Origin: Candidatus Fermentibacterota bacterium
GTDB taxonomy: Bacteria > Fermentibacterota > Fermentibacteria > Fermentibacterales > JCC-6
DNA length: 43,690 nt
Direction: 5' to 3'
Assembly (NCBI GenBank): GCA_030592645.1
Contig: JAUVIR010000029.1
Location: 1 to 43,690 of the forward strand
The position numbers and the translations under genes are program-made. Of this stretch, positions 1 through 43,690 are shown piece by piece (the stretch's first letter is position 1; each line of letters begins with the position of its first letter). The notes beneath the pieces are model-generated. The model saw nothing but the letters and a program-made list of their open reading frames with translations, was not told where the DNA came from and did not search any database.

Positions 1-176
1 GAAATTCCTTCCAAAATTTGCATTCGTTCTTGCATCATTTCAAAATCATCTGCATCGATCAAATATGCTGATGGCTTTCCATGTTCGGTTATCAACACGG
101 GTTCTCGAGTTTCATGCAAATCGGCCAAGATTTTCGTGGCCTCTCTTTTTAACTTCGTGACAATTTCGGTTTTCAT
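1..176 (-). CDS. Phd/YefM-type antitoxin, 3' part cut by window edge
   Basis: The 58 visible codons start at ATG 176 and run off the left edge. The protein opens MKTEIVTKLKREATKIL, continues through a PVLITEHGKPSAYLI segment and reaches DADDFEMM. This is the Phd/YefM fold: an N-terminal DNA-binding half, the 'vlitrhGkpvavl' strand, then the start of the toxin-binding helix. Family members bind their own promoter and neutralise a RelE- or Doc-type toxin, here presumably encoded beyond the edge. It is the first gene of a cassette that begins at the attC site 227-312. No Shine-Dalgarno sequence precedes the ATG, and the likely -10 box lies so close that the mRNA may be leaderless. Confidence 0.85.
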   Translation of the reverse strand, partial: MKTEIVTKLKREATKILADLHETREPVLITEHGKPSAYLIDADDFEMMQERMQILEGI

Positions 177-182
177 AATAAT

Positions 183-212
183 GATACTATAGTGTCACTT
201 CAGGAAAGTCAA
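183..212 (-). promoter_or_regulatory. Antitoxin promoter overlapping a palindromic operator
   Basis: On the minus strand a -35 box TTGACT (212-207) and a -10 box TAGTAT (189-184) are 17 bp apart. The -10 sits inside an imperfect palindrome at 183-196, centred on ACTATAGT, as expected for autorepression by a Phd-type antitoxin. Transcription would begin about one or two bases before the ATG at 176. Confidence 0.5.
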
Positions 213-226
213 GCACCATATTTATA

Positions 227-312
227 AGCTAACGCCTCGCATAACCAGCTGGCATAAACCTTGGTGCATAGTAGATTAGCTTTGACAGTCCGAGTTGATG
301 TGCTTGTTAGGT
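227..312 (-). other. Integron attC recombination site 1
   Basis: Read on the minus strand, R'' is ACCTAAC (312-306). A 5-nt spacer, L'' CATCAAC (300-294), a central region, L' GTTATG (245-240), a 6-nt spacer and R' GTTAGCT (233-227) follow. L'' and L' pair as 3 bp + 3 bp with one unpaired base, G297 on the opposite strand. This is the extrahelical G that marks the folded bottom strand of attC sites. R'' fits RYYYAAC exactly and R' differs from GTTRRRY at one base. Cassettes upstream and downstream are in the same orientation. Confidence 0.85.
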
Positions 313-356
313 ACCTATTACTACAGTACTTAGCTTAGTCCTATAGGTCGATAATC

Positions 357-780
357 TCAGAACTCTTGCTTAATATATCCCCATGTTTCCTGTTCGAGAT
401 TCAGTGTAGTAACCTCGACAGTACAACTACAAGGATGATCCTCATAATAGAACTCAGATCCCATTGAATGCCAATAACTTGCGTATAAGGCCAGTTGAAA
501 CGGACCTAGAGAATCCGTTACGGAAATAAAAGCTTCTGCATAACCCGTCTCACCTGAATCAGCAAGAATTGGTACTGGTGTTTCCCAGCAAGACCATAGA
601 TAACCACTGGGGGCTGGATGTTGCCATGGTGAATTACCGTATACCCCCATTGTGTCGAGTGGTCCTGAAATTCCATATCCTTCTCCATAGACACTATCAA
701 TTGACCATATCTCCGGAATCAGGATAGCCAAGCATGATTGCTATTCCTGCTGCGAGTAGAATAAGAAGTTTCGTTCTCAT
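357..780 (-). pseudogene. Small exported protein, frameshifted after its signal peptide
   Basis: An ATG at 780 follows the good ribosome-binding site AGGAAGG and encodes a clear signal peptide, MRTKLLILLAAGIAIMLG. This frame stops after 27 codons. A second frame, opening only at a TTG at 731, carries the mature-looking part of 124 codons. That part is rich in Gly, Ser, Tyr and Trp, contains a CSC motif (DHPCSCTVEV) and ends at 357. One base lost or gained between about 729 and 743 would join the two parts. The gene is therefore a recently broken or mis-sequenced cassette gene. No family is recognised. It fills the cassette between attC sites at 827-910 and 227-312. Confidence 0.6.
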
Positions 781-826
781 TTTATTTTCCTTCCTGTTCG
801 TTTTTGAGCTTTCGTTTCTCCTTTCT

Positions 827-910
827 ACCGAACGTCTCAAATCAGCAGACTGTAGTAGTGTGGCAAATGGATACAGAAGGCTACAGTTCTGCTGGATTTA
901 TTTGTTCGGG
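827..910 (-). other. Integron attC recombination site 2
   Basis: Minus strand order is R'' CCCGAAC (910-904), 5-nt spacer, L'' AATCCAGCAG (898-889), central region, L' CTGCTGATT (848-840), 6-nt spacer, R' GTTCGGT (833-827). The arms pair over 9 bp with one extrahelical G on the plus strand (894 or 895), three bases from the outer end, as in the other two sites. The core is the CGAAC/GTTCG variant rather than the usual TAAC/GTTA. The vapC stop codon (883-881) lies inside the site. Confidence 0.8.
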
Positions 911-1279
911 CTTCATTATGTACTTAACATGAGGAAGTTCTTGAAAATCAGCATCTTGTGTCCATACAATAGCTTCCATGGATAGACCCGTAGCATATAT
1001 CATAGAATCAGCCATTGGAATCTTGTGGTCAATACTCAATTTGGCCGCAAGAAGTGCTATTTCTTCCGTCAGCTGAATTACTTGTCCCTGTTTCATCTGA
1101 GCGATAGCTCTTAGTGCTTTCTCCTCATCAGCAACAAGCAAAACTTTCTTGAAGACTTCATACTGGTTAATAACAGATATGACTAAATTTTCAGTATCCT
1201 CTATAACGTTAGCGAAGTACTTAGCATTGGGATCGTCAAAGAAATATTCAATCCAGCCCGAAGTATCTACAAGGTTCAT
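881..1279 (-). CDS. vapC: VapC-like PIN-domain toxin ribonuclease
   Basis: This 132-residue protein has PIN-domain acidic residues in the expected order: D5 in VDTSGWIEYF, E41 in NQYEVFKK, D91 in MADSMIYA and D109 in VWTQDADF. They coordinate Mg2+ or Mn2+ for endoribonuclease cleavage, in this family usually of tRNA or rRNA. The length is typical of VapC. The start lies 2 nt after the antitoxin stop, so the pair is translationally coupled. The last codons and the TAG are part of attC site 2, which is usual for compact cassettes. Confidence 0.93.
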   Translation of the reverse strand: MNLVDTSGWIEYFFDDPNAKYFANVIEDTENLVISVINQYEVFKKVLLVADEEKALRAIAQMKQGQVIQLTEEIALLAAKLSIDHKIPMADSMIYATGLSMEAIVWTQDADFQELPHVKYIMKPEQINPAEL

Positions 1280-1281
1280 TA

Positions 1282-1491
1282 TTAAACCCTGTCTCTTTCA
1301 TCTCTGTTAAAGATTGGATCAAACCCCTTAAGAAATCCCCTGACTGAAGACATTGGGAGGATAGGTATTAGCTCAATTCTTTCTTCAAAACCGATGACCT
1401 CGAACATCTCTCCTGGATGAAGGGACATTTTCTCCCTAATTCTTTTCGGGATTACAATTTGATATTTGGGTGACAGCTTTACGGTATCCAC
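1282..1491 (-). CDS. vapB: VapB-like AbrB/SpoVT antitoxin
   Basis: This 69-residue protein starts at a GTG (1491) five bases after AAGGAGG. Residues 1-45 form a swapped-hairpin AbrB domain (VKLSPKYQIVIPKRIREKM, then HPGEMFEVIGFEERIELIP), the DNA-binding part. The C-terminal tail, rich in Phe, Asp and Arg (FLKGFDPIFNRDERDRV), is the usual toxin-clamping segment. It precedes vapC by 2 nt and should both neutralise VapC and repress the shared promoter. Its strong own promoter is typical of toxin-antitoxin cassettes, which do not depend on the integron promoter. Confidence 0.92.
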   Translation of the reverse strand: MDTVKLSPKYQIVIPKRIREKMSLHPGEMFEVIGFEERIELIPILPMSSVRGFLKGFDPIFNRDERDRV

Positions 1492-1512
1492 ATCGACCTC
1501 CTTTATGTATTA

Positions 1513-1542
1513 CATATATGGTATCGATATGATTTTGTCAAA
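1513..1542 (-). promoter_or_regulatory. vapBC promoter
   Basis: The -35 box is a perfect TTGACA at 1542-1537. The -10 is TATATG at 1518-1513 (18-bp spacer), or ATATAT one base upstream. The A+T-rich spacer holds the symmetric ATATCGATA-like segment near 1521-1530, a possible operator half. The promoter starts only 15 bp from attC site 3, so it belongs to the vapBC cassette. Confidence 0.55.
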
Positions 1543-1556
1543 CCTTCTCATATATA

Positions 1557-1630
1557 CCCGAACACTTCGAATAAGCTGCTGTAACACCAGTATCTAAACA
1601 GTTCAAGTCAGCTTGATTCGATTGTTCGCT
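1557..1630 (-). other. Integron attC recombination site 3
   Basis: Minus strand order is R'' AGCGAAC (1630-1624), 5-nt spacer, L'' AATCAAGCTG (1618-1609), central region, L' CAGCTTATT (1578-1570), 6-nt spacer, R' GTTCGGG (1563-1557). The arms pair over 9 bp, leaving G1615 on the plus strand extrahelical. The geometry (5-nt outer spacer, 3 bp, G, then stem; 6-nt spacer before R') is identical to the other two sites, whose sequences differ. The stop codon of the acetyltransferase (1605-1603) lies inside. Confidence 0.85.
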
Positions 1631-2028
1631 GTTTCTTGATTTTCATGATTTCTTTTAATCATTCCCACGCAACGAGAAAGCCCTAATTTGTCATAGAATG
1701 GAGCAACCGACTCATCACACACAATGTCAATTGCGTACATATCCTTGAGGGTTTCCAACATCAGTTTTGCTAACTTTTTTCCGATACCTTTGCTTTGATA
1801 CTTCGGCAAAACCTCAAGTAGAGGTATATAGGCATAGAATACGCCGTCTGAAAGCGCATTGATGAATCCTACACACTTGTCTTTATCGAATGCCAGCCAA
1901 GCGCGGAAACTTCCACGAAGGATTTCAAGGTGAGCTTCGGGATCAGGATGGTCGGACCATCCGACGAAAAACCCTTTCAGTTGCGTTGCTCGGATTGATT
2001 CTATTCTGTTGGTGTAACTAATCGACAA
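1603..2028 (-). CDS. GNAT-family N-acetyltransferase (cassette gene)
   Basis: The protein has 141 residues. The acetyl-CoA-binding motif A is clear as LLEVLPKYQSKGIGKKLAKLMLE, with the Q-x-x-G-I-G pyrophosphate loop, and is followed by a motif-B-like stretch VAPFYDKLGLSRCVGM. The N-terminal part TNRIESIRATQLKGFFVGW is the form seen in a family of small uncharacterised acetyltransferases, so the substrate is unknown. I place the start at the TTG at 2028 because GGAG precedes it by 8 bases. A TTG at 2049 would add seven residues but has no ribosome-binding site. The 3' end overlaps attC site 3, marking the gene as an integron cassette. Confidence 0.85.
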   Translation of the reverse strand: MSISYTNRIESIRATQLKGFFVGWSDHPDPEAHLEILRGSFRAWLAFDKDKCVGFINALSDGVFYAYIPLLEVLPKYQSKGIGKKLAKLMLETLKDMYAIDIVCDESVAPFYDKLGLSRCVGMIKRNHENQETANNRIKLT

Positions 2029-2358
2029 TTTTATTTCTCCAGTGAACAATGATTATGTAGAGTCTTCATTTCTATTCAGTATCTTCAATATCAAACACTA
2101 TTAATTGATGTAGTATCCTGTCAATGGTAATCACAACTCTGGAGTTTGAAATAATCATAAACATAAGTACACTAAAGCAGGTGAAAAACGTGGATATGCA
2201 GAATCCACATAACAGGGAAGTTCAAAAATCCTGACAAATAATTCAGATGAGTATTCTGATATCTAATCTGGGTGGGAAGAAATTTCCCTTCGACCATTGA
2301 TGAGTAAGTATATATATAACACATGTACTTCAGCAGTTTACTCAATGAGGAGATTACA
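2029..2358. other. 330-base intergenic region at the edge of the cassette array
   Basis: This A+T-rich stretch separates the minus-strand cassettes from mtnP. I looked for a fourth attC or an attI on the minus strand using the RYYYAAC or GAAC core plus extrahelical-G geometry and found none. No integrase gene lies here. The TATATATATAACA run at about 2309-2321 could be the -10 region of the mtnP promoter. A 66-codon frame on the minus strand has no homology signal or ribosome-binding site. Confidence 0.4.
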
Positions 2359-3225
2359 ATGAAAAATCGCATCGGAATAATCGGAGGATCCGGAGTATAC
2401 TCCTTTGAAGGTGTACGAATAGAGGAGGAGTTGAATACCGAGACTCCCTTCGGAAAACCTTCAGCCCCTCTTATCCTTGCGGATTACAATGATATACCTC
2501 TGGTCTTTCTGCCGCGTCATGGTGAGGGTCATACGCTGCAGCCTTCCGAAATCCCATATGCGGCCAATATTTACGCACTGAAAAATGCAGGGGTTCGCCA
2601 GCTGATTTCTGTGTCCGCGGTTGGCAGCCTTCAGGAAGAATATCATCCTCGGCATTTCGTGATACCTGATCAGATTTACGATAGGACCAAGGGTATCCGA
2701 AGATCCACTTACTTCGGAGGAGGAATAGTCGGGCATATCGGATTCGGTGATCCATTCTGCGATGAGCTTTCAGGTATACTGCTAAGTGCGGCCGAAGAGG
2801 CGGATGCAACGGTTCATAACGGCGGTACACTGGTCTGCATGGAGGGCCCCGCATTCTCGACCAGAGCCGAGAGCAGAGTATACCGCAGCCAGGGGCATTC
2901 TGTGATAGGGATGACTGCTGTTCCTGAAGCAAAACTTGCAAGGGAAGCAGGAATATGCTATGCCACTTTGTGTATGGTCACCGATTACGACGTATGGCAT
3001 GAAACGGAGGAGGATGTTTCCGTAGAGGGGGTATTGGCAAATCTCAGGATGAATACCGTCCGTGCCAGGAGGACGCTTGAAAACGTGCTTCATATGATTG
3101 ATATTAATAAGACTGATTGCGCCTGCCACGGGGGAAAGAGCGCGATTGAAGGTGCCATCATGACAGCTCCGGAGCACCGAGGTTACCTTGCGAAGGAGCA
3201 TCTGAAGGTTATCCTGGAAAGATAG
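2359..3225 (+). CDS. mtnP: S-methyl-5'-thioadenosine phosphorylase
   Basis: This 288-residue enzyme would cleave methylthioadenosine with phosphate to adenine and methylthioribose-1-phosphate in methionine salvage. Family signatures appear in order: the phosphate loop IGIIGGSGVYSF at the N-terminus, FLPRHGEGHTLQPSEIPY (RHG loop), SVSAVGSL, CMEGPAFSTRAES, the substrate-binding IGMTAVPEAKLAREAGI, and TDYDVWH near residue 215. The start is the ATG at 2359 behind GAGGAG; an upstream in-frame ATG at 2323 has no ribosome-binding site. thiL follows after 7 nt. Specificity for MTA over inosine is inferred from the M-T-x-x-P-E motif. Confidence 0.93.
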   Translation: MKNRIGIIGGSGVYSFEGVRIEEELNTETPFGKPSAPLILADYNDIPLVFLPRHGEGHTLQPSEIPYAANIYALKNAGVRQLISVSAVGSLQEEYHPRHFVIPDQIYDRTKGIRRSTYFGGGIVGHIGFGDPFCDELSGILLSAAEEADATVHNGGTLVCMEGPAFSTRAESRVYRSQGHSVIGMTAVPEAKLAREAGICYATLCMVTDYDVWHETEEDVSVEGVLANLRMNTVRARRTLENVLHMIDINKTDCACHGGKSAIEGAIMTAPEHRGYLAKEHLKVILER

Positions 3226-3232
3226 TGCTTTT

Positions 3233-4195
3233 GTGAACAGGAGAATTTCTGACCTGGGGGAGAGGGGGCTGATACTGAGGCTCCGGGAGAAGTTCCCTTC
3301 TCTTCACTCCATAGGAGATGATTGCGCCGTACTGCCGGGAATTCAATGCCCTGTTGTTACAACCGACAGTTATTTTGAGGGTACACATTTTCACAGATGG
3401 TGGGCTCCTCCGAGAATTCTTGGAAGGCGTCTGCTGGAAGCCGCACTCTCTGATATCGCGGCAATGGGCGCCAGGGCTAAGTGGTTTTTCACCGCTTTAT
3501 CTGTTGATCCCGGCATCGGAGTGAACTGGATAGAAGGGTTCTATCAGGGACTGACGGAACGGGAGGATATAATCCTTGCAGGTGGCGAAACAGTGCGGGG
3601 AGAGCGTCTGGGAATCACTCTCACTGTTATAGGTGAGGGAGAAGAGCCTGATACGATTCTGAGAAGATCATCCCTTCATCCGGGTGATCATCTCTGGATA
3701 AGCGGACTTCTTGGCCGGGCTCTGGATGCTCCTGCAAAACTTGAAAAGGTGGGCGGCCTGTCCGGGAAGGATCTCAAACCACGTTCCGGGATTTTCTCCA
3801 GTGAAGAGCATGAGCAGTTGAAAGCTTTTCTGCAGCCGAGAGCGGAGCTGGAGCTGGGAATTGAACTGAGGAAAGCTGGTGTACGCTGCGCGATAGATAT
3901 TTCAGATGGGCTTTTCTCTGAAGCTGCGCATCTTTCCCTTGAAAGTTCCGTTGATACAGTACTCGAGATCGATGAAACAATGTTCTTTGATTCAGTGAAG
4001 GATAAACCTCTGCAAGCAGCTGCCGCAGGGGAGGATTATGTTCTGCTGTTCGGTGCGCCAGGTGAACTCGATCTTTCTTCACTCGGGTGTTCGAGAATTG
4101 GCCGTGCCGAGACTGGAAATGGAAAAATAACCGTTTTTCTTGGCGGAGATAGAGTAAGTATTAATACAAAAGGATATGATCATCTGGAGGTTTGA
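3233..4195 (+). CDS. thiL: Thiamine-monophosphate kinase
   Basis: This 320-residue protein would phosphorylate thiamine monophosphate to the cofactor thiamine diphosphate. It has the ThiL/PurM-like motifs ISDLGERGLI at the N-terminus, SIGDDCAVLP (ATP and Mg binding), TTDSYFEGTHF, AALSDIAAMGA, LAGGETVRG, CAIDISDGLFSEAAHL, AAGEDYVLLF and the C-terminal GYDHL. The start is a GTG 7 nt after the mtnP stop, so translation is probably coupled. The stop overlaps the ribosome-binding region of the next gene. Length and motif order match the family with nothing missing. Confidence 0.95.
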   Translation: MNRRISDLGERGLILRLREKFPSLHSIGDDCAVLPGIQCPVVTTDSYFEGTHFHRWWAPPRILGRRLLEAALSDIAAMGARAKWFFTALSVDPGIGVNWIEGFYQGLTEREDIILAGGETVRGERLGITLTVIGEGEEPDTILRRSSLHPGDHLWISGLLGRALDAPAKLEKVGGLSGKDLKPRSGIFSSEEHEQLKAFLQPRAELELGIELRKAGVRCAIDISDGLFSEAAHLSLESSVDTVLEIDETMFFDSVKDKPLQAAAAGEDYVLLFGAPGELDLSSLGCSRIGRAETGNGKITVFLGGDRVSINTKGYDHLEV

Positions 4196-4197
4196 TA

Positions 4198-4461
4198 ATG
4201 ACTGATTCTACCGAAACGAAAGAGAAGGAATTCGTGGTTTCCGGAAGCGATCTTCTTGATAAGCTGAAAGAACTCTTTCACCAGGGAAACGTAAGGCACA
4301 TAATCATCAGAAATGAATCCGGCAAGACACTGATCGAGCTTCCCCTGACAATGGGGATACTTGGGGTTGCCCTTATCCCGGCATACGCGGCAGTTGCTGC
4401 AATTGCAGCACTGGCTGTGAAATGCAGCATTGAAGTAAAAACTTCAGAGGATCAGGACTGA
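4198..4461 (+). CDS. DUF4342 protein
   Basis: This 87-residue protein has an acidic and polar N-terminus. The core NVRHIIIRNESGKTLIELPLTMGILG follows, then a hydrophobic segment (ALIPAYAAVAAIAALAVKC) and a short charged tail. This is the DUF4342 pattern; the family function is unknown. The ATG at 4198 follows GGAGG by 7 bases and lies just after the thiL stop, so it is the third gene of the mtnP-thiL unit. The hydrophobic segment could associate with the membrane. Confidence 0.85.
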   Translation: MTDSTETKEKEFVVSGSDLLDKLKELFHQGNVRHIIIRNESGKTLIELPLTMGILGVALIPAYAAVAAIAALAVKCSIEVKTSEDQD

Positions 4462-4470
4462 CAACAGGGC

Positions 4471-5385
4471 TTAGTACGACAGAATCCCCAGATAGAACCT
4501 GGAATACTCCACATTCCGATAATCATGAGTTTGCAGAACGATTGATGTCATTCTTTCAATTGTTCTTTCCGGAAGGGGAAATACCAGCAGGGTGTCACCG
4601 CTCCAGGAACCGTCGAATATCCAGCTTTCCCAGGTGTCCCACATTGAAACCAGCTCCTCTGATTTCATTGTGCCCCCGGCCCAGTCACAGAGTATTCCCG
4701 GATAAATGTTCTGCGGACCGTCAGGGGTGATTATCCCCTGTAACGGGTCGTTTCCCATGATCCTGTCCATGACCACGGTTTCTCCATCTTTCACAAACCA
4801 CATTGCGGGACCTCTGTAATCAGGATCAAGAACGCTGCCGTTCTCCTGAAGCAGGACAGGGTAGAAATCATCCTCTGAGGAGGGCACAAGCACACACTCG
4901 TAGTAAACAAACTTCTCCCGAGATCCATCGTTGAATGTCAGGACAAAAGAAGGGGGTTTTCTCCAGATTTTTAGTAAGTCTGATGAGACACTCGAATATT
5001 CTCCGACTAAATACTCCTCATTCAGTGTTGTTTCCGATATCTCCCAGACCGCATTGTAGGACTGCTGCGGAGGCATCGGGGATGTGCTTACGAGGTTATC
5101 CGGAAACGGCACTGTTTCTATGAAATTGCCCGAATGAACGCTTACTGTGAATGTTCCGGTGAACGGTACTCCATAGAAGTAGACAATTGGAGCTCGCGCA
5201 ACAGGTTCTTCCCATTGGTATGGAAGGAGTGCATCGGAGTCCGGGTCAGTGAAGGGGTTAGCTCCGAAAACCACGTTTTCTTCCGTAAATGTTACTACTC
5301 CCCATTCATGGACATAAACCGTTTCGAAATCCGAGGGAGCGATAACCGTATCCATGAGAGCTGCTGCAAAAATTAGTTCAAGCAT
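4471..5385 (-). CDS. Exported protein of unknown function with VHEWG motif
   Basis: This 304-residue protein starts at an ATG three bases after GAGGAGG. The first 16 residues (MLELIFAAALMDTVIA) make a short signal peptide. The mature part begins with YVHEWGVVTF, an N-terminal motif I associate with a poorly described family of exported bacterial proteins. It continues with beta-rich Trp- and Tyr-rich sequence without further recognisable domains or a C-terminal sorting tail. It converges on the DUF4342 gene with a 9-bp gap. No function is assigned. Confidence 0.75.
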   Translation of the reverse strand: MLELIFAAALMDTVIAPSDFETVYVHEWGVVTFTEENVVFGANPFTDPDSDALLPYQWEEPVARAPIVYFYGVPFTGTFTVSVHSGNFIETVPFPDNLVSTSPMPPQQSYNAVWEISETTLNEEYLVGEYSSVSSDLLKIWRKPPSFVLTFNDGSREKFVYYECVLVPSSEDDFYPVLLQENGSVLDPDYRGPAMWFVKDGETVVMDRIMGNDPLQGIITPDGPQNIYPGILCDWAGGTMKSEELVSMWDTWESWIFDGSWSGDTLLVFPLPERTIERMTSIVLQTHDYRNVEYSRFYLGILSY

Positions 5386-5569
5386 AATCCTCCTCTATCT
5401 AAAATAACTGTGTTTTGAATGAACACTTCTGATACAATCCACACAAAACAATATTCCAAACCATGGATGATGTACAGTAGCTAAAGAGGAGGGAACCCTC
5501 CGCTATTTCATTCCCTTTATGTATCGGTTATTGTATCGGCATCATTACATGAATCAGGGAGGTACTTTC

Positions 5570-7075
5570 TTGAGCGGTGAGATGATCGTACATGGTGTGC
5601 AGGCTGTTGTTCTTGGTCTTTCGGTCGGTCTTATTCTGCTGATCATCCGGAAACATGCTCCCGGCAGTCGTCTGAGAATGTGGGTGTTTTTTGCAGGCAT
5701 AGCAGGCGCTACGTACCTTATAATGAAAATGTTCGGGGTTCCCGGGGAATCAACATTTTCGAAGATAGCCCTTGCAGCCACTATCATGCTCTCCTCGAAC
5801 ATACTTCTTCGGATTCTGAACCTGCTCTTATGGGACTACCTTCTTAAAAAGAAGGTCGATGTGCATATACCTCGTCTCGTCATCGACATTATCAATTTCA
5901 TATTGCTCACAATCGTGGCAGTTGCCATCCTTAACGGTGTATTCGGTGTCAGACTTACCGGATTTCTTGTAACCTCCACAGTACTTTCTGCCGTTATCGG
6001 TCTTTCTCTTCAGGATATTCTGGGAAACCTGTTTGCCGGGCTTGCTCTTCAGATGGAAAGACCATTCAAGCTAGGAGAATGGGTTAGCATGGAGGAGGAC
6101 GAAGGAGTCGTTGTTCAGATGAACTGGAGAACACTCACAGTAAGAACAAGATCCGGTGATCACGTAACGATACCCAACGCGACAATATCCAAGAATATCG
6201 TTACAAACTATTCCAGGCCGAACAGGAATCACATGTGCCGGGTGAAAGTCGGCATGGCATATAACCATCAGCCCGGAATGATCAAACGGGTAATTACATC
6301 TACTCTTGAAGCAATGGATGGAATTCTTGAGACTCCTGCGCCAAAAGTATTCCTTGAAGAGTTCGATGAGTATTCAGTCAATTACGATGTCAGATTCTGG
6401 ATCAGTGAATACCACCGGAGACCTGAGATAGAGAACGCCGTGAGAACCCGAATCTGGTATATCCTCAGGCGCAGAGGCCTGACCATACCGTTCCCGATCA
6501 GGGATGTTACAGTCAGAGAGGTATCCGCCGAGCATGACGACATGATCAGGGATACCATTAAGCAGGAAGTCATCAATGGACTGAGAAGCGTTGAACTCTT
6601 CCGGCCACTCTCATTCGATCAGATAGAGGAACTGGCTTCAAGCGCATCCAAACTCCTCTTCTCAAAGGGAGAAATTCTGGTTCAGCAGGGAGATTCAGGG
6701 GATTCACTTTTCATTATCACAAACGGGAAGGTTGATGTGTCCGTTTCCGATGACTCTGGACGCAGAACCCATCTTGCCGATCTTCAGTCAGGAAGCTACT
6801 TCGGTGAGATGAGCCTGCTTACAGGCGAGCCCCGTTCGGCTTCCGTCATCGCCCTTGCGGAAACTGAAGTTATTGTTGTTGAAAAGATGGGAATGGCTGT
6901 ATTACTGGAGAACGAAGAGTCGATCATTGAACCGCTCTCCGCCATACTGCAGAGGAGGCTGGAAGACCTTTCCGGGAGGGTTATTGACCAGACAACCAAG
7001 GAGGATGAGGCGGTAAGGATCGACAGAAAGGATCATCTGCTCGGCCGGATACGTGATTTTTTCGGCATCAGATAA
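5570..7075 (+). CDS. MscS-type mechanosensitive channel with C-terminal cyclic-nucleotide-binding domain
   Basis: The protein has 501 residues. Four or five hydrophobic helices occupy residues 8-165. The last is the pore helix region (FLVTSTVLSAVIGLSLQDILGNLFAGLALQMERPF), followed by the MscS beta domain (GEWVSMEEDEGVVVQMNWRTL, then VTIPNATIS). The alpha/beta C-terminal part is followed at about 350-480 by a cyclic-nucleotide-binding fold. Its phosphate-binding cassette FGEMSLLTGEPRSASVIA keeps the Glu and Arg that hold the cyclic phosphate. The channel should gate in the inner membrane under tension, modulated by cAMP or cGMP. The TTG start at 5570 has GGGAGGT six bases upstream; an ATG at 5519 lacks a site. 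Two putative cyclases lie downstream in the window. Confidence 0.93.
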   Translation: MSGEMIVHGVQAVVLGLSVGLILLIIRKHAPGSRLRMWVFFAGIAGATYLIMKMFGVPGESTFSKIALAATIMLSSNILLRILNLLLWDYLLKKKVDVHIPRLVIDIINFILLTIVAVAILNGVFGVRLTGFLVTSTVLSAVIGLSLQDILGNLFAGLALQMERPFKLGEWVSMEEDEGVVVQMNWRTLTVRTRSGDHVTIPNATISKNIVTNYSRPNRNHMCRVKVGMAYNHQPGMIKRVITSTLEAMDGILETPAPKVFLEEFDEYSVNYDVRFWISEYHRRPEIENAVRTRIWYILRRRGLTIPFPIRDVTVREVSAEHDDMIRDTIKQEVINGLRSVELFRPLSFDQIEELASSASKLLFSKGEILVQQGDSGDSLFIITNGKVDVSVSDDSGRRTHLADLQSGSYFGEMSLLTGEPRSASVIALAETEVIVVEKMGMAVLLENEESIIEPLSAILQRRLEDLSGRVIDQTTKEDEAVRIDRKDHLLGRIRDFFGIR

Positions 7076-7078
7076 TGA

Positions 7079-7123
7079 TTGGGGACGGAGGTAATTAGAA
7101 ATTCTAATTACCTCCGTCCCCAA
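7079..7123. repeat. Perfect 22-bp inverted repeat between convergent genes
   Basis: The arms 7079-7100 and 7102-7123 are exact reverse complements around one central base, starting TTGGGGACGGAGG. The element sits 3 bp after the channel stop and 14 bp before the stop of the minus-strand membrane gene. It could act as a two-way terminator, although neither side has a T-run. The long perfect symmetry and the GGGGAC ends resemble REP or MITE-like elements. Confidence 0.7.
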
Positions 7124-7136
7124 TTACCATCCCTGA

Positions 7137-7622
7137 TTAAAAGATGACCTGACTCAGGGCGTAGTAGATAGCCATCAGTGAAGAAAACACCGCGCTTGCA
7201 AAGAATCTCCATTTCAAGGAGACTTTATTCTGAATCGCATAATTGGCAATAAACGCCACAGGTACGTTTGCCATGAACGCATAAAGCCCCAGCCTGAGAA
7301 GGGTCCAGTTTATGCCGCTCCAGCTGCCCTGCAGAATCTGAATGAACAGAAGATGCCGTGCTATCCATAGCGGATTGAAATAGAGAATGGCCAGCCCTGC
7401 CCTCGAAAGTGCCCCCTTGAGACCTCTTACTTCCGTGGTTTTTATGTCTATCCATCTGAAATAGTTCGGGATCTCGAAGGCGTAGACAGTCCCGCCGATA
7501 AACATCATACCCAGCATCCGCAGGAGTGAGAATTCCGACAGGATGATCGAAGCGATAGAATCCCCGATGGAGTAGATGAGTACTCCACGCATAACATTGG
7601 AAGCTGTATACCTGAGTTTCAA
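7137..7622 (-). CDS. Integral membrane protein of unknown function
   Basis: This 161-residue protein has about four hydrophobic stretches (near residues 11-45, 70-95, 105-128 and 138-160), separated by Arg- and Lys-containing loops such as RWIDIKTTEVRGLKGALSRAG. Helix boundaries with conserved-looking Pro and Trp (FNPLWIARH, SLKWRFFASAVFS) recall small four-helix membrane families, but I cannot assign one. The TTG start at 7622 lies 11 bp after the molybdenum-subunit gene and has only a weak ribosome-binding site, so the exact start is uncertain. It is the last gene of the operon. Confidence 0.65.
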   Translation of the reverse strand: MKLRYTASNVMRGVLIYSIGDSIASIILSEFSLLRMLGMMFIGGTVYAFEIPNYFRWIDIKTTEVRGLKGALSRAGLAILYFNPLWIARHLLFIQILQGSWSGINWTLLRLGLYAFMANVPVAFIANYAIQNKVSLKWRFFASAVFSSLMAIYYALSQVIF

Positions 7623-7633
7623 TATCGGCTGCT

Positions 7634-9895
7634 CTAGCGCTTCTTCTGCAGAAGCAGGAGGATCTTCTCATTTGTCATCGGGGCCGAGTAAACAGGACGG
7701 ATCTCCGGGTCGCAAGTCCGAACTGCTTCAAGAATCGCGAAATATGTGCCGATCCCGTACATGAAAGGAGGTTCTCCCACGGCCTTGGAGTTGTAGACCC
7801 CCGCATTATCTGAATGGCATTCCAGGAATTTTACATCCACCTCTCCCGGAGTTAAATGGATATCGGGTATCTTGTACGTTGCGAGCGAATCCGACAGAAG
7901 GGCGTTTGTTTCCGGATGGTATTTCAGCTCTTCCAGTGTGACCCATCCGATCCCCTGAAGAAGCCCGCCCTCAACCTGTCCTCTGTCAACAAGGTGATTG
8001 ATGCTCTCTCCGCAATCGTGAACGATCTTCACGGAATCGATCGAAAAAATGCCTCTCAGTCTGTCCAGAGTTATTTCTGTAACTGCTGTTCCCGCCACAT
8101 GGTAGGAAAAAGGTCTGCCTTTCTCTGAAGATTTGTTGAAATGCAGTCCAGGTGTGGCATAATGGGCCTGAGACGAAAGGTTCACCCTTGCAAGATACGC
8201 AAGGCCTATAAGCTCATTCCATTCGAGGCGGGTTTTCTTCCCTTCGATCATTACTTTTTCGTGCACCAGATCGACTCTGGAATCCGGAGGCGCTCCGAGG
8301 TGTTTTCCCGCAAAAGCCAGAAGACGCTTGAGAATGCTGCCGCAGGCTATTCTTACAGCATTTCCATTCATATCCGCAGCTGAACTTGCTGCAGTGGGAG
8401 AAGTATTGGCTGACCTTGTTGTGTTGGTTGATTCCACTTTGATCCTGAAGAGATCGATCCCGAAGGTTCTTGCCGCCACCTGGGCGATCTTCGTATTGAC
8501 TCCCTGTCCCATTTCTACAGCTCCGGTGCTGATCCCGACACTTCCATCGGTATACACATGAACAAGAGCATTGGCCTGGTTCATAGATATATTGGTAAAG
8601 GAAATGCCGAAACAGACCGGCATGAATGAAATGCCTTTCTTGAACATCACATTACTGCTGTTGAAATCCCTGATTCTGCCTTCGGTATTCTCAGATCGGT
8701 ACGTTTCGAACGCTTTGCTCCAGGATCGTCTTATCTCGTTCCCCTCATACGGCATTCCGAAGGGGAATACGTCACCTTTTTTCAGCAGATTCTTTTCCTG
8801 TATATCAAGGGGACTGATCCCCATTTCGCGCGAAGCTTTGTAAATAGCAGATTCCAGGACATACATTGCCTGCGGCGCCCCGAAGCCCCTGAAAGCCGTG
8901 TTGGGCGGAAGGTTGGTTTTACAGCTGATACCTGTAGCCTTTACGTTGGGAATGAAATAGGCGTTTGTTGAATGAAACAGAGTTCGTTCAAGAATAGCAG
9001 TTGAAAGGTCGGACGCCGCCCCTCCATTCTGATAGTAAGTAACCTCCCATGCCATAATCATGCCGTCGTTTGTAAGACCCAGCTTAAAATCGGAGCTGTA
9101 TGGATGCCTCTTACCTGTCCATGTGATGTCTTCATTCCGGTTAAGCACAAGTTTTACAGGTTTGCCTGTAAGCTGCACTCCCAGTGCCGACATTACCGCC
9201 CAGGGCGTTGCCTGGTCTTCCTTGCCTCCGAAAGCGCCCCCAAGCCTTCCAACATCAACTTCAATCTTGTTCATCGGCAGCTTGAGAACCCTGGCTGCAA
9301 CCCTCTGTACAAAAGTAGGACCCTGAGTTCCGGAGGTTATCCTGATGCAGCCGTTCTCCATCGGAACGGCGAAGGCACCCTGAGTTTCAAGGTACAGGTG
9401 CTCCTGGCCGCCTGAATCGGAGCGTCCGGAAACGATACAGTCGCATCTGTTCCACGTTTCTGCGGTATTGCCCATGGAAAAGGTTCTCGGAGGTGCTAAT
9501 AGCATTCCCTTTTCGAATGCTTCTCTCGGCTCCACGACTGAAGGCAGCTCACTTGTTTCCAGCTCTATCGCTTTTACAGCTGCTCTGGCTTTTTGCGGTG
9601 TGTCTGCAAGCACTACTGCCACAGGCTGCCCGATGAAATACAATTCCTTTTCTGCGAGAAGCAGTTCATCTTTTATGATGCTGCCTATCTGGTTTTTACC
9701 AGGGATGTCTTTTGCTGTAATGATCATTTCAACACCAGGCCTCGCTAATGCTGCCCCGGTTTCCAGTTTCTCTATCAAGCCATGTGAAACGGGAGAAACA
9801 AGCACGGCAGCATGAAGGAGGTTGTGCGGAAGCTTGAAGTCGTCTACGAACAGAGAGGCCCCCCTTACATGCAGCATGGCGTCCTGATGTTTCAC
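7634..9895 (-). CDS. Xanthine-dehydrogenase-type molybdopterin-binding subunit
   Basis: This 753-residue subunit would hydroxylate purines (xanthine or hypoxanthine) at a molybdenum centre. It shows GQEHLYLETQG, GGAFGGKEDQ with E226, NTAFRGFGAPQ with R336, GAVEMGQGVNTK, and AVGEPPFMYG with the base-catalyst Glu at 708. E226 and R336 match the two residues (E802 and R880 in bovine enzyme) that bind purine substrates and are replaced in aldehyde oxidases, which favours a purine substrate. The GTG start overlaps the stop of the FeS/FAD subunit by 4 nt, behind GGGGGAG. No XdhC-like maturation factor is in the window. Confidence 0.92.
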   Translation of the reverse strand: MKHQDAMLHVRGASLFVDDFKLPHNLLHAAVLVSPVSHGLIEKLETGAALARPGVEMIITAKDIPGKNQIGSIIKDELLLAEKELYFIGQPVAVVLADTPQKARAAVKAIELETSELPSVVEPREAFEKGMLLAPPRTFSMGNTAETWNRCDCIVSGRSDSGGQEHLYLETQGAFAVPMENGCIRITSGTQGPTFVQRVAARVLKLPMNKIEVDVGRLGGAFGGKEDQATPWAVMSALGVQLTGKPVKLVLNRNEDITWTGKRHPYSSDFKLGLTNDGMIMAWEVTYYQNGGAASDLSTAILERTLFHSTNAYFIPNVKATGISCKTNLPPNTAFRGFGAPQAMYVLESAIYKASREMGISPLDIQEKNLLKKGDVFPFGMPYEGNEIRRSWSKAFETYRSENTEGRIRDFNSSNVMFKKGISFMPVCFGISFTNISMNQANALVHVYTDGSVGISTGAVEMGQGVNTKIAQVAARTFGIDLFRIKVESTNTTRSANTSPTAASSAADMNGNAVRIACGSILKRLLAFAGKHLGAPPDSRVDLVHEKVMIEGKKTRLEWNELIGLAYLARVNLSSQAHYATPGLHFNKSSEKGRPFSYHVAGTAVTEITLDRLRGIFSIDSVKIVHDCGESINHLVDRGQVEGGLLQGIGWVTLEELKYHPETNALLSDSLATYKIPDIHLTPGEVDVKFLECHSDNAGVYNSKAVGEPPFMYGIGTYFAILEAVRTCDPEIRPVYSAPMTNEKILLLLQKKR

Positions 9896-11313
9896 AGCAG
9901 CTCCCCCGCATTGATCTGCCCGGGGAAAAGCTCGACAAAGTGGGCTGCTACAAGTTTTCCGAGAAGAAGCTTCTTGTACTCGGCGGACCCGCGCACATCA
10001 TCTATAGGGCTTACTTCGCTGCGGGCAGTTCTGACTGCGAGTTGAGCAGTATCCGTGGTAATATCCATGCCGCGCAGGGCAGCTGATGTTCTTTCCAGAT
10101 AGAGAGGAACAGGAGCAACACCTCCCGCGGAGATATCAGCCTTTTCGATCCTGCCCCCGCTTACACTGAACGCGGCGGCTGAATTAACGGAGGCTATATC
10201 GAGATGCTTCCGCATAGCGACCTTCTCGAAGTTTATGAAAGTCGCTGAATCGAGCTCTTTATATACAATGCTTTCCAGCAGTTCTCCTGGAGAGAGATCA
10301 AGCAATTTGTACCCTCTGAAGAAATCCTTCAACTGTACCTCTCTAGCATCGGAACCGTTTAATATTCTCAGTCTCGCATCCAGTGCAAGGAAGATAATGG
10401 TGAGGTCACCTATGGGAGAGGCGTTTACGATGTTACCTCCCACTGTGGCCCTGTTGCGGACCTGTGGAGAGGCGACAAGCTGAAGGGATCGCTCAAGGTT
10501 ACCTGAGTTACAAAATACCCCCGAATCGATGATGTCCCGTACGGTTGCCCCTGCTCCGATAAGAACCCTGTTCTCAAGAATGGTTATTCCATTCATTCCC
10601 GTTTTCCGGGAGAGGAATCTCAGGTCAGTATTCCTGAGGTCTTCGGCCTCTGCCGCGAAGAGGTCGGTTCCGCCTGCTACCGTTACTGTTTTCCCCGATA
10701 CGACTGCTTCGGATTCAACAGCATCCATGGCATGAAGCATCGTTTCAACCCCGAGGAAGTAAGGGGGCAGTATCTCTTTCTCTACGAGCCATTCAAGATG
10801 TTCTCGCGAAGTGCAGCATTCGGCGGGAGAATGTCCCGCTATTCCGGATACCGTTTTCGCGGATTTGCTTATGGAAACGTAACCTGTGCATCTGCAGATG
10901 TTTCCAGCAAGGGAATCTGCTGCCCTGAGATCATCTGGATCGACTGTTCCCAGAAGGTAAGCTGTAAGGGACATGATAATGCCGGGCGTACAGAAACCGC
11001 ACTGGGAGGCACCTTCATCCACGATGACCTGCTGAAGCGGGGATAACCCTTCTTCCGGATTAACGCCTTCTATCGTTACAAGATGCCTGCCATGGAGTTC
11101 AGCAACCGGAAGAATACAGGAATTCACGGCCCTGTATTCAATACCCTGCTGCAGCGGTGTGCCCAGAAGTACAGTACAGGCGCCGCAGTCACCTTCTCTG
11201 CAGCCTTCCCTGGTTCCAGTCAGACCTGCTTCCTCCCGAAGCAGATCAAGGGTAACTGCCCCCGGTGGAAGCCCGGTTGCGTATTCTCTGTCATTTAGAA
11301 TAAAAGATATCAT
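9892..11313 (-). CDS. Xanthine-dehydrogenase-type [2Fe-2S] and FAD subunit
   Basis: This 473-residue protein fuses the two electron-transfer modules. Residues 1-160 carry two [2Fe-2S] clusters: a ferredoxin-like one (REGCREGDCGACTVLL plus a later Cys in NSCIL) and the four-helix one (SQCGFCTPGIIMS and NICRCTGY). Residues 180-470 form the FAD domain with VAGGTDLFA and ATVGGNIVNASPIGDL. It passes electrons from the molybdenum subunit to an acceptor. The fusion matches the small subunit of two-subunit bacterial xanthine dehydrogenases. The ATG at 11313 follows a G-rich leader with GGAGG, 42 bp after the phospholipase gene. Confidence 0.92.
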   Translation of the reverse strand: MISFILNDREYATGLPPGAVTLDLLREEAGLTGTREGCREGDCGACTVLLGTPLQQGIEYRAVNSCILPVAELHGRHLVTIEGVNPEEGLSPLQQVIVDEGASQCGFCTPGIIMSLTAYLLGTVDPDDLRAADSLAGNICRCTGYVSISKSAKTVSGIAGHSPAECCTSREHLEWLVEKEILPPYFLGVETMLHAMDAVESEAVVSGKTVTVAGGTDLFAAEAEDLRNTDLRFLSRKTGMNGITILENRVLIGAGATVRDIIDSGVFCNSGNLERSLQLVASPQVRNRATVGGNIVNASPIGDLTIIFLALDARLRILNGSDAREVQLKDFFRGYKLLDLSPGELLESIVYKELDSATFINFEKVAMRKHLDIASVNSAAAFSVSGGRIEKADISAGGVAPVPLYLERTSAALRGMDITTDTAQLAVRTARSEVSPIDDVRGSAEYKKLLLGKLVAAHFVELFPGQINAGELL

Positions 11314-11355
11314 CTTTGCCCACCACCTCCCTGAACTTCAGTGAGTATAATATTC

Positions 11356-12258
11356 TCAGGGGGATAGCGGTATTTCCGGATAATACTCTCTCAGTTTCTC
11401 TGCAAGCTCCCTGCAGGAAGCCTCGGTGCTTGAGTAGATCTCCTGGGCCCTGTGAAACTCAAGCATGCCGATATTCCGGATATCAGGCTTGATGTAGATA
11501 TCAGGCTGACTGATTTCCAGTTTTGTCTTTACGATCGATCTCTGCATTATATCAAACATCTCAAGAACCGCTTTGACCGCTCCGGGCGGTTTTGAGGATT
11601 CGGATTCCGCATTTCCCAGAACATCTACAGCAACGATCAGATCGCAATCGTCCAGAACGTCGAAGGGTACCGGATTTACGCCTCCACCGTCAATGAGTAT
11701 CCGCTCTCCGTATTTTACCGGAGTGAACAACCCCGGCAGCCCCATGCTTGCCTTGACCGCCTTGAGAAGATTTCCCGAAGAGAGCACTGTCTGTTCAGAC
11801 GCCCAGAAGTCGGTTGCAACGACCTTCAATGGTATTTCAAGATTCTCAAACCTGTCTGTATGAATGGCATCGTAGAAATACTTCATTACAGAATCACCTT
11901 TAAAGATCCCAGGTCCCAGGAAATCGATATCCATGAACTGAACCAGTCTCTTGATATCTTTTAGCAGTTCTCCGGGGGAGCTGCTTTTCCCTACAACTGT
12001 CTCCTGTACCAGACTGCGAATTTCGGAGCCCTTGACTCCAGACGCGTACATGGCACCCAGCACGGCACCTATGCTGGTTCCCGCAATACAGCAGGGTCTG
12101 ATCCCCATGCTGTCAAGTACTTCAAGAAGCGGAATATGGGCAAGTCCTCTTGCTCCGCCCCCCCCCAGAGCAAGGCCCAGCCTGATACTTTTCTCTTCGA
12201 TGTCCGGCTTTCTCCTGCATAGAAGAGTCCGGATTCTTTTCATCAGATGGTTACTCAT
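11356..12258 (-). CDS. Patatin-like phospholipase
   Basis: This 300-residue protein has the oxyanion motif LGLALGGGGARGLAHI at 27-42 and the nucleophile elbow AGTSIG with S62. It also has the catalytic Asp in LIDGGGVNPVP. Together these are the Ser-Asp dyad of RssA/patatin-type lipid acyl hydrolases. It has no signal peptide, only a basic start (KRIRTLLCRRK), so it is probably cytoplasmic or at the inner face of the membrane. I chose the ATG at 12258, which overlaps the previous stop by 8 bases. A longer frame to 12357 exists but would overlap that gene by about 100 bases. Same-strand spacing links it to the dehydrogenase genes. Confidence 0.88.
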   Translation of the reverse strand: MSNHLMKRIRTLLCRRKPDIEEKSIRLGLALGGGGARGLAHIPLLEVLDSMGIRPCCIAGTSIGAVLGAMYASGVKGSEIRSLVQETVVGKSSSPGELLKDIKRLVQFMDIDFLGPGIFKGDSVMKYFYDAIHTDRFENLEIPLKVVATDFWASEQTVLSSGNLLKAVKASMGLPGLFTPVKYGERILIDGGGVNPVPFDVLDDCDLIVAVDVLGNAESESSKPPGAVKAVLEMFDIMQRSIVKTKLEISQPDIYIKPDIRNIGMLEFHRAQEIYSSTEASCRELAEKLREYYPEIPLSP

Positions 12259-12625
12259 CCGTTTCCACATCCTGATATGCATGATAGTCTTCAGGTTTCC
12301 CGCCATCATGCCATGCCATGTAATTCGCATTCCAGTTAAGAGTGCTTTCAAGCTCATGCGCTGTAATGTTCAGTGTATCAGCACACAATCCTATCAGCTT
12401 ATCTCTCGGCAGAGTCTTTCCAAACATCTCTTTTGCTTGATTTACAGTGGAACAGCACAGCCACGAGCTTGGAGATCCGGCATGATGCCAGTAATTTGAA
12501 GAGCTGTTCAGATATTCAAAATCCGCTTCGGAGAATTTGTACTCCTGACCTTGATGATCAATTCCTGCTTTCCTGTTGTAGTAAGACAGGTATGTTTTCA
12601 ACTGTTCTTCATCCTTGAAGGTCAT
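12251..12625 (-). CDS. Small acidic protein of unknown function
   Basis: This 124-residue soluble protein is rich in Tyr, Trp, Asn and acidic residues. Examples are LKTYLSYYNRKAGIDHQGQEYKF, NSSSNYWHHAGSPSSW and WNANYMAWHDGGKPEDY. It has no signal peptide or membrane segment and no family I recognise. The ATG at 12625 has GGAA at a suitable distance. Its stop overlaps the phospholipase start, so it is probably the first gene of the operon running to 7137. Confidence 0.65.
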   Translation of the reverse strand: MTFKDEEQLKTYLSYYNRKAGIDHQGQEYKFSEADFEYLNSSSNYWHHAGSPSSWLCCSTVNQAKEMFGKTLPRDKLIGLCADTLNITAHELESTLNWNANYMAWHDGGKPEDYHAYQDVETDE

Positions 12626-12661
12626 ATAAATTCCATCTTTCCGATCATATGTTTTGATTAC

Positions 12662-13396
12662 TCAGTTAACAATGATCAGCTTGTCAGAATCTTGATGCTC
12701 GGCTCCCACTCTGCAGCTGAGTATGTAAGCACCGCTGGGAAGTCCTGAAAGTTTTACGGTCCGGATCGTAGTGCCTGCCGATAATAACTCATCAACAAGT
12801 ATCCGGGAGCTCCTTCCGTCAATGGAAAAGAGTTCTACCAGGCATATCCCCGGCTGAGGAGGAGAAAGCCTGAGAACACAGTTCTCTCCCGCCGGACTGC
12901 CGATAACACTTATCAGTTCTTCCTCCTGGGTATCATTCAACTCGATTCCCTGCGGTTCTGCGGCCAGATAGAGTCGAAGTTGCCCATAGAAATCACCAGA
13001 GATAATATCCAGTCGGCCGTCATCGTTCCAATCCACAACCTGTGGATTCGGTGTAGCTGCGTGTCCTCAAGTACTGTAGATTTCGATTGGTTCATTATTC
13101 GCCTGCAGATATGTGTAATCCTCAAAAACGGGATTACCTGTCTCTCCCTGGTTCAGGTAGAGTCTGAAATGTCCGTAACACGGGTCTCCCATCCCGAAGG
13201 GATCCGGGTTCTGGTTGACCTCAAAGCCCTCCGAAATAATAAGGTCTGCCAGCCCGTCAGCATTCCAGTCCGCCATGCATGGAGAAGCTAAGTTTTCCAC
13301 TTCAATACCCCCGCCGATCTCCACCGGCGGCTCGAACACGGGTTGTGCTAACACAGTTGAAACCAGTACGACTGCTGGCACTGCAAGATATTTCAA
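12662..13396 (-). CDS. Putative secreted selenoprotein A: FG-GAP repeat protein with in-frame TGA
   Basis: Read through one TGA (13069-13067, residue 110), this is a continuous 244-residue protein. A TTG start behind GAGG gives the signal peptide MKYLAVPAVVLVSTVLAQ. FG-GAP-type calcium loops come next: DWNADGLADLIIS before the TGA and DWNDDGRLDIISG after it. A C-terminal beta domain ends in a type IX-like tail (LSGLPSGAYILSCRV...LIIVN). No other stop or frameshift is present, and the sequence around the TGA aligns with the divergent neighbour at 13739. A hairpin with GGT in its loop begins 18 nt after the TGA. Selenocysteine insertion is inferred; a nonsense mutation is the alternative. Confidence 0.7.
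13030..13048 (-). promoter_or_regulatory. SECIS-like hairpin of gene A
   Basis: The 8-bp arms AATCCACA and TGTGGATT enclose a GGT loop, read on the minus strand. The stem starts 18 nt and the loop 26 nt after the TGA, within the spacing used by bacterial SECIS elements. SelB-type elements need G and U in the apical loop, and both are present. Confidence 0.55.
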
Positions 13397-13738
13397 GCTG
13401 ATTCCTCTCTTTTATCATTTGTTATACAATGAGTGCTGCCTGTACTATCCATCTTGAGCTGCTGCTTCACTTCTGAAACGCATTTCTCATAACAATTGTT
13501 CCTTGAAAACACAGGATTTATCTGCAGTCCAGTTTCCCCACATAGCAATATCGATGGTAATCCCGTTTTGTCAATACTTTACAGGGCTGTTTGAGTGTTC
13601 GAGGCTGTCTGCTGAAACTGAATAATCATATGTTTCCAGAAACCATTCAGGAAACCTTGTTACTCTGATACCTTTCCATTATTGTACCAATGTTGTCGGA
13701 AAACAATCGGTTTACAGGTTCTTATTCCGGGGGGTATC
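13397..13738. other. 342-base divergent intergenic region between selenoprotein candidates A and B
   Basis: No gene, repeat or RNA is evident. A possible plus-strand promoter for gene B lies at 13656-13684, TTGTTA then TATTGT with a 17-bp spacer, which is weak. The region must drive gene A leftward and gene B rightward. Confidence 0.3.
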
Positions 13739-14959
13739 ATGAGAATATGCTTGTTTGCAGTGCTGTCTCTCTGCCTTTCGGCTGCGGCCGAGGTGCCGGA
13801 TTACCTGCCTCCCTTCAATGTAATGGCTAATAGCGCGCAGATCGAATTGTCCATAGGACACGCAAACCCTCTTATTACAGATTGGAATGGAGATGGTCTG
13901 AAAGATCTTATCCTTGGCCAGTATTCTTCAGGAAAGCTTCGATACTACGAGAACAACGATTCGAATGATTCTCCGATGTTCGCAAATTATACATTCATGC
14001 AGGCTGACGGATCTGATATCTCACTAACATCCGGTTGATGCACGGGAGCGACAAATCCACAGGCTGTGGATTTTAATGGTGATGGACTGGATGACCTCAT
14101 AGTCGGCGAAAGAGATGGGTATGTCAACTATTTCAGACGGCTCGCTGATGGAACTCTTACCAGTGAAGGCAGAATTCAGGCCGGCAGTACAGACCTTGAT
14201 GTAGGTAACAACTCTGCCCCCTTTGTTTTCGACTGGGACAATGACGGATTGCTCGACCTGATCGTTGGTCGCGAATCCACTTCAGGCGGAAGCCTCTACC
14301 TTTATCTTAATCAGGGAACCCCGGGCAATCCTCTGTTTAGCAGCTATACGCCGGTCATGAAGGGCTCCTCACCAGTTGCCTGGCCAAGAAGCGTTCCTCA
14401 CATGGAGGATATGAACGGAGACGGCCTGCTGGACCTTCTTGTAGGAGAGGACAACGGGCATACCTATTACCTCGAGAATTCAGGAGCAACGGGTGCGCCG
14501 GTATTTGTGACAAGCGCAGCAATAACCGTGAACGGAACTCCCTTTGCCTGGCCAGCGGGGCAGACGGATGCCACCGTTTATGTAAATGACTGGAACGAGG
14601 ATGGAATTCTGGATATCGTCCAGGGGAATTATACCAAGTACCTCTTTGTGTTCCTTGGAAACGATCCGACGGGCATCGGCACCCATTCAGAGGCGCCGGA
14701 GAGCGGAACCCCGCTTACCCTTCTATTCAACCCGGTGCGAGGTTCATTAGCATATAGAATATCTTCGGTTCAGCCTGTGCCGGTTACCGTAAGCCTTATC
14801 AGTATGGACGGAAGAATGGTGAACAGGTGGGATCTGGGTACGATCAGCGGAGTCACTGATCACACTCACATCATTTCTGAACTGCCCACCGGTGTTTATT
14901 CAGTAGTTTCCTCTGTGAATGGAAATATCTCATGTTGCCAGATCGTCATTATTCAGTAA
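13739..14959 (+). CDS. Putative secreted selenoprotein B: FG-GAP repeat protein with in-frame TGA
   Basis: Read through one TGA (14036-14038, residue 100), the gene encodes 406 residues. The ATG at 13739 follows GGGGGG and gives the signal peptide MRICLFAVLSLCLSAAAE. At least five FG-GAP/VCBS calcium loops follow: DWNGDGLKDLILG, then after the TGA DFNGDGLDDLIVG, DWDNDGLLDLIVG, DMNGDGLLDLLVG and DWNEDGILDIVQG. These fit a secreted beta-propeller. The C-terminus is a type IX-like sorting domain (SELPTGVYSVVSSVNG). The codon after TGA is TGC, giving a Sec-Cys pair. A hairpin starts 14 nt downstream. Gene C follows after 18 bp. Confidence 0.75.
14053..14073 (+). promoter_or_regulatory. SECIS-like hairpin of gene B
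   Basis: Perfect 9-bp arms at 14053-14061 and 14065-14073 enclose a GGC loop. The stem starts 14 nt after the TGA and the loop 23 nt after. Its sequence is nearly the same as that of gene A. The loop has G but C instead of U, so SelB recognition is less certain than for A and C. Confidence 0.5.
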
Positions 14960-14977
14960 AACATATAAGGGGGTTCT

Positions 14978-15760
14978 ATGAAATTCGCTGTTACAATTGT
15001 TTCTCTGTTCCTGTTCGCAGGCATCTGTATGGCAGACTATCAGATAGTTGCTACTTTCGATGCTCCGGACACGAACATATCCGGGCTTGGCTACGGAAAC
15101 GGCTCGCTGTGGGCTGTTGATGGTGTCACAGAGTACGCCTACGAGATTGATCCTGCCACCGGCAATGTGCAGAACTCCTGGTACTGTGCCAATTCCACAA
15201 AATTGCCCTCAGGTTTGACTTTCGCCAACAACACTGTTTACATCTCCATGGGCAACCCGCCAAGCCTCACGCTGTCATACTGCTACAGGTACAGCACCTC
15301 GGGAGTATATCTGGGACAGTTCTCACTTGATTGTTGAGGAAGCGATTTAGACCGGGAGGTTACCGGTCTCGCTACAGGAAACAGTAGAATCTACGGAGCA
15401 GGCGTTGATGCTCAGACCATGAAGGAAGTTCTGGAGATCTACAGTTACACAGGTTATCTTCAGACAGGTCCGGAATTCATGCTCGAGCTGGGAATGGACT
15501 TCTACGACATTGCCTGGTACAATGGCAATTACTGGTACGCATGCAATGATTCTGCGTACCCGATTCGAGTTTACAATGGAAGCGGAGGTCTTGTGGAATC
15601 CGTGAGCTCTTCGGTTCTTCCAGCCGCCCACGGCATGACTTTCGATGGGGATGGTTATCTCTGGGTGAGCAACATGAACACAGATGAGATATACAAGATC
15701 GATCTGAATGCGACTGCACTCGAGCCTTCAACCTGGGCATCCATCAAAGCCACTTTCTAG
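14978..15760 (+). CDS. Putative secreted selenoprotein C: beta-propeller-like protein with in-frame TGA
   Basis: Read through one TGA (15335-15337, residue 120), the gene encodes 260 residues. The ATG at 14978 follows AAGGGGG; the signal peptide is MKFAVTIVSLFLFAGICMA. Repeated blocks such as ISGLGYGNGSLWAVDG, PSGLTFANNTVYIS, YDIAWYNGNYWYAC and HGMTFDGDGYLWVSN fit an NHL/SMP-30-like beta-propeller. They resemble the secreted protein at 40783. There is no type IX-like tail. The codon before TGA is TGT, giving Cys-Sec. A hairpin with GGTT in its loop starts 11 nt after the TGA. Gene B lies 18 bp upstream, so the two are one operon. Confidence 0.75.
15349..15369 (+). promoter_or_regulatory. SECIS-like hairpin of gene C
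   Basis: The 7-bp perfect arms AGACCGG (15349-15355) and CCGGTCT (15363-15369) enclose a 7-nt loop GAGGTTA with the GGU expected for SelB binding. The loop starts 18 nt after the TGA, nearly the spacing I recall for E. coli fdhF. It is the most canonical of the three hairpins. Confidence 0.65.
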
Positions 15761-15777
15761 CCCTATCGGTCATTATG

Positions 15778-15801
15778 GAGACCCCGGGCAGCCGGGGTCT
15801 C
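15778..15801 (+). terminator. Hairpin terminator after gene C
   Basis: Perfect 10-bp G+C-rich arms (15778-15787 and 15792-15801) enclose the loop GCAG. Only TTCC follows, so intrinsic termination would be modest. It lies 18 bp after the gene C stop and separates it from the next gene. Confidence 0.6.
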
Positions 15802-15867
15802 TTCCAAACATTGAGAATTGATGGAGACTTCACTATTATTCCAATACAACAACTGAAAGGAGATAGA

Positions 15868-16734
15868 ATGCTCGGTTCCTTTCGACTCAGTCTTTCAGGA
15901 TTCCTTGTAGCAGTTGTTTCGCTTCTCTTCTCTCTGCATGTCTGCGCTGATGATCTCAGCGCATATATCGATGAATGGGCTGCAAGAAGTGATGGGCCGG
16001 TATTATTCAGAGTACTTGGCATTCCGTCCGAGATTCTTCCCGATGGAATAGATAATCTGGATCTGCTGATTCTGGGCGACGATCTTATTAATGGTTCAGA
16101 TCTTGCGGTTATCGGCTTTGGCAGGGATACTCTCTGCTTTGGCACTGTATCGTTTGACATGTTTCTGAATCCAGCCAAGGCATTTGCTTCTTTCAGAAGT
16201 GAAGATAGTTTGATAGTTCTTTCCTCCGAATATCCCTGCAGGACCACAAGGTGCAATATGTCCTTCGCATGGGATGAAGATGAACAGATTCTAATCCCGA
16301 TCGAATCCTGGATTACCGACAGGTCCGCTGATCTTCTGACGTCTGCGGATTCCCTGCTCGAGATCGGTGAGATCCGTCAGGCTGCGGACAGCATCCGCAA
16401 TATGTACTACGGCTGGTCGTATTACAGGGACAGTGAACTCTGCTGCCGATTCCTGAGGGCTGCCCATGCTGCTTCAATGGATGCATCTGATGAGGAAGCT
16501 CTGGATTATTACGACGCAGCAGTGTACGCCTTTGATATTATCCAGTACGATGACTTATGGTTCATTTCGTTTGATTCGCTGGAAGAATTTATGAGAAGTG
16601 ATTACGCCGACTACATCGAAGCGGAGGAACTTGCCGATATACTCCATGATTACGCGGGTATTTTCAGGGATAACGGCTTTGCTGTAGAAACTGTCTTCGA
16701 TAATATCGCTGATATACTTGAAGGGAAAGATTAA
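15868..16734 (+). CDS. Exported protein of unknown function
   Basis: This 288-residue protein starts at the ATG at 15868 behind AAAGGAG. A basic start and hydrophobic stretch (MLGSFRLSLSGFLVAVVSLLFSLHVCA) form a signal peptide. The mature part is strongly acidic, with many Asp, Glu and Tyr residues (YYDAAVYAFDIIQYDDLW, DYADYIEAEELADIL). Helical pairs around 170-230 could be degenerate TPR-like repeats. Two Cys pairs (CRTTRC and CC) are visible. No family is recognised. It follows the terminator of the selenoprotein operon. Confidence 0.75.
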   Translation: MLGSFRLSLSGFLVAVVSLLFSLHVCADDLSAYIDEWAARSDGPVLFRVLGIPSEILPDGIDNLDLLILGDDLINGSDLAVIGFGRDTLCFGTVSFDMFLNPAKAFASFRSEDSLIVLSSEYPCRTTRCNMSFAWDEDEQILIPIESWITDRSADLLTSADSLLEIGEIRQAADSIRNMYYGWSYYRDSELCCRFLRAAHAASMDASDEEALDYYDAAVYAFDIIQYDDLWFISFDSLEEFMRSDYADYIEAEELADILHDYAGIFRDNGFAVETVFDNIADILEGKD

Positions 16735-16772
16735 GAACTAAATACTGAGGGATAAACTCCCTTCGTTATCAA

Positions 16773-18617
16773 TTATTCAATTACTACGAACCGCTGAGTC
16801 GCAGTGAACCCTCCCGCTTCCATCCGAACGAAGTAGATGCCTGCCCTTTGAGAGTTTAGTTGTACTTCCTGCTGACCGGCGGGAAACTCACAGTTAACTG
16901 GATTGCCTATTAACCTTCCAGTGATATCAAATATGCACAATTGAACAATACAAGGTTCTGGAATAGAGAATTCCAACTTCACCAATCCAGCAGCAGGATT
17001 GGGTGTAACGCCATAAAGAATATATTCGCCGACAGTTGGATCAACCGTGATTCCGGTAGGACTCCAGGTAACAGTGATGTCTTCAAGAGTTGGCGAAACA
17101 GATGGATCAGGTCTTTCAATAAGAACTCTATACTGGAAGTAACTGTCGTTATCAGCAAGAATCCCCTCAAGACTGCATGGTGCAGTTAATGTGTCGGACC
17201 AGGTTCCCATATCTTCCGGGTCGTCAGAAGCGCGTACTAAAATTGCAAGAGTGCATCCAGCAGGAACGTTAGCAGTCCAGTCTATATTATCCCAATCGGG
17301 ATCATTACCAAGGTACAGAATAGAGGATTCAACCCAGCCCTCAAGAGAAGGTCCAACAAAGTCGATCCAGTATAATTCAGTTTCGCCTGACATGGATGCC
17401 CATCTACCGACAGCATCCAGGTAACCGCTCTCATCGATGTCCGCAACAGAAAAGCATCCTATACCACTTGAAGCATTCCAGAAAGAATGCCGCTCCCATC
17501 TCAATGCATTACCACTGATGTTTTCGTACCAGACCAATACTTCAGGATATTTCTCGTAACCCAGAACATCCATATCGCCATCACAATCAATATCCATTAA
17601 TACTGTTGGAAAAGACGGCCCGGATAAGTCGAATATTTTCCTATGGTTCCAGTTGCTTCCCGAACCATCGGTATTAAGAAACAGTTCCAGGTTATAATTT
17701 GACTCGGTAGTATAACCAGTCAGGAGATCTATATCTCCATCAAGATCCCAATCGTATGTCAATCCGGATCGTGTGCTATGCGGTCCGGCTAAGATAGAAT
17801 GAGTGTCCCAGATTCCTTGACTTACCTGCTCAATCCAGCCCAGGCGATATGGAGTGGATCCATCTCCGCAGAAGATATCCACATCACCATCCCCATCTGC
17901 ATCTGCTGCCCCGAGCCAGCTGGGATAACCAAAGTAACCGGTTGTATAAACGATAGACCAGTCATGTCCGATTCCATCAACATTCTCAAAGATAATGACA
18001 TCATCGGAGGACTTTGCACAACCAACCGCATCAAAGTCACCATCTCCGTCAATATCAGTATGGATTATCTTCCATGCCCAGTCATAACCAAGAGCTATTG
18101 GGTATCCCTGCCAGGAATCGCCAGTTCCATCCAGATTTTCGTAGTAGTAGAAATCATCACCCACGGCGATCAGGAAATCGATATCACCATCATCGTCCAG
18201 ATCAACTGGATCTATGCAGTAAGTTTCGTAGTATGTCACAGGAAATGAGTGGATATCCCATTGCTGACCTGACCCATCAATATTCTCAGCCCAGAATACT
18301 GAATCCAGTGGAGTATTACTATACGCCACATCGATATGACCATCACCATTAACATCGCATGCAATTGCATACCTTATTAGTACGTCACCCTTAAGTATAA
18401 AGTGAGATTCATCATCTTTTATACTTGTCCCCAGAATCAACGACCCGGGAACAGTTGGACAAATCCCTGAACTTGAGCAGAACCGATTAGTCCAATCCGA
18501 GTTAGGTCCTGGAACTCCGGATCCTCCGGACCAGTCTGTCTGAGTTGCTGAATCTGCATTGGAAAGAGAAAGGGGAACAATCAAAAGAACAGCCAGGAGT
18601 AGTTTTGTCACTTTCAT
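16773..18617 (-). CDS. Secreted VCBS/FG-GAP repeat protein with type IX-like sorting tail
   Basis: This 614-residue protein starts at the ATG at 18617, seven bases after GGAGA, with signal peptide MKVTKLLLAVLLIVPLSLSNA. From about 85 to 410 it has Asp-rich calcium loops: DVNGDGHIDVAYS, DLDDDGDIDFLIA, DIDGDGDFDAVG, DADGDGDVDIFCG, DWDLDGDIDLLTG and DIDCDGDMDVLG. These fit a seven-bladed beta-propeller. A fibronectin-like segment follows, ending TVTWSPTG. The last 85 residues (GVTPNPAAGLVKLEFSIP, then GRLIG, then AGIYFVRM) are a clear type IX-type sorting domain. No in-frame TGA occurs here, unlike its relatives A and B. Confidence 0.9.
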   Translation of the reverse strand: MKVTKLLLAVLLIVPLSLSNADSATQTDWSGGSGVPGPNSDWTNRFCSSSGICPTVPGSLILGTSIKDDESHFILKGDVLIRYAIACDVNGDGHIDVAYSNTPLDSVFWAENIDGSGQQWDIHSFPVTYYETYCIDPVDLDDDGDIDFLIAVGDDFYYYENLDGTGDSWQGYPIALGYDWAWKIIHTDIDGDGDFDAVGCAKSSDDVIIFENVDGIGHDWSIVYTTGYFGYPSWLGAADADGDGDVDIFCGDGSTPYRLGWIEQVSQGIWDTHSILAGPHSTRSGLTYDWDLDGDIDLLTGYTTESNYNLELFLNTDGSGSNWNHRKIFDLSGPSFPTVLMDIDCDGDMDVLGYEKYPEVLVWYENISGNALRWERHSFWNASSGIGCFSVADIDESGYLDAVGRWASMSGETELYWIDFVGPSLEGWVESSILYLGNDPDWDNIDWTANVPAGCTLAILVRASDDPEDMGTWSDTLTAPCSLEGILADNDSYFQYRVLIERPDPSVSPTLEDITVTWSPTGITVDPTVGEYILYGVTPNPAAGLVKLEFSIPEPCIVQLCIFDITGRLIGNPVNCEFPAGQQEVQLNSQRAGIYFVRMEAGGFTATQRFVVIE

Positions 18618-18729
18618 GAACACATCTCCATTCAAAAAATTATCAGTAATAACCTTTTACAGCCGAGTGGCTGCAGAATGTGATGTGCTGTGTTGCGAAG
18701 TTCCGGGCTGACCAATCAGCTCAGTTCAA

Positions 18730-18758
18730 TAATAATAGTCAATAATAATATTTGTCAA
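18730..18758 (-). promoter_or_regulatory. Promoter of the VCBS repeat protein
   Basis: On the minus strand TTGACA (18758-18753) and TTATTA (18735-18730) are separated by 17 bp. The spacer is a run of TATTATTATTGA-like units, so a second TTGACT lies within it. The leader to the ATG is about 105 bases. Confidence 0.45.
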
Positions 18759-18850
18759 TGAATGTATTTATCAACTAAAACAAATAGTATGTATACTAAT
18801 TTAATCGGGAATGCAGTCTCGCAAGGGGTTCAGGCAGGGTCTGGGGGCTG

Positions 18851-19192
18851 TTATTCTTCTCCTGATCCTCTGCTGCGATAGATGTGCCTGAAGGTTAGAA
18901 ATGCAGTAATCAGGGAGAAGAGAGCAACGCCTCCAAGAATGATCGCCATCCTGAGCCAGGGTATTTCCGTTGCCTTGCGAACGGCAATAATGCCCAGGGT
19001 TGTATGTATCCACACCGGGACAGTGATAGAGATGCTTACTGCAAGAATCATATCCGACCACTTCTTCCGGATCAGGAGCAGGAGGGGAAGAGCGACGAAG
19101 AGATATTTCAGTATAGTATCTCCCGCACGGCCGAAATGCGCACCAGCAAGAAGAAGGGCAATAATGGTCATTACAATCCTGAGAATATTCAT
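18851..19192 (-). CDS. Small integral membrane protein
   Basis: This 113-residue protein has three or four hydrophobic helices (near 4-20, 27-42, 47-70 and 80-105) and basic loops such as IRKKWSDMI and TFRHIYRSRG. The second of two ATGs (19192) is chosen because GGAGGT precedes it by 4 bases. It follows the DUF4230-like gene by 18 bp on the same strand. No specific family is recognised. Confidence 0.7.
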   Translation of the reverse strand: MNILRIVMTIIALLLAGAHFGRAGDTILKYLFVALPLLLLIRKKWSDMILAVSISITVPVWIHTTLGIIAVRKATEIPWLRMAIILGGVALFSLITAFLTFRHIYRSRGSGEE

Positions 19193-19210
19193 GTTGACCT
19201 CCATAACTGA

Positions 19211-19807
19211 TTATTCAAAGAGGATATTCTTTCCCGCATATTCCGATAGAACAGGTGCAAAAGCGTTAAGGCGAGTCAGTATTTCACTTCTTTCTGGCAG
19301 AAGATCCTCTGAATAGGCAAATTCGATGGCTACTGAATCAAACTGGTTCAGCAGTTCTTCCTGCATATCGTATCCAGCTATCTGATCGTAGAGCCATACC
19401 AGCCCGGATGTCTTTGTGTAGATATCCGCTGTACTGAGATCAGGTGACATGTCCAGCATCTCCACATCAGGAAGATGAACGATAATGCTGTTTGAGCTCT
19501 GTTCCAGGGAATCCTCGGTCAGTTTATCCAGATCTAATCCATATATGTATGTAACCTTCATTATTAACAGACCTTCTCTGTTCCCGAGAAGAAGGCTGTT
19601 CTCATCGATGTCCGTATATATGTATGTTGTTATCCTGTCAGTTGCAAGGAAGAAAAGACTTTCGGATTTGAGAACCTGCAGTATTGAAGTGGTTGATCTG
19701 GAGAAGCCGAAGAGATTGCTCAAGTCCAGGATGTTCAAAGTTGACAGGAACATCACTATAATTATCAGGCAGAGAAGAACAACAATCGACTTCCGAAGTG
19801 TTTTCAC
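19211..19807 (-). CDS. DUF4230-like membrane-anchored protein
   Basis: This 198-residue protein has a basic start (MKTLRKS) and one hydrophobic anchor (IVVLLCLIIIVMFLSTLNIL). An extracytoplasmic alpha/beta domain follows. The segment LLIMKVTYIYGLDLDKL followed by SIIVHLPDVEMLDMSPDL matches the DUF4230 pattern as I know it. The helix near 140-185 (QEELLNQFDSVAIEFAYSEDLL) fits the family's C-terminal half. Function is unknown. The start is a GTG without a clear ribosome-binding site, 9 bases downstream of the stop of a 23-codon frame, so initiation is probably coupled to that frame. Confidence 0.7.
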   Translation of the reverse strand: MKTLRKSIVVLLCLIIIVMFLSTLNILDLSNLFGFSRSTTSILQVLKSESLFFLATDRITTYIYTDIDENSLLLGNREGLLIMKVTYIYGLDLDKLTEDSLEQSSNSIIVHLPDVEMLDMSPDLSTADIYTKTSGLVWLYDQIAGYDMQEELLNQFDSVAIEFAYSEDLLPERSEILTRLNAFAPVLSEYAGKNILFE

Positions 19808-19816
19808 AGCAGATTC

Positions 19817-19888
19817 TCAGCACTGAGCAAAACGAAGTATCAAAACTACCGAAGCAATAGCTATAATCGCGAATACTATCTTTTTCAT
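19817..19888 (-). CDS. 23-residue hydrophobic peptide upstream of the DUF4230-like gene
   Basis: An ATG at 19888, four bases after AAGGT, opens a frame encoding MKKIVFAIIAIASVVLIL and then RFAQC before a TGA. It looks like a tiny membrane peptide or a leader that couples translation to the next gene. The frame is the same as that of the following GTG start, so TGA readthrough would fuse the two. It has Cys before the TGA, as in gene C, but only a 4-bp hairpin follows. Readthrough would also flip the topology of the downstream domain, so I treat it as a separate small gene. Confidence 0.4.
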   Translation of the reverse strand: MKKIVFAIIAIASVVLILRFAQC

Positions 19889-20181
19889 AAGACCTTTCTA
19901 TGGTATGGTACTCAGTGTTTGAGTATCGAATCATAATGATATTATGTCAAGATCAATCTTCCCCCGACTTCCTCATACTTTCTATTTAAAGGTGTGAGTA
20001 GTTGACGGCATCCTGGCTGAAAAGGTGCTTCATAAGTGCTTTTCGCCTTGACTATTGTGATTCCATCGGTTAAGTATTAAATGGATGCTATCTTATTGTA
20101 CTTGATGCCTGTGGTCACCATACAGCCGAGAGATGTTTGAGGTTGAACTAGAATAGTAATAAGATAGGGTTGTACCTATGA

Positions 20182-23100
20182 TTGATCCACCTGTTCGCAA
20201 ACAGACTGCAGGAGAACGAACTGCTTAACGTAATCCCCCGCCATATTCAGAAGCTCTTTCTCGAGGGCAGTACAGACGACTGTAAAGCAAACTGTATTCT
20301 TCTGCTTGATATCACCGGTTTCACATCAATGACCGAGGAACTGATGACCCACGGAAAAGCAGGAGCCGAGGTTCTCTCGAGTATCCTCGGGAGGATATTT
20401 TCCAGAGCTGTGAAGGAAATCTACAGTCGGGGAGGTGTGATAGCTCAGTTCGAGGGGGATGCTGTGTTAGCGGTCTTTCCGATAGACAGGCCCCGGGACG
20501 CGCTGGATGCGGCACGATCACTGGATTTGTACTTCAGGGAAAAACTTCATAACAGAACCAGATTCGGTGATTGGGAGGTTTCAGCCAGGCTGGCTCTTAC
20601 CGCAGGACCCATTGAGTGGGGCATAATCGGGAAAAAGAAGTTGATCCATTACGTGAAAGGTGCTCCGATCGTGAGGGCAGCCGCACTGCTGTCAGAAGCC
20701 AGCCCGGTCAGCCTTCAGATTGATGACAGTTTTCAGGTCTTTGATAACAGCAGCATCTCAGAAGCAATCGACGATTCAGAAGATACATACAGAAGAGCTT
20801 TCGATAACACGTGCAGGATAAGGAAGAGCGTTGCGGAACGTTTCGTGCCTGACCTGATATTGTCCAGCAAACTCACCGGTGAGTTCCGCGACATCACCGC
20901 TGTTTTCGTGGCTTTGCGCAGATCCCCGCTGGAGAATGCACAAAGCTCTATCCGAAGTATTCTTGAAAAGGCTGCCTATTACGGGGGATTTGTAAGCGGG
21001 CTTTACTTCACATCTTCAGAACCGCTTATCACCGTACTGTTCGGTGCTCCCGTAGCATGGGAAAACAATGAGTCCAGGGGTTGCCGATTCGCATGTGATC
21101 TGAAAAGATCAATCGGTGGAGGCATGAGGTGCGGTATTGTCTCAGGCACGGTTTACGCAGGGATGACCGGTAATTCAAGGAGATGCACCTACACTGTTTT
21201 CGGTGACACGATCAATACATCCGCGAGGCTGGTATTCAAGGCCCAATGGGGTGATTTGCTGGTTTCGGAGGAAACAGCTCACAGGACCGGGAAGGATTTC
21301 GCCTGGGGAGAGCGAACCAGCTGTTTATTGAGGGGCAAGAGAGAGAAAACTGTGATCCACAGCCTTCGTAACTGTCAGGATTCGAGTATCAGACGGGTCT
21401 ACCAGGGAAAAATGCTGGGGCGCTCCTCCGAATTTCGTTCTATTCAAAGAAGGATCTATGCACTGAAGCATGGTGCTTTCGCCGGTATTACCACCGTATA
21501 CGGTGAGGCGGGTATCGGAAAATCGAGGCTTATTTGGGAAGCGGCACTCGAGCATGAAGGATCATCCCAGACCTTCGTTCTGCGATGCGATGATATACTG
21601 AGAACCAGTCTCAATCCTTTCGAATACTTCTTCAGGGATTACTTCAGGCAGTCGAGTTCCAAGTCTGCAGAGGAGAATAGAAGATCGTTCGAAGAGGGAA
21701 TGGAGTTTCTGGCGGTAAAGCTTGAATCATGCGGATCCCGATCTGCGCCTTCCCTGATTGAAAATCTTTGCACGTATCAATCGATGATTGGTTCTGTACT
21801 TGGGCATTTCCAGGAAGGTTCATACTTTGAACAGCTTGATCCCGCGCAGAGGTTCGAGAACATAGCTGTTGCCACCGGAATCCTGATAGGAGCGCTTGCA
21901 ACGATACAGCCTCTCATACTCATCCTGGAGGATCTTCAGTGGATGGATGACGATTCAAAGAGGCTGCTTGGCTTCATCGCAGGAGAGCTTGCGAAGTACC
22001 CGGTGGCGCTGCTCCTCTCCAGCAGATACATGGACGACGGCTCAAAACCTGAGACGGGAATAGAACACAGAATGGACTACGCTTCGATCGATTTGGAACC
22101 TGTCGATGAAGAAGCTTCCAGATCCATTGTATCCGCCCATTTTTCCCACCATCCGGGAGCTGACCTCGCCACTTTCATTCATGAGCGGACTCTGGGAAAC
22201 CCCTTCTATATCGATCAGTTCTGCGTATACCTTAAGAATGCAGGATTTGTGGAGCGTAGAAGAAAGGGCTGGAGGCTTGTATCACGTAACCAGGAAATTC
22301 CCTCCGGTATCCTGTCAATACTGGTTGCCAGAATGGACAGGCTGCACAGCAGGCTAAAGAAGCTTGTACAGACGGCATCGGTTCTGGGTCAGGAGTTCGA
22401 CCTGAATGTCCTTTCCGATATTTCCGAAGAAAAGAATACGGACTTTCTGCTGTGGCAGGGCGTCAGCGAGCAGCTCTGGACCCGAACGAAGGAAACTACA
22501 TACACCTTCAATCATGCTCTGTACAGAGATGCTGCGTACGGCATGCTGCTGGAACGGGAACTGAAGAAACTGCATACAAAAGCGGCTGATGTGATATTGT
22601 GCAGGAACGACAGGGATCCCGATAAAGTGGCAGGGAAGATAGCATTTCACATGGAAAACTCAGGAAAACACCCGGAAGCCTCCGAATGGGGATGGAAGGC
22701 GCTGAGTCAGGCTTATGAGAACAGCAGACTTCATGAGTGTCTGCAGTGGACCGAAAAACTCCAGTCTATACTGATGAAGAACAGTGCAGAGGGCGGTAGA
22801 CCGGAGCTGCTCTGCAAAGTTCTGTTCAGAAGAAATGATGTTCTGTCCAAGCTGGGCAGACATGGGGAACAGGGGGAAAACCTGGAACTCCTCAGAAAGA
22901 TGTGCGAGGATGAAGGCTGGGATGATAGAACCACCGATCTAATCACTGTACGGGCGCATTACTGTAACAGTACCGGAAATATTGATGAAGCCTTTTCCCT
23001 TTACGAGAAGGGTCTGGGAGCTGCCGAAAAGGAAGAGAACCTTGAAAGCCAGGGGATGATACTGGGAAATCTCGGGATCCTTCACAGGGGCACGGGGCAT

Positions 23101-23859
23101 ATTGACAAGGCAGAAGAATGCTACGAAAAGGCACTTGCAATTTACAGGAAACTTGGTGATAGAAGAGGCGAAGGCAAAGTTCTCGGTAATCTGGCTCTTC
23201 TGCTGCGGCATGAGGGTCGCAGTGCAGAGGCTGAGAACCATTATCTGCAGGCTCTCAGGATACACAGGGAAGTTGGCAACAGAAGGGCGGAAGGCTACAT
23301 CCTCAACGGTCTGGGGAACCTCTCGGAAGATAAGGATGCCGCTCTTGAATGGTTCCGGATGGCTCTTACGATAAACAGGGAGGTAGGGGACAGAAAAGCC
23401 GTTGGTATCGCCCTGGGCAACATAGGTCAGATCGAATCTGAAAGGGGAGAGTTCGAGACATCAGCTCAGAATCTGGACAAAGCTCTTAATATCTTCAGAG
23501 ATATCGATAGTCTGCCGCTTCAGGCGGGAACTCTTAACATTATTGGAGAGATGTACATATCCCGGAGAAATCTGGATGCCGCATACACAAGCATCCAGGA
23601 GTCCATTGATATATCAATGAGGGCCAGGCGAAGGCGTACCGAGGTTATGGCCACAATCCTCCTTGGAAAGATAACGGTACTTAAGGGTGATACACAGAGC
23701 GCCCTTGAACTGTACACACAGAGTTACGATCAGATAATAAAATACGGATTCTCATTCGAGATTGATGAGAAATTTGCCCAGCTCCGCAAGCTGCTTATTG
23801 AAAATGGAACCGACGCGACTGCTTTACCGCTGCCGCCGGACTGGGATCAGGAAGGTTGA
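20182..23859 (+). CDS. Tandem cyclase-AAA ATPase-TPR protein, soluble adenylyl cyclase-like
   Basis: The frame encodes 1225 residues. A first class III cyclase domain (about 35-190) has both metal Asp residues, D43 in LLDITGFTS and D93 in QFEGDAVLAVF. A second, degenerate domain (about 230-400) keeps the transition-state residues N345 and R349 in VFGDTINTSARL but lacks the first Asp. The two should form one composite active site, as in eukaryotic soluble adenylyl cyclase. An NTPase module has Walker A GEAGIGKSR near 441 and Walker B LILILEDLQWMDDDS. About eight TPRs of 40 residues finish the protein. No signal peptide is present. The TTG start is uncertain: the best-placed site (AGGG) serves an out-of-frame ATG at 20178. 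Confidence 0.88.
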   Translation: MIHLFANRLQENELLNVIPRHIQKLFLEGSTDDCKANCILLLDITGFTSMTEELMTHGKAGAEVLSSILGRIFSRAVKEIYSRGGVIAQFEGDAVLAVFPIDRPRDALDAARSLDLYFREKLHNRTRFGDWEVSARLALTAGPIEWGIIGKKKLIHYVKGAPIVRAAALLSEASPVSLQIDDSFQVFDNSSISEAIDDSEDTYRRAFDNTCRIRKSVAERFVPDLILSSKLTGEFRDITAVFVALRRSPLENAQSSIRSILEKAAYYGGFVSGLYFTSSEPLITVLFGAPVAWENNESRGCRFACDLKRSIGGGMRCGIVSGTVYAGMTGNSRRCTYTVFGDTINTSARLVFKAQWGDLLVSEETAHRTGKDFAWGERTSCLLRGKREKTVIHSLRNCQDSSIRRVYQGKMLGRSSEFRSIQRRIYALKHGAFAGITTVYGEAGIGKSRLIWEAALEHEGSSQTFVLRCDDILRTSLNPFEYFFRDYFRQSSSKSAEENRRSFEEGMEFLAVKLESCGSRSAPSLIENLCTYQSMIGSVLGHFQEGSYFEQLDPAQRFENIAVATGILIGALATIQPLILILEDLQWMDDDSKRLLGFIAGELAKYPVALLLSSRYMDDGSKPETGIEHRMDYASIDLEPVDEEASRSIVSAHFSHHPGADLATFIHERTLGNPFYIDQFCVYLKNAGFVERRRKGWRLVSRNQEIPSGILSILVARMDRLHSRLKKLVQTASVLGQEFDLNVLSDISEEKNTDFLLWQGVSEQLWTRTKETTYTFNHALYRDAAYGMLLERELKKLHTKAADVILCRNDRDPDKVAGKIAFHMENSGKHPEASEWGWKALSQAYENSRLHECLQWTEKLQSILMKNSAEGGRPELLCKVLFRRNDVLSKLGRHGEQGENLELLRKMCEDEGWDDRTTDLITVRAHYCNSTGNIDEAFSLYEKGLGAAEKEENLESQGMILGNLGILHRGTGHIDKAEECYEKALAIYRKLGDRRGEGKVLGNLALLLRHEGRSAEAENHYLQALRIHREVGNRRAEGYILNGLGNLSEDKDAALEWFRMALTINREVGDRKAVGIALGNIGQIESERGEFETSAQNLDKALNIFRDIDSLPLQAGTLNIIGEMYISRRNLDAAYTSIQESIDISMRARRRRTEVMATILLGKITVLKGDTQSALELYTQSYDQIIKYGFSFEIDEKFAQLRKLLIENGTDATALPLPPDWDQEG

Positions 23860-23863
23860 ACAT

Positions 23864-26644
23864 ATGCTTACAGTAGTTATTTGTACGGTCGTCATAGGCG
23901 CTGGTTTCCCCGGCCTTCAGAGCAGGGCGGATTACATGATGGATGTACGGCTTGAGCCCGATTCGAGCATGCTCTTCGGACATTCTGAGATTCTGTTTAC
24001 CAATGGCGTCGATTTTCCTGTTGATACTCTCTGGCTTCACCTCTATCCGAACGCTTACAGGGACATCTCTACTGCATTCGGTCAGGACCTCGAGGCTGTC
24101 GGGCGCTACTATTTCAGAGCGTCTCCCGAATCCCAGAAGGGCTGGATAGACCTTTCTAACTGGACTCTGAACGGGAATCCGGTTGATATTTCCGTAGACG
24201 GTTCTCTTGGATTCATAAGCCTTGATTCTCCCCTTGAACCTTCCGAAACTGCATTACTTCAGGGAGACTTCATTGTGAAGATACCCAGTTTCTGGAGCAG
24301 GATGGGGCACCTCGGAGATACGTACCAGATAACACAATGGTATCCCAAAATGTGTGTTCTTGATGAGAAGGAATGGCACAGGGGAAGGTATCACTGGAGG
24401 GGTGAATTCTACAGCGATTTCGGCGATTACTCGATAACTCTGGATATCCCTGAAAACTTCATTACCGCTGCCACCGGATCTGTAGAAAGCGTTTCATTCT
24501 CAGAAGATTCCCTTAGAAGATCCGAAACATGGAAAGCGTACAATGTTCATGATTTCGCATGGTCTGCAAGCCCGGATTATACGCTGCGGGAGTATATCTA
24601 CGTCTATCCGCAGAGTCTGGGCGGCGATTCGATAAGTGTGCACCTTGTTCTCCTGGACGATGACTCCAAACACTGGTCGGATGTACCGGCAGTTATCGAT
24701 TCCACGTTGCTTTATTACGGTGAGTGGTACGTGCCTTACCCCTACGATGATCTCTGGGTTGTTGAACCGGTACTTCTGATGGCCGGGGGCATGGAGTACC
24801 CCCAGTTCATATTTTCAGCAGCCGATGTTCCGATGACAAGAGTCCTGGAGATGGTAACGTCACATGAGATTGGGCACCAGTGGTTCTACGGTATGCTTGG
24901 AAACGATGAAGTTAATGAAGCCTGGCTTGACGAGGGGATGAATACCTTCAGTGAACTTCGCTACATGCAGAGGAGGCATGGCTTCTTTGGGAATATGTCC
25001 ACAACCCCTGATTGGATAGTGGAGATAAGCGACCAGGATATCAACCTCATGACATACGTTACCGGTACTGCCGTAGAAAGAGTTCCTGTACTGAGTGATG
25101 CGACTTCGGCCGGTGACGGCAGCCACCCGACCGGTTTTACTTACTACACAAAGCCGGCATTTTTCCTGAGGATGCTTCAGCGTCAGGTTGGAGATGAGGA
25201 TTTCGACAGGATAATGTCTGTATACTTCGAACGCTTCATGTACCATCACCCCCATACAGATGATTTTCAGGCTGTTGTGGAGGAAATTACCGGAAGATCA
25301 TGGGAGGAGGAATTCGATTTCTGGCTCAGAGGGACAGGGAATGCCGACGTGTGGGTTGAGAGCATGGATGAATCGGGCACCTCAACAACAGTGGTAGTTG
25401 CGGGTGATGTGCCCCATGAAGTGAAACTTGATCTGCTTTTTCTTTCGGGTACCGATTCCCTTCTGACCGAATTCAGTCTTGCACCTGGAATCACGGATAC
25501 GGTAACCGTGTCCGGCAGCTGGCACTCGGTTATTGCCGACCCGTTTCTCTGCATGCCTGACAGGGCTCCATGGAACAATGCTCTACCGCCATTGAGTCAG
25601 ATAAGGCCAATGCTGCTTCCGTTCCCAAGACCCACCCATTACAGCCTGTGGGTTCTGCCTTTTCCATCGTATGCTGCAGGTTCATGGAGAGCGGAGATTC
25701 TGTGCATGTCCGCTGTCGTTCCTTCCTATATGGGTGGCCCATTCACATGGTCGGCCCACGCGTCCATCCCCTTTGAAACCGAAAACTTCTCCTCCTGGGG
25801 AGCTGCTTTCCATGCTCCTCTTTTCAGGGAATACCGCAGGAGTCTCTACCTCTCCACCGGTATATCAAGGGGATACGGAATCGGCAGTGCCAAACTTGGC
25901 GTGGACTATTTCATGGGAGGACGAGTTGCAGCGGACAGGAATCTCAGGTTTTCTTTCGACCTGGAGCTCTTCAGTGTTGAGGACACCACGGTTTACGGAG
26001 GCTGCAATGTTCAGGAGGGCAGCGGATTTGAATTCTCAGCGGGATTCTCATCCAGTGATAAAAACTACGGTATATCATGGCAAGGCGACCTGAACGCGCT
26101 GGCTTCTCCGGGATGGAATGACGGCTTGTATGCGCGTATGGAGGGCGAACTCAATATTTCGCAAAGGATCACCGGCAGCTACTTTGCACGCACCAGGATC
26201 TACGCTGGCAGAATTGCAGGAGATACCCCACTTCACATCTTCCTGAGGCCGGGTGGAGGACTTTTCGCAGGCGGTGTAACCGGGGCGTTTCTGCCGCCCG
26301 ATGGTTTGCTGTCTCCGCAGGAACATTACTACGTACGGTCCGGTCCGGCATTACCCGGTTACCAGAATAATCCGGCAAGGGGGAGAGCGGCTGTTTCAAT
26401 TGAACAGAGGCTGCCTGTTCCTTTTCTCCCGATTGAGATTTTTGGAGGAGCAGGCTGGCTTGCCGATGGTTTTGATGATTTTTCAGAAGATACTTTCCTC
26501 GCGAACGGAGGATTCACTGTCAGGATCGCCATGCTGGAAGCGCTGTTCCCTGTCTGGGTATCAGAACCAGTTGACGGTGAAAGCAACTGGGAGTTCCGGT
26601 GGAGGATAGGGCTGTCACCTGCAGGCTTCCCGGATCTGTACTGA
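23864..26644 (+). CDS. Exported M1-family metallopeptidase with possible C-terminal beta-barrel
   Basis: This 926-residue protein starts at the ATG at 23864, four bases after the cyclase stop and behind AGGAAGG. The signal peptide is MLTVVICTVVIGAGFPGLQS. The aminopeptidase N fold includes the GGMEYP substrate motif near 307 and the zinc motif HEIGH (H334, E335, H338) followed 18 residues later by E357 in WLDEG. The C-terminal third (about 580-926) is a run of alternating aromatic and hydrophobic beta strands (YLSTGISRGYGIG, RFSFDLELFSV, GYQNNPARGRAAVSIEQRL). It could be an outer-membrane barrel. Coupling to the cyclase suggests co-expression. Confidence 0.85.
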   Translation: MLTVVICTVVIGAGFPGLQSRADYMMDVRLEPDSSMLFGHSEILFTNGVDFPVDTLWLHLYPNAYRDISTAFGQDLEAVGRYYFRASPESQKGWIDLSNWTLNGNPVDISVDGSLGFISLDSPLEPSETALLQGDFIVKIPSFWSRMGHLGDTYQITQWYPKMCVLDEKEWHRGRYHWRGEFYSDFGDYSITLDIPENFITAATGSVESVSFSEDSLRRSETWKAYNVHDFAWSASPDYTLREYIYVYPQSLGGDSISVHLVLLDDDSKHWSDVPAVIDSTLLYYGEWYVPYPYDDLWVVEPVLLMAGGMEYPQFIFSAADVPMTRVLEMVTSHEIGHQWFYGMLGNDEVNEAWLDEGMNTFSELRYMQRRHGFFGNMSTTPDWIVEISDQDINLMTYVTGTAVERVPVLSDATSAGDGSHPTGFTYYTKPAFFLRMLQRQVGDEDFDRIMSVYFERFMYHHPHTDDFQAVVEEITGRSWEEEFDFWLRGTGNADVWVESMDESGTSTTVVVAGDVPHEVKLDLLFLSGTDSLLTEFSLAPGITDTVTVSGSWHSVIADPFLCMPDRAPWNNALPPLSQIRPMLLPFPRPTHYSLWVLPFPSYAAGSWRAEILCMSAVVPSYMGGPFTWSAHASIPFETENFSSWGAAFHAPLFREYRRSLYLSTGISRGYGIGSAKLGVDYFMGGRVAADRNLRFSFDLELFSVEDTTVYGGCNVQEGSGFEFSAGFSSSDKNYGISWQGDLNALASPGWNDGLYARMEGELNISQRITGSYFARTRIYAGRIAGDTPLHIFLRPGGGLFAGGVTGAFLPPDGLLSPQEHYYVRSGPALPGYQNNPARGRAAVSIEQRLPVPFLPIEIFGGAGWLADGFDDFSEDTFLANGGFTVRIAMLEALFPVWVSEPVDGESNWEFRWRIGLSPAGFPDLY

Positions 26645-26668
26645 TCCAGCTTTTGCAGATGTAAAAGA

Positions 26669-26692
26669 GGGCGGGTTCCGAAGAACCCGCCC
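26669..26692. terminator. Bidirectional hairpin terminator
   Basis: The 10-bp perfect G+C-rich arms GGGCGGGTTC (26669-26678) and GAACCCGCCC (26683-26692) enclose the loop CGAA. Plus-strand sequence then reads GATTTACTATT; the minus-strand side reads TCTTTTAC. It lies between the convergent peptidase and OmpA-type genes, 24 bp from each stop, and can serve both. Confidence 0.8.
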
Positions 26693-26715
26693 GATTTACT
26701 ATTCTCGAATCGTGT

Positions 26716-28647
26716 CTAGTTATTGATTGTCAGAACCACAAATTCCGCGCGACGGTTAAGAGCCTTGTTGGCTGCGGAAGTGTTGGGAGCTGCCGGCATA
26801 CTCTCTCCATAACCAATGGTGGAAAGACTTGATGCACTGACACCGAGGTCAACAAGGTAGTCGAAGACGGCTTCGGCTCTGTTCTCGCTGAGAATCTGGT
26901 TGTACTCTTCGGTGTAGTCATCGTCGGCGTATCCGCTTATCTGCACACTCAGACCGTTGGCGATGATATTATCAGCAATGGCATCAAGGATAGATGTGTA
27001 CTCTGACTGGATATTGTACTCGTTAACGATGAAGTAGATCGGCTCGAAGTCAACGGACTGAAGCTGGAAGTCCAGGGCGACCATGTCACCGCTGAGGATA
27101 TCCACGCTCTCCGTGGTGCTGAGGTAGCCGCTGGCGCTGGCAGTAACTGCGCAGCTGCCTTCATCAACGCTAAATTCGTAGAGACCATCTGTGCCTGTCC
27201 GGTCACTGGCAGCAGGGTCATCAGTTGCCGCAACGGTTGCGCCTGAGATGGCAAGACCGGTCTCGATATCGGTAACGCTGCCCATTACAGTGCCAGGCTC
27301 GGGCTGAAGGGCGTAATCATTTGTGAAATCGACACCACCATCGACCGAAACTGTCTCGTTCACACCGATGTATCCCGGAGAGTTGACGGCAACGGAGACG
27401 CTGCCCTCGGGAAGCTCGGCGGAGTAGAAACCGGTCTCGGCGTCGGAGCCTGCCGGCTCGATAGCGTTGCCGGGGAACGCAACTGTAGCTTCAAGGGCTT
27501 CACCGGTACGGGCGTCGGTAACTGTTCCTGACATGATACCTGTACCTGGAGCGGCAGCGATAGTACCGGAGTACATAAGGTTCACGCCAACGCCCATTGC
27601 AGGGTAATAACCCTCAGGGAATGGTGCGAAGTCCGCTCTGGTCTCGTCTGTAGGATTTCCACCTTCCTGGTAGAAGCGATGTCCGAGATCACTCCACTCA
27701 GGATCAAATGTATCTAATCCGAATGCACCCACTACATCGCAGGAGAATCCCCCGCCAATGGGGAATCTAAGTCCCGGCTGAACGATGATCATGTCATCGT
27801 ATCTCTCACCGTTACCATCTTCGAAGTCACGATTAAGGAAGTGACGCCACTCTGCTTCTGCAAAAAGTGTTAATCCGGTCATGGGATACTCTATGCCCAT
27901 AGCAACATGGATCACTGGATCTTCGACATCCATGTCAACAGCTACTGAATCGCCAGTTCCATACCTGACATCGGTGAACTGGAAATTCTGCTTGAAGTAA
28001 TGGTATCCAACGTTTGTATGAAGTACAACTGGATGCAGATCTATAGATGCAAGGAGATCGATTCCTGCAGATAGATCTGAAGCTATCATGGAGCGGCGCA
28101 TTTCAAACATTGGCTGCTCAGGGTACCATACACCATCGAACTGGTTATAGTTCGTTACGTAAGGGCTGTCCCCTCCGCTGTAGATACCGAAACCTGCCCA
28201 CGGCATAATTCCGAAAACAAAGTCACTTTCAGGATTGAAAGAGTACTTCAGGAATAAGTTAGCTGCACTGAAACCGTCGTCGTTTTCGTTCTGACCTCCG
28301 ATGAGATCCTCCCGGCCTTCGACGCTCTCGCGATGGAGGCAGTTCCAGACGTAAGTTACCCTACCGGCTATTTCGAACTTCTCGCTCAGTCCGACTCCGG
28401 CTGTGATGTGCCATGTACCGTTGTACTCGGTATCTGTGACATCCTGTACTCCTCCTGAAAGCTGAGCGGTTCTTGTATCATCGCTCAGTCCAAGAAAGGA
28501 GAAAAGTGCGATTGAGAATTCCCCTGATCCTATCGGTTTGGCATCAACCGTACGGTTGAGTCCTCGAAGACCCGAGTAGGAGGGCAGAGCAACAGCGCTG
28601 CCTGCTATCAGAAGAAGAGTAGTAAAAAGAAGTAACCCCTTTTTCAT
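26716..28647 (-). CDS. OmpA-family envelope protein with two carboxypeptidase-regulatory-like domains
   Basis: The protein has 643 residues. The signal peptide is MKKGLLLFTTLLLIAGSAVA. Residues 25-370 form a beta-rich outer-membrane barrel-like region. Two Ig-like carboxypeptidase-regulatory domains follow (GIMSGTVTDARTGEALEATV, about 370-445, and GTVMGSVTDIETGLAISGATV, about 450-525). The OmpA domain (about 535-643) has the peptidoglycan-binding Asp and Arg in VQISGYADDDYTEEYNQ and LSENRAEAVFDYL, then IGYGESMP and NRRAEFVV. It probably ties the outer membrane to the cell wall. Codon use is regular with no disruptions. Confidence 0.93.
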   Translation of the reverse strand: MKKGLLLFTTLLLIAGSAVALPSYSGLRGLNRTVDAKPIGSGEFSIALFSFLGLSDDTRTAQLSGGVQDVTDTEYNGTWHITAGVGLSEKFEIAGRVTYVWNCLHRESVEGREDLIGGQNENDDGFSAANLFLKYSFNPESDFVFGIMPWAGFGIYSGGDSPYVTNYNQFDGVWYPEQPMFEMRRSMIASDLSAGIDLLASIDLHPVVLHTNVGYHYFKQNFQFTDVRYGTGDSVAVDMDVEDPVIHVAMGIEYPMTGLTLFAEAEWRHFLNRDFEDGNGERYDDMIIVQPGLRFPIGGGFSCDVVGAFGLDTFDPEWSDLGHRFYQEGGNPTDETRADFAPFPEGYYPAMGVGVNLMYSGTIAAAPGTGIMSGTVTDARTGEALEATVAFPGNAIEPAGSDAETGFYSAELPEGSVSVAVNSPGYIGVNETVSVDGGVDFTNDYALQPEPGTVMGSVTDIETGLAISGATVAATDDPAASDRTGTDGLYEFSVDEGSCAVTASASGYLSTTESVDILSGDMVALDFQLQSVDFEPIYFIVNEYNIQSEYTSILDAIADNIIANGLSVQISGYADDDYTEEYNQILSENRAEAVFDYLVDLGVSASSLSTIGYGESMPAAPNTSAANKALNRRAEFVVLTINN

Positions 28648-28686
28648 ATGATCTTTCCTTTTCTGTTTGAGTATTCCGAACGAGGA

Positions 28687-28716
28687 AATATGCTAAATAC
28701 ATATCACCATTGTCAA
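28687..28716 (-). promoter_or_regulatory. Promoter of the OmpA-family gene
   Basis: A perfect TTGACA (28716-28711) is followed after 17 bp by GCATAT or after 18 bp by CATATT (28692-28687). The leader to the ATG at 28647 is about 35 bases. Confidence 0.5.
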
Positions 28717-28788
28717 TATATAATATAGCAATATTATTACATTTCAGTAATTATAATATATGGTAATGCAATTGATTTCCTGCTTCGT

Positions 28789-28816
28789 TTGATTCGTAAT
28801 CTGAATTTCTTATATT
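28789..28816 (+). promoter_or_regulatory. Promoter of the second cyclase gene
   Basis: TTGATT (28789-28794) and TATATT (28811-28816) are 16 bp apart. The leader to the TTG at 28875 is about 52 bases. The region is shared divergently with the OmpA-family promoter. Confidence 0.5.
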
Positions 28817-28874
28817 GACCCCTGGCAGTTCAACTGCTCCGTGGTTGCATCATGATTGTATTTTGGGAGAACTA

Positions 28875-31800
28875 TTGTCACACGATTTTGGATCCAGCCT
28901 GAGAAACAGACTTATCCGCTGCAGAGGTGTATCGGATGCTGTTACTGATGAAAGAGGTGAACTGAAACCGGGTGAGCGGCGGGACATTGCTGTTCTATTC
29001 CTGGATCTTGAAGGCTTCACTTCCCTGTCAGAAAAACTTGATCATGAAACAGTTCATGATATCACCAGCGGAATTATGGATGCTCTGGTTGATGTTACTC
29101 AGCGGTTCGGAGGATACGTTGACAAGATCGAAGGTGACAGGATAATGGTTCTCTTCGGTGCAAGGCAGGCAGGAGAGAACGACAGTACAAGGGCAGTTTC
29201 ATCCGGATTCATGATGCTCGAGACAATAGTAACGGCAAATGACATCCTTTCGGATTCAGGTATCTCCATTACTGCCAGAATTGGAATTAACAGCGGTGCG
29301 GTGACAGTAGCTCCCGATTCCATAGGTCATCTGACCGCTATGGGGAGAACGGTGAACCTTGCTTCCCGCATGGAAGAAGCTGCACAGGCAAACACCATTC
29401 TGGTTCCAGATACTTTCTATGAGAAGTGCAGAGATCAGTTCTCATGGGAATGTATGGGAACAATGAAGATTAAAGGTATCAGCAGTTCTGTAAAAACCTG
29501 GCGCCCCACAGGTTCCTTATCCATAGACAGACCGCGCTGGGAGCGTGTACACACGGTATGTCGCTCAGGATTCGTGGGAAGAGCCGCTGAACTGGCCAGG
29601 CTCAGGAAGAAGCTGCTTGATCAGCAATCGCGGAGTACCGGGGCAAACCGTCTCGGTGGTGTGAAGCACATTGTTCTTGGTATTAAAGGTGAAGCGGGTA
29701 TTGGGAAATCCCGTCTTATTCATGAATTCATTCAGCAGCATTGCGGGGATGATGAGAATATCACGGTTCTGAAAGGCCAGGCTATATCATTCGCTCAGCC
29801 AGCTTATTCCCTCTGGACAGGTCTTCTTCGTAATCTCCTTGATATTGAAAAGGATTGCAGACTGGATTACGATGAATTCAGGAAGAAGATTCACAGTCTC
29901 AGTAATGAACGGGAATTGAGAGATTCAGTGCCCTTCCTTGCAGAACTCCTCTCGATAAGATCCGGTGATAAAAGGCTTAGTGAACTGGACAGCAAGGCTA
30001 TAGCCCTTGAAACCAGAATAGCTTTCAGAAACCTTCTGAAGGTCATAGCTGCCAGAAAGCATTTGATAGTGGTTCTCGATGACCTGCATTGGATCGATCC
30101 TACATGCCGCAATGTACTGGAATTCATTATCGGTAACTGTGTTACAGAAAGACCGATTGTTTTTCTTCTGATATACAGACCTGAGAGGGATGATGGCAGG
30201 GTGGTGGAGTTTGATATTATGCTCACCTACGCCCAACTGGAAGAAATAGCCCTCTCCAGTCTTGATGAACAGGCCAGCCGTGATATTACCCTGAGGATGC
30301 TGTCCTGCATAAGTCCTGAGGGAACAGGAAAGGTCTCTCTTAACGTAGAAGAGTTTCTCATGAAGCATTCCCGGGGCAACCCGTTCTTTCTCGAGGAGCT
30401 CATCCTTGATCTTTCCGAATCGGATATGCTGAATGAAGACGATGGACAATGGGTGTTCAGCAGCCCGATCGGTGAAATCTATATACCCTCATCCCTGACA
30501 GGACTGCTTCAGTCGAGAGTTGATCGCCTGTCTGATGAATTGAAAAGTGTTCTACAGAAATCCTCAGTACTGGGAGTCGAGTTCCAGCTGAAACTCTACA
30601 GCAGGCTCGCCGCAGAACTCTCGCTGGATGAAAACAGCAGATTCATCTTCGATAACCTGGAGCGCAGACAATTCCTTATCGGCAGGGGAACAGCATTCGA
30701 GCAGAAGTATGCTTTCCGGCATATCCTGATACGCGATACAGCGTACAACAGCATCCTTACGAGCAACAGGAAGATTCTCCACGGGATCACAGCCGGCCTG
30801 ATCGAAGAGATGTATCCCGATGACGAGCAGGAAATCGCTGATATTCTTGCTCATCACTGGGAAAGAGCCGATAAAAGGGATAAGGCAATTCAATGGGGTA
30901 TTATCAGCTTGGAGTACGCCAAAGAGACTTACCAGCATGAAAAGGTTCTGGGATTATCAGAAAAGCTCGTATCCTGGATACAGGAGCAACCGCAGAACAT
31001 GGAAAACACTGAAAAACTGCTTAATGTTATGATGTGCAGGAATGAGACTTTTAATCTGCTTGGCAGAAGCAATGAGCAGGAGCAGCTGCTTCTCAGAATG
31101 AAGGAAATCGCTGACACTTATGAGGTCTCCGCCTGGCAGGGAAAAATACAGTTTGCTCTGGGAATCGTTTTCAGGATCACCGGCCGTATGAGTGAAGCTG
31201 AAAATTGCTACCGCCTTGCACTGGAAATCAATCAAAGATGCAAGGACTATCAACAGGAGAGCATGGTCCTCTGCAGCCTGGGTATACTCAGCAGGATTCA
31301 GGGCAGAACGGATGAAGCGCTGGAGTATTTCGAGACAGCCCTTGAAATAAACCTGGAAGAGGGGGACAGGAAGATAGAAGGGACACTGCTTGGAAATCTC
31401 GGCAACTTTTACTTCGATCAGGAGCGGATGGATAAAGCTATCGAATTCTACAAAAAAGCACTGGAGATCAACAGGGAAACCGGGGACAGGAGGAATGAAG
31501 GAATTGCCCTGGGAAATCTTGGGAATCCCTATATATCCATGGATGAGATCGAACATGCCCTCAATTATTACAATCAGGCGCTTGAGCTGCACAGGGAGGT
31601 AGGTAACCGGAAAAGCGAAGGGATAACGCTTGGAAACCTCGGAACTCTGTATTACGACCATGATCGATTTGAAGAATCCCTGGAATGCTACAAGATGGCC
31701 CTTGAGATACATCTTGAAGTTGGTAACTCCAGGCTTGAAGCCATTACTCTTGCAGCTCTTGCATTACTCCGAGTAAAGAAGAGTGATTGCAGGGGGGCAC

Positions 31801-31979
31801 TGGAATACTACAGGGATACTCTGCTGATTATTGAAGAACTGGAGATGACTGACAGAGGATTTGACCGTTTCGAAGAGCTTCGCTGCAGCCTTCTCTCCTG
31901 CGGCTTCTCAGAAGTTGAAGTTATCTGGCCCCGGCATTGGAACAAACCCCAACAGAGCAGAGAATACAACTCTGAATAA
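28875..31979 (+). CDS. Class III cyclase-AAA ATPase-TPR protein
   Basis: This 1034-residue cytoplasmic protein has one complete class III cyclase domain (about 35-200). Metal ligands are D44 in LFLDLEGFTS and D88 in KIEGDRIMVLFG; transition-state residues are N161 and R165 in GRTVNLASRME. It should work as a homodimer. An NTPase module has Walker A GEAGIGKSR at 272-280 and Walker B LIVVLDDLHWIDPT. At least six TPRs of 40 residues follow, with strongly repeated text such as EINRETGDRRNEGIALGNLGN. I chose the TTG at 28875 because GGGAG precedes it by five bases. Two lipoprotein genes follow in the same operon. Confidence 0.9.
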   Translation: MSHDFGSSLRNRLIRCRGVSDAVTDERGELKPGERRDIAVLFLDLEGFTSLSEKLDHETVHDITSGIMDALVDVTQRFGGYVDKIEGDRIMVLFGARQAGENDSTRAVSSGFMMLETIVTANDILSDSGISITARIGINSGAVTVAPDSIGHLTAMGRTVNLASRMEEAAQANTILVPDTFYEKCRDQFSWECMGTMKIKGISSSVKTWRPTGSLSIDRPRWERVHTVCRSGFVGRAAELARLRKKLLDQQSRSTGANRLGGVKHIVLGIKGEAGIGKSRLIHEFIQQHCGDDENITVLKGQAISFAQPAYSLWTGLLRNLLDIEKDCRLDYDEFRKKIHSLSNERELRDSVPFLAELLSIRSGDKRLSELDSKAIALETRIAFRNLLKVIAARKHLIVVLDDLHWIDPTCRNVLEFIIGNCVTERPIVFLLIYRPERDDGRVVEFDIMLTYAQLEEIALSSLDEQASRDITLRMLSCISPEGTGKVSLNVEEFLMKHSRGNPFFLEELILDLSESDMLNEDDGQWVFSSPIGEIYIPSSLTGLLQSRVDRLSDELKSVLQKSSVLGVEFQLKLYSRLAAELSLDENSRFIFDNLERRQFLIGRGTAFEQKYAFRHILIRDTAYNSILTSNRKILHGITAGLIEEMYPDDEQEIADILAHHWERADKRDKAIQWGIISLEYAKETYQHEKVLGLSEKLVSWIQEQPQNMENTEKLLNVMMCRNETFNLLGRSNEQEQLLLRMKEIADTYEVSAWQGKIQFALGIVFRITGRMSEAENCYRLALEINQRCKDYQQESMVLCSLGILSRIQGRTDEALEYFETALEINLEEGDRKIEGTLLGNLGNFYFDQERMDKAIEFYKKALEINRETGDRRNEGIALGNLGNPYISMDEIEHALNYYNQALELHREVGNRKSEGITLGNLGTLYYDHDRFEESLECYKMALEIHLEVGNSRLEAITLAALALLRVKKSDCRGALEYYRDTLLIIEELEMTDRGFDRFEELRCSLLSCGFSEVEVIWPRHWNKPQQSREYNSE

Positions 31980-31998
31980 ATGTATGAAAGGAACTATC

Positions 31999-32439
31999 AT
32001 GAAAAGGCTTATCCTGTGCGGCGTAATATCGTTCATTCTGTTTGCTTCGATTGCGTCATGCGGGAATTCATCACCCGCGGATCCTGTTGTTTCAGACGGA
32101 AATTGGGCTGGGACACTGTCATTATCAGGAGAATCAATAACCTTTACTGTAGAGTCCAATCAGGTCAGGAACTTACATGTCACTTTCATTTACTGGGGCT
32201 CTTCTCTGCCACCGGATACCGTGATATGGACTCCTGACAATGCATCGATTTCAGATAACGAGTTTTATATGACCGATACGCTGAGTATAGGTCACTACAG
32301 CTATACAATGAGTATTGACGGTACATTTGATCCTCCGTCCAGTGTTTCCGGCATGTTCGGAACGACTGGAGTGTATGACAGCCTTGGTACTTACCATACA
32401 ACCAGTGATTCGTGCTCCTGGTCCGGCAACCATGAATAA
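31999..32439 (+). CDS. Lipoprotein of unknown function
   Basis: This 146-residue protein starts at the ATG at 31999 behind AAAGGA. It has a lipoprotein signal MKRLILCGVISFILFASIASC with lipobox IASC. The mature part is a small beta-sandwich-like sequence with alternating strands (DGNWAGTLSLSGESITFTVESN, YSYTMSIDGTFDPPSSVSGMF). It lies 19 bp after the cyclase gene and overlaps the next lipoprotein by 8 bases. A role in sensing for the cyclase is only a contextual guess. Confidence 0.75.
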   Translation: MKRLILCGVISFILFASIASCGNSSPADPVVSDGNWAGTLSLSGESITFTVESNQVRNLHVTFIYWGSSLPPDTVIWTPDNASISDNEFYMTDTLSIGHYSYTMSIDGTFDPPSSVSGMFGTTGVYDSLGTYHTTSDSCSWSGNHE

Positions 32440-32842
32440 CAAATTCCTGCCCGCTGCTGTACTGACAATCATCATGCTGTTGAGCTGTGGCGGTGCTGAG
32501 AGTGCAGGAGATGAAATCGCCAGTGTGATAGAGAAGACCGGAGCGATTGAATCAAGCGATACTCGCGATCCGAATCATAGCGATCTTGCGTATGACGCAT
32601 ACGAATTCGAGGCTGAAGCTTTTGATCAAATACTGGTTGAAGTGACTACTGAAAGATTCTCACCTCTTTTGAAACTTGTGGAGGTTTCAACAGGGGCAGT
32701 GATAGCGGAATGGGATCCGGTGTACGGAACAGGCGATGCTCTGACTTACACGATCGCAGGGGCGGGAAGCTATGAAGCCCGCGTATACGCTATGGAGGAT
32801 GGCACCGGGGATTACATTCTGTCTATTACAGTGACACCGTAA
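32432..32842 (+). CDS. Lipoprotein with pre-peptidase C-terminal-like domain
   Basis: This 136-residue protein has the lipoprotein signal MNNKFLPAAVLTIIMLLSC with lipobox LLSC. The mature part (about 45-136) resembles bacterial pre-peptidase C-terminal domains: YDAYEFEAEAFDQILVEVTT, then FSPLLKLVEVSTGAVIAEWD and YEARVYAMEDGTGDYILSITV. The ATG overlaps the upstream lipoprotein stop as ATGAATAA, so translation is coupled. It is the last gene of the cyclase operon. Confidence 0.75.
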   Translation: MNNKFLPAAVLTIIMLLSCGGAESAGDEIASVIEKTGAIESSDTRDPNHSDLAYDAYEFEAEAFDQILVEVTTERFSPLLKLVEVSTGAVIAEWDPVYGTGDALTYTIAGAGSYEARVYAMEDGTGDYILSITVTP

Positions 32843-32883
32843 GTCATCTTCCATGTTAGTGCTCCAGAAATTTAAAGGATAAC

Positions 32884-32898
32884 TGAGAGTAACTCTCA
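32884..32898. repeat. Short inverted repeat between convergent genes
   Basis: TGAGAG and CTCTCA flank TAA. It lies between the lipoprotein stop and the formyltransferase-like stop, so it could help termination. The stem is only 6 bp and no T-run follows. Confidence 0.3.
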
Positions 32899-32926
32899 CA
32901 TGCACGAACACCTCAATAAATACAGA

Positions 32927-33883
32927 TCATACGTTGTATTCAATATCCTCTGCGGGGAGGGGAAGAAGATGACCTCGTTGTGCCGGATCAATTGGCAGCA
33001 TCAGCTTTTTCTTGAATTTCCGTGAAAACAGCTTCTCAAAGTTGATGCTCGCGATTGGACTTTTTAATCCCGCTGCTTTTCTGTGGATGATCCTGCAGAC
33101 CAGTTCGGCAACCATATGATCCACTGGCAGAAGGGTTTTTTCTCCTATCAGGCGGACGTTATCGCTGCAACTGCCATCGCTCAACCTGACATTGATCAAT
33201 GGAGACTCACCTACTATCTGACCCGAATCGATAGTCTCGGATACTCTATGGATTGTCACTCTTGTTGTACGTGCTTTTCTGGCGATCAAATCTTCCCAGG
33301 GCTGGGGTCCTGCCCCGAAGTGATGCAGCAGGTCGGCGGGATGAACGTTGTATATACCCATTGAGGGATAGTCAATTATCGATCCATCGATGATCTGACC
33401 GAATCCGCTTACAATAATCAGATCAGGGTTCCATTCGGCAAGAATTTCTCTGAAACAGTCGCACTTTACTTCTCCCGTATAGCAGGGAACACCGAAAGTC
33501 AGTGCTGATTCGATTATTCCCTGTTCGAATTCCTCCTGCTGGTGCTTATCGTAGTACCGCCAGAACCGCCTCTTTATAGATATCTTAGCATTCTTATCCA
33601 CAGGGTCATCGGTTACCAGTCCGACAATATTCAGTTTGAGGGGGAGTTTTTTCTCAATAAGCTTTAAAGTTTCGAAAGTGAGAAAACCAAGTGTCCAGCT
33701 GCATATCCCCAATACGCGCAGGCCCTCATTACGCTTACTCGGATTTTCATCCTTTGCCGGGAGGAAAAGCTTACCCCATTCTGATCCCTCGGGAACGAGG
33801 ATACTTCTTCCTGAAACATGCTTCATAATAGTCGATAACAGTTTTTCCTGGGCTGTAAGCTCATGTAATTCAAGCTTTTTCAT
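32927..33883 (-). CDS. Formyltransferase-like protein
   Basis: This 318-residue protein starts at the ATG at 33883, five bases after AGGAGG. The middle part has formyltransferase-fold signatures: DLIIVSGFGQIIDGSIID, the catalytic Asn and His in YNVHPADL, and the catalytic Asp in VSETIDSGQIVGESP. These match the Asn-His-Asp set of glycinamide-ribotide and methionyl-tRNA formyltransferases. The usual LPxYRG loop reads LLHHFGAGPQPW instead, and about 70 extra residues precede the domain. It is therefore probably not Fmt itself but a relative acting on an unknown amine. It stands alone with no pathway partner nearby. Confidence 0.75.
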   Translation of the reverse strand: MKKLELHELTAQEKLLSTIMKHVSGRSILVPEGSEWGKLFLPAKDENPSKRNEGLRVLGICSWTLGFLTFETLKLIEKKLPLKLNIVGLVTDDPVDKNAKISIKRRFWRYYDKHQQEEFEQGIIESALTFGVPCYTGEVKCDCFREILAEWNPDLIIVSGFGQIIDGSIIDYPSMGIYNVHPADLLHHFGAGPQPWEDLIARKARTTRVTIHRVSETIDSGQIVGESPLINVRLSDGSCSDNVRLIGEKTLLPVDHMVAELVCRIIHRKAAGLKSPIASINFEKLFSRKFKKKLMLPIDPAQRGHLLPLPAEDIEYNV

Positions 33884-34131
33884 TGACACCTCCTGAATCA
33901 TTTCCAGTGTTGCCGGTTCATTCAATTGAGACCATCAACCAAAGATACTACGCTTTGCCCGGGTAAATGGAACGGCTTAATCGGAAGTTTCAGCAGACTA
34001 TTAATTAATTGACACCCGTTGAATCACAAGATATTATGCTACATTAAGTATCTGAATTGTCAGGATGTGATCTCATTTCCTTTCGTCCTGCATAAAGAAA
34101 GCCTCTTTGAAGAGGTTATGGAGTACGTTGT

Positions 34132-35478
34132 ATGCCAGATAAGGAAACCATAGAGCTTGAGAAGAAACTCGAAAGACTCAGGCTGGAACCTCCCTGTTCA
34201 GAATTAGTATCCGCGCTGAATAAAGTTGCTTTTGCCCGGATGCATTCAGATCCCCGAAAAGCTGAAGCCTTCGCCCGTGAAGCACAGGACCTTTCAGTAA
34301 AACTGGAACTGCCCGCCGAGCAGGCTGACAGTTTCAGAACTCTTGGAATAATCAATCTCGAAGTTGGGAATTTTGCTGAAGCGATGTCGTATTGCCGTAA
34401 GTCCATGAAGATCTTTGAGGAGCTGGGGTTAGATGAAGGCATGGCAAAGGTTCATGATACCATGGCTTCCACTTACAAGTCTCAGGCGCTGATCGATAAG
34501 GCTCTTAAACACTATCACGAGTCTCTCAGACGGAAACAGGAATGTGGTTCAAATATAAGTGAAATTGCCATTTGCTATCTTAATATAGGTGCATGCTATT
34601 ACAGTCTGAGCCGTTTGGATCAGGCGCAATCCTTCTATGAACGCGCGAGGAAGATCTGGGAGAAGTCCGGTGACCGCAGAAAACTGGCATACATTTACAA
34701 CAACATCGGTGGGTTGTACGGAAGAAAAAATGAGCTCGATAAGGCCAGGGAGTACATTCTGAAAGCTCTTGAGATCAGACAGGATCTGGGAGATAAAAAA
34801 GGTATGGCCAGCACTCTAGGCAATATGGGAAGCCTGTATGAAGAACTAGGCGATACCGAACCAGCGATGGGTTTCTATATCAGGAGCCTCGAATTGTATA
34901 ATGAGATCGGCAACAGAAGAGGAATCGCGTACATAAGCGGTTGTTTAGGCGGGTTGTATACTTTTCTGGGACGGCTGGATGAAGCTGAAGAACATATCTT
35001 AAGAGGTCTGGAGATAACGAAGAAATTCAAGATGAAGGACATGGAAAACTACTGTCTGGAGAAGACGACTGAACTGTACGAAGCAAAAGGCGATCTGCAG
35101 AAAGCGCTGAATTATTCCAGGGAACTGAAAGCATGCCTGGAAGAACACCTGAATGAGAAGAGTATGGAGAAGATAGCCGGGCTTCAGGTTCAGTACGAGA
35201 CCGAGCAGAAGGAAAAGGAAGCCGAGATATACCGTCTTAAGAACGTTGAGCTTTCCGGTATGAATGACCAGCTTCGAAAAGCCCTTGCGCAGGTGAAGCA
35301 GCTTCAGGGCATGCTTCCTATCTGCGCGAATTGTAAAAAAGTCAGGGATGATGACGGCTACTGGCAGCAGATCGAATCATATATCTCCGAACATTCAGAT
35401 GCAAAGATAACTCACGGCATTTGCCCCGAGTGCATAATCGAGCTTTATGGTGAAGACTATGAAAAGGAGAAGAAATAG
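34132..35478 (+). CDS. TPR protein with coiled coil and C-terminal Cys-rich motif
   Basis: The protein has 448 residues. About seven TPRs span 20-330, with typical text such as AYIYNNIGGLYGRKNELDKAREY. A coiled coil follows at about 345-395 (QYETEQKEKEAEIYRLKN). The C-terminus MLPICANCKKVRDDDGYWQQ then HGICPEC has two CxxC pairs and a Trp, a module seen at the ends of many bacterial sensor and response-regulator proteins, where zinc binding seems likely. No catalytic domain is present, so it is probably an adaptor in signalling. The ATG at 34132 has GGAG 8 bases upstream. Confidence 0.82.
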   Translation: MPDKETIELEKKLERLRLEPPCSELVSALNKVAFARMHSDPRKAEAFAREAQDLSVKLELPAEQADSFRTLGIINLEVGNFAEAMSYCRKSMKIFEELGLDEGMAKVHDTMASTYKSQALIDKALKHYHESLRRKQECGSNISEIAICYLNIGACYYSLSRLDQAQSFYERARKIWEKSGDRRKLAYIYNNIGGLYGRKNELDKAREYILKALEIRQDLGDKKGMASTLGNMGSLYEELGDTEPAMGFYIRSLELYNEIGNRRGIAYISGCLGGLYTFLGRLDEAEEHILRGLEITKKFKMKDMENYCLEKTTELYEAKGDLQKALNYSRELKACLEEHLNEKSMEKIAGLQVQYETEQKEKEAEIYRLKNVELSGMNDQLRKALAQVKQLQGMLPICANCKKVRDDDGYWQQIESYISEHSDAKITHGICPECIIELYGEDYEKEKK

Positions 35479-35578
35479 AATCAGTATATAGAGCGAACAT
35501 GAAAGTTGACTGGACATCAATGCAATTATTCCGCAGAATTAACACTGAAAGAGTTTTCTTAACGACAAGGAGTGTTCT

Positions 35579-36253
35579 ATGAAAAAACTTCTCATTCCAG
35601 CAGCATTCATCCTTCTGGTATTATCCTGTGGTACCAGTAGTGACCCTATTGGCCCCTCACCCTCCCCCGATGCGGAATTCTATCCCCTGACCGTGGGTAA
35701 CCAGTGGGTTTACGGCCGCATAGGTATGATTATGGATGGTGACTCGCTTACAGGTACGCTAACGGGAAGCTGCACGCTTGAGATTACGGGCACAGCGACC
35801 CATTCGGAAGGTTTCGATGTATTCGTACAGGAGAACGCAGTTACCGATACACTGGTATTGGGTTCTATGGTGATGATAGTAGACACAATCTACACGGATT
35901 ATCTCCGTATTACAGACAGTGGATTATTTGGTTACCCTCATCTTACCGATACCGATTCTTCCTACACAGTACCTTTTCCCATAGTAAACGGTGCCGTATG
36001 GAGCTTCTCAGAAGAACCCCCTATGACAGGAACTGTTCTTTCCACCAGTGAGAATGTCACCGTAAGCGCCGGTACATTTGAAGACTGCATTGAAATACAG
36101 TTAACCTGGATTCAGGGAGGTAACACGGTCAGCAATACCATGGATTCTGCACGGAACGTAGGAAAAGTCAGGAATGTGTTTGTACAGAGTACAGGCGCAG
36201 TGATAACAACTATCACTGAGGAATTGGAATCGTATACCGTCAGCGTATTTTAG
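35579..36253 (+). CDS. Lipoprotein of unknown function
   Basis: This 224-residue protein has a classic lipoprotein signal MKKLLIPAAFILLVLSC with lipobox LLVLSC and AAGGAG six bases before the ATG. The mature region begins with a Pro- and Ser-rich linker, then FYPLTVGNQWVYGRIG, an N-terminal motif common in extracellular lipoproteins of FCB bacteria. It ends in a beta-rich domain with many Thr and Val residues and one Cys (FEDCIEIQL). Function is unknown. The membrane protein at 36295 follows closely on the same strand. Confidence 0.8.
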   Translation: MKKLLIPAAFILLVLSCGTSSDPIGPSPSPDAEFYPLTVGNQWVYGRIGMIMDGDSLTGTLTGSCTLEITGTATHSEGFDVFVQENAVTDTLVLGSMVMIVDTIYTDYLRITDSGLFGYPHLTDTDSSYTVPFPIVNGAVWSFSEEPPMTGTVLSTSENVTVSAGTFEDCIEIQLTWIQGGNTVSNTMDSARNVGKVRNVFVQSTGAVITTITEELESYTVSVF

Positions 36254-36294
36254 AATCCACGGCTTAACGCCTTAGCTGTTCGTCTGGAGGTCAG

Positions 36295-37080
36295 ATGGGT
36301 AACTGGACTTCGACTCAGATCATTGTCTTCATAGCTCCCTTCGCGATAATACTGCTTGGGGTTATCCTCTGGTTATTCATGCGCAGGAGCATAAGAACCA
36401 GATTCCGAATGGATCAGCAACTCAAGAAAGACCCGGACATAAGCGAATGGCTGGTTGTATTCGGCTGGACAAGGAAAGTAATCTATCTTCCAGTGATAGT
36501 GCTATCGCTGGTCTTCTTCGTCCTGTCGCTGCTTTTAATAGAACCATCAGGTACGATGGGTGCTATATGGCTTGGGTTTTTCCTGGTTAACTTCATGATA
36601 GAAGAGTACGATGCGGGAATTAAGGAGCTTCTTCTTCTGATCCTGGGTCTCGGAGGTATGGTGCTCTGGTTGAGTTACCTCCACTGGCTGGACGATCTCT
36701 GGATGTTCCTGGGCGGGATTAGCGCGGGCATGAACGGTGTTGCCTACCTGATATTCGCCCTGATCTTCCTCGTTGCGATTTGTGTGTCATGGATAAGGGG
36801 TCTGTTCTTTTACGTTGCCTTTACACCGAATTACGTTAACATTCAGAAGGGTCCAACCGAGAGTGGTCAACAGATCGGCAGGGAGGAGATCAGTACCATT
36901 GTTGACACTGAGGATCTCCTCGAAAGGATGCTTGGTTTCGGCAGCATATTGGTTACCTTCCGTGATGCCCGCCAAGAGGATATCCGCCTTCTTGTATGGG
37001 GCATAGGAAATAAATCAAGGAAGCTGGAAAGCATAAGGGGTGCTATCGTTATCGAGAGGCATTCGACGGAACCAGTCTGA
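36295..37080 (+). CDS. Membrane protein with C-terminal PH-like domain
   Basis: This 261-residue protein starts at an ATG behind TGGAGG. Hydrophobic helices lie at about 7-28, 60-82, 84-100, 104-125 and 140-168. The C-terminal cytoplasmic part (about 175-255) has the pattern of bacterial PH domains: YVNIQKGPTES, then LLERMLGFGSILVTFRDARQEDIRLLVWG. Such domains may bind lipids or partners at the membrane; no enzymatic motif is seen. It lies 41 bp after the lipoprotein gene. Confidence 0.75.
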   Translation: MGNWTSTQIIVFIAPFAIILLGVILWLFMRRSIRTRFRMDQQLKKDPDISEWLVVFGWTRKVIYLPVIVLSLVFFVLSLLLIEPSGTMGAIWLGFFLVNFMIEEYDAGIKELLLLILGLGGMVLWLSYLHWLDDLWMFLGGISAGMNGVAYLIFALIFLVAICVSWIRGLFFYVAFTPNYVNIQKGPTESGQQIGREEISTIVDTEDLLERMLGFGSILVTFRDARQEDIRLLVWGIGNKSRKLESIRGAIVIERHSTEPV

Positions 37081-37162
37081 AACCTGTATTCCTGAAAATT
37101 GGATTTGCACAATGGGAAGGTCTATTTGATTTTTCATGCTTGCTTGTACTTCTAGATAATTC

Positions 37163-37414
37163 TTATTCCGAATTCTGCCGGCATAACTCCTCACTCATTG
37201 GTTTCATAACGGTGATGGAGAAAATAAATTCAACAGGGAAACCGAAGTATTCACTTATCCGGAAAGCAAGGTCCAGGCTGGGATTGTACTCCTGCCTTTC
37301 CAGGTAACCTACAGTCTGGAAATTGACTCCTATCTGTTCTGCAAGCTCCTTTCTGGAAATGCCCCTTTCCGCCCTGAGGGCGGCTATCCTGTTGTAGAGC
37401 CTTCTCGCTTTCAT
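37163..37414 (-). CDS. XRE-family helix-turn-helix regulator
   Basis: This 83-residue protein has one HTH domain at about 6-60: LYNRIAALRAERGISRKELAEQIGVNFQTVGYLERQEYNPSLDLAFRISEYF. It is followed by FGFPVEFIF and a short polar tail. The size and the lack of an effector domain fit a small repressor. Its ATG overlaps the stop of the upstream membrane-protein gene (ATGA), and both probably answer to the operator at 37623-37657. Confidence 0.9.
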   Translation of the reverse strand: MKARRLYNRIAALRAERGISRKELAEQIGVNFQTVGYLERQEYNPSLDLAFRISEYFGFPVEFIFSITVMKPMSEELCRQNSE

Positions 37415-37608
37415 TCGGTATCCTCCTGCAGCTTCCCTGCTTTCCAGTGAACGCTTCTGAATGTGACTCCCACAACGATTATGGAGATTAAACCAACCAC
37501 ATCGATAATGTGCGAGGTATTCTTCCCTATGTATACGAAATAGAAGGCGATGTTCATTAGAAGGAGGGCTGCATAGTTCACCATTACTTGAATTCGTCTG
37601 CGTTTCAT
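37411..37608 (-). CDS. Small two-helix membrane protein paired with XRE regulator
   Basis: This 65-residue protein has a basic start (MKRRRIQVMV) and two hydrophobic segments (NYAALLLMNIAFYFVYIG and IIDVVGLISIIVVGVTF), ending in a charged tail. Pairs of a small XRE repressor and a small membrane protein with ATGA overlap are common, though the function is usually unknown. The membrane protein may sense or sequester the regulator. Confidence 0.75.
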   Translation of the reverse strand: MKRRRIQVMVNYAALLLMNIAFYFVYIGKNTSHIIDVVGLISIIVVGVTFRSVHWKAGKLQEDTE

Positions 37609-37622
37609 GTTTTCATCTCACT

Positions 37623-37677
37623 GCGTATAAATACAGATCACTGTTGTAAATATACGCATCATGTTATGAATATACAA
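37623..37677 (-). promoter_or_regulatory. Promoter and operator of the XRE pair
   Basis: On the minus strand TTGTAT (37677-37672) and TATATT (37654-37649) are 17 bp apart. A 35-bp interrupted palindrome at 37623-37657 has GCGTATA and TATACGC outer halves and TACA and TGTA inner halves, and covers the -10. This is the expected place for XRE autorepression. Confidence 0.55.
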
Positions 37678-37694
37678 TAGGCAGTTTGTTTCCT

Positions 37695-37726
37695 CGCAAG
37701 TGACGTCCGACCCCATAACGCATTAT
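37695..37726 (+). repeat. Dispersed 32-bp repeat, copy 1
   Basis: It shares 29 of 32 positions with 42681-42712, including an exact run beginning CGTCCGACCCCATAACGCA. In this copy CCCCA pairs with TGGGG (37728-37732) around a TAA/TTA inner stem, making a hairpin. It is intergenic. Confidence 0.7.
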
Positions 37727-37824
37727 CTGGGGTGGCTATTGTGATGCAGTCATATTGAGGTCATATTTTTGAAGAGTTCGATTCGTGCGCTGTGATAAAC
37801 GTATTTACAGGAGAGGAGTTTCCA

Positions 37825-39351
37825 TTGCTGCTTCAGATACTGCTGCTTCTATGCATGATTCCCCAGTCTGAGCGGTCTTGTTCTGATGACTACATTACTC
37901 CCGGTTGGCTTACGGTTTGCGGGAGCAGAATCCAGGACGATCAGGGGGAAGTTGTATTTCTCAGGGGCATGAACATGGACCTCTACTACCACCGCTACGA
38001 TAATAATCATGATGCTCCCTTCGATTACGCCTTCGAAGAGGACATTGAGTATCTGACTGGACTTGGCTGCAATTCCCTTCGTCTTGCTCTTAACTGGAAA
38101 ATGTTTCAGACCGATGCAGGATTCCAGCTGGTAGATCGTTATCTGTCATGGTGTGAGCCCAGAGGGATCTACATTATTCTGGATATGCATGTGGCTCCAC
38201 CTGGTGATAGGATCAGCAATAGAGGAATCTGGGAATCAACAGATGCACAGGAACAGCTGATTCAGATCTGGCAGAATATCGCCAGCCGGTATTCCAATCG
38301 TTCCTGCATTGCTGGATATGACCTTTATAATGAGCCCTCTCCATACGAACCGCAGCAGTGGTGGGATCTGTCCCGGCGTCTCGTGGAGTCAATAAGGAAG
38401 GTGGATGAAAACCATATTATCTTCGTCCAGAGCTCTTCATGGGACGGAACCGGTTTTTGTATCATAGACGATTCCAACGTGGTTTACTCGTTTCACTATT
38501 ACCAGCCATTCGTTGTCTCACATGCAGCTGCAACATGGTCAGGGGATTCACCTGTGCCGGATGAGTATGCATATCCTGGAACCGTAATCACCAGTACGCG
38601 ATGGGTAGACTGGTCATCAGACGTTAACAGGTTAGACCTTCCTGCGGAGAATTGGATTGAGTGGGAAAGCGGGTCCATTTCCGTTCCTTCGGGAGTGGAA
38701 TGGGCTTCTCTGAAACTCTATGCATCTGGAGATGTCGGTTCAGTTCTATTTGATGATATCCAGGTGCTGTGCAACGGGAATCAGACGGAAGTGTTCAACT
38801 GGGATATTGAAGAGAGTTCTCCAAGGCGCACCGGAGAGGCCAGGAACTGGTTCTTCTACGGGGATGGTGATTATTTGGGAATTGTTAGTAGAGATTCGTA
38901 CAGTGGAAATCAATCTCTGATGCTGAATGGATCAACCGGTTCTGGAACCTGGGTTCAGAGATATTCGTTCTTTACGGAACCGCTGCTCAGGGTTCAGCCG
39001 GGTGACGTTCTTCAGGTTCGAGGGATGATAAAGGCACCTGAGAATTTCGGAGAGATATCTCTATGTATGGAATTTCTCAAAGGCGACTATTTCGAATGTG
39101 ACGTGCATTGGATTCAAAATGACATCAGCCGCTTGACCCAATGGGCTGAAGACTGCGAAGTACCGCTGTATGTAGGGGAGTTCGGAGCAGTATCCGGATC
39201 GGATTCCCAGAGCAGGTACAACCTTGTAACAGACTGGGTAAGCGTAATGAATGAACTGGGACTGCACTGGTCTTACTGGACTTACCGCTCGGGATCTCTG
39301 GACGAAATTCTTACCGAAATACTCACTGATGGTTTCCTGTGGAATCAGTGA
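37825..39351 (+). CDS. Exported glycoside hydrolase family 5 enzyme with inserted domain
   Basis: The protein has 508 residues. A TTG start at 37825 behind GGAGAGGAG gives the signal peptide MLQILLLLCMIPQSERS. The GH5 barrel begins FLRGMNMDLYY and has LGCNSLRLALNW, IIILDMH-type strand YIILDMHVAPPG, the acid/base E170 in YDLYNEPSPYE and SFHYYQPF. The nucleophile E452 in YVGEFGAVS and SYWTYRSG near the end complete it. Between residues 240 and 425 sits an insert of about 185 residues with beta-sandwich text (WASLKLYASGDVGSVLFDDIQV), resembling a carbohydrate-binding module. It likely cleaves beta-glucans or mannans outside the cell; substrate unknown. Confidence 0.9.
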   Translation: MLLQILLLLCMIPQSERSCSDDYITPGWLTVCGSRIQDDQGEVVFLRGMNMDLYYHRYDNNHDAPFDYAFEEDIEYLTGLGCNSLRLALNWKMFQTDAGFQLVDRYLSWCEPRGIYIILDMHVAPPGDRISNRGIWESTDAQEQLIQIWQNIASRYSNRSCIAGYDLYNEPSPYEPQQWWDLSRRLVESIRKVDENHIIFVQSSSWDGTGFCIIDDSNVVYSFHYYQPFVVSHAAATWSGDSPVPDEYAYPGTVITSTRWVDWSSDVNRLDLPAENWIEWESGSISVPSGVEWASLKLYASGDVGSVLFDDIQVLCNGNQTEVFNWDIEESSPRRTGEARNWFFYGDGDYLGIVSRDSYSGNQSLMLNGSTGSGTWVQRYSFFTEPLLRVQPGDVLQVRGMIKAPENFGEISLCMEFLKGDYFECDVHWIQNDISRLTQWAEDCEVPLYVGEFGAVSGSDSQSRYNLVTDWVSVMNELGLHWSYWTYRSGSLDEILTEILTDGFLWNQ

Positions 39352-39505
39352 TTCCAGCTTTTGACGTTAAAGGTAAAGATTCTGACAGCAGAAATGGATT
39401 CCAGTAGAAGTTGCTTTCTATTTCAGTGAGGAGATACTAGCAATCCAGACCTGCCAATCCTGATCAGTGGTGGTACCTCTCCTTCGCTGTATTATGCTGA
39501 AACAG

Positions 39506-39641
39506 ATTGGAAAAGCGTGAAAACATATCATACTACACTATAGTTAACCGTATTGTTGTCAAAAGCGTGAAAATACATCTTATTACCGTTACAATTTTCT
39601 GTATTGTTGCCAAAAGCGTGAATATATGTTAAATTCAAATT
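39506..39641 (+). repeat. Three direct repeats and promoter upstream of fic
   Basis: AAAAGCGTGA occurs at 39511, 39561 and 39612. The last two copies lie in a 22-bp unit starting GTATTGTTG (39550-39571 and 39601-39622), 51 bp apart. The third copy is in the spacer of a promoter, TTGCCA (39607-39612) and TAAATT (39630-39635), 17 bp apart. Each repeat seems able to sit in such a spacer. They look like operators. Confidence 0.65.
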
Positions 39642-40523
39642 ATGGGAAAAGTGATGAGTGTCTATAAGAAAATAGATTCGTTAAGAGAGCGGTATTATCA
39701 ATCTGCTCGCAATAAGGATGCTTTGCTCAAACTTATCAGTGAAGCAGAGGTTCCAGAACAGGTCTATAATTCAAACGCTATTGAAAATAGTACTCTGAGT
39801 TTGAAGGAAACTGAGAAAATACTCCTTCAACTCGATTTAGACCGATATGTCTCCGAACGCGAAATATTCGAAGCCAAGAACCTGGCGCGAGTAGTTACTT
39901 ACATAGACACAAAAGCAAAGCAGCAGGAACTGAACCTGAAAATGATTCTGTTTCTGCATAGAATGCTGATAACGAATATTCGCGATGATATAGCAGGTCG
40001 ATTCAGGGAAAATAATGAATGGGTAAGAGTTGCAAATCATATTGCTTGTGATCCTAAACAGATTACAGGCAAACTTGAAGATATGTTCATCAAATACAAT
40101 TCTTCGGTGAATGAGAGTATTATAAGAAGAATTGCTGTCTTCCACCTCAGTTTTGAACACATCCATCCGTTTGTCGATGGTAATGGAAGAATAGGAAGGG
40201 TGCTTAGTAATTATTTACTGATCCGGGAAGGTTATGTACCCATAAACATTAAATTCATCGACCGTACGTTGTACTATGATGCTTTTGAACAGTTTGATAG
40301 AAATAATAGTAGTTCGATTATGGAAGAAATAGTTGGGAAAGCGATTACCAGCAGTTATCATAAACGATTAGCCTATCTGAATGGAATGAACATCATTACT
40401 CTTAATGAATACGCGAAGCAGAATAATCTTTCGCATTCGAATTTAATCAATAAAGCCAAACGCCAAACCATTGAAGCTTTCCTGGAAAAGGGAGTATGGA
40501 AAATTGGTGATCCAGCCAGTTAA
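39642..40523 (+). CDS. Fic-domain protein (probable AMP transferase) with inhibitory motif
   Basis: This 293-residue protein has the complete Fic motif HPFVDGNGRIGR at 175-186, with catalytic H175 and Mg-binding D179. The N-terminal helix carries SNAIEN at 44-49, which fits the inhibitory motif (S/T)xxxE(G/N) of autoinhibited class II Fic proteins. The C-terminal 50 residues (LNEYAKQNNLSHSNLINKAKRQTIEAFLEKGVWKIG) look like a winged or HTH DNA-binding end. It probably transfers AMP from ATP to a protein and may bind its own repeats upstream. The first ATG would give a leaderless mRNA; ATG 39654 is an alternative. Confidence 0.9.
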   Translation: MGKVMSVYKKIDSLRERYYQSARNKDALLKLISEAEVPEQVYNSNAIENSTLSLKETEKILLQLDLDRYVSEREIFEAKNLARVVTYIDTKAKQQELNLKMILFLHRMLITNIRDDIAGRFRENNEWVRVANHIACDPKQITGKLEDMFIKYNSSVNESIIRRIAVFHLSFEHIHPFVDGNGRIGRVLSNYLLIREGYVPINIKFIDRTLYYDAFEQFDRNNSSSIMEEIVGKAITSSYHKRLAYLNGMNIITLNEYAKQNNLSHSNLINKAKRQTIEAFLEKGVWKIGDPAS

Positions 40524-40599
40524 GAAACAAGAAACGAGTGAAACAGGTACTTGTAATAACTCTATCTGAATTGATCGATATCTCAAGAGCTGGATAAAG

Positions 40600-40651
40600 G
40601 AATGGCGACCCCAACGGGCAAAACTTCAAACCCCTTTTGGGAATGGTTATT
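40600..40651 (+). repeat. Dispersed 52-bp repeat, copy 1
   Basis: It matches 41907-41958 at 48 of 52 positions, in direct orientation. Its reverse complement ends GTTGGGGTCGCCA, like the acceptor end of a tRNA with CCA, preceded by a T-arm-like GGGTTTGAAG segment. The arm is damaged in this copy. The pair flanks the secreted-protein gene at 40783. Confidence 0.7.
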
Positions 40652-40782
40652 GTCACTTGCAGAATAAATACCACGAATTGAATCAAACGTTATGAAGTAC
40701 ATAATCTACCGAACTGCAATATCTTGACTAGCAATGAGCTATTGTGTACAATATTCATGTGATACTGAATGGAGGTATCAAT

Positions 40783-41799
40783 TTGCGTTCTTTTGCAGTG
40801 ATTCTCTTCTACTCAACTGTCGTTTTAGCAGGCCCGTGGGTTGCTTCCATAGAACTGCCGTATGGATATGTTACCGGTATTGGAACCGGTGAGGATATGG
40901 TCTGGGCAATCGATTCGATAACCATGTCTATCTATGGATTTGACTCGGATTACCCGTACAGTTTGCTTGAAACTCTCTCTGTTGAAGGCGCATCCTCTCC
41001 TGTTGGCCTGGCCTGGGCGGACGGTTCACTCTATTACGCACAAAGCGGGACCGCAATACTTCACGCCATGACTACTGAAGGTGATTACCTTGGCTATTGG
41101 GATTTCTCAGCCTACGGGATCCAGGAAATCTCCGGTGTGGCATGGAACCATGATGACATGTACACAACACCGTGTTTCCTGCTGGCCGATCCCGCCTCAC
41201 ACAAGATCTGGAGTGTCTGGCCCCCGGGAGAATTTACGGAAGTATACAGTGTGATTGACCTCCCGGAAGATTTGGTATTTCACGATATTGGTTGTGGCGG
41301 GCAAGCCGGTGATTATGCAACATGGCTTGCGTGTGAATCTCCGGATCCTCACTACAGGATGCAGTTGTGGAATCCATCGGGGCTTGCGAACCATATTTAT
41401 AGTGACCCACCTGGGCAGGTTTCCGGAGCAGCCCAGCACGAGTCGGAGCCGGAATTTTTCGTATGGCTTTCGGTTCCATCGGCTCTGAGTATATACCTGT
41501 ATTATTATGGGCTTGGGATAGGGGATATTTCTAGCCAACAACCAGCTACTGACCTGGTAATCTCAGAAAACCCAGTGATTGAATTGGTTGTAATCTCTGG
41601 TACGGGTTTCGGTGAAAATGCGAGAATAAGCATATACGATCTCACAGGGAGAGAGCTTCTACATACTCCATTCGAAGGCAGCTTCGCATGGAGTGGTTGC
41701 AACAGGGAGGGAAGCCCTCTGTCACCAGGTTGCTACATCGTCAGAGTTTCGGGTGATAATGGAAAGGTATCTTCGGCAAGATTAGTCCTGGTCGAGTAG
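40783..41799 (+). CDS. Secreted beta-propeller-like protein with type IX-like tail
   Basis: This 338-residue protein starts at the TTG at 40783, seven bases after TGGAGG. The signal peptide is MRSFAVILFYSTVVLAGPWVA. Repeats like VTGIGTGEDMVWAIDS, PVGLAWADGSLYYAQSG and ISGVAWNHDDMY resemble protein C at 14978, but no in-frame TGA or Cys is present at the matching place (YLGYWDFSAYG). The last 75 residues (NARISIYDLTGRELL, then LSPGCYIVRVSG, then RLVLVE) form a type IX-type sorting domain. Two 52-bp repeats flank the gene. Confidence 0.85.
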   Translation: MRSFAVILFYSTVVLAGPWVASIELPYGYVTGIGTGEDMVWAIDSITMSIYGFDSDYPYSLLETLSVEGASSPVGLAWADGSLYYAQSGTAILHAMTTEGDYLGYWDFSAYGIQEISGVAWNHDDMYTTPCFLLADPASHKIWSVWPPGEFTEVYSVIDLPEDLVFHDIGCGGQAGDYATWLACESPDPHYRMQLWNPSGLANHIYSDPPGQVSGAAQHESEPEFFVWLSVPSALSIYLYYYGLGIGDISSQQPATDLVISENPVIELVVISGTGFGENARISIYDLTGRELLHTPFEGSFAWSGCNREGSPLSPGCYIVRVSGDNGKVSSARLVLVE

Positions 41800-41906
41800 C
41801 ATCTACTAATATCTAACGGTATGCAGCATACAATATGCTCCATCGCTCTTAATCAAAGAGAATAGGTTATTCTACAATTGTGTTATACATGGATCAAGCA
41901 ATTAAA

Positions 41907-41958
41907 GAATGGCGACCCCAACGGGTAAAACTTCAAACCCGTCCTGGGAATGGTTATT
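41907..41958 (+). repeat. Dispersed 52-bp repeat, copy 2
   Basis: This copy has the intact stem ACGGGT and ACCCGT around a 10-nt loop, nested in CCCA and TGGG. On the minus strand it reads as a T-arm-like hairpin followed by an acceptor-like GTTGGGGTCGCCA. The normal T-loop would have 7 nt, so it is not a working tRNA part. Confidence 0.7.
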
Positions 41959-42041
41959 ATTGCTGAGCAGAATATGAACCACCAGAAGAGGGTATTTTCC
42001 CAACTTACATACATCTGTCTACTGACTGATATTCGAAAATC

Positions 42042-42308
42042 CTAGGTGAGATTTCTATAAACATCCCTGCGATGAGCAATCTTAACTATAAGAATGACCA
42101 ATCTATCTGAATGTGTCTCATAGATAATACGATAATTTCCAGAGCGAACTCGATGAAAAGAATTCTTCCCTCTCATCTTGGTTGTTTTCGGGTCAGGCAG
42201 GTTTGAACCAAGTTCCTCGATTTTCTTCCTGATCCGAACTAGGTCACGTTTTGGAAACCGCCTAAGACTTTTCAGAGCAGCAGGTCTGAATTCAATGGAA
42301 TATGTCAC
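42042..42308 (-). CDS. RelE/ParE-family toxin
   Basis: This 88-residue basic protein starts at a GTG 3 nt after the antitoxin stop. It has the RelE fold pattern YSIEFRPAALKSLRRFPKRD, IRKKIEELGSNLPDPKTTKMRGKNSFHRVRSGNYRIIYE and VILIVKIAHRRDVYR. The RVRSGNYRIIYE strand and IAHRRDVY end are the conserved toxin core. It likely cleaves mRNA at the ribosome, or blocks gyrase if ParE-like. A 12-aa C-terminal basic end is intact. Confidence 0.93.
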   Translation of the reverse strand: MTYSIEFRPAALKSLRRFPKRDLVRIRKKIEELGSNLPDPKTTKMRGKNSFHRVRSGNYRIIYETHSDRLVILIVKIAHRRDVYRNLT

Positions 42309-42311
42309 TGA

Positions 42312-42563
42312 TTATAGACCCAGAGATTTCCACACTTCTTCAGCTGAAATATTACCGCCAGGTTCAGCTAAAGCCGCTTTAGCATCTTCTATATCCAGAT
42401 GCTCTTCGATCCTTTGAAGCAATTCAAGCTCAGCAATGGAAACAATCGCAGCAATGTTCTTACCTCTACGAGTCAATACGATTGGTTCATTACCGTAAGC
42501 AACCTTGTTTATGATATCTGAAAAATTCATTCTTGCATCGGCAGTAGAAATAGATTCAGGCAT
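42312..42563 (-). CDS. Phd/YefM-family antitoxin
   Basis: This 83-residue protein begins ISTADARMNFSDIINKVAYGNEPIVLTRRGKNIAAIVSIAELELLQRIEE, the standard Phd DNA-binding half. An acidic C-terminal toxin-binding tail (IEDAKAALAEPGGNISAEEVWKSLGL) follows. The ATG has AAGGAAGG upstream. It should neutralise the toxin at 42042-42308 and bind the palindrome at 42584-42607. Confidence 0.94.
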   Translation of the reverse strand: MPESISTADARMNFSDIINKVAYGNEPIVLTRRGKNIAAIVSIAELELLQRIEEHLDIEDAKAALAEPGGNISAEEVWKSLGL

Positions 42564-42583
42564 GGTTCCTTCCTTTCGCTATC

Positions 42584-42619
42584 TGTACGTAATGTACATT
42601 ATGTACAAATCATTGTCAA
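42584..42619 (-). promoter_or_regulatory. Promoter and palindromic operator of the RelE/Phd pair
   Basis: TTGACA (42619-42614) and TACATT (42596-42591) are 17 bp apart on the minus strand. A 24-bp palindrome (42584-42607) with only one mismatched pair, made of TGTAC units, covers the -10 and spacer. This suits cooperative antitoxin binding. Confidence 0.7.
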
Positions 42620-42680
42620 CTCGCGTAGTTTGTTACTATGCAATTTCAAGAGAGTAGCTTCCGTGAATAAATGCAAGTGT

Positions 42681-42712
42681 CGCAAATGGCGTCCGACCCC
42701 ATAACGCACTAT
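42681..42712 (+). repeat. Dispersed 32-bp repeat, copy 2
   Basis: It matches 37695-37726 at 29 of 32 positions in the same orientation. The flanks differ, and the hairpin partner TGGGG of copy 1 is absent here. Copies in intergenic DNA about 5 kb apart suggest a short mobile or REP-type element. Confidence 0.65.
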
Positions 42713-43034
42713 ATCTTCGAGGAGTTGGTGATAATTATCACGTTTACCACGTATCCTGGAATGGTTGCCTGGTTCGCAGCGAATATTGAACTGTGAACAT
42801 AAGTCTTGAAGGATTGTGGTTCAACAAGCTTACCTGCTGCTTTTCAATTGACGCGGGGTGTATTCGGAAAGTATGGTCAGTTTCAGGCAGAAAGCGGAAA
42901 ATCCACTTTCCAATTGCTATTGCTAAAACAACCCGGTAAGTTCAGTTACACGCCCAACCGATCACACTCATGCGTAGCCGGTCAGCTTGCGCATGTTGCA
43001 GATACTATATCATCAATGTAGTGCTCAGGCCGTG

Positions 43035-43054
43035 CAGTGCTCTTAACAGCACTG
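43035..43054. terminator. Possible terminator of the last lipoprotein gene
   Basis: Arms CAGTGCT (43035-43041) and AGCACTG (43048-43054) enclose 6 nt. It lies 13 bp past the stop of the minus-strand lipoprotein gene. No T-run follows, so activity is uncertain. Confidence 0.35.
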
Positions 43055-43067
43055 TACCAATAAGTAC

Positions 43068-43550
43068 TTATTCAGAATATAAAGTATAAGTTACTGTCGT
43101 AGTATATCCTTCTATTTCACCATCATCTACATAAATAATATAAGCCCAGTCATCACTGGAGCCCGTAATCATTGTAGCATCTTCGATGACCACGTTCGTC
43201 TCTATGTTCTCCAGACGACCAGTCAGGTCAGCTGCCACATCCGAGATTTGATCGTTGGTGCCAAGAATAGCAACTAGCGTGGTGGTTTCACCCATAACTG
43301 TTTCACCAGCTGTGAGAACGGCCGAATTCCCAATATCATAAAGGGGAATTGCATCCGGGAAATTCTCCGGAATAGTTTCATCCGACTGAGTCGCAGGATC
43401 GGAAGCTTCTTCTGTTTCCTCAGAAGACTCTGAACTCGCTATATCCGCATCCGGTTGTTCGGAATCGCTTACTTCCCCGCCGTCGCCGCAGCCTATAAAA
43501 GCAAACAGTACCAGTGCAGCCAGCACCAACAGTATTTCCATGAATTTCAT
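43068..43550 (-). CDS. Lipoprotein of unknown function
   Basis: This 160-residue protein has a lipoprotein signal MKFMEILLVLAALVLFAFIGC (lipobox FIGC) behind GAGGAGG. An acidic Ser/Glu/Asp linker (about 22-60) is followed by a compact alpha/beta domain: IPENFPDAIPLYDI, TTLVAILGTNDQISDVAADLTGRLE, then WAYIIYVDDGEIEGYTTTVTYTLY. The pattern fits small periplasmic binding or adhesion lipoproteins, but no family is recognised. Confidence 0.8.
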   Translation of the reverse strand: MKFMEILLVLAALVLFAFIGCGDGGEVSDSEQPDADIASSESSEETEEASDPATQSDETIPENFPDAIPLYDIGNSAVLTAGETVMGETTTLVAILGTNDQISDVAADLTGRLENIETNVVIEDATMITGSSDDWAYIIYVDDGEIEGYTTTVTYTLYSE

Positions 43551-43690
43551 GACAATCCTCCTCTGTAGTTGACCAGTTCTAATCCAGCACCCCGATTTAT
43601 TTAATTACACCCTCTAACAAACCTTGATATCATTCATACAAAGTATATATGTATCTGCGCACCTAAACAAGACCTATATGTATGACGAAC

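Follow-up and report, generated by a model that had tools for sequence, protein, structure and literature searches.

Known selenoproteins and propeller proteins

The closest described systems are the bacterial selenoproteins that depend on SelB and a SECIS element within the gene, such as the selenocysteine (Sec)-containing type of SelD, and several groups of beta-propeller proteins. Most characterised selenoproteins have a thioredoxin-like fold (PMC13188914). CU motifs occur in the metal-related selenoproteins HgcA, SaoC, and MbdU, and Sec is a possible metal ligand in some selenoproteins, including SaoB and SaoC (PMC13188914). The Sec-containing tail of animal thioredoxin reductase reads GCUG. 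Among the propeller proteins, the FG-GAP group includes integrin alpha, CRTAC1, and secreted bacterial repeat proteins, and the integrin alpha propeller has seven blades. The glutaminyl cyclases of plants and bacteria (2iwa, 3nol, and 3mbr) are five-bladed.

The DNA analysed here (43,690 nucleotides, referred to as the window) contains three neighbouring genes, A, B, and C, each with one internal TGA codon. Genes B and C resemble the SelB-dependent selenoproteins in the in-frame TGA, the sel machinery, the G-loop hairpin past the TGA, and, for the B family, the Cys-containing homologues, but differ from them in their propeller fold, their predicted export, and a family membership outside the inventories that we compared. 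FG-GAP_3 is matched by both A and B, and the B-family profile matches integrin alpha chains and CRTAC1; unlike those proteins, B has a predicted Sec beside a Cys in an interblade loop and, judged from predicted strands, about five blades. The best fold matches of C are the glutaminyl cyclases, with a TM-score of about 0.65, but these share only 13–16% identity with C, a Sec is predicted in C, and membership of C in the cyclases is not implied. The DCUGS motif of C shares with the thioredoxin reductase tail an adjacent Cys-Sec pair followed by Gly, but it is located in an internal propeller loop and not in the C-terminal tail of a flavoenzyme.

No FG-GAP or propeller selenoprotein family is listed in Table 1 of PMC9312934, Table 3 of PMC12013277, or Table 1 of PMC13188914, a 2026 review of 119 prokaryotic families whose table includes families from the Haft papers and which also mentions the groundwater study of Deng et al. 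This comparison was made by family name, although for several entries the name is just "hypothetical protein" and no domain is given, and sequences were compared only through an NCBIfam scan. That scan (E up to 0.1) returned no selenoprotein model for A, B, or C; only the tail and unrelated models were matched by A and B, and none by C. Full-text literature searches yielded no relevant title linking selenoproteins or selenocysteine to FG-GAP or VCBS repeats, beta-propellers, type IX secretion, or Fermentibacter, and an earlier mention remains possible in supplement S9 of PMC4807772 (Planctomycete candidates), the Haft papers, or the study of Deng et al. The B and C families are likely an unlisted group of secreted selenoproteins, with both function and export inferred.

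Gene models and in-frame TGA codons

The features of the three genes are collected in Table 1. With the exception of the one internal TGA, no in-frame stop is present inside any of them, and the second TGA of gene A (codon 245) is its natural stop. Under a model of independent, identically distributed letters, the chance of a frame remaining open past the TGA is approximately 9e-4 for A (134 codons), 1e-7 for B (306 codons), and 6e-4 for C (140 codons). TGA terminates 9 of the 21 stop-to-stop frames of at least 250 codons in the window, these being mechanical frames that are not all genes. The original prediction, that each gene is open through a single TGA and that TGA is an ordinary stop elsewhere in the window, held on both counts, with the end of A itself a further TGA stop. 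A hydrophobic, signal-like stretch was recognised at the N-terminus of A, B, and C by eye, without the use of a predictor. Gene C also has a weak match to DUF6923.

Table 1. Coordinates of the three genes, their putative Sec codons, and the associated hairpins
Feature	Positions	Strand	Description
Gene A	12662-13396	minus	TTG start; predicted exported FG-GAP protein, shortened B-family member
Gene A putative Sec codon TGA	13067-13069	minus	Codon 110; context STUGHAATPNPQ
Gene A hairpin	13030-13048	minus	8 bp, loop GGT; stem begins 18 bases past TGA
Gene B	13739-14959	plus	Ends TAA; predicted exported FG-GAP propeller, about five blades, sorting-tail-like C-terminus
Gene B putative Sec codon TGA	14036-14038	plus	Codon 100; context SGUCTGATNPQ
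Gene B hairpin	14053-14073	plus	9 bp, loop GGC; stem begins 14 bases past TGA
Gene C	14978-15760	plus	Ends TAG; predicted exported beta-propeller, sequence family distinct from B
Gene C putative Sec codon TGA	15335-15337	plus	Codon 120; context DCUGSDLD
Gene C hairpin	15349-15369	plus	Up to 7 bp, loop GAGGTTA; stem begins 11 bases past TGA

Selenocysteine machinery and TGA-bearing genes in the same genome

The genome to which the window belongs (93% complete) encodes selA, selB, selD, and a tRNA-Sec with the anticodon TCA. A search for selA, selB, selC, and selD had been proposed as a check, with the absence of sel genes as the refuting result; the sel genes and tRNA-Sec were found and this refutation did not occur. 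The selD gene has one TGA inside the match, in a UxxK context, which is the motif listed for selenophosphate synthetase (PMC9312934, Table 1), and this Sec-type selD serves as a built-in positive control.

When the genome was searched with a profile, TGA was present in 5 of 89 matches, and no other match scored higher than these five; the site is also covered by two weak matches, neither of which has a TGA. In total, nine TGA-bearing propeller genes were identified in this genome, five of the B type (A included) and four of the C type. More than 60 weak profile matches are restricted to the C-terminal tail region and are scattered over many contigs, suggesting that a type IX-like tail is possibly common to many exported proteins of this organism.

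Conservation within the order

Sixty genomes were searched with A, with B, and with C. A TGA-bearing match of the B type is present in at least 36 of the 42 genomes from the same order, one of the C type in at least 40, and one of either type in at least 41. The remaining genome, G013 (73% complete), has no selA match either. A selA match was obtained in 38 of these 42 genomes; the genomes without one are 61–77% complete, and G031, G035, and G036 have only selA fragments below the cut-off. The strongest B match without a TGA (G002:C152) is a contig-end piece that stops short of the site, and the first site-spanning B match without a TGA (G006:C35:13822-15006) reads GETTGATNPQ. The genome under study falls within the genus group of G006.

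The sequence past the TGA is under purifying selection in both B and C. In all seven comparisons of B with its orthologues, changes are more numerous at third codon positions than at first or second positions, both before and after the TGA; against the orthologue at L021, for example, the changes past the TGA number 27, 20, and 98 at the first, second, and third positions. Third-position changes likewise dominate past the TGA in all five comparisons of C with its orthologues. Decay past the TGA in homologues with neither Cys nor TGA at the site, which would have refuted the original prediction, is thus not what B and C display. One C-type homologue (L070 / L224, G001:C7) has a second in-frame TGA further downstream, which could encode another Sec or reflect an error or decay.

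Hairpins past the TGA

Hairpins were searched for past each TGA, accepting only loops with a G in the first two bases, in real and shuffled sequences alike; because the search required it, the loop G is not independent evidence. Four B loci in which the TGA is offset (L187, L188, L197, and L203) and loci with flanks that were too short are omitted from these counts and from the hairpin alignments and Cys-spacing counts given below. Stems of 6 bp or more were found in 82 of 91 B members, 36 of 40 C members, and both A members. Mean stem lengths in real sequences versus synonymous shuffles are 7.3 versus 4.3 bp for B, 7.2 versus 4.7 bp for C, and 8 versus 4.5 bp for A. Folding-energy z-scores against the same type of shuffle are modest, with means of -1.42 (B), -1.22 (C), and -0.59 (A). 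For the genes in the window, stems of 7–9 bp had been predicted 11–18 nt past the TGA; the positions held, and in gene C 7 bp are possible, of which 6 are paired in the energy-minimum fold.

Covariation was judged against shuffled and slid controls after the removal of near-identical sequences, which left 41 B and 23 C hairpins. In the C alignment, 91.8% of cells pair, compared with at most 51.6% when the alignment is slid, and both sides vary in six of eight pairs. One pair is A-U in 13 sequences and U-A in 10, and another is C-G in 10, A-U in 9, and G-C in 4. RNAalifold returned the identical eight pairs for this alignment, which is exactly the C hairpin. In the B alignment, 85.9% of cells pair versus at most 43.3% when slid, both sides vary in four of seven pairs, and one pair is A-U in 24 sequences, G-C in 12, and G-U in 3, with single instances of C-G and U-A. 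The B stem was counted directly with a structure drawn from one member sequence, which biases the share of paired cells upward, and no consensus structure emerged when the 41 B hairpins were analysed with RNAalifold. A hairpin of the SECIS kind just past the TGA is therefore conserved as a structure, in B without support from RNAalifold, and the two families are a source of covarying bacterial SECIS hairpins. An Rfam search of the window returned no family at the gathering score.

In members from WOR-3, other residues are encoded after the Sec and the hairpin is still present. A tandem paralogue in G006 (L086:820-2022, minus strand) has GETTGATNPQ in place of GUCTGATNPQ, such that both Sec and Cys are gone and the SECIS-like hairpin is retained; this is likely a recent loss of Sec. 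In a more diverged paralogue without Sec, the hairpin is gone too.

Homologues in other phyla

Genome contigs from multiple phyla were scanned with the B-family alignment and the best 80 loci, the maximum allowed, were retained. By a text rule applied to the aligned residues, which is rough, the Sec column is TGA in 34 loci and Cys-Cys in 5; 11 loci have a Gly or Ser before a Cys, and the other 30 fit none of these classes. The alignment of one of the five Cys-Cys loci (L141) is gapped. Titles such as WOR-3, Chitinivibrionales, Planctomycetota, Verrucomicrobia, and Thermodesulfovibrionia occur among the TGA loci, placing the B family in several bacterial phyla; in the phylum of G047, a match was found in one of four genomes. 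Homologues with Cys at the TGA position had been proposed as a check, and for the B family the site indeed carries TGA or, in other phyla, sometimes Cys (the 5 of 80 Cys-Cys loci). For the C family, only distant relatives without TGA were found, with a nearby Cys in several of them.

The association of TGA with selA was examined for 48 of the 80 loci, comprising 33 of the 34 TGA loci (L158 was left out), in 32 genomes, and 15 non-TGA loci: four of the five Cys-Cys loci, with L141 omitted as gapped, ten of the 11 Gly/Ser-Cys loci, and L135. selA scored over the cut-off in 29 of 32 genomes with TGA and in none of four with Cys-Cys; among the 11 remaining genomes, it did so in 7. Fisher p-values are 0.0006 for TGA versus Cys-Cys and 0.002 for TGA versus all 15 non-TGA genomes, the groups having been formed post hoc. 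Of the three TGA genomes without selA over the cut-off, one has a 70-bit fragment, one an 18-bit match, and one no match. Some homologues have Gly or Ser at the Sec site and retain the following Cys. Since selA is present in 7 of the 11 genomes with neither TGA nor Cys-Cys, neither Sec nor Cys is obligatory at this site in all relatives, Sec-using bacteria included.

Predicted fold, Sec-Cys pair, and export

A and B are FG-GAP repeat propellers, with FG-GAP_3 scores of 31.3 and 91.2 bits, respectively, against a Pfam cut-off of 26.9. The predicted structure of B (mean pLDDT 89) has about five four-stranded blades and a strand-rich tail, and a propeller is likewise predicted for C, from a model built on three sequences (pLDDT 78). 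According to the strand lists of the models, with no coordinates measured, Sec residue 100 of B falls between strands 81–86 and 105–110 and Sec residue 120 of C between strands 111–116 and 128–134, so that the predicted position of the Sec in both proteins is the loop connecting the outer strand of a blade with the inner strand of the following one. A Cys is found at position +1, -1, or -3 relative to the Sec in 127 of 133 members (UC in 87, CU in 32, and CxxU in 8); gene A is among the six without one.

Type IX-like tails had been predicted for two of the genes, and this claim held in part: the scores of A (21.9 bits) and B (19.7 bits) with the sorting-tail model TIGR04183 make such tails plausible but are just below the curated cut-off of 23. 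No sorting-tail match was obtained for C. The genome does encode a homologue of the SprA translocon (SprA_N, 50.5 bits; cut-off 27).

Gene A as a shortened member of the B family

Gene A had been placed on a par with B and C, which held only in part, as it belongs to the B family but in shortened form. It lacks about three blades that are present in its relatives in G012 (L089) and G022 (L184), both of which retain the TGA. Compared with the G012 homologue, gene A has 10, 7, and 38 changes at the three codon positions upstream of the TGA; downstream the counts are 39, 32, and 64, in an alignment disturbed there by the absent blades. Gene A is an internally shortened copy that is perhaps decaying, with a product that may not fold. 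Support for Sec is weaker for A than for B and C, and we regard it as a weak member. The G022 relative retains the roughly three blades as well as the tail. In gene A these blades but not the tail have been lost, and in the G012 relative (L089 1280-1975, minus strand) most of the tail but not the blades, indicating repeated in-frame loss in this lineage of the B family.

Proposed function and alternative explanations

B and C are very likely working selenoprotein genes in which the TGA encodes Sec, an inference made from sequence alone, as Sec has not been observed in the protein. The secreted propeller selenoproteins of the original prediction are thereby supported, and the system is larger than proposed, with two propeller families, one of them in several phyla. 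SelB bound to the hairpin just past the TGA would deliver Sec-tRNA (anticodon UCA), the ribosome would insert Sec, and translation would then be completed to give an exported beta-propeller; without selenium, the product would be expected to end inside the propeller. Outside the cytoplasm, the Sec-Cys pair would cycle between the selenol/thiol and selenenylsulfide states, with peroxides, disulfides, or an extracellular electron carrier as inferred substrates. Such extracytoplasmic redox chemistry is the leading candidate for a single function, ahead of metal or metalloid binding, although it is inferred without an assay and is a little more apt to be wrong than right.

The alternative that survives best, which is possible, gives the Sec-Cys pair a role in capture or detoxification instead of redox catalysis: outside the cytoplasm, it would bind a soft metal or metalloid, with Hg, As, and Cu as examples. 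In its favour are the CU motifs of metal-related selenoproteins and the proposed role of Sec as a metal ligand (PMC13188914), and propeller loops often contain binding sites. Against it, a comparison of the genes around 33 TGA loci, made by sequence and not by annotation, revealed no recurrent metal-resistance neighbour, and the varied spacings UC, CU, and CxxU are also compatible with a redox pair.

A second alternative, that the locus consists of three adjacent pseudogenes each broken only by a TGA, is very unlikely. Gene A, about three blades short of its relatives and maybe decaying, speaks for it. However, the TGA is retained in orthologues and paralogues while third positions vary freely on both sides, and the hairpins covary. 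The judgement that pseudogenes are the less likely explanation thus held for B and C, for which we reject a pseudogene cluster on the conserved TGA, the selection past it, and the covariation; for A it is still possible.

The third alternative, that an altered code or a suppressor tRNA, and not Sec insertion, lets TGA be read as another amino acid, is all but excluded, as TGA is a stop elsewhere, including at the natural end of A, and occurs in just 5 of 89 profile matches in this genome (genome-wide reassignment being rejected on these grounds), the Sec machinery is present, 5 of 80 homologues have Cys-Cys at the site, and no positive evidence for a changed code or suppressor tRNA was found in the analyses run.

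If B and C are selenoproteins, then two apparently exported propeller families carry Sec, as opposed to the thioredoxin-like fold of most characterised selenoproteins. A bolder reading is that two unrelated exported propeller families with Sec-Cys in the same kind of interblade loop reflect an unrecognised extracellular selenium chemistry. One of these families is spread across several phyla and both have multiple copies per genome here; we lean slightly against this reading. Gene callers that stop at TGA truncate or split such genes, which are therefore, by inference, probably mis-annotated in many environmental genomes.

Genomic neighbourhood

TGA-bearing genes of the B and C types adjoin each other in the window and, among the fetched loci, in L021 (G012), L093 (G025), and L108. 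When the neighbours of the 33 TGA loci were compared, only the family itself was widely recurrent (23 loci). A second cluster of nine resembles frames antisense to the family gene, and the remaining clusters comprise two loci each.

Within the window, a 124-amino-acid frame without a Pfam hit (12251-12625, minus strand) shares about 100 bases with the beginning of a frame for a patatin-like phospholipase (11356-12357, minus strand). A further neighbour (16773-18635, minus strand) is an FG-GAP gene without an internal TGA, and its tail scores above the Pfam cut-off. At locus L110, from the bacterium isolate PL23a_bin.125, there is a tandem array of six B-type genes, all of which have a single in-frame TGA at the site.
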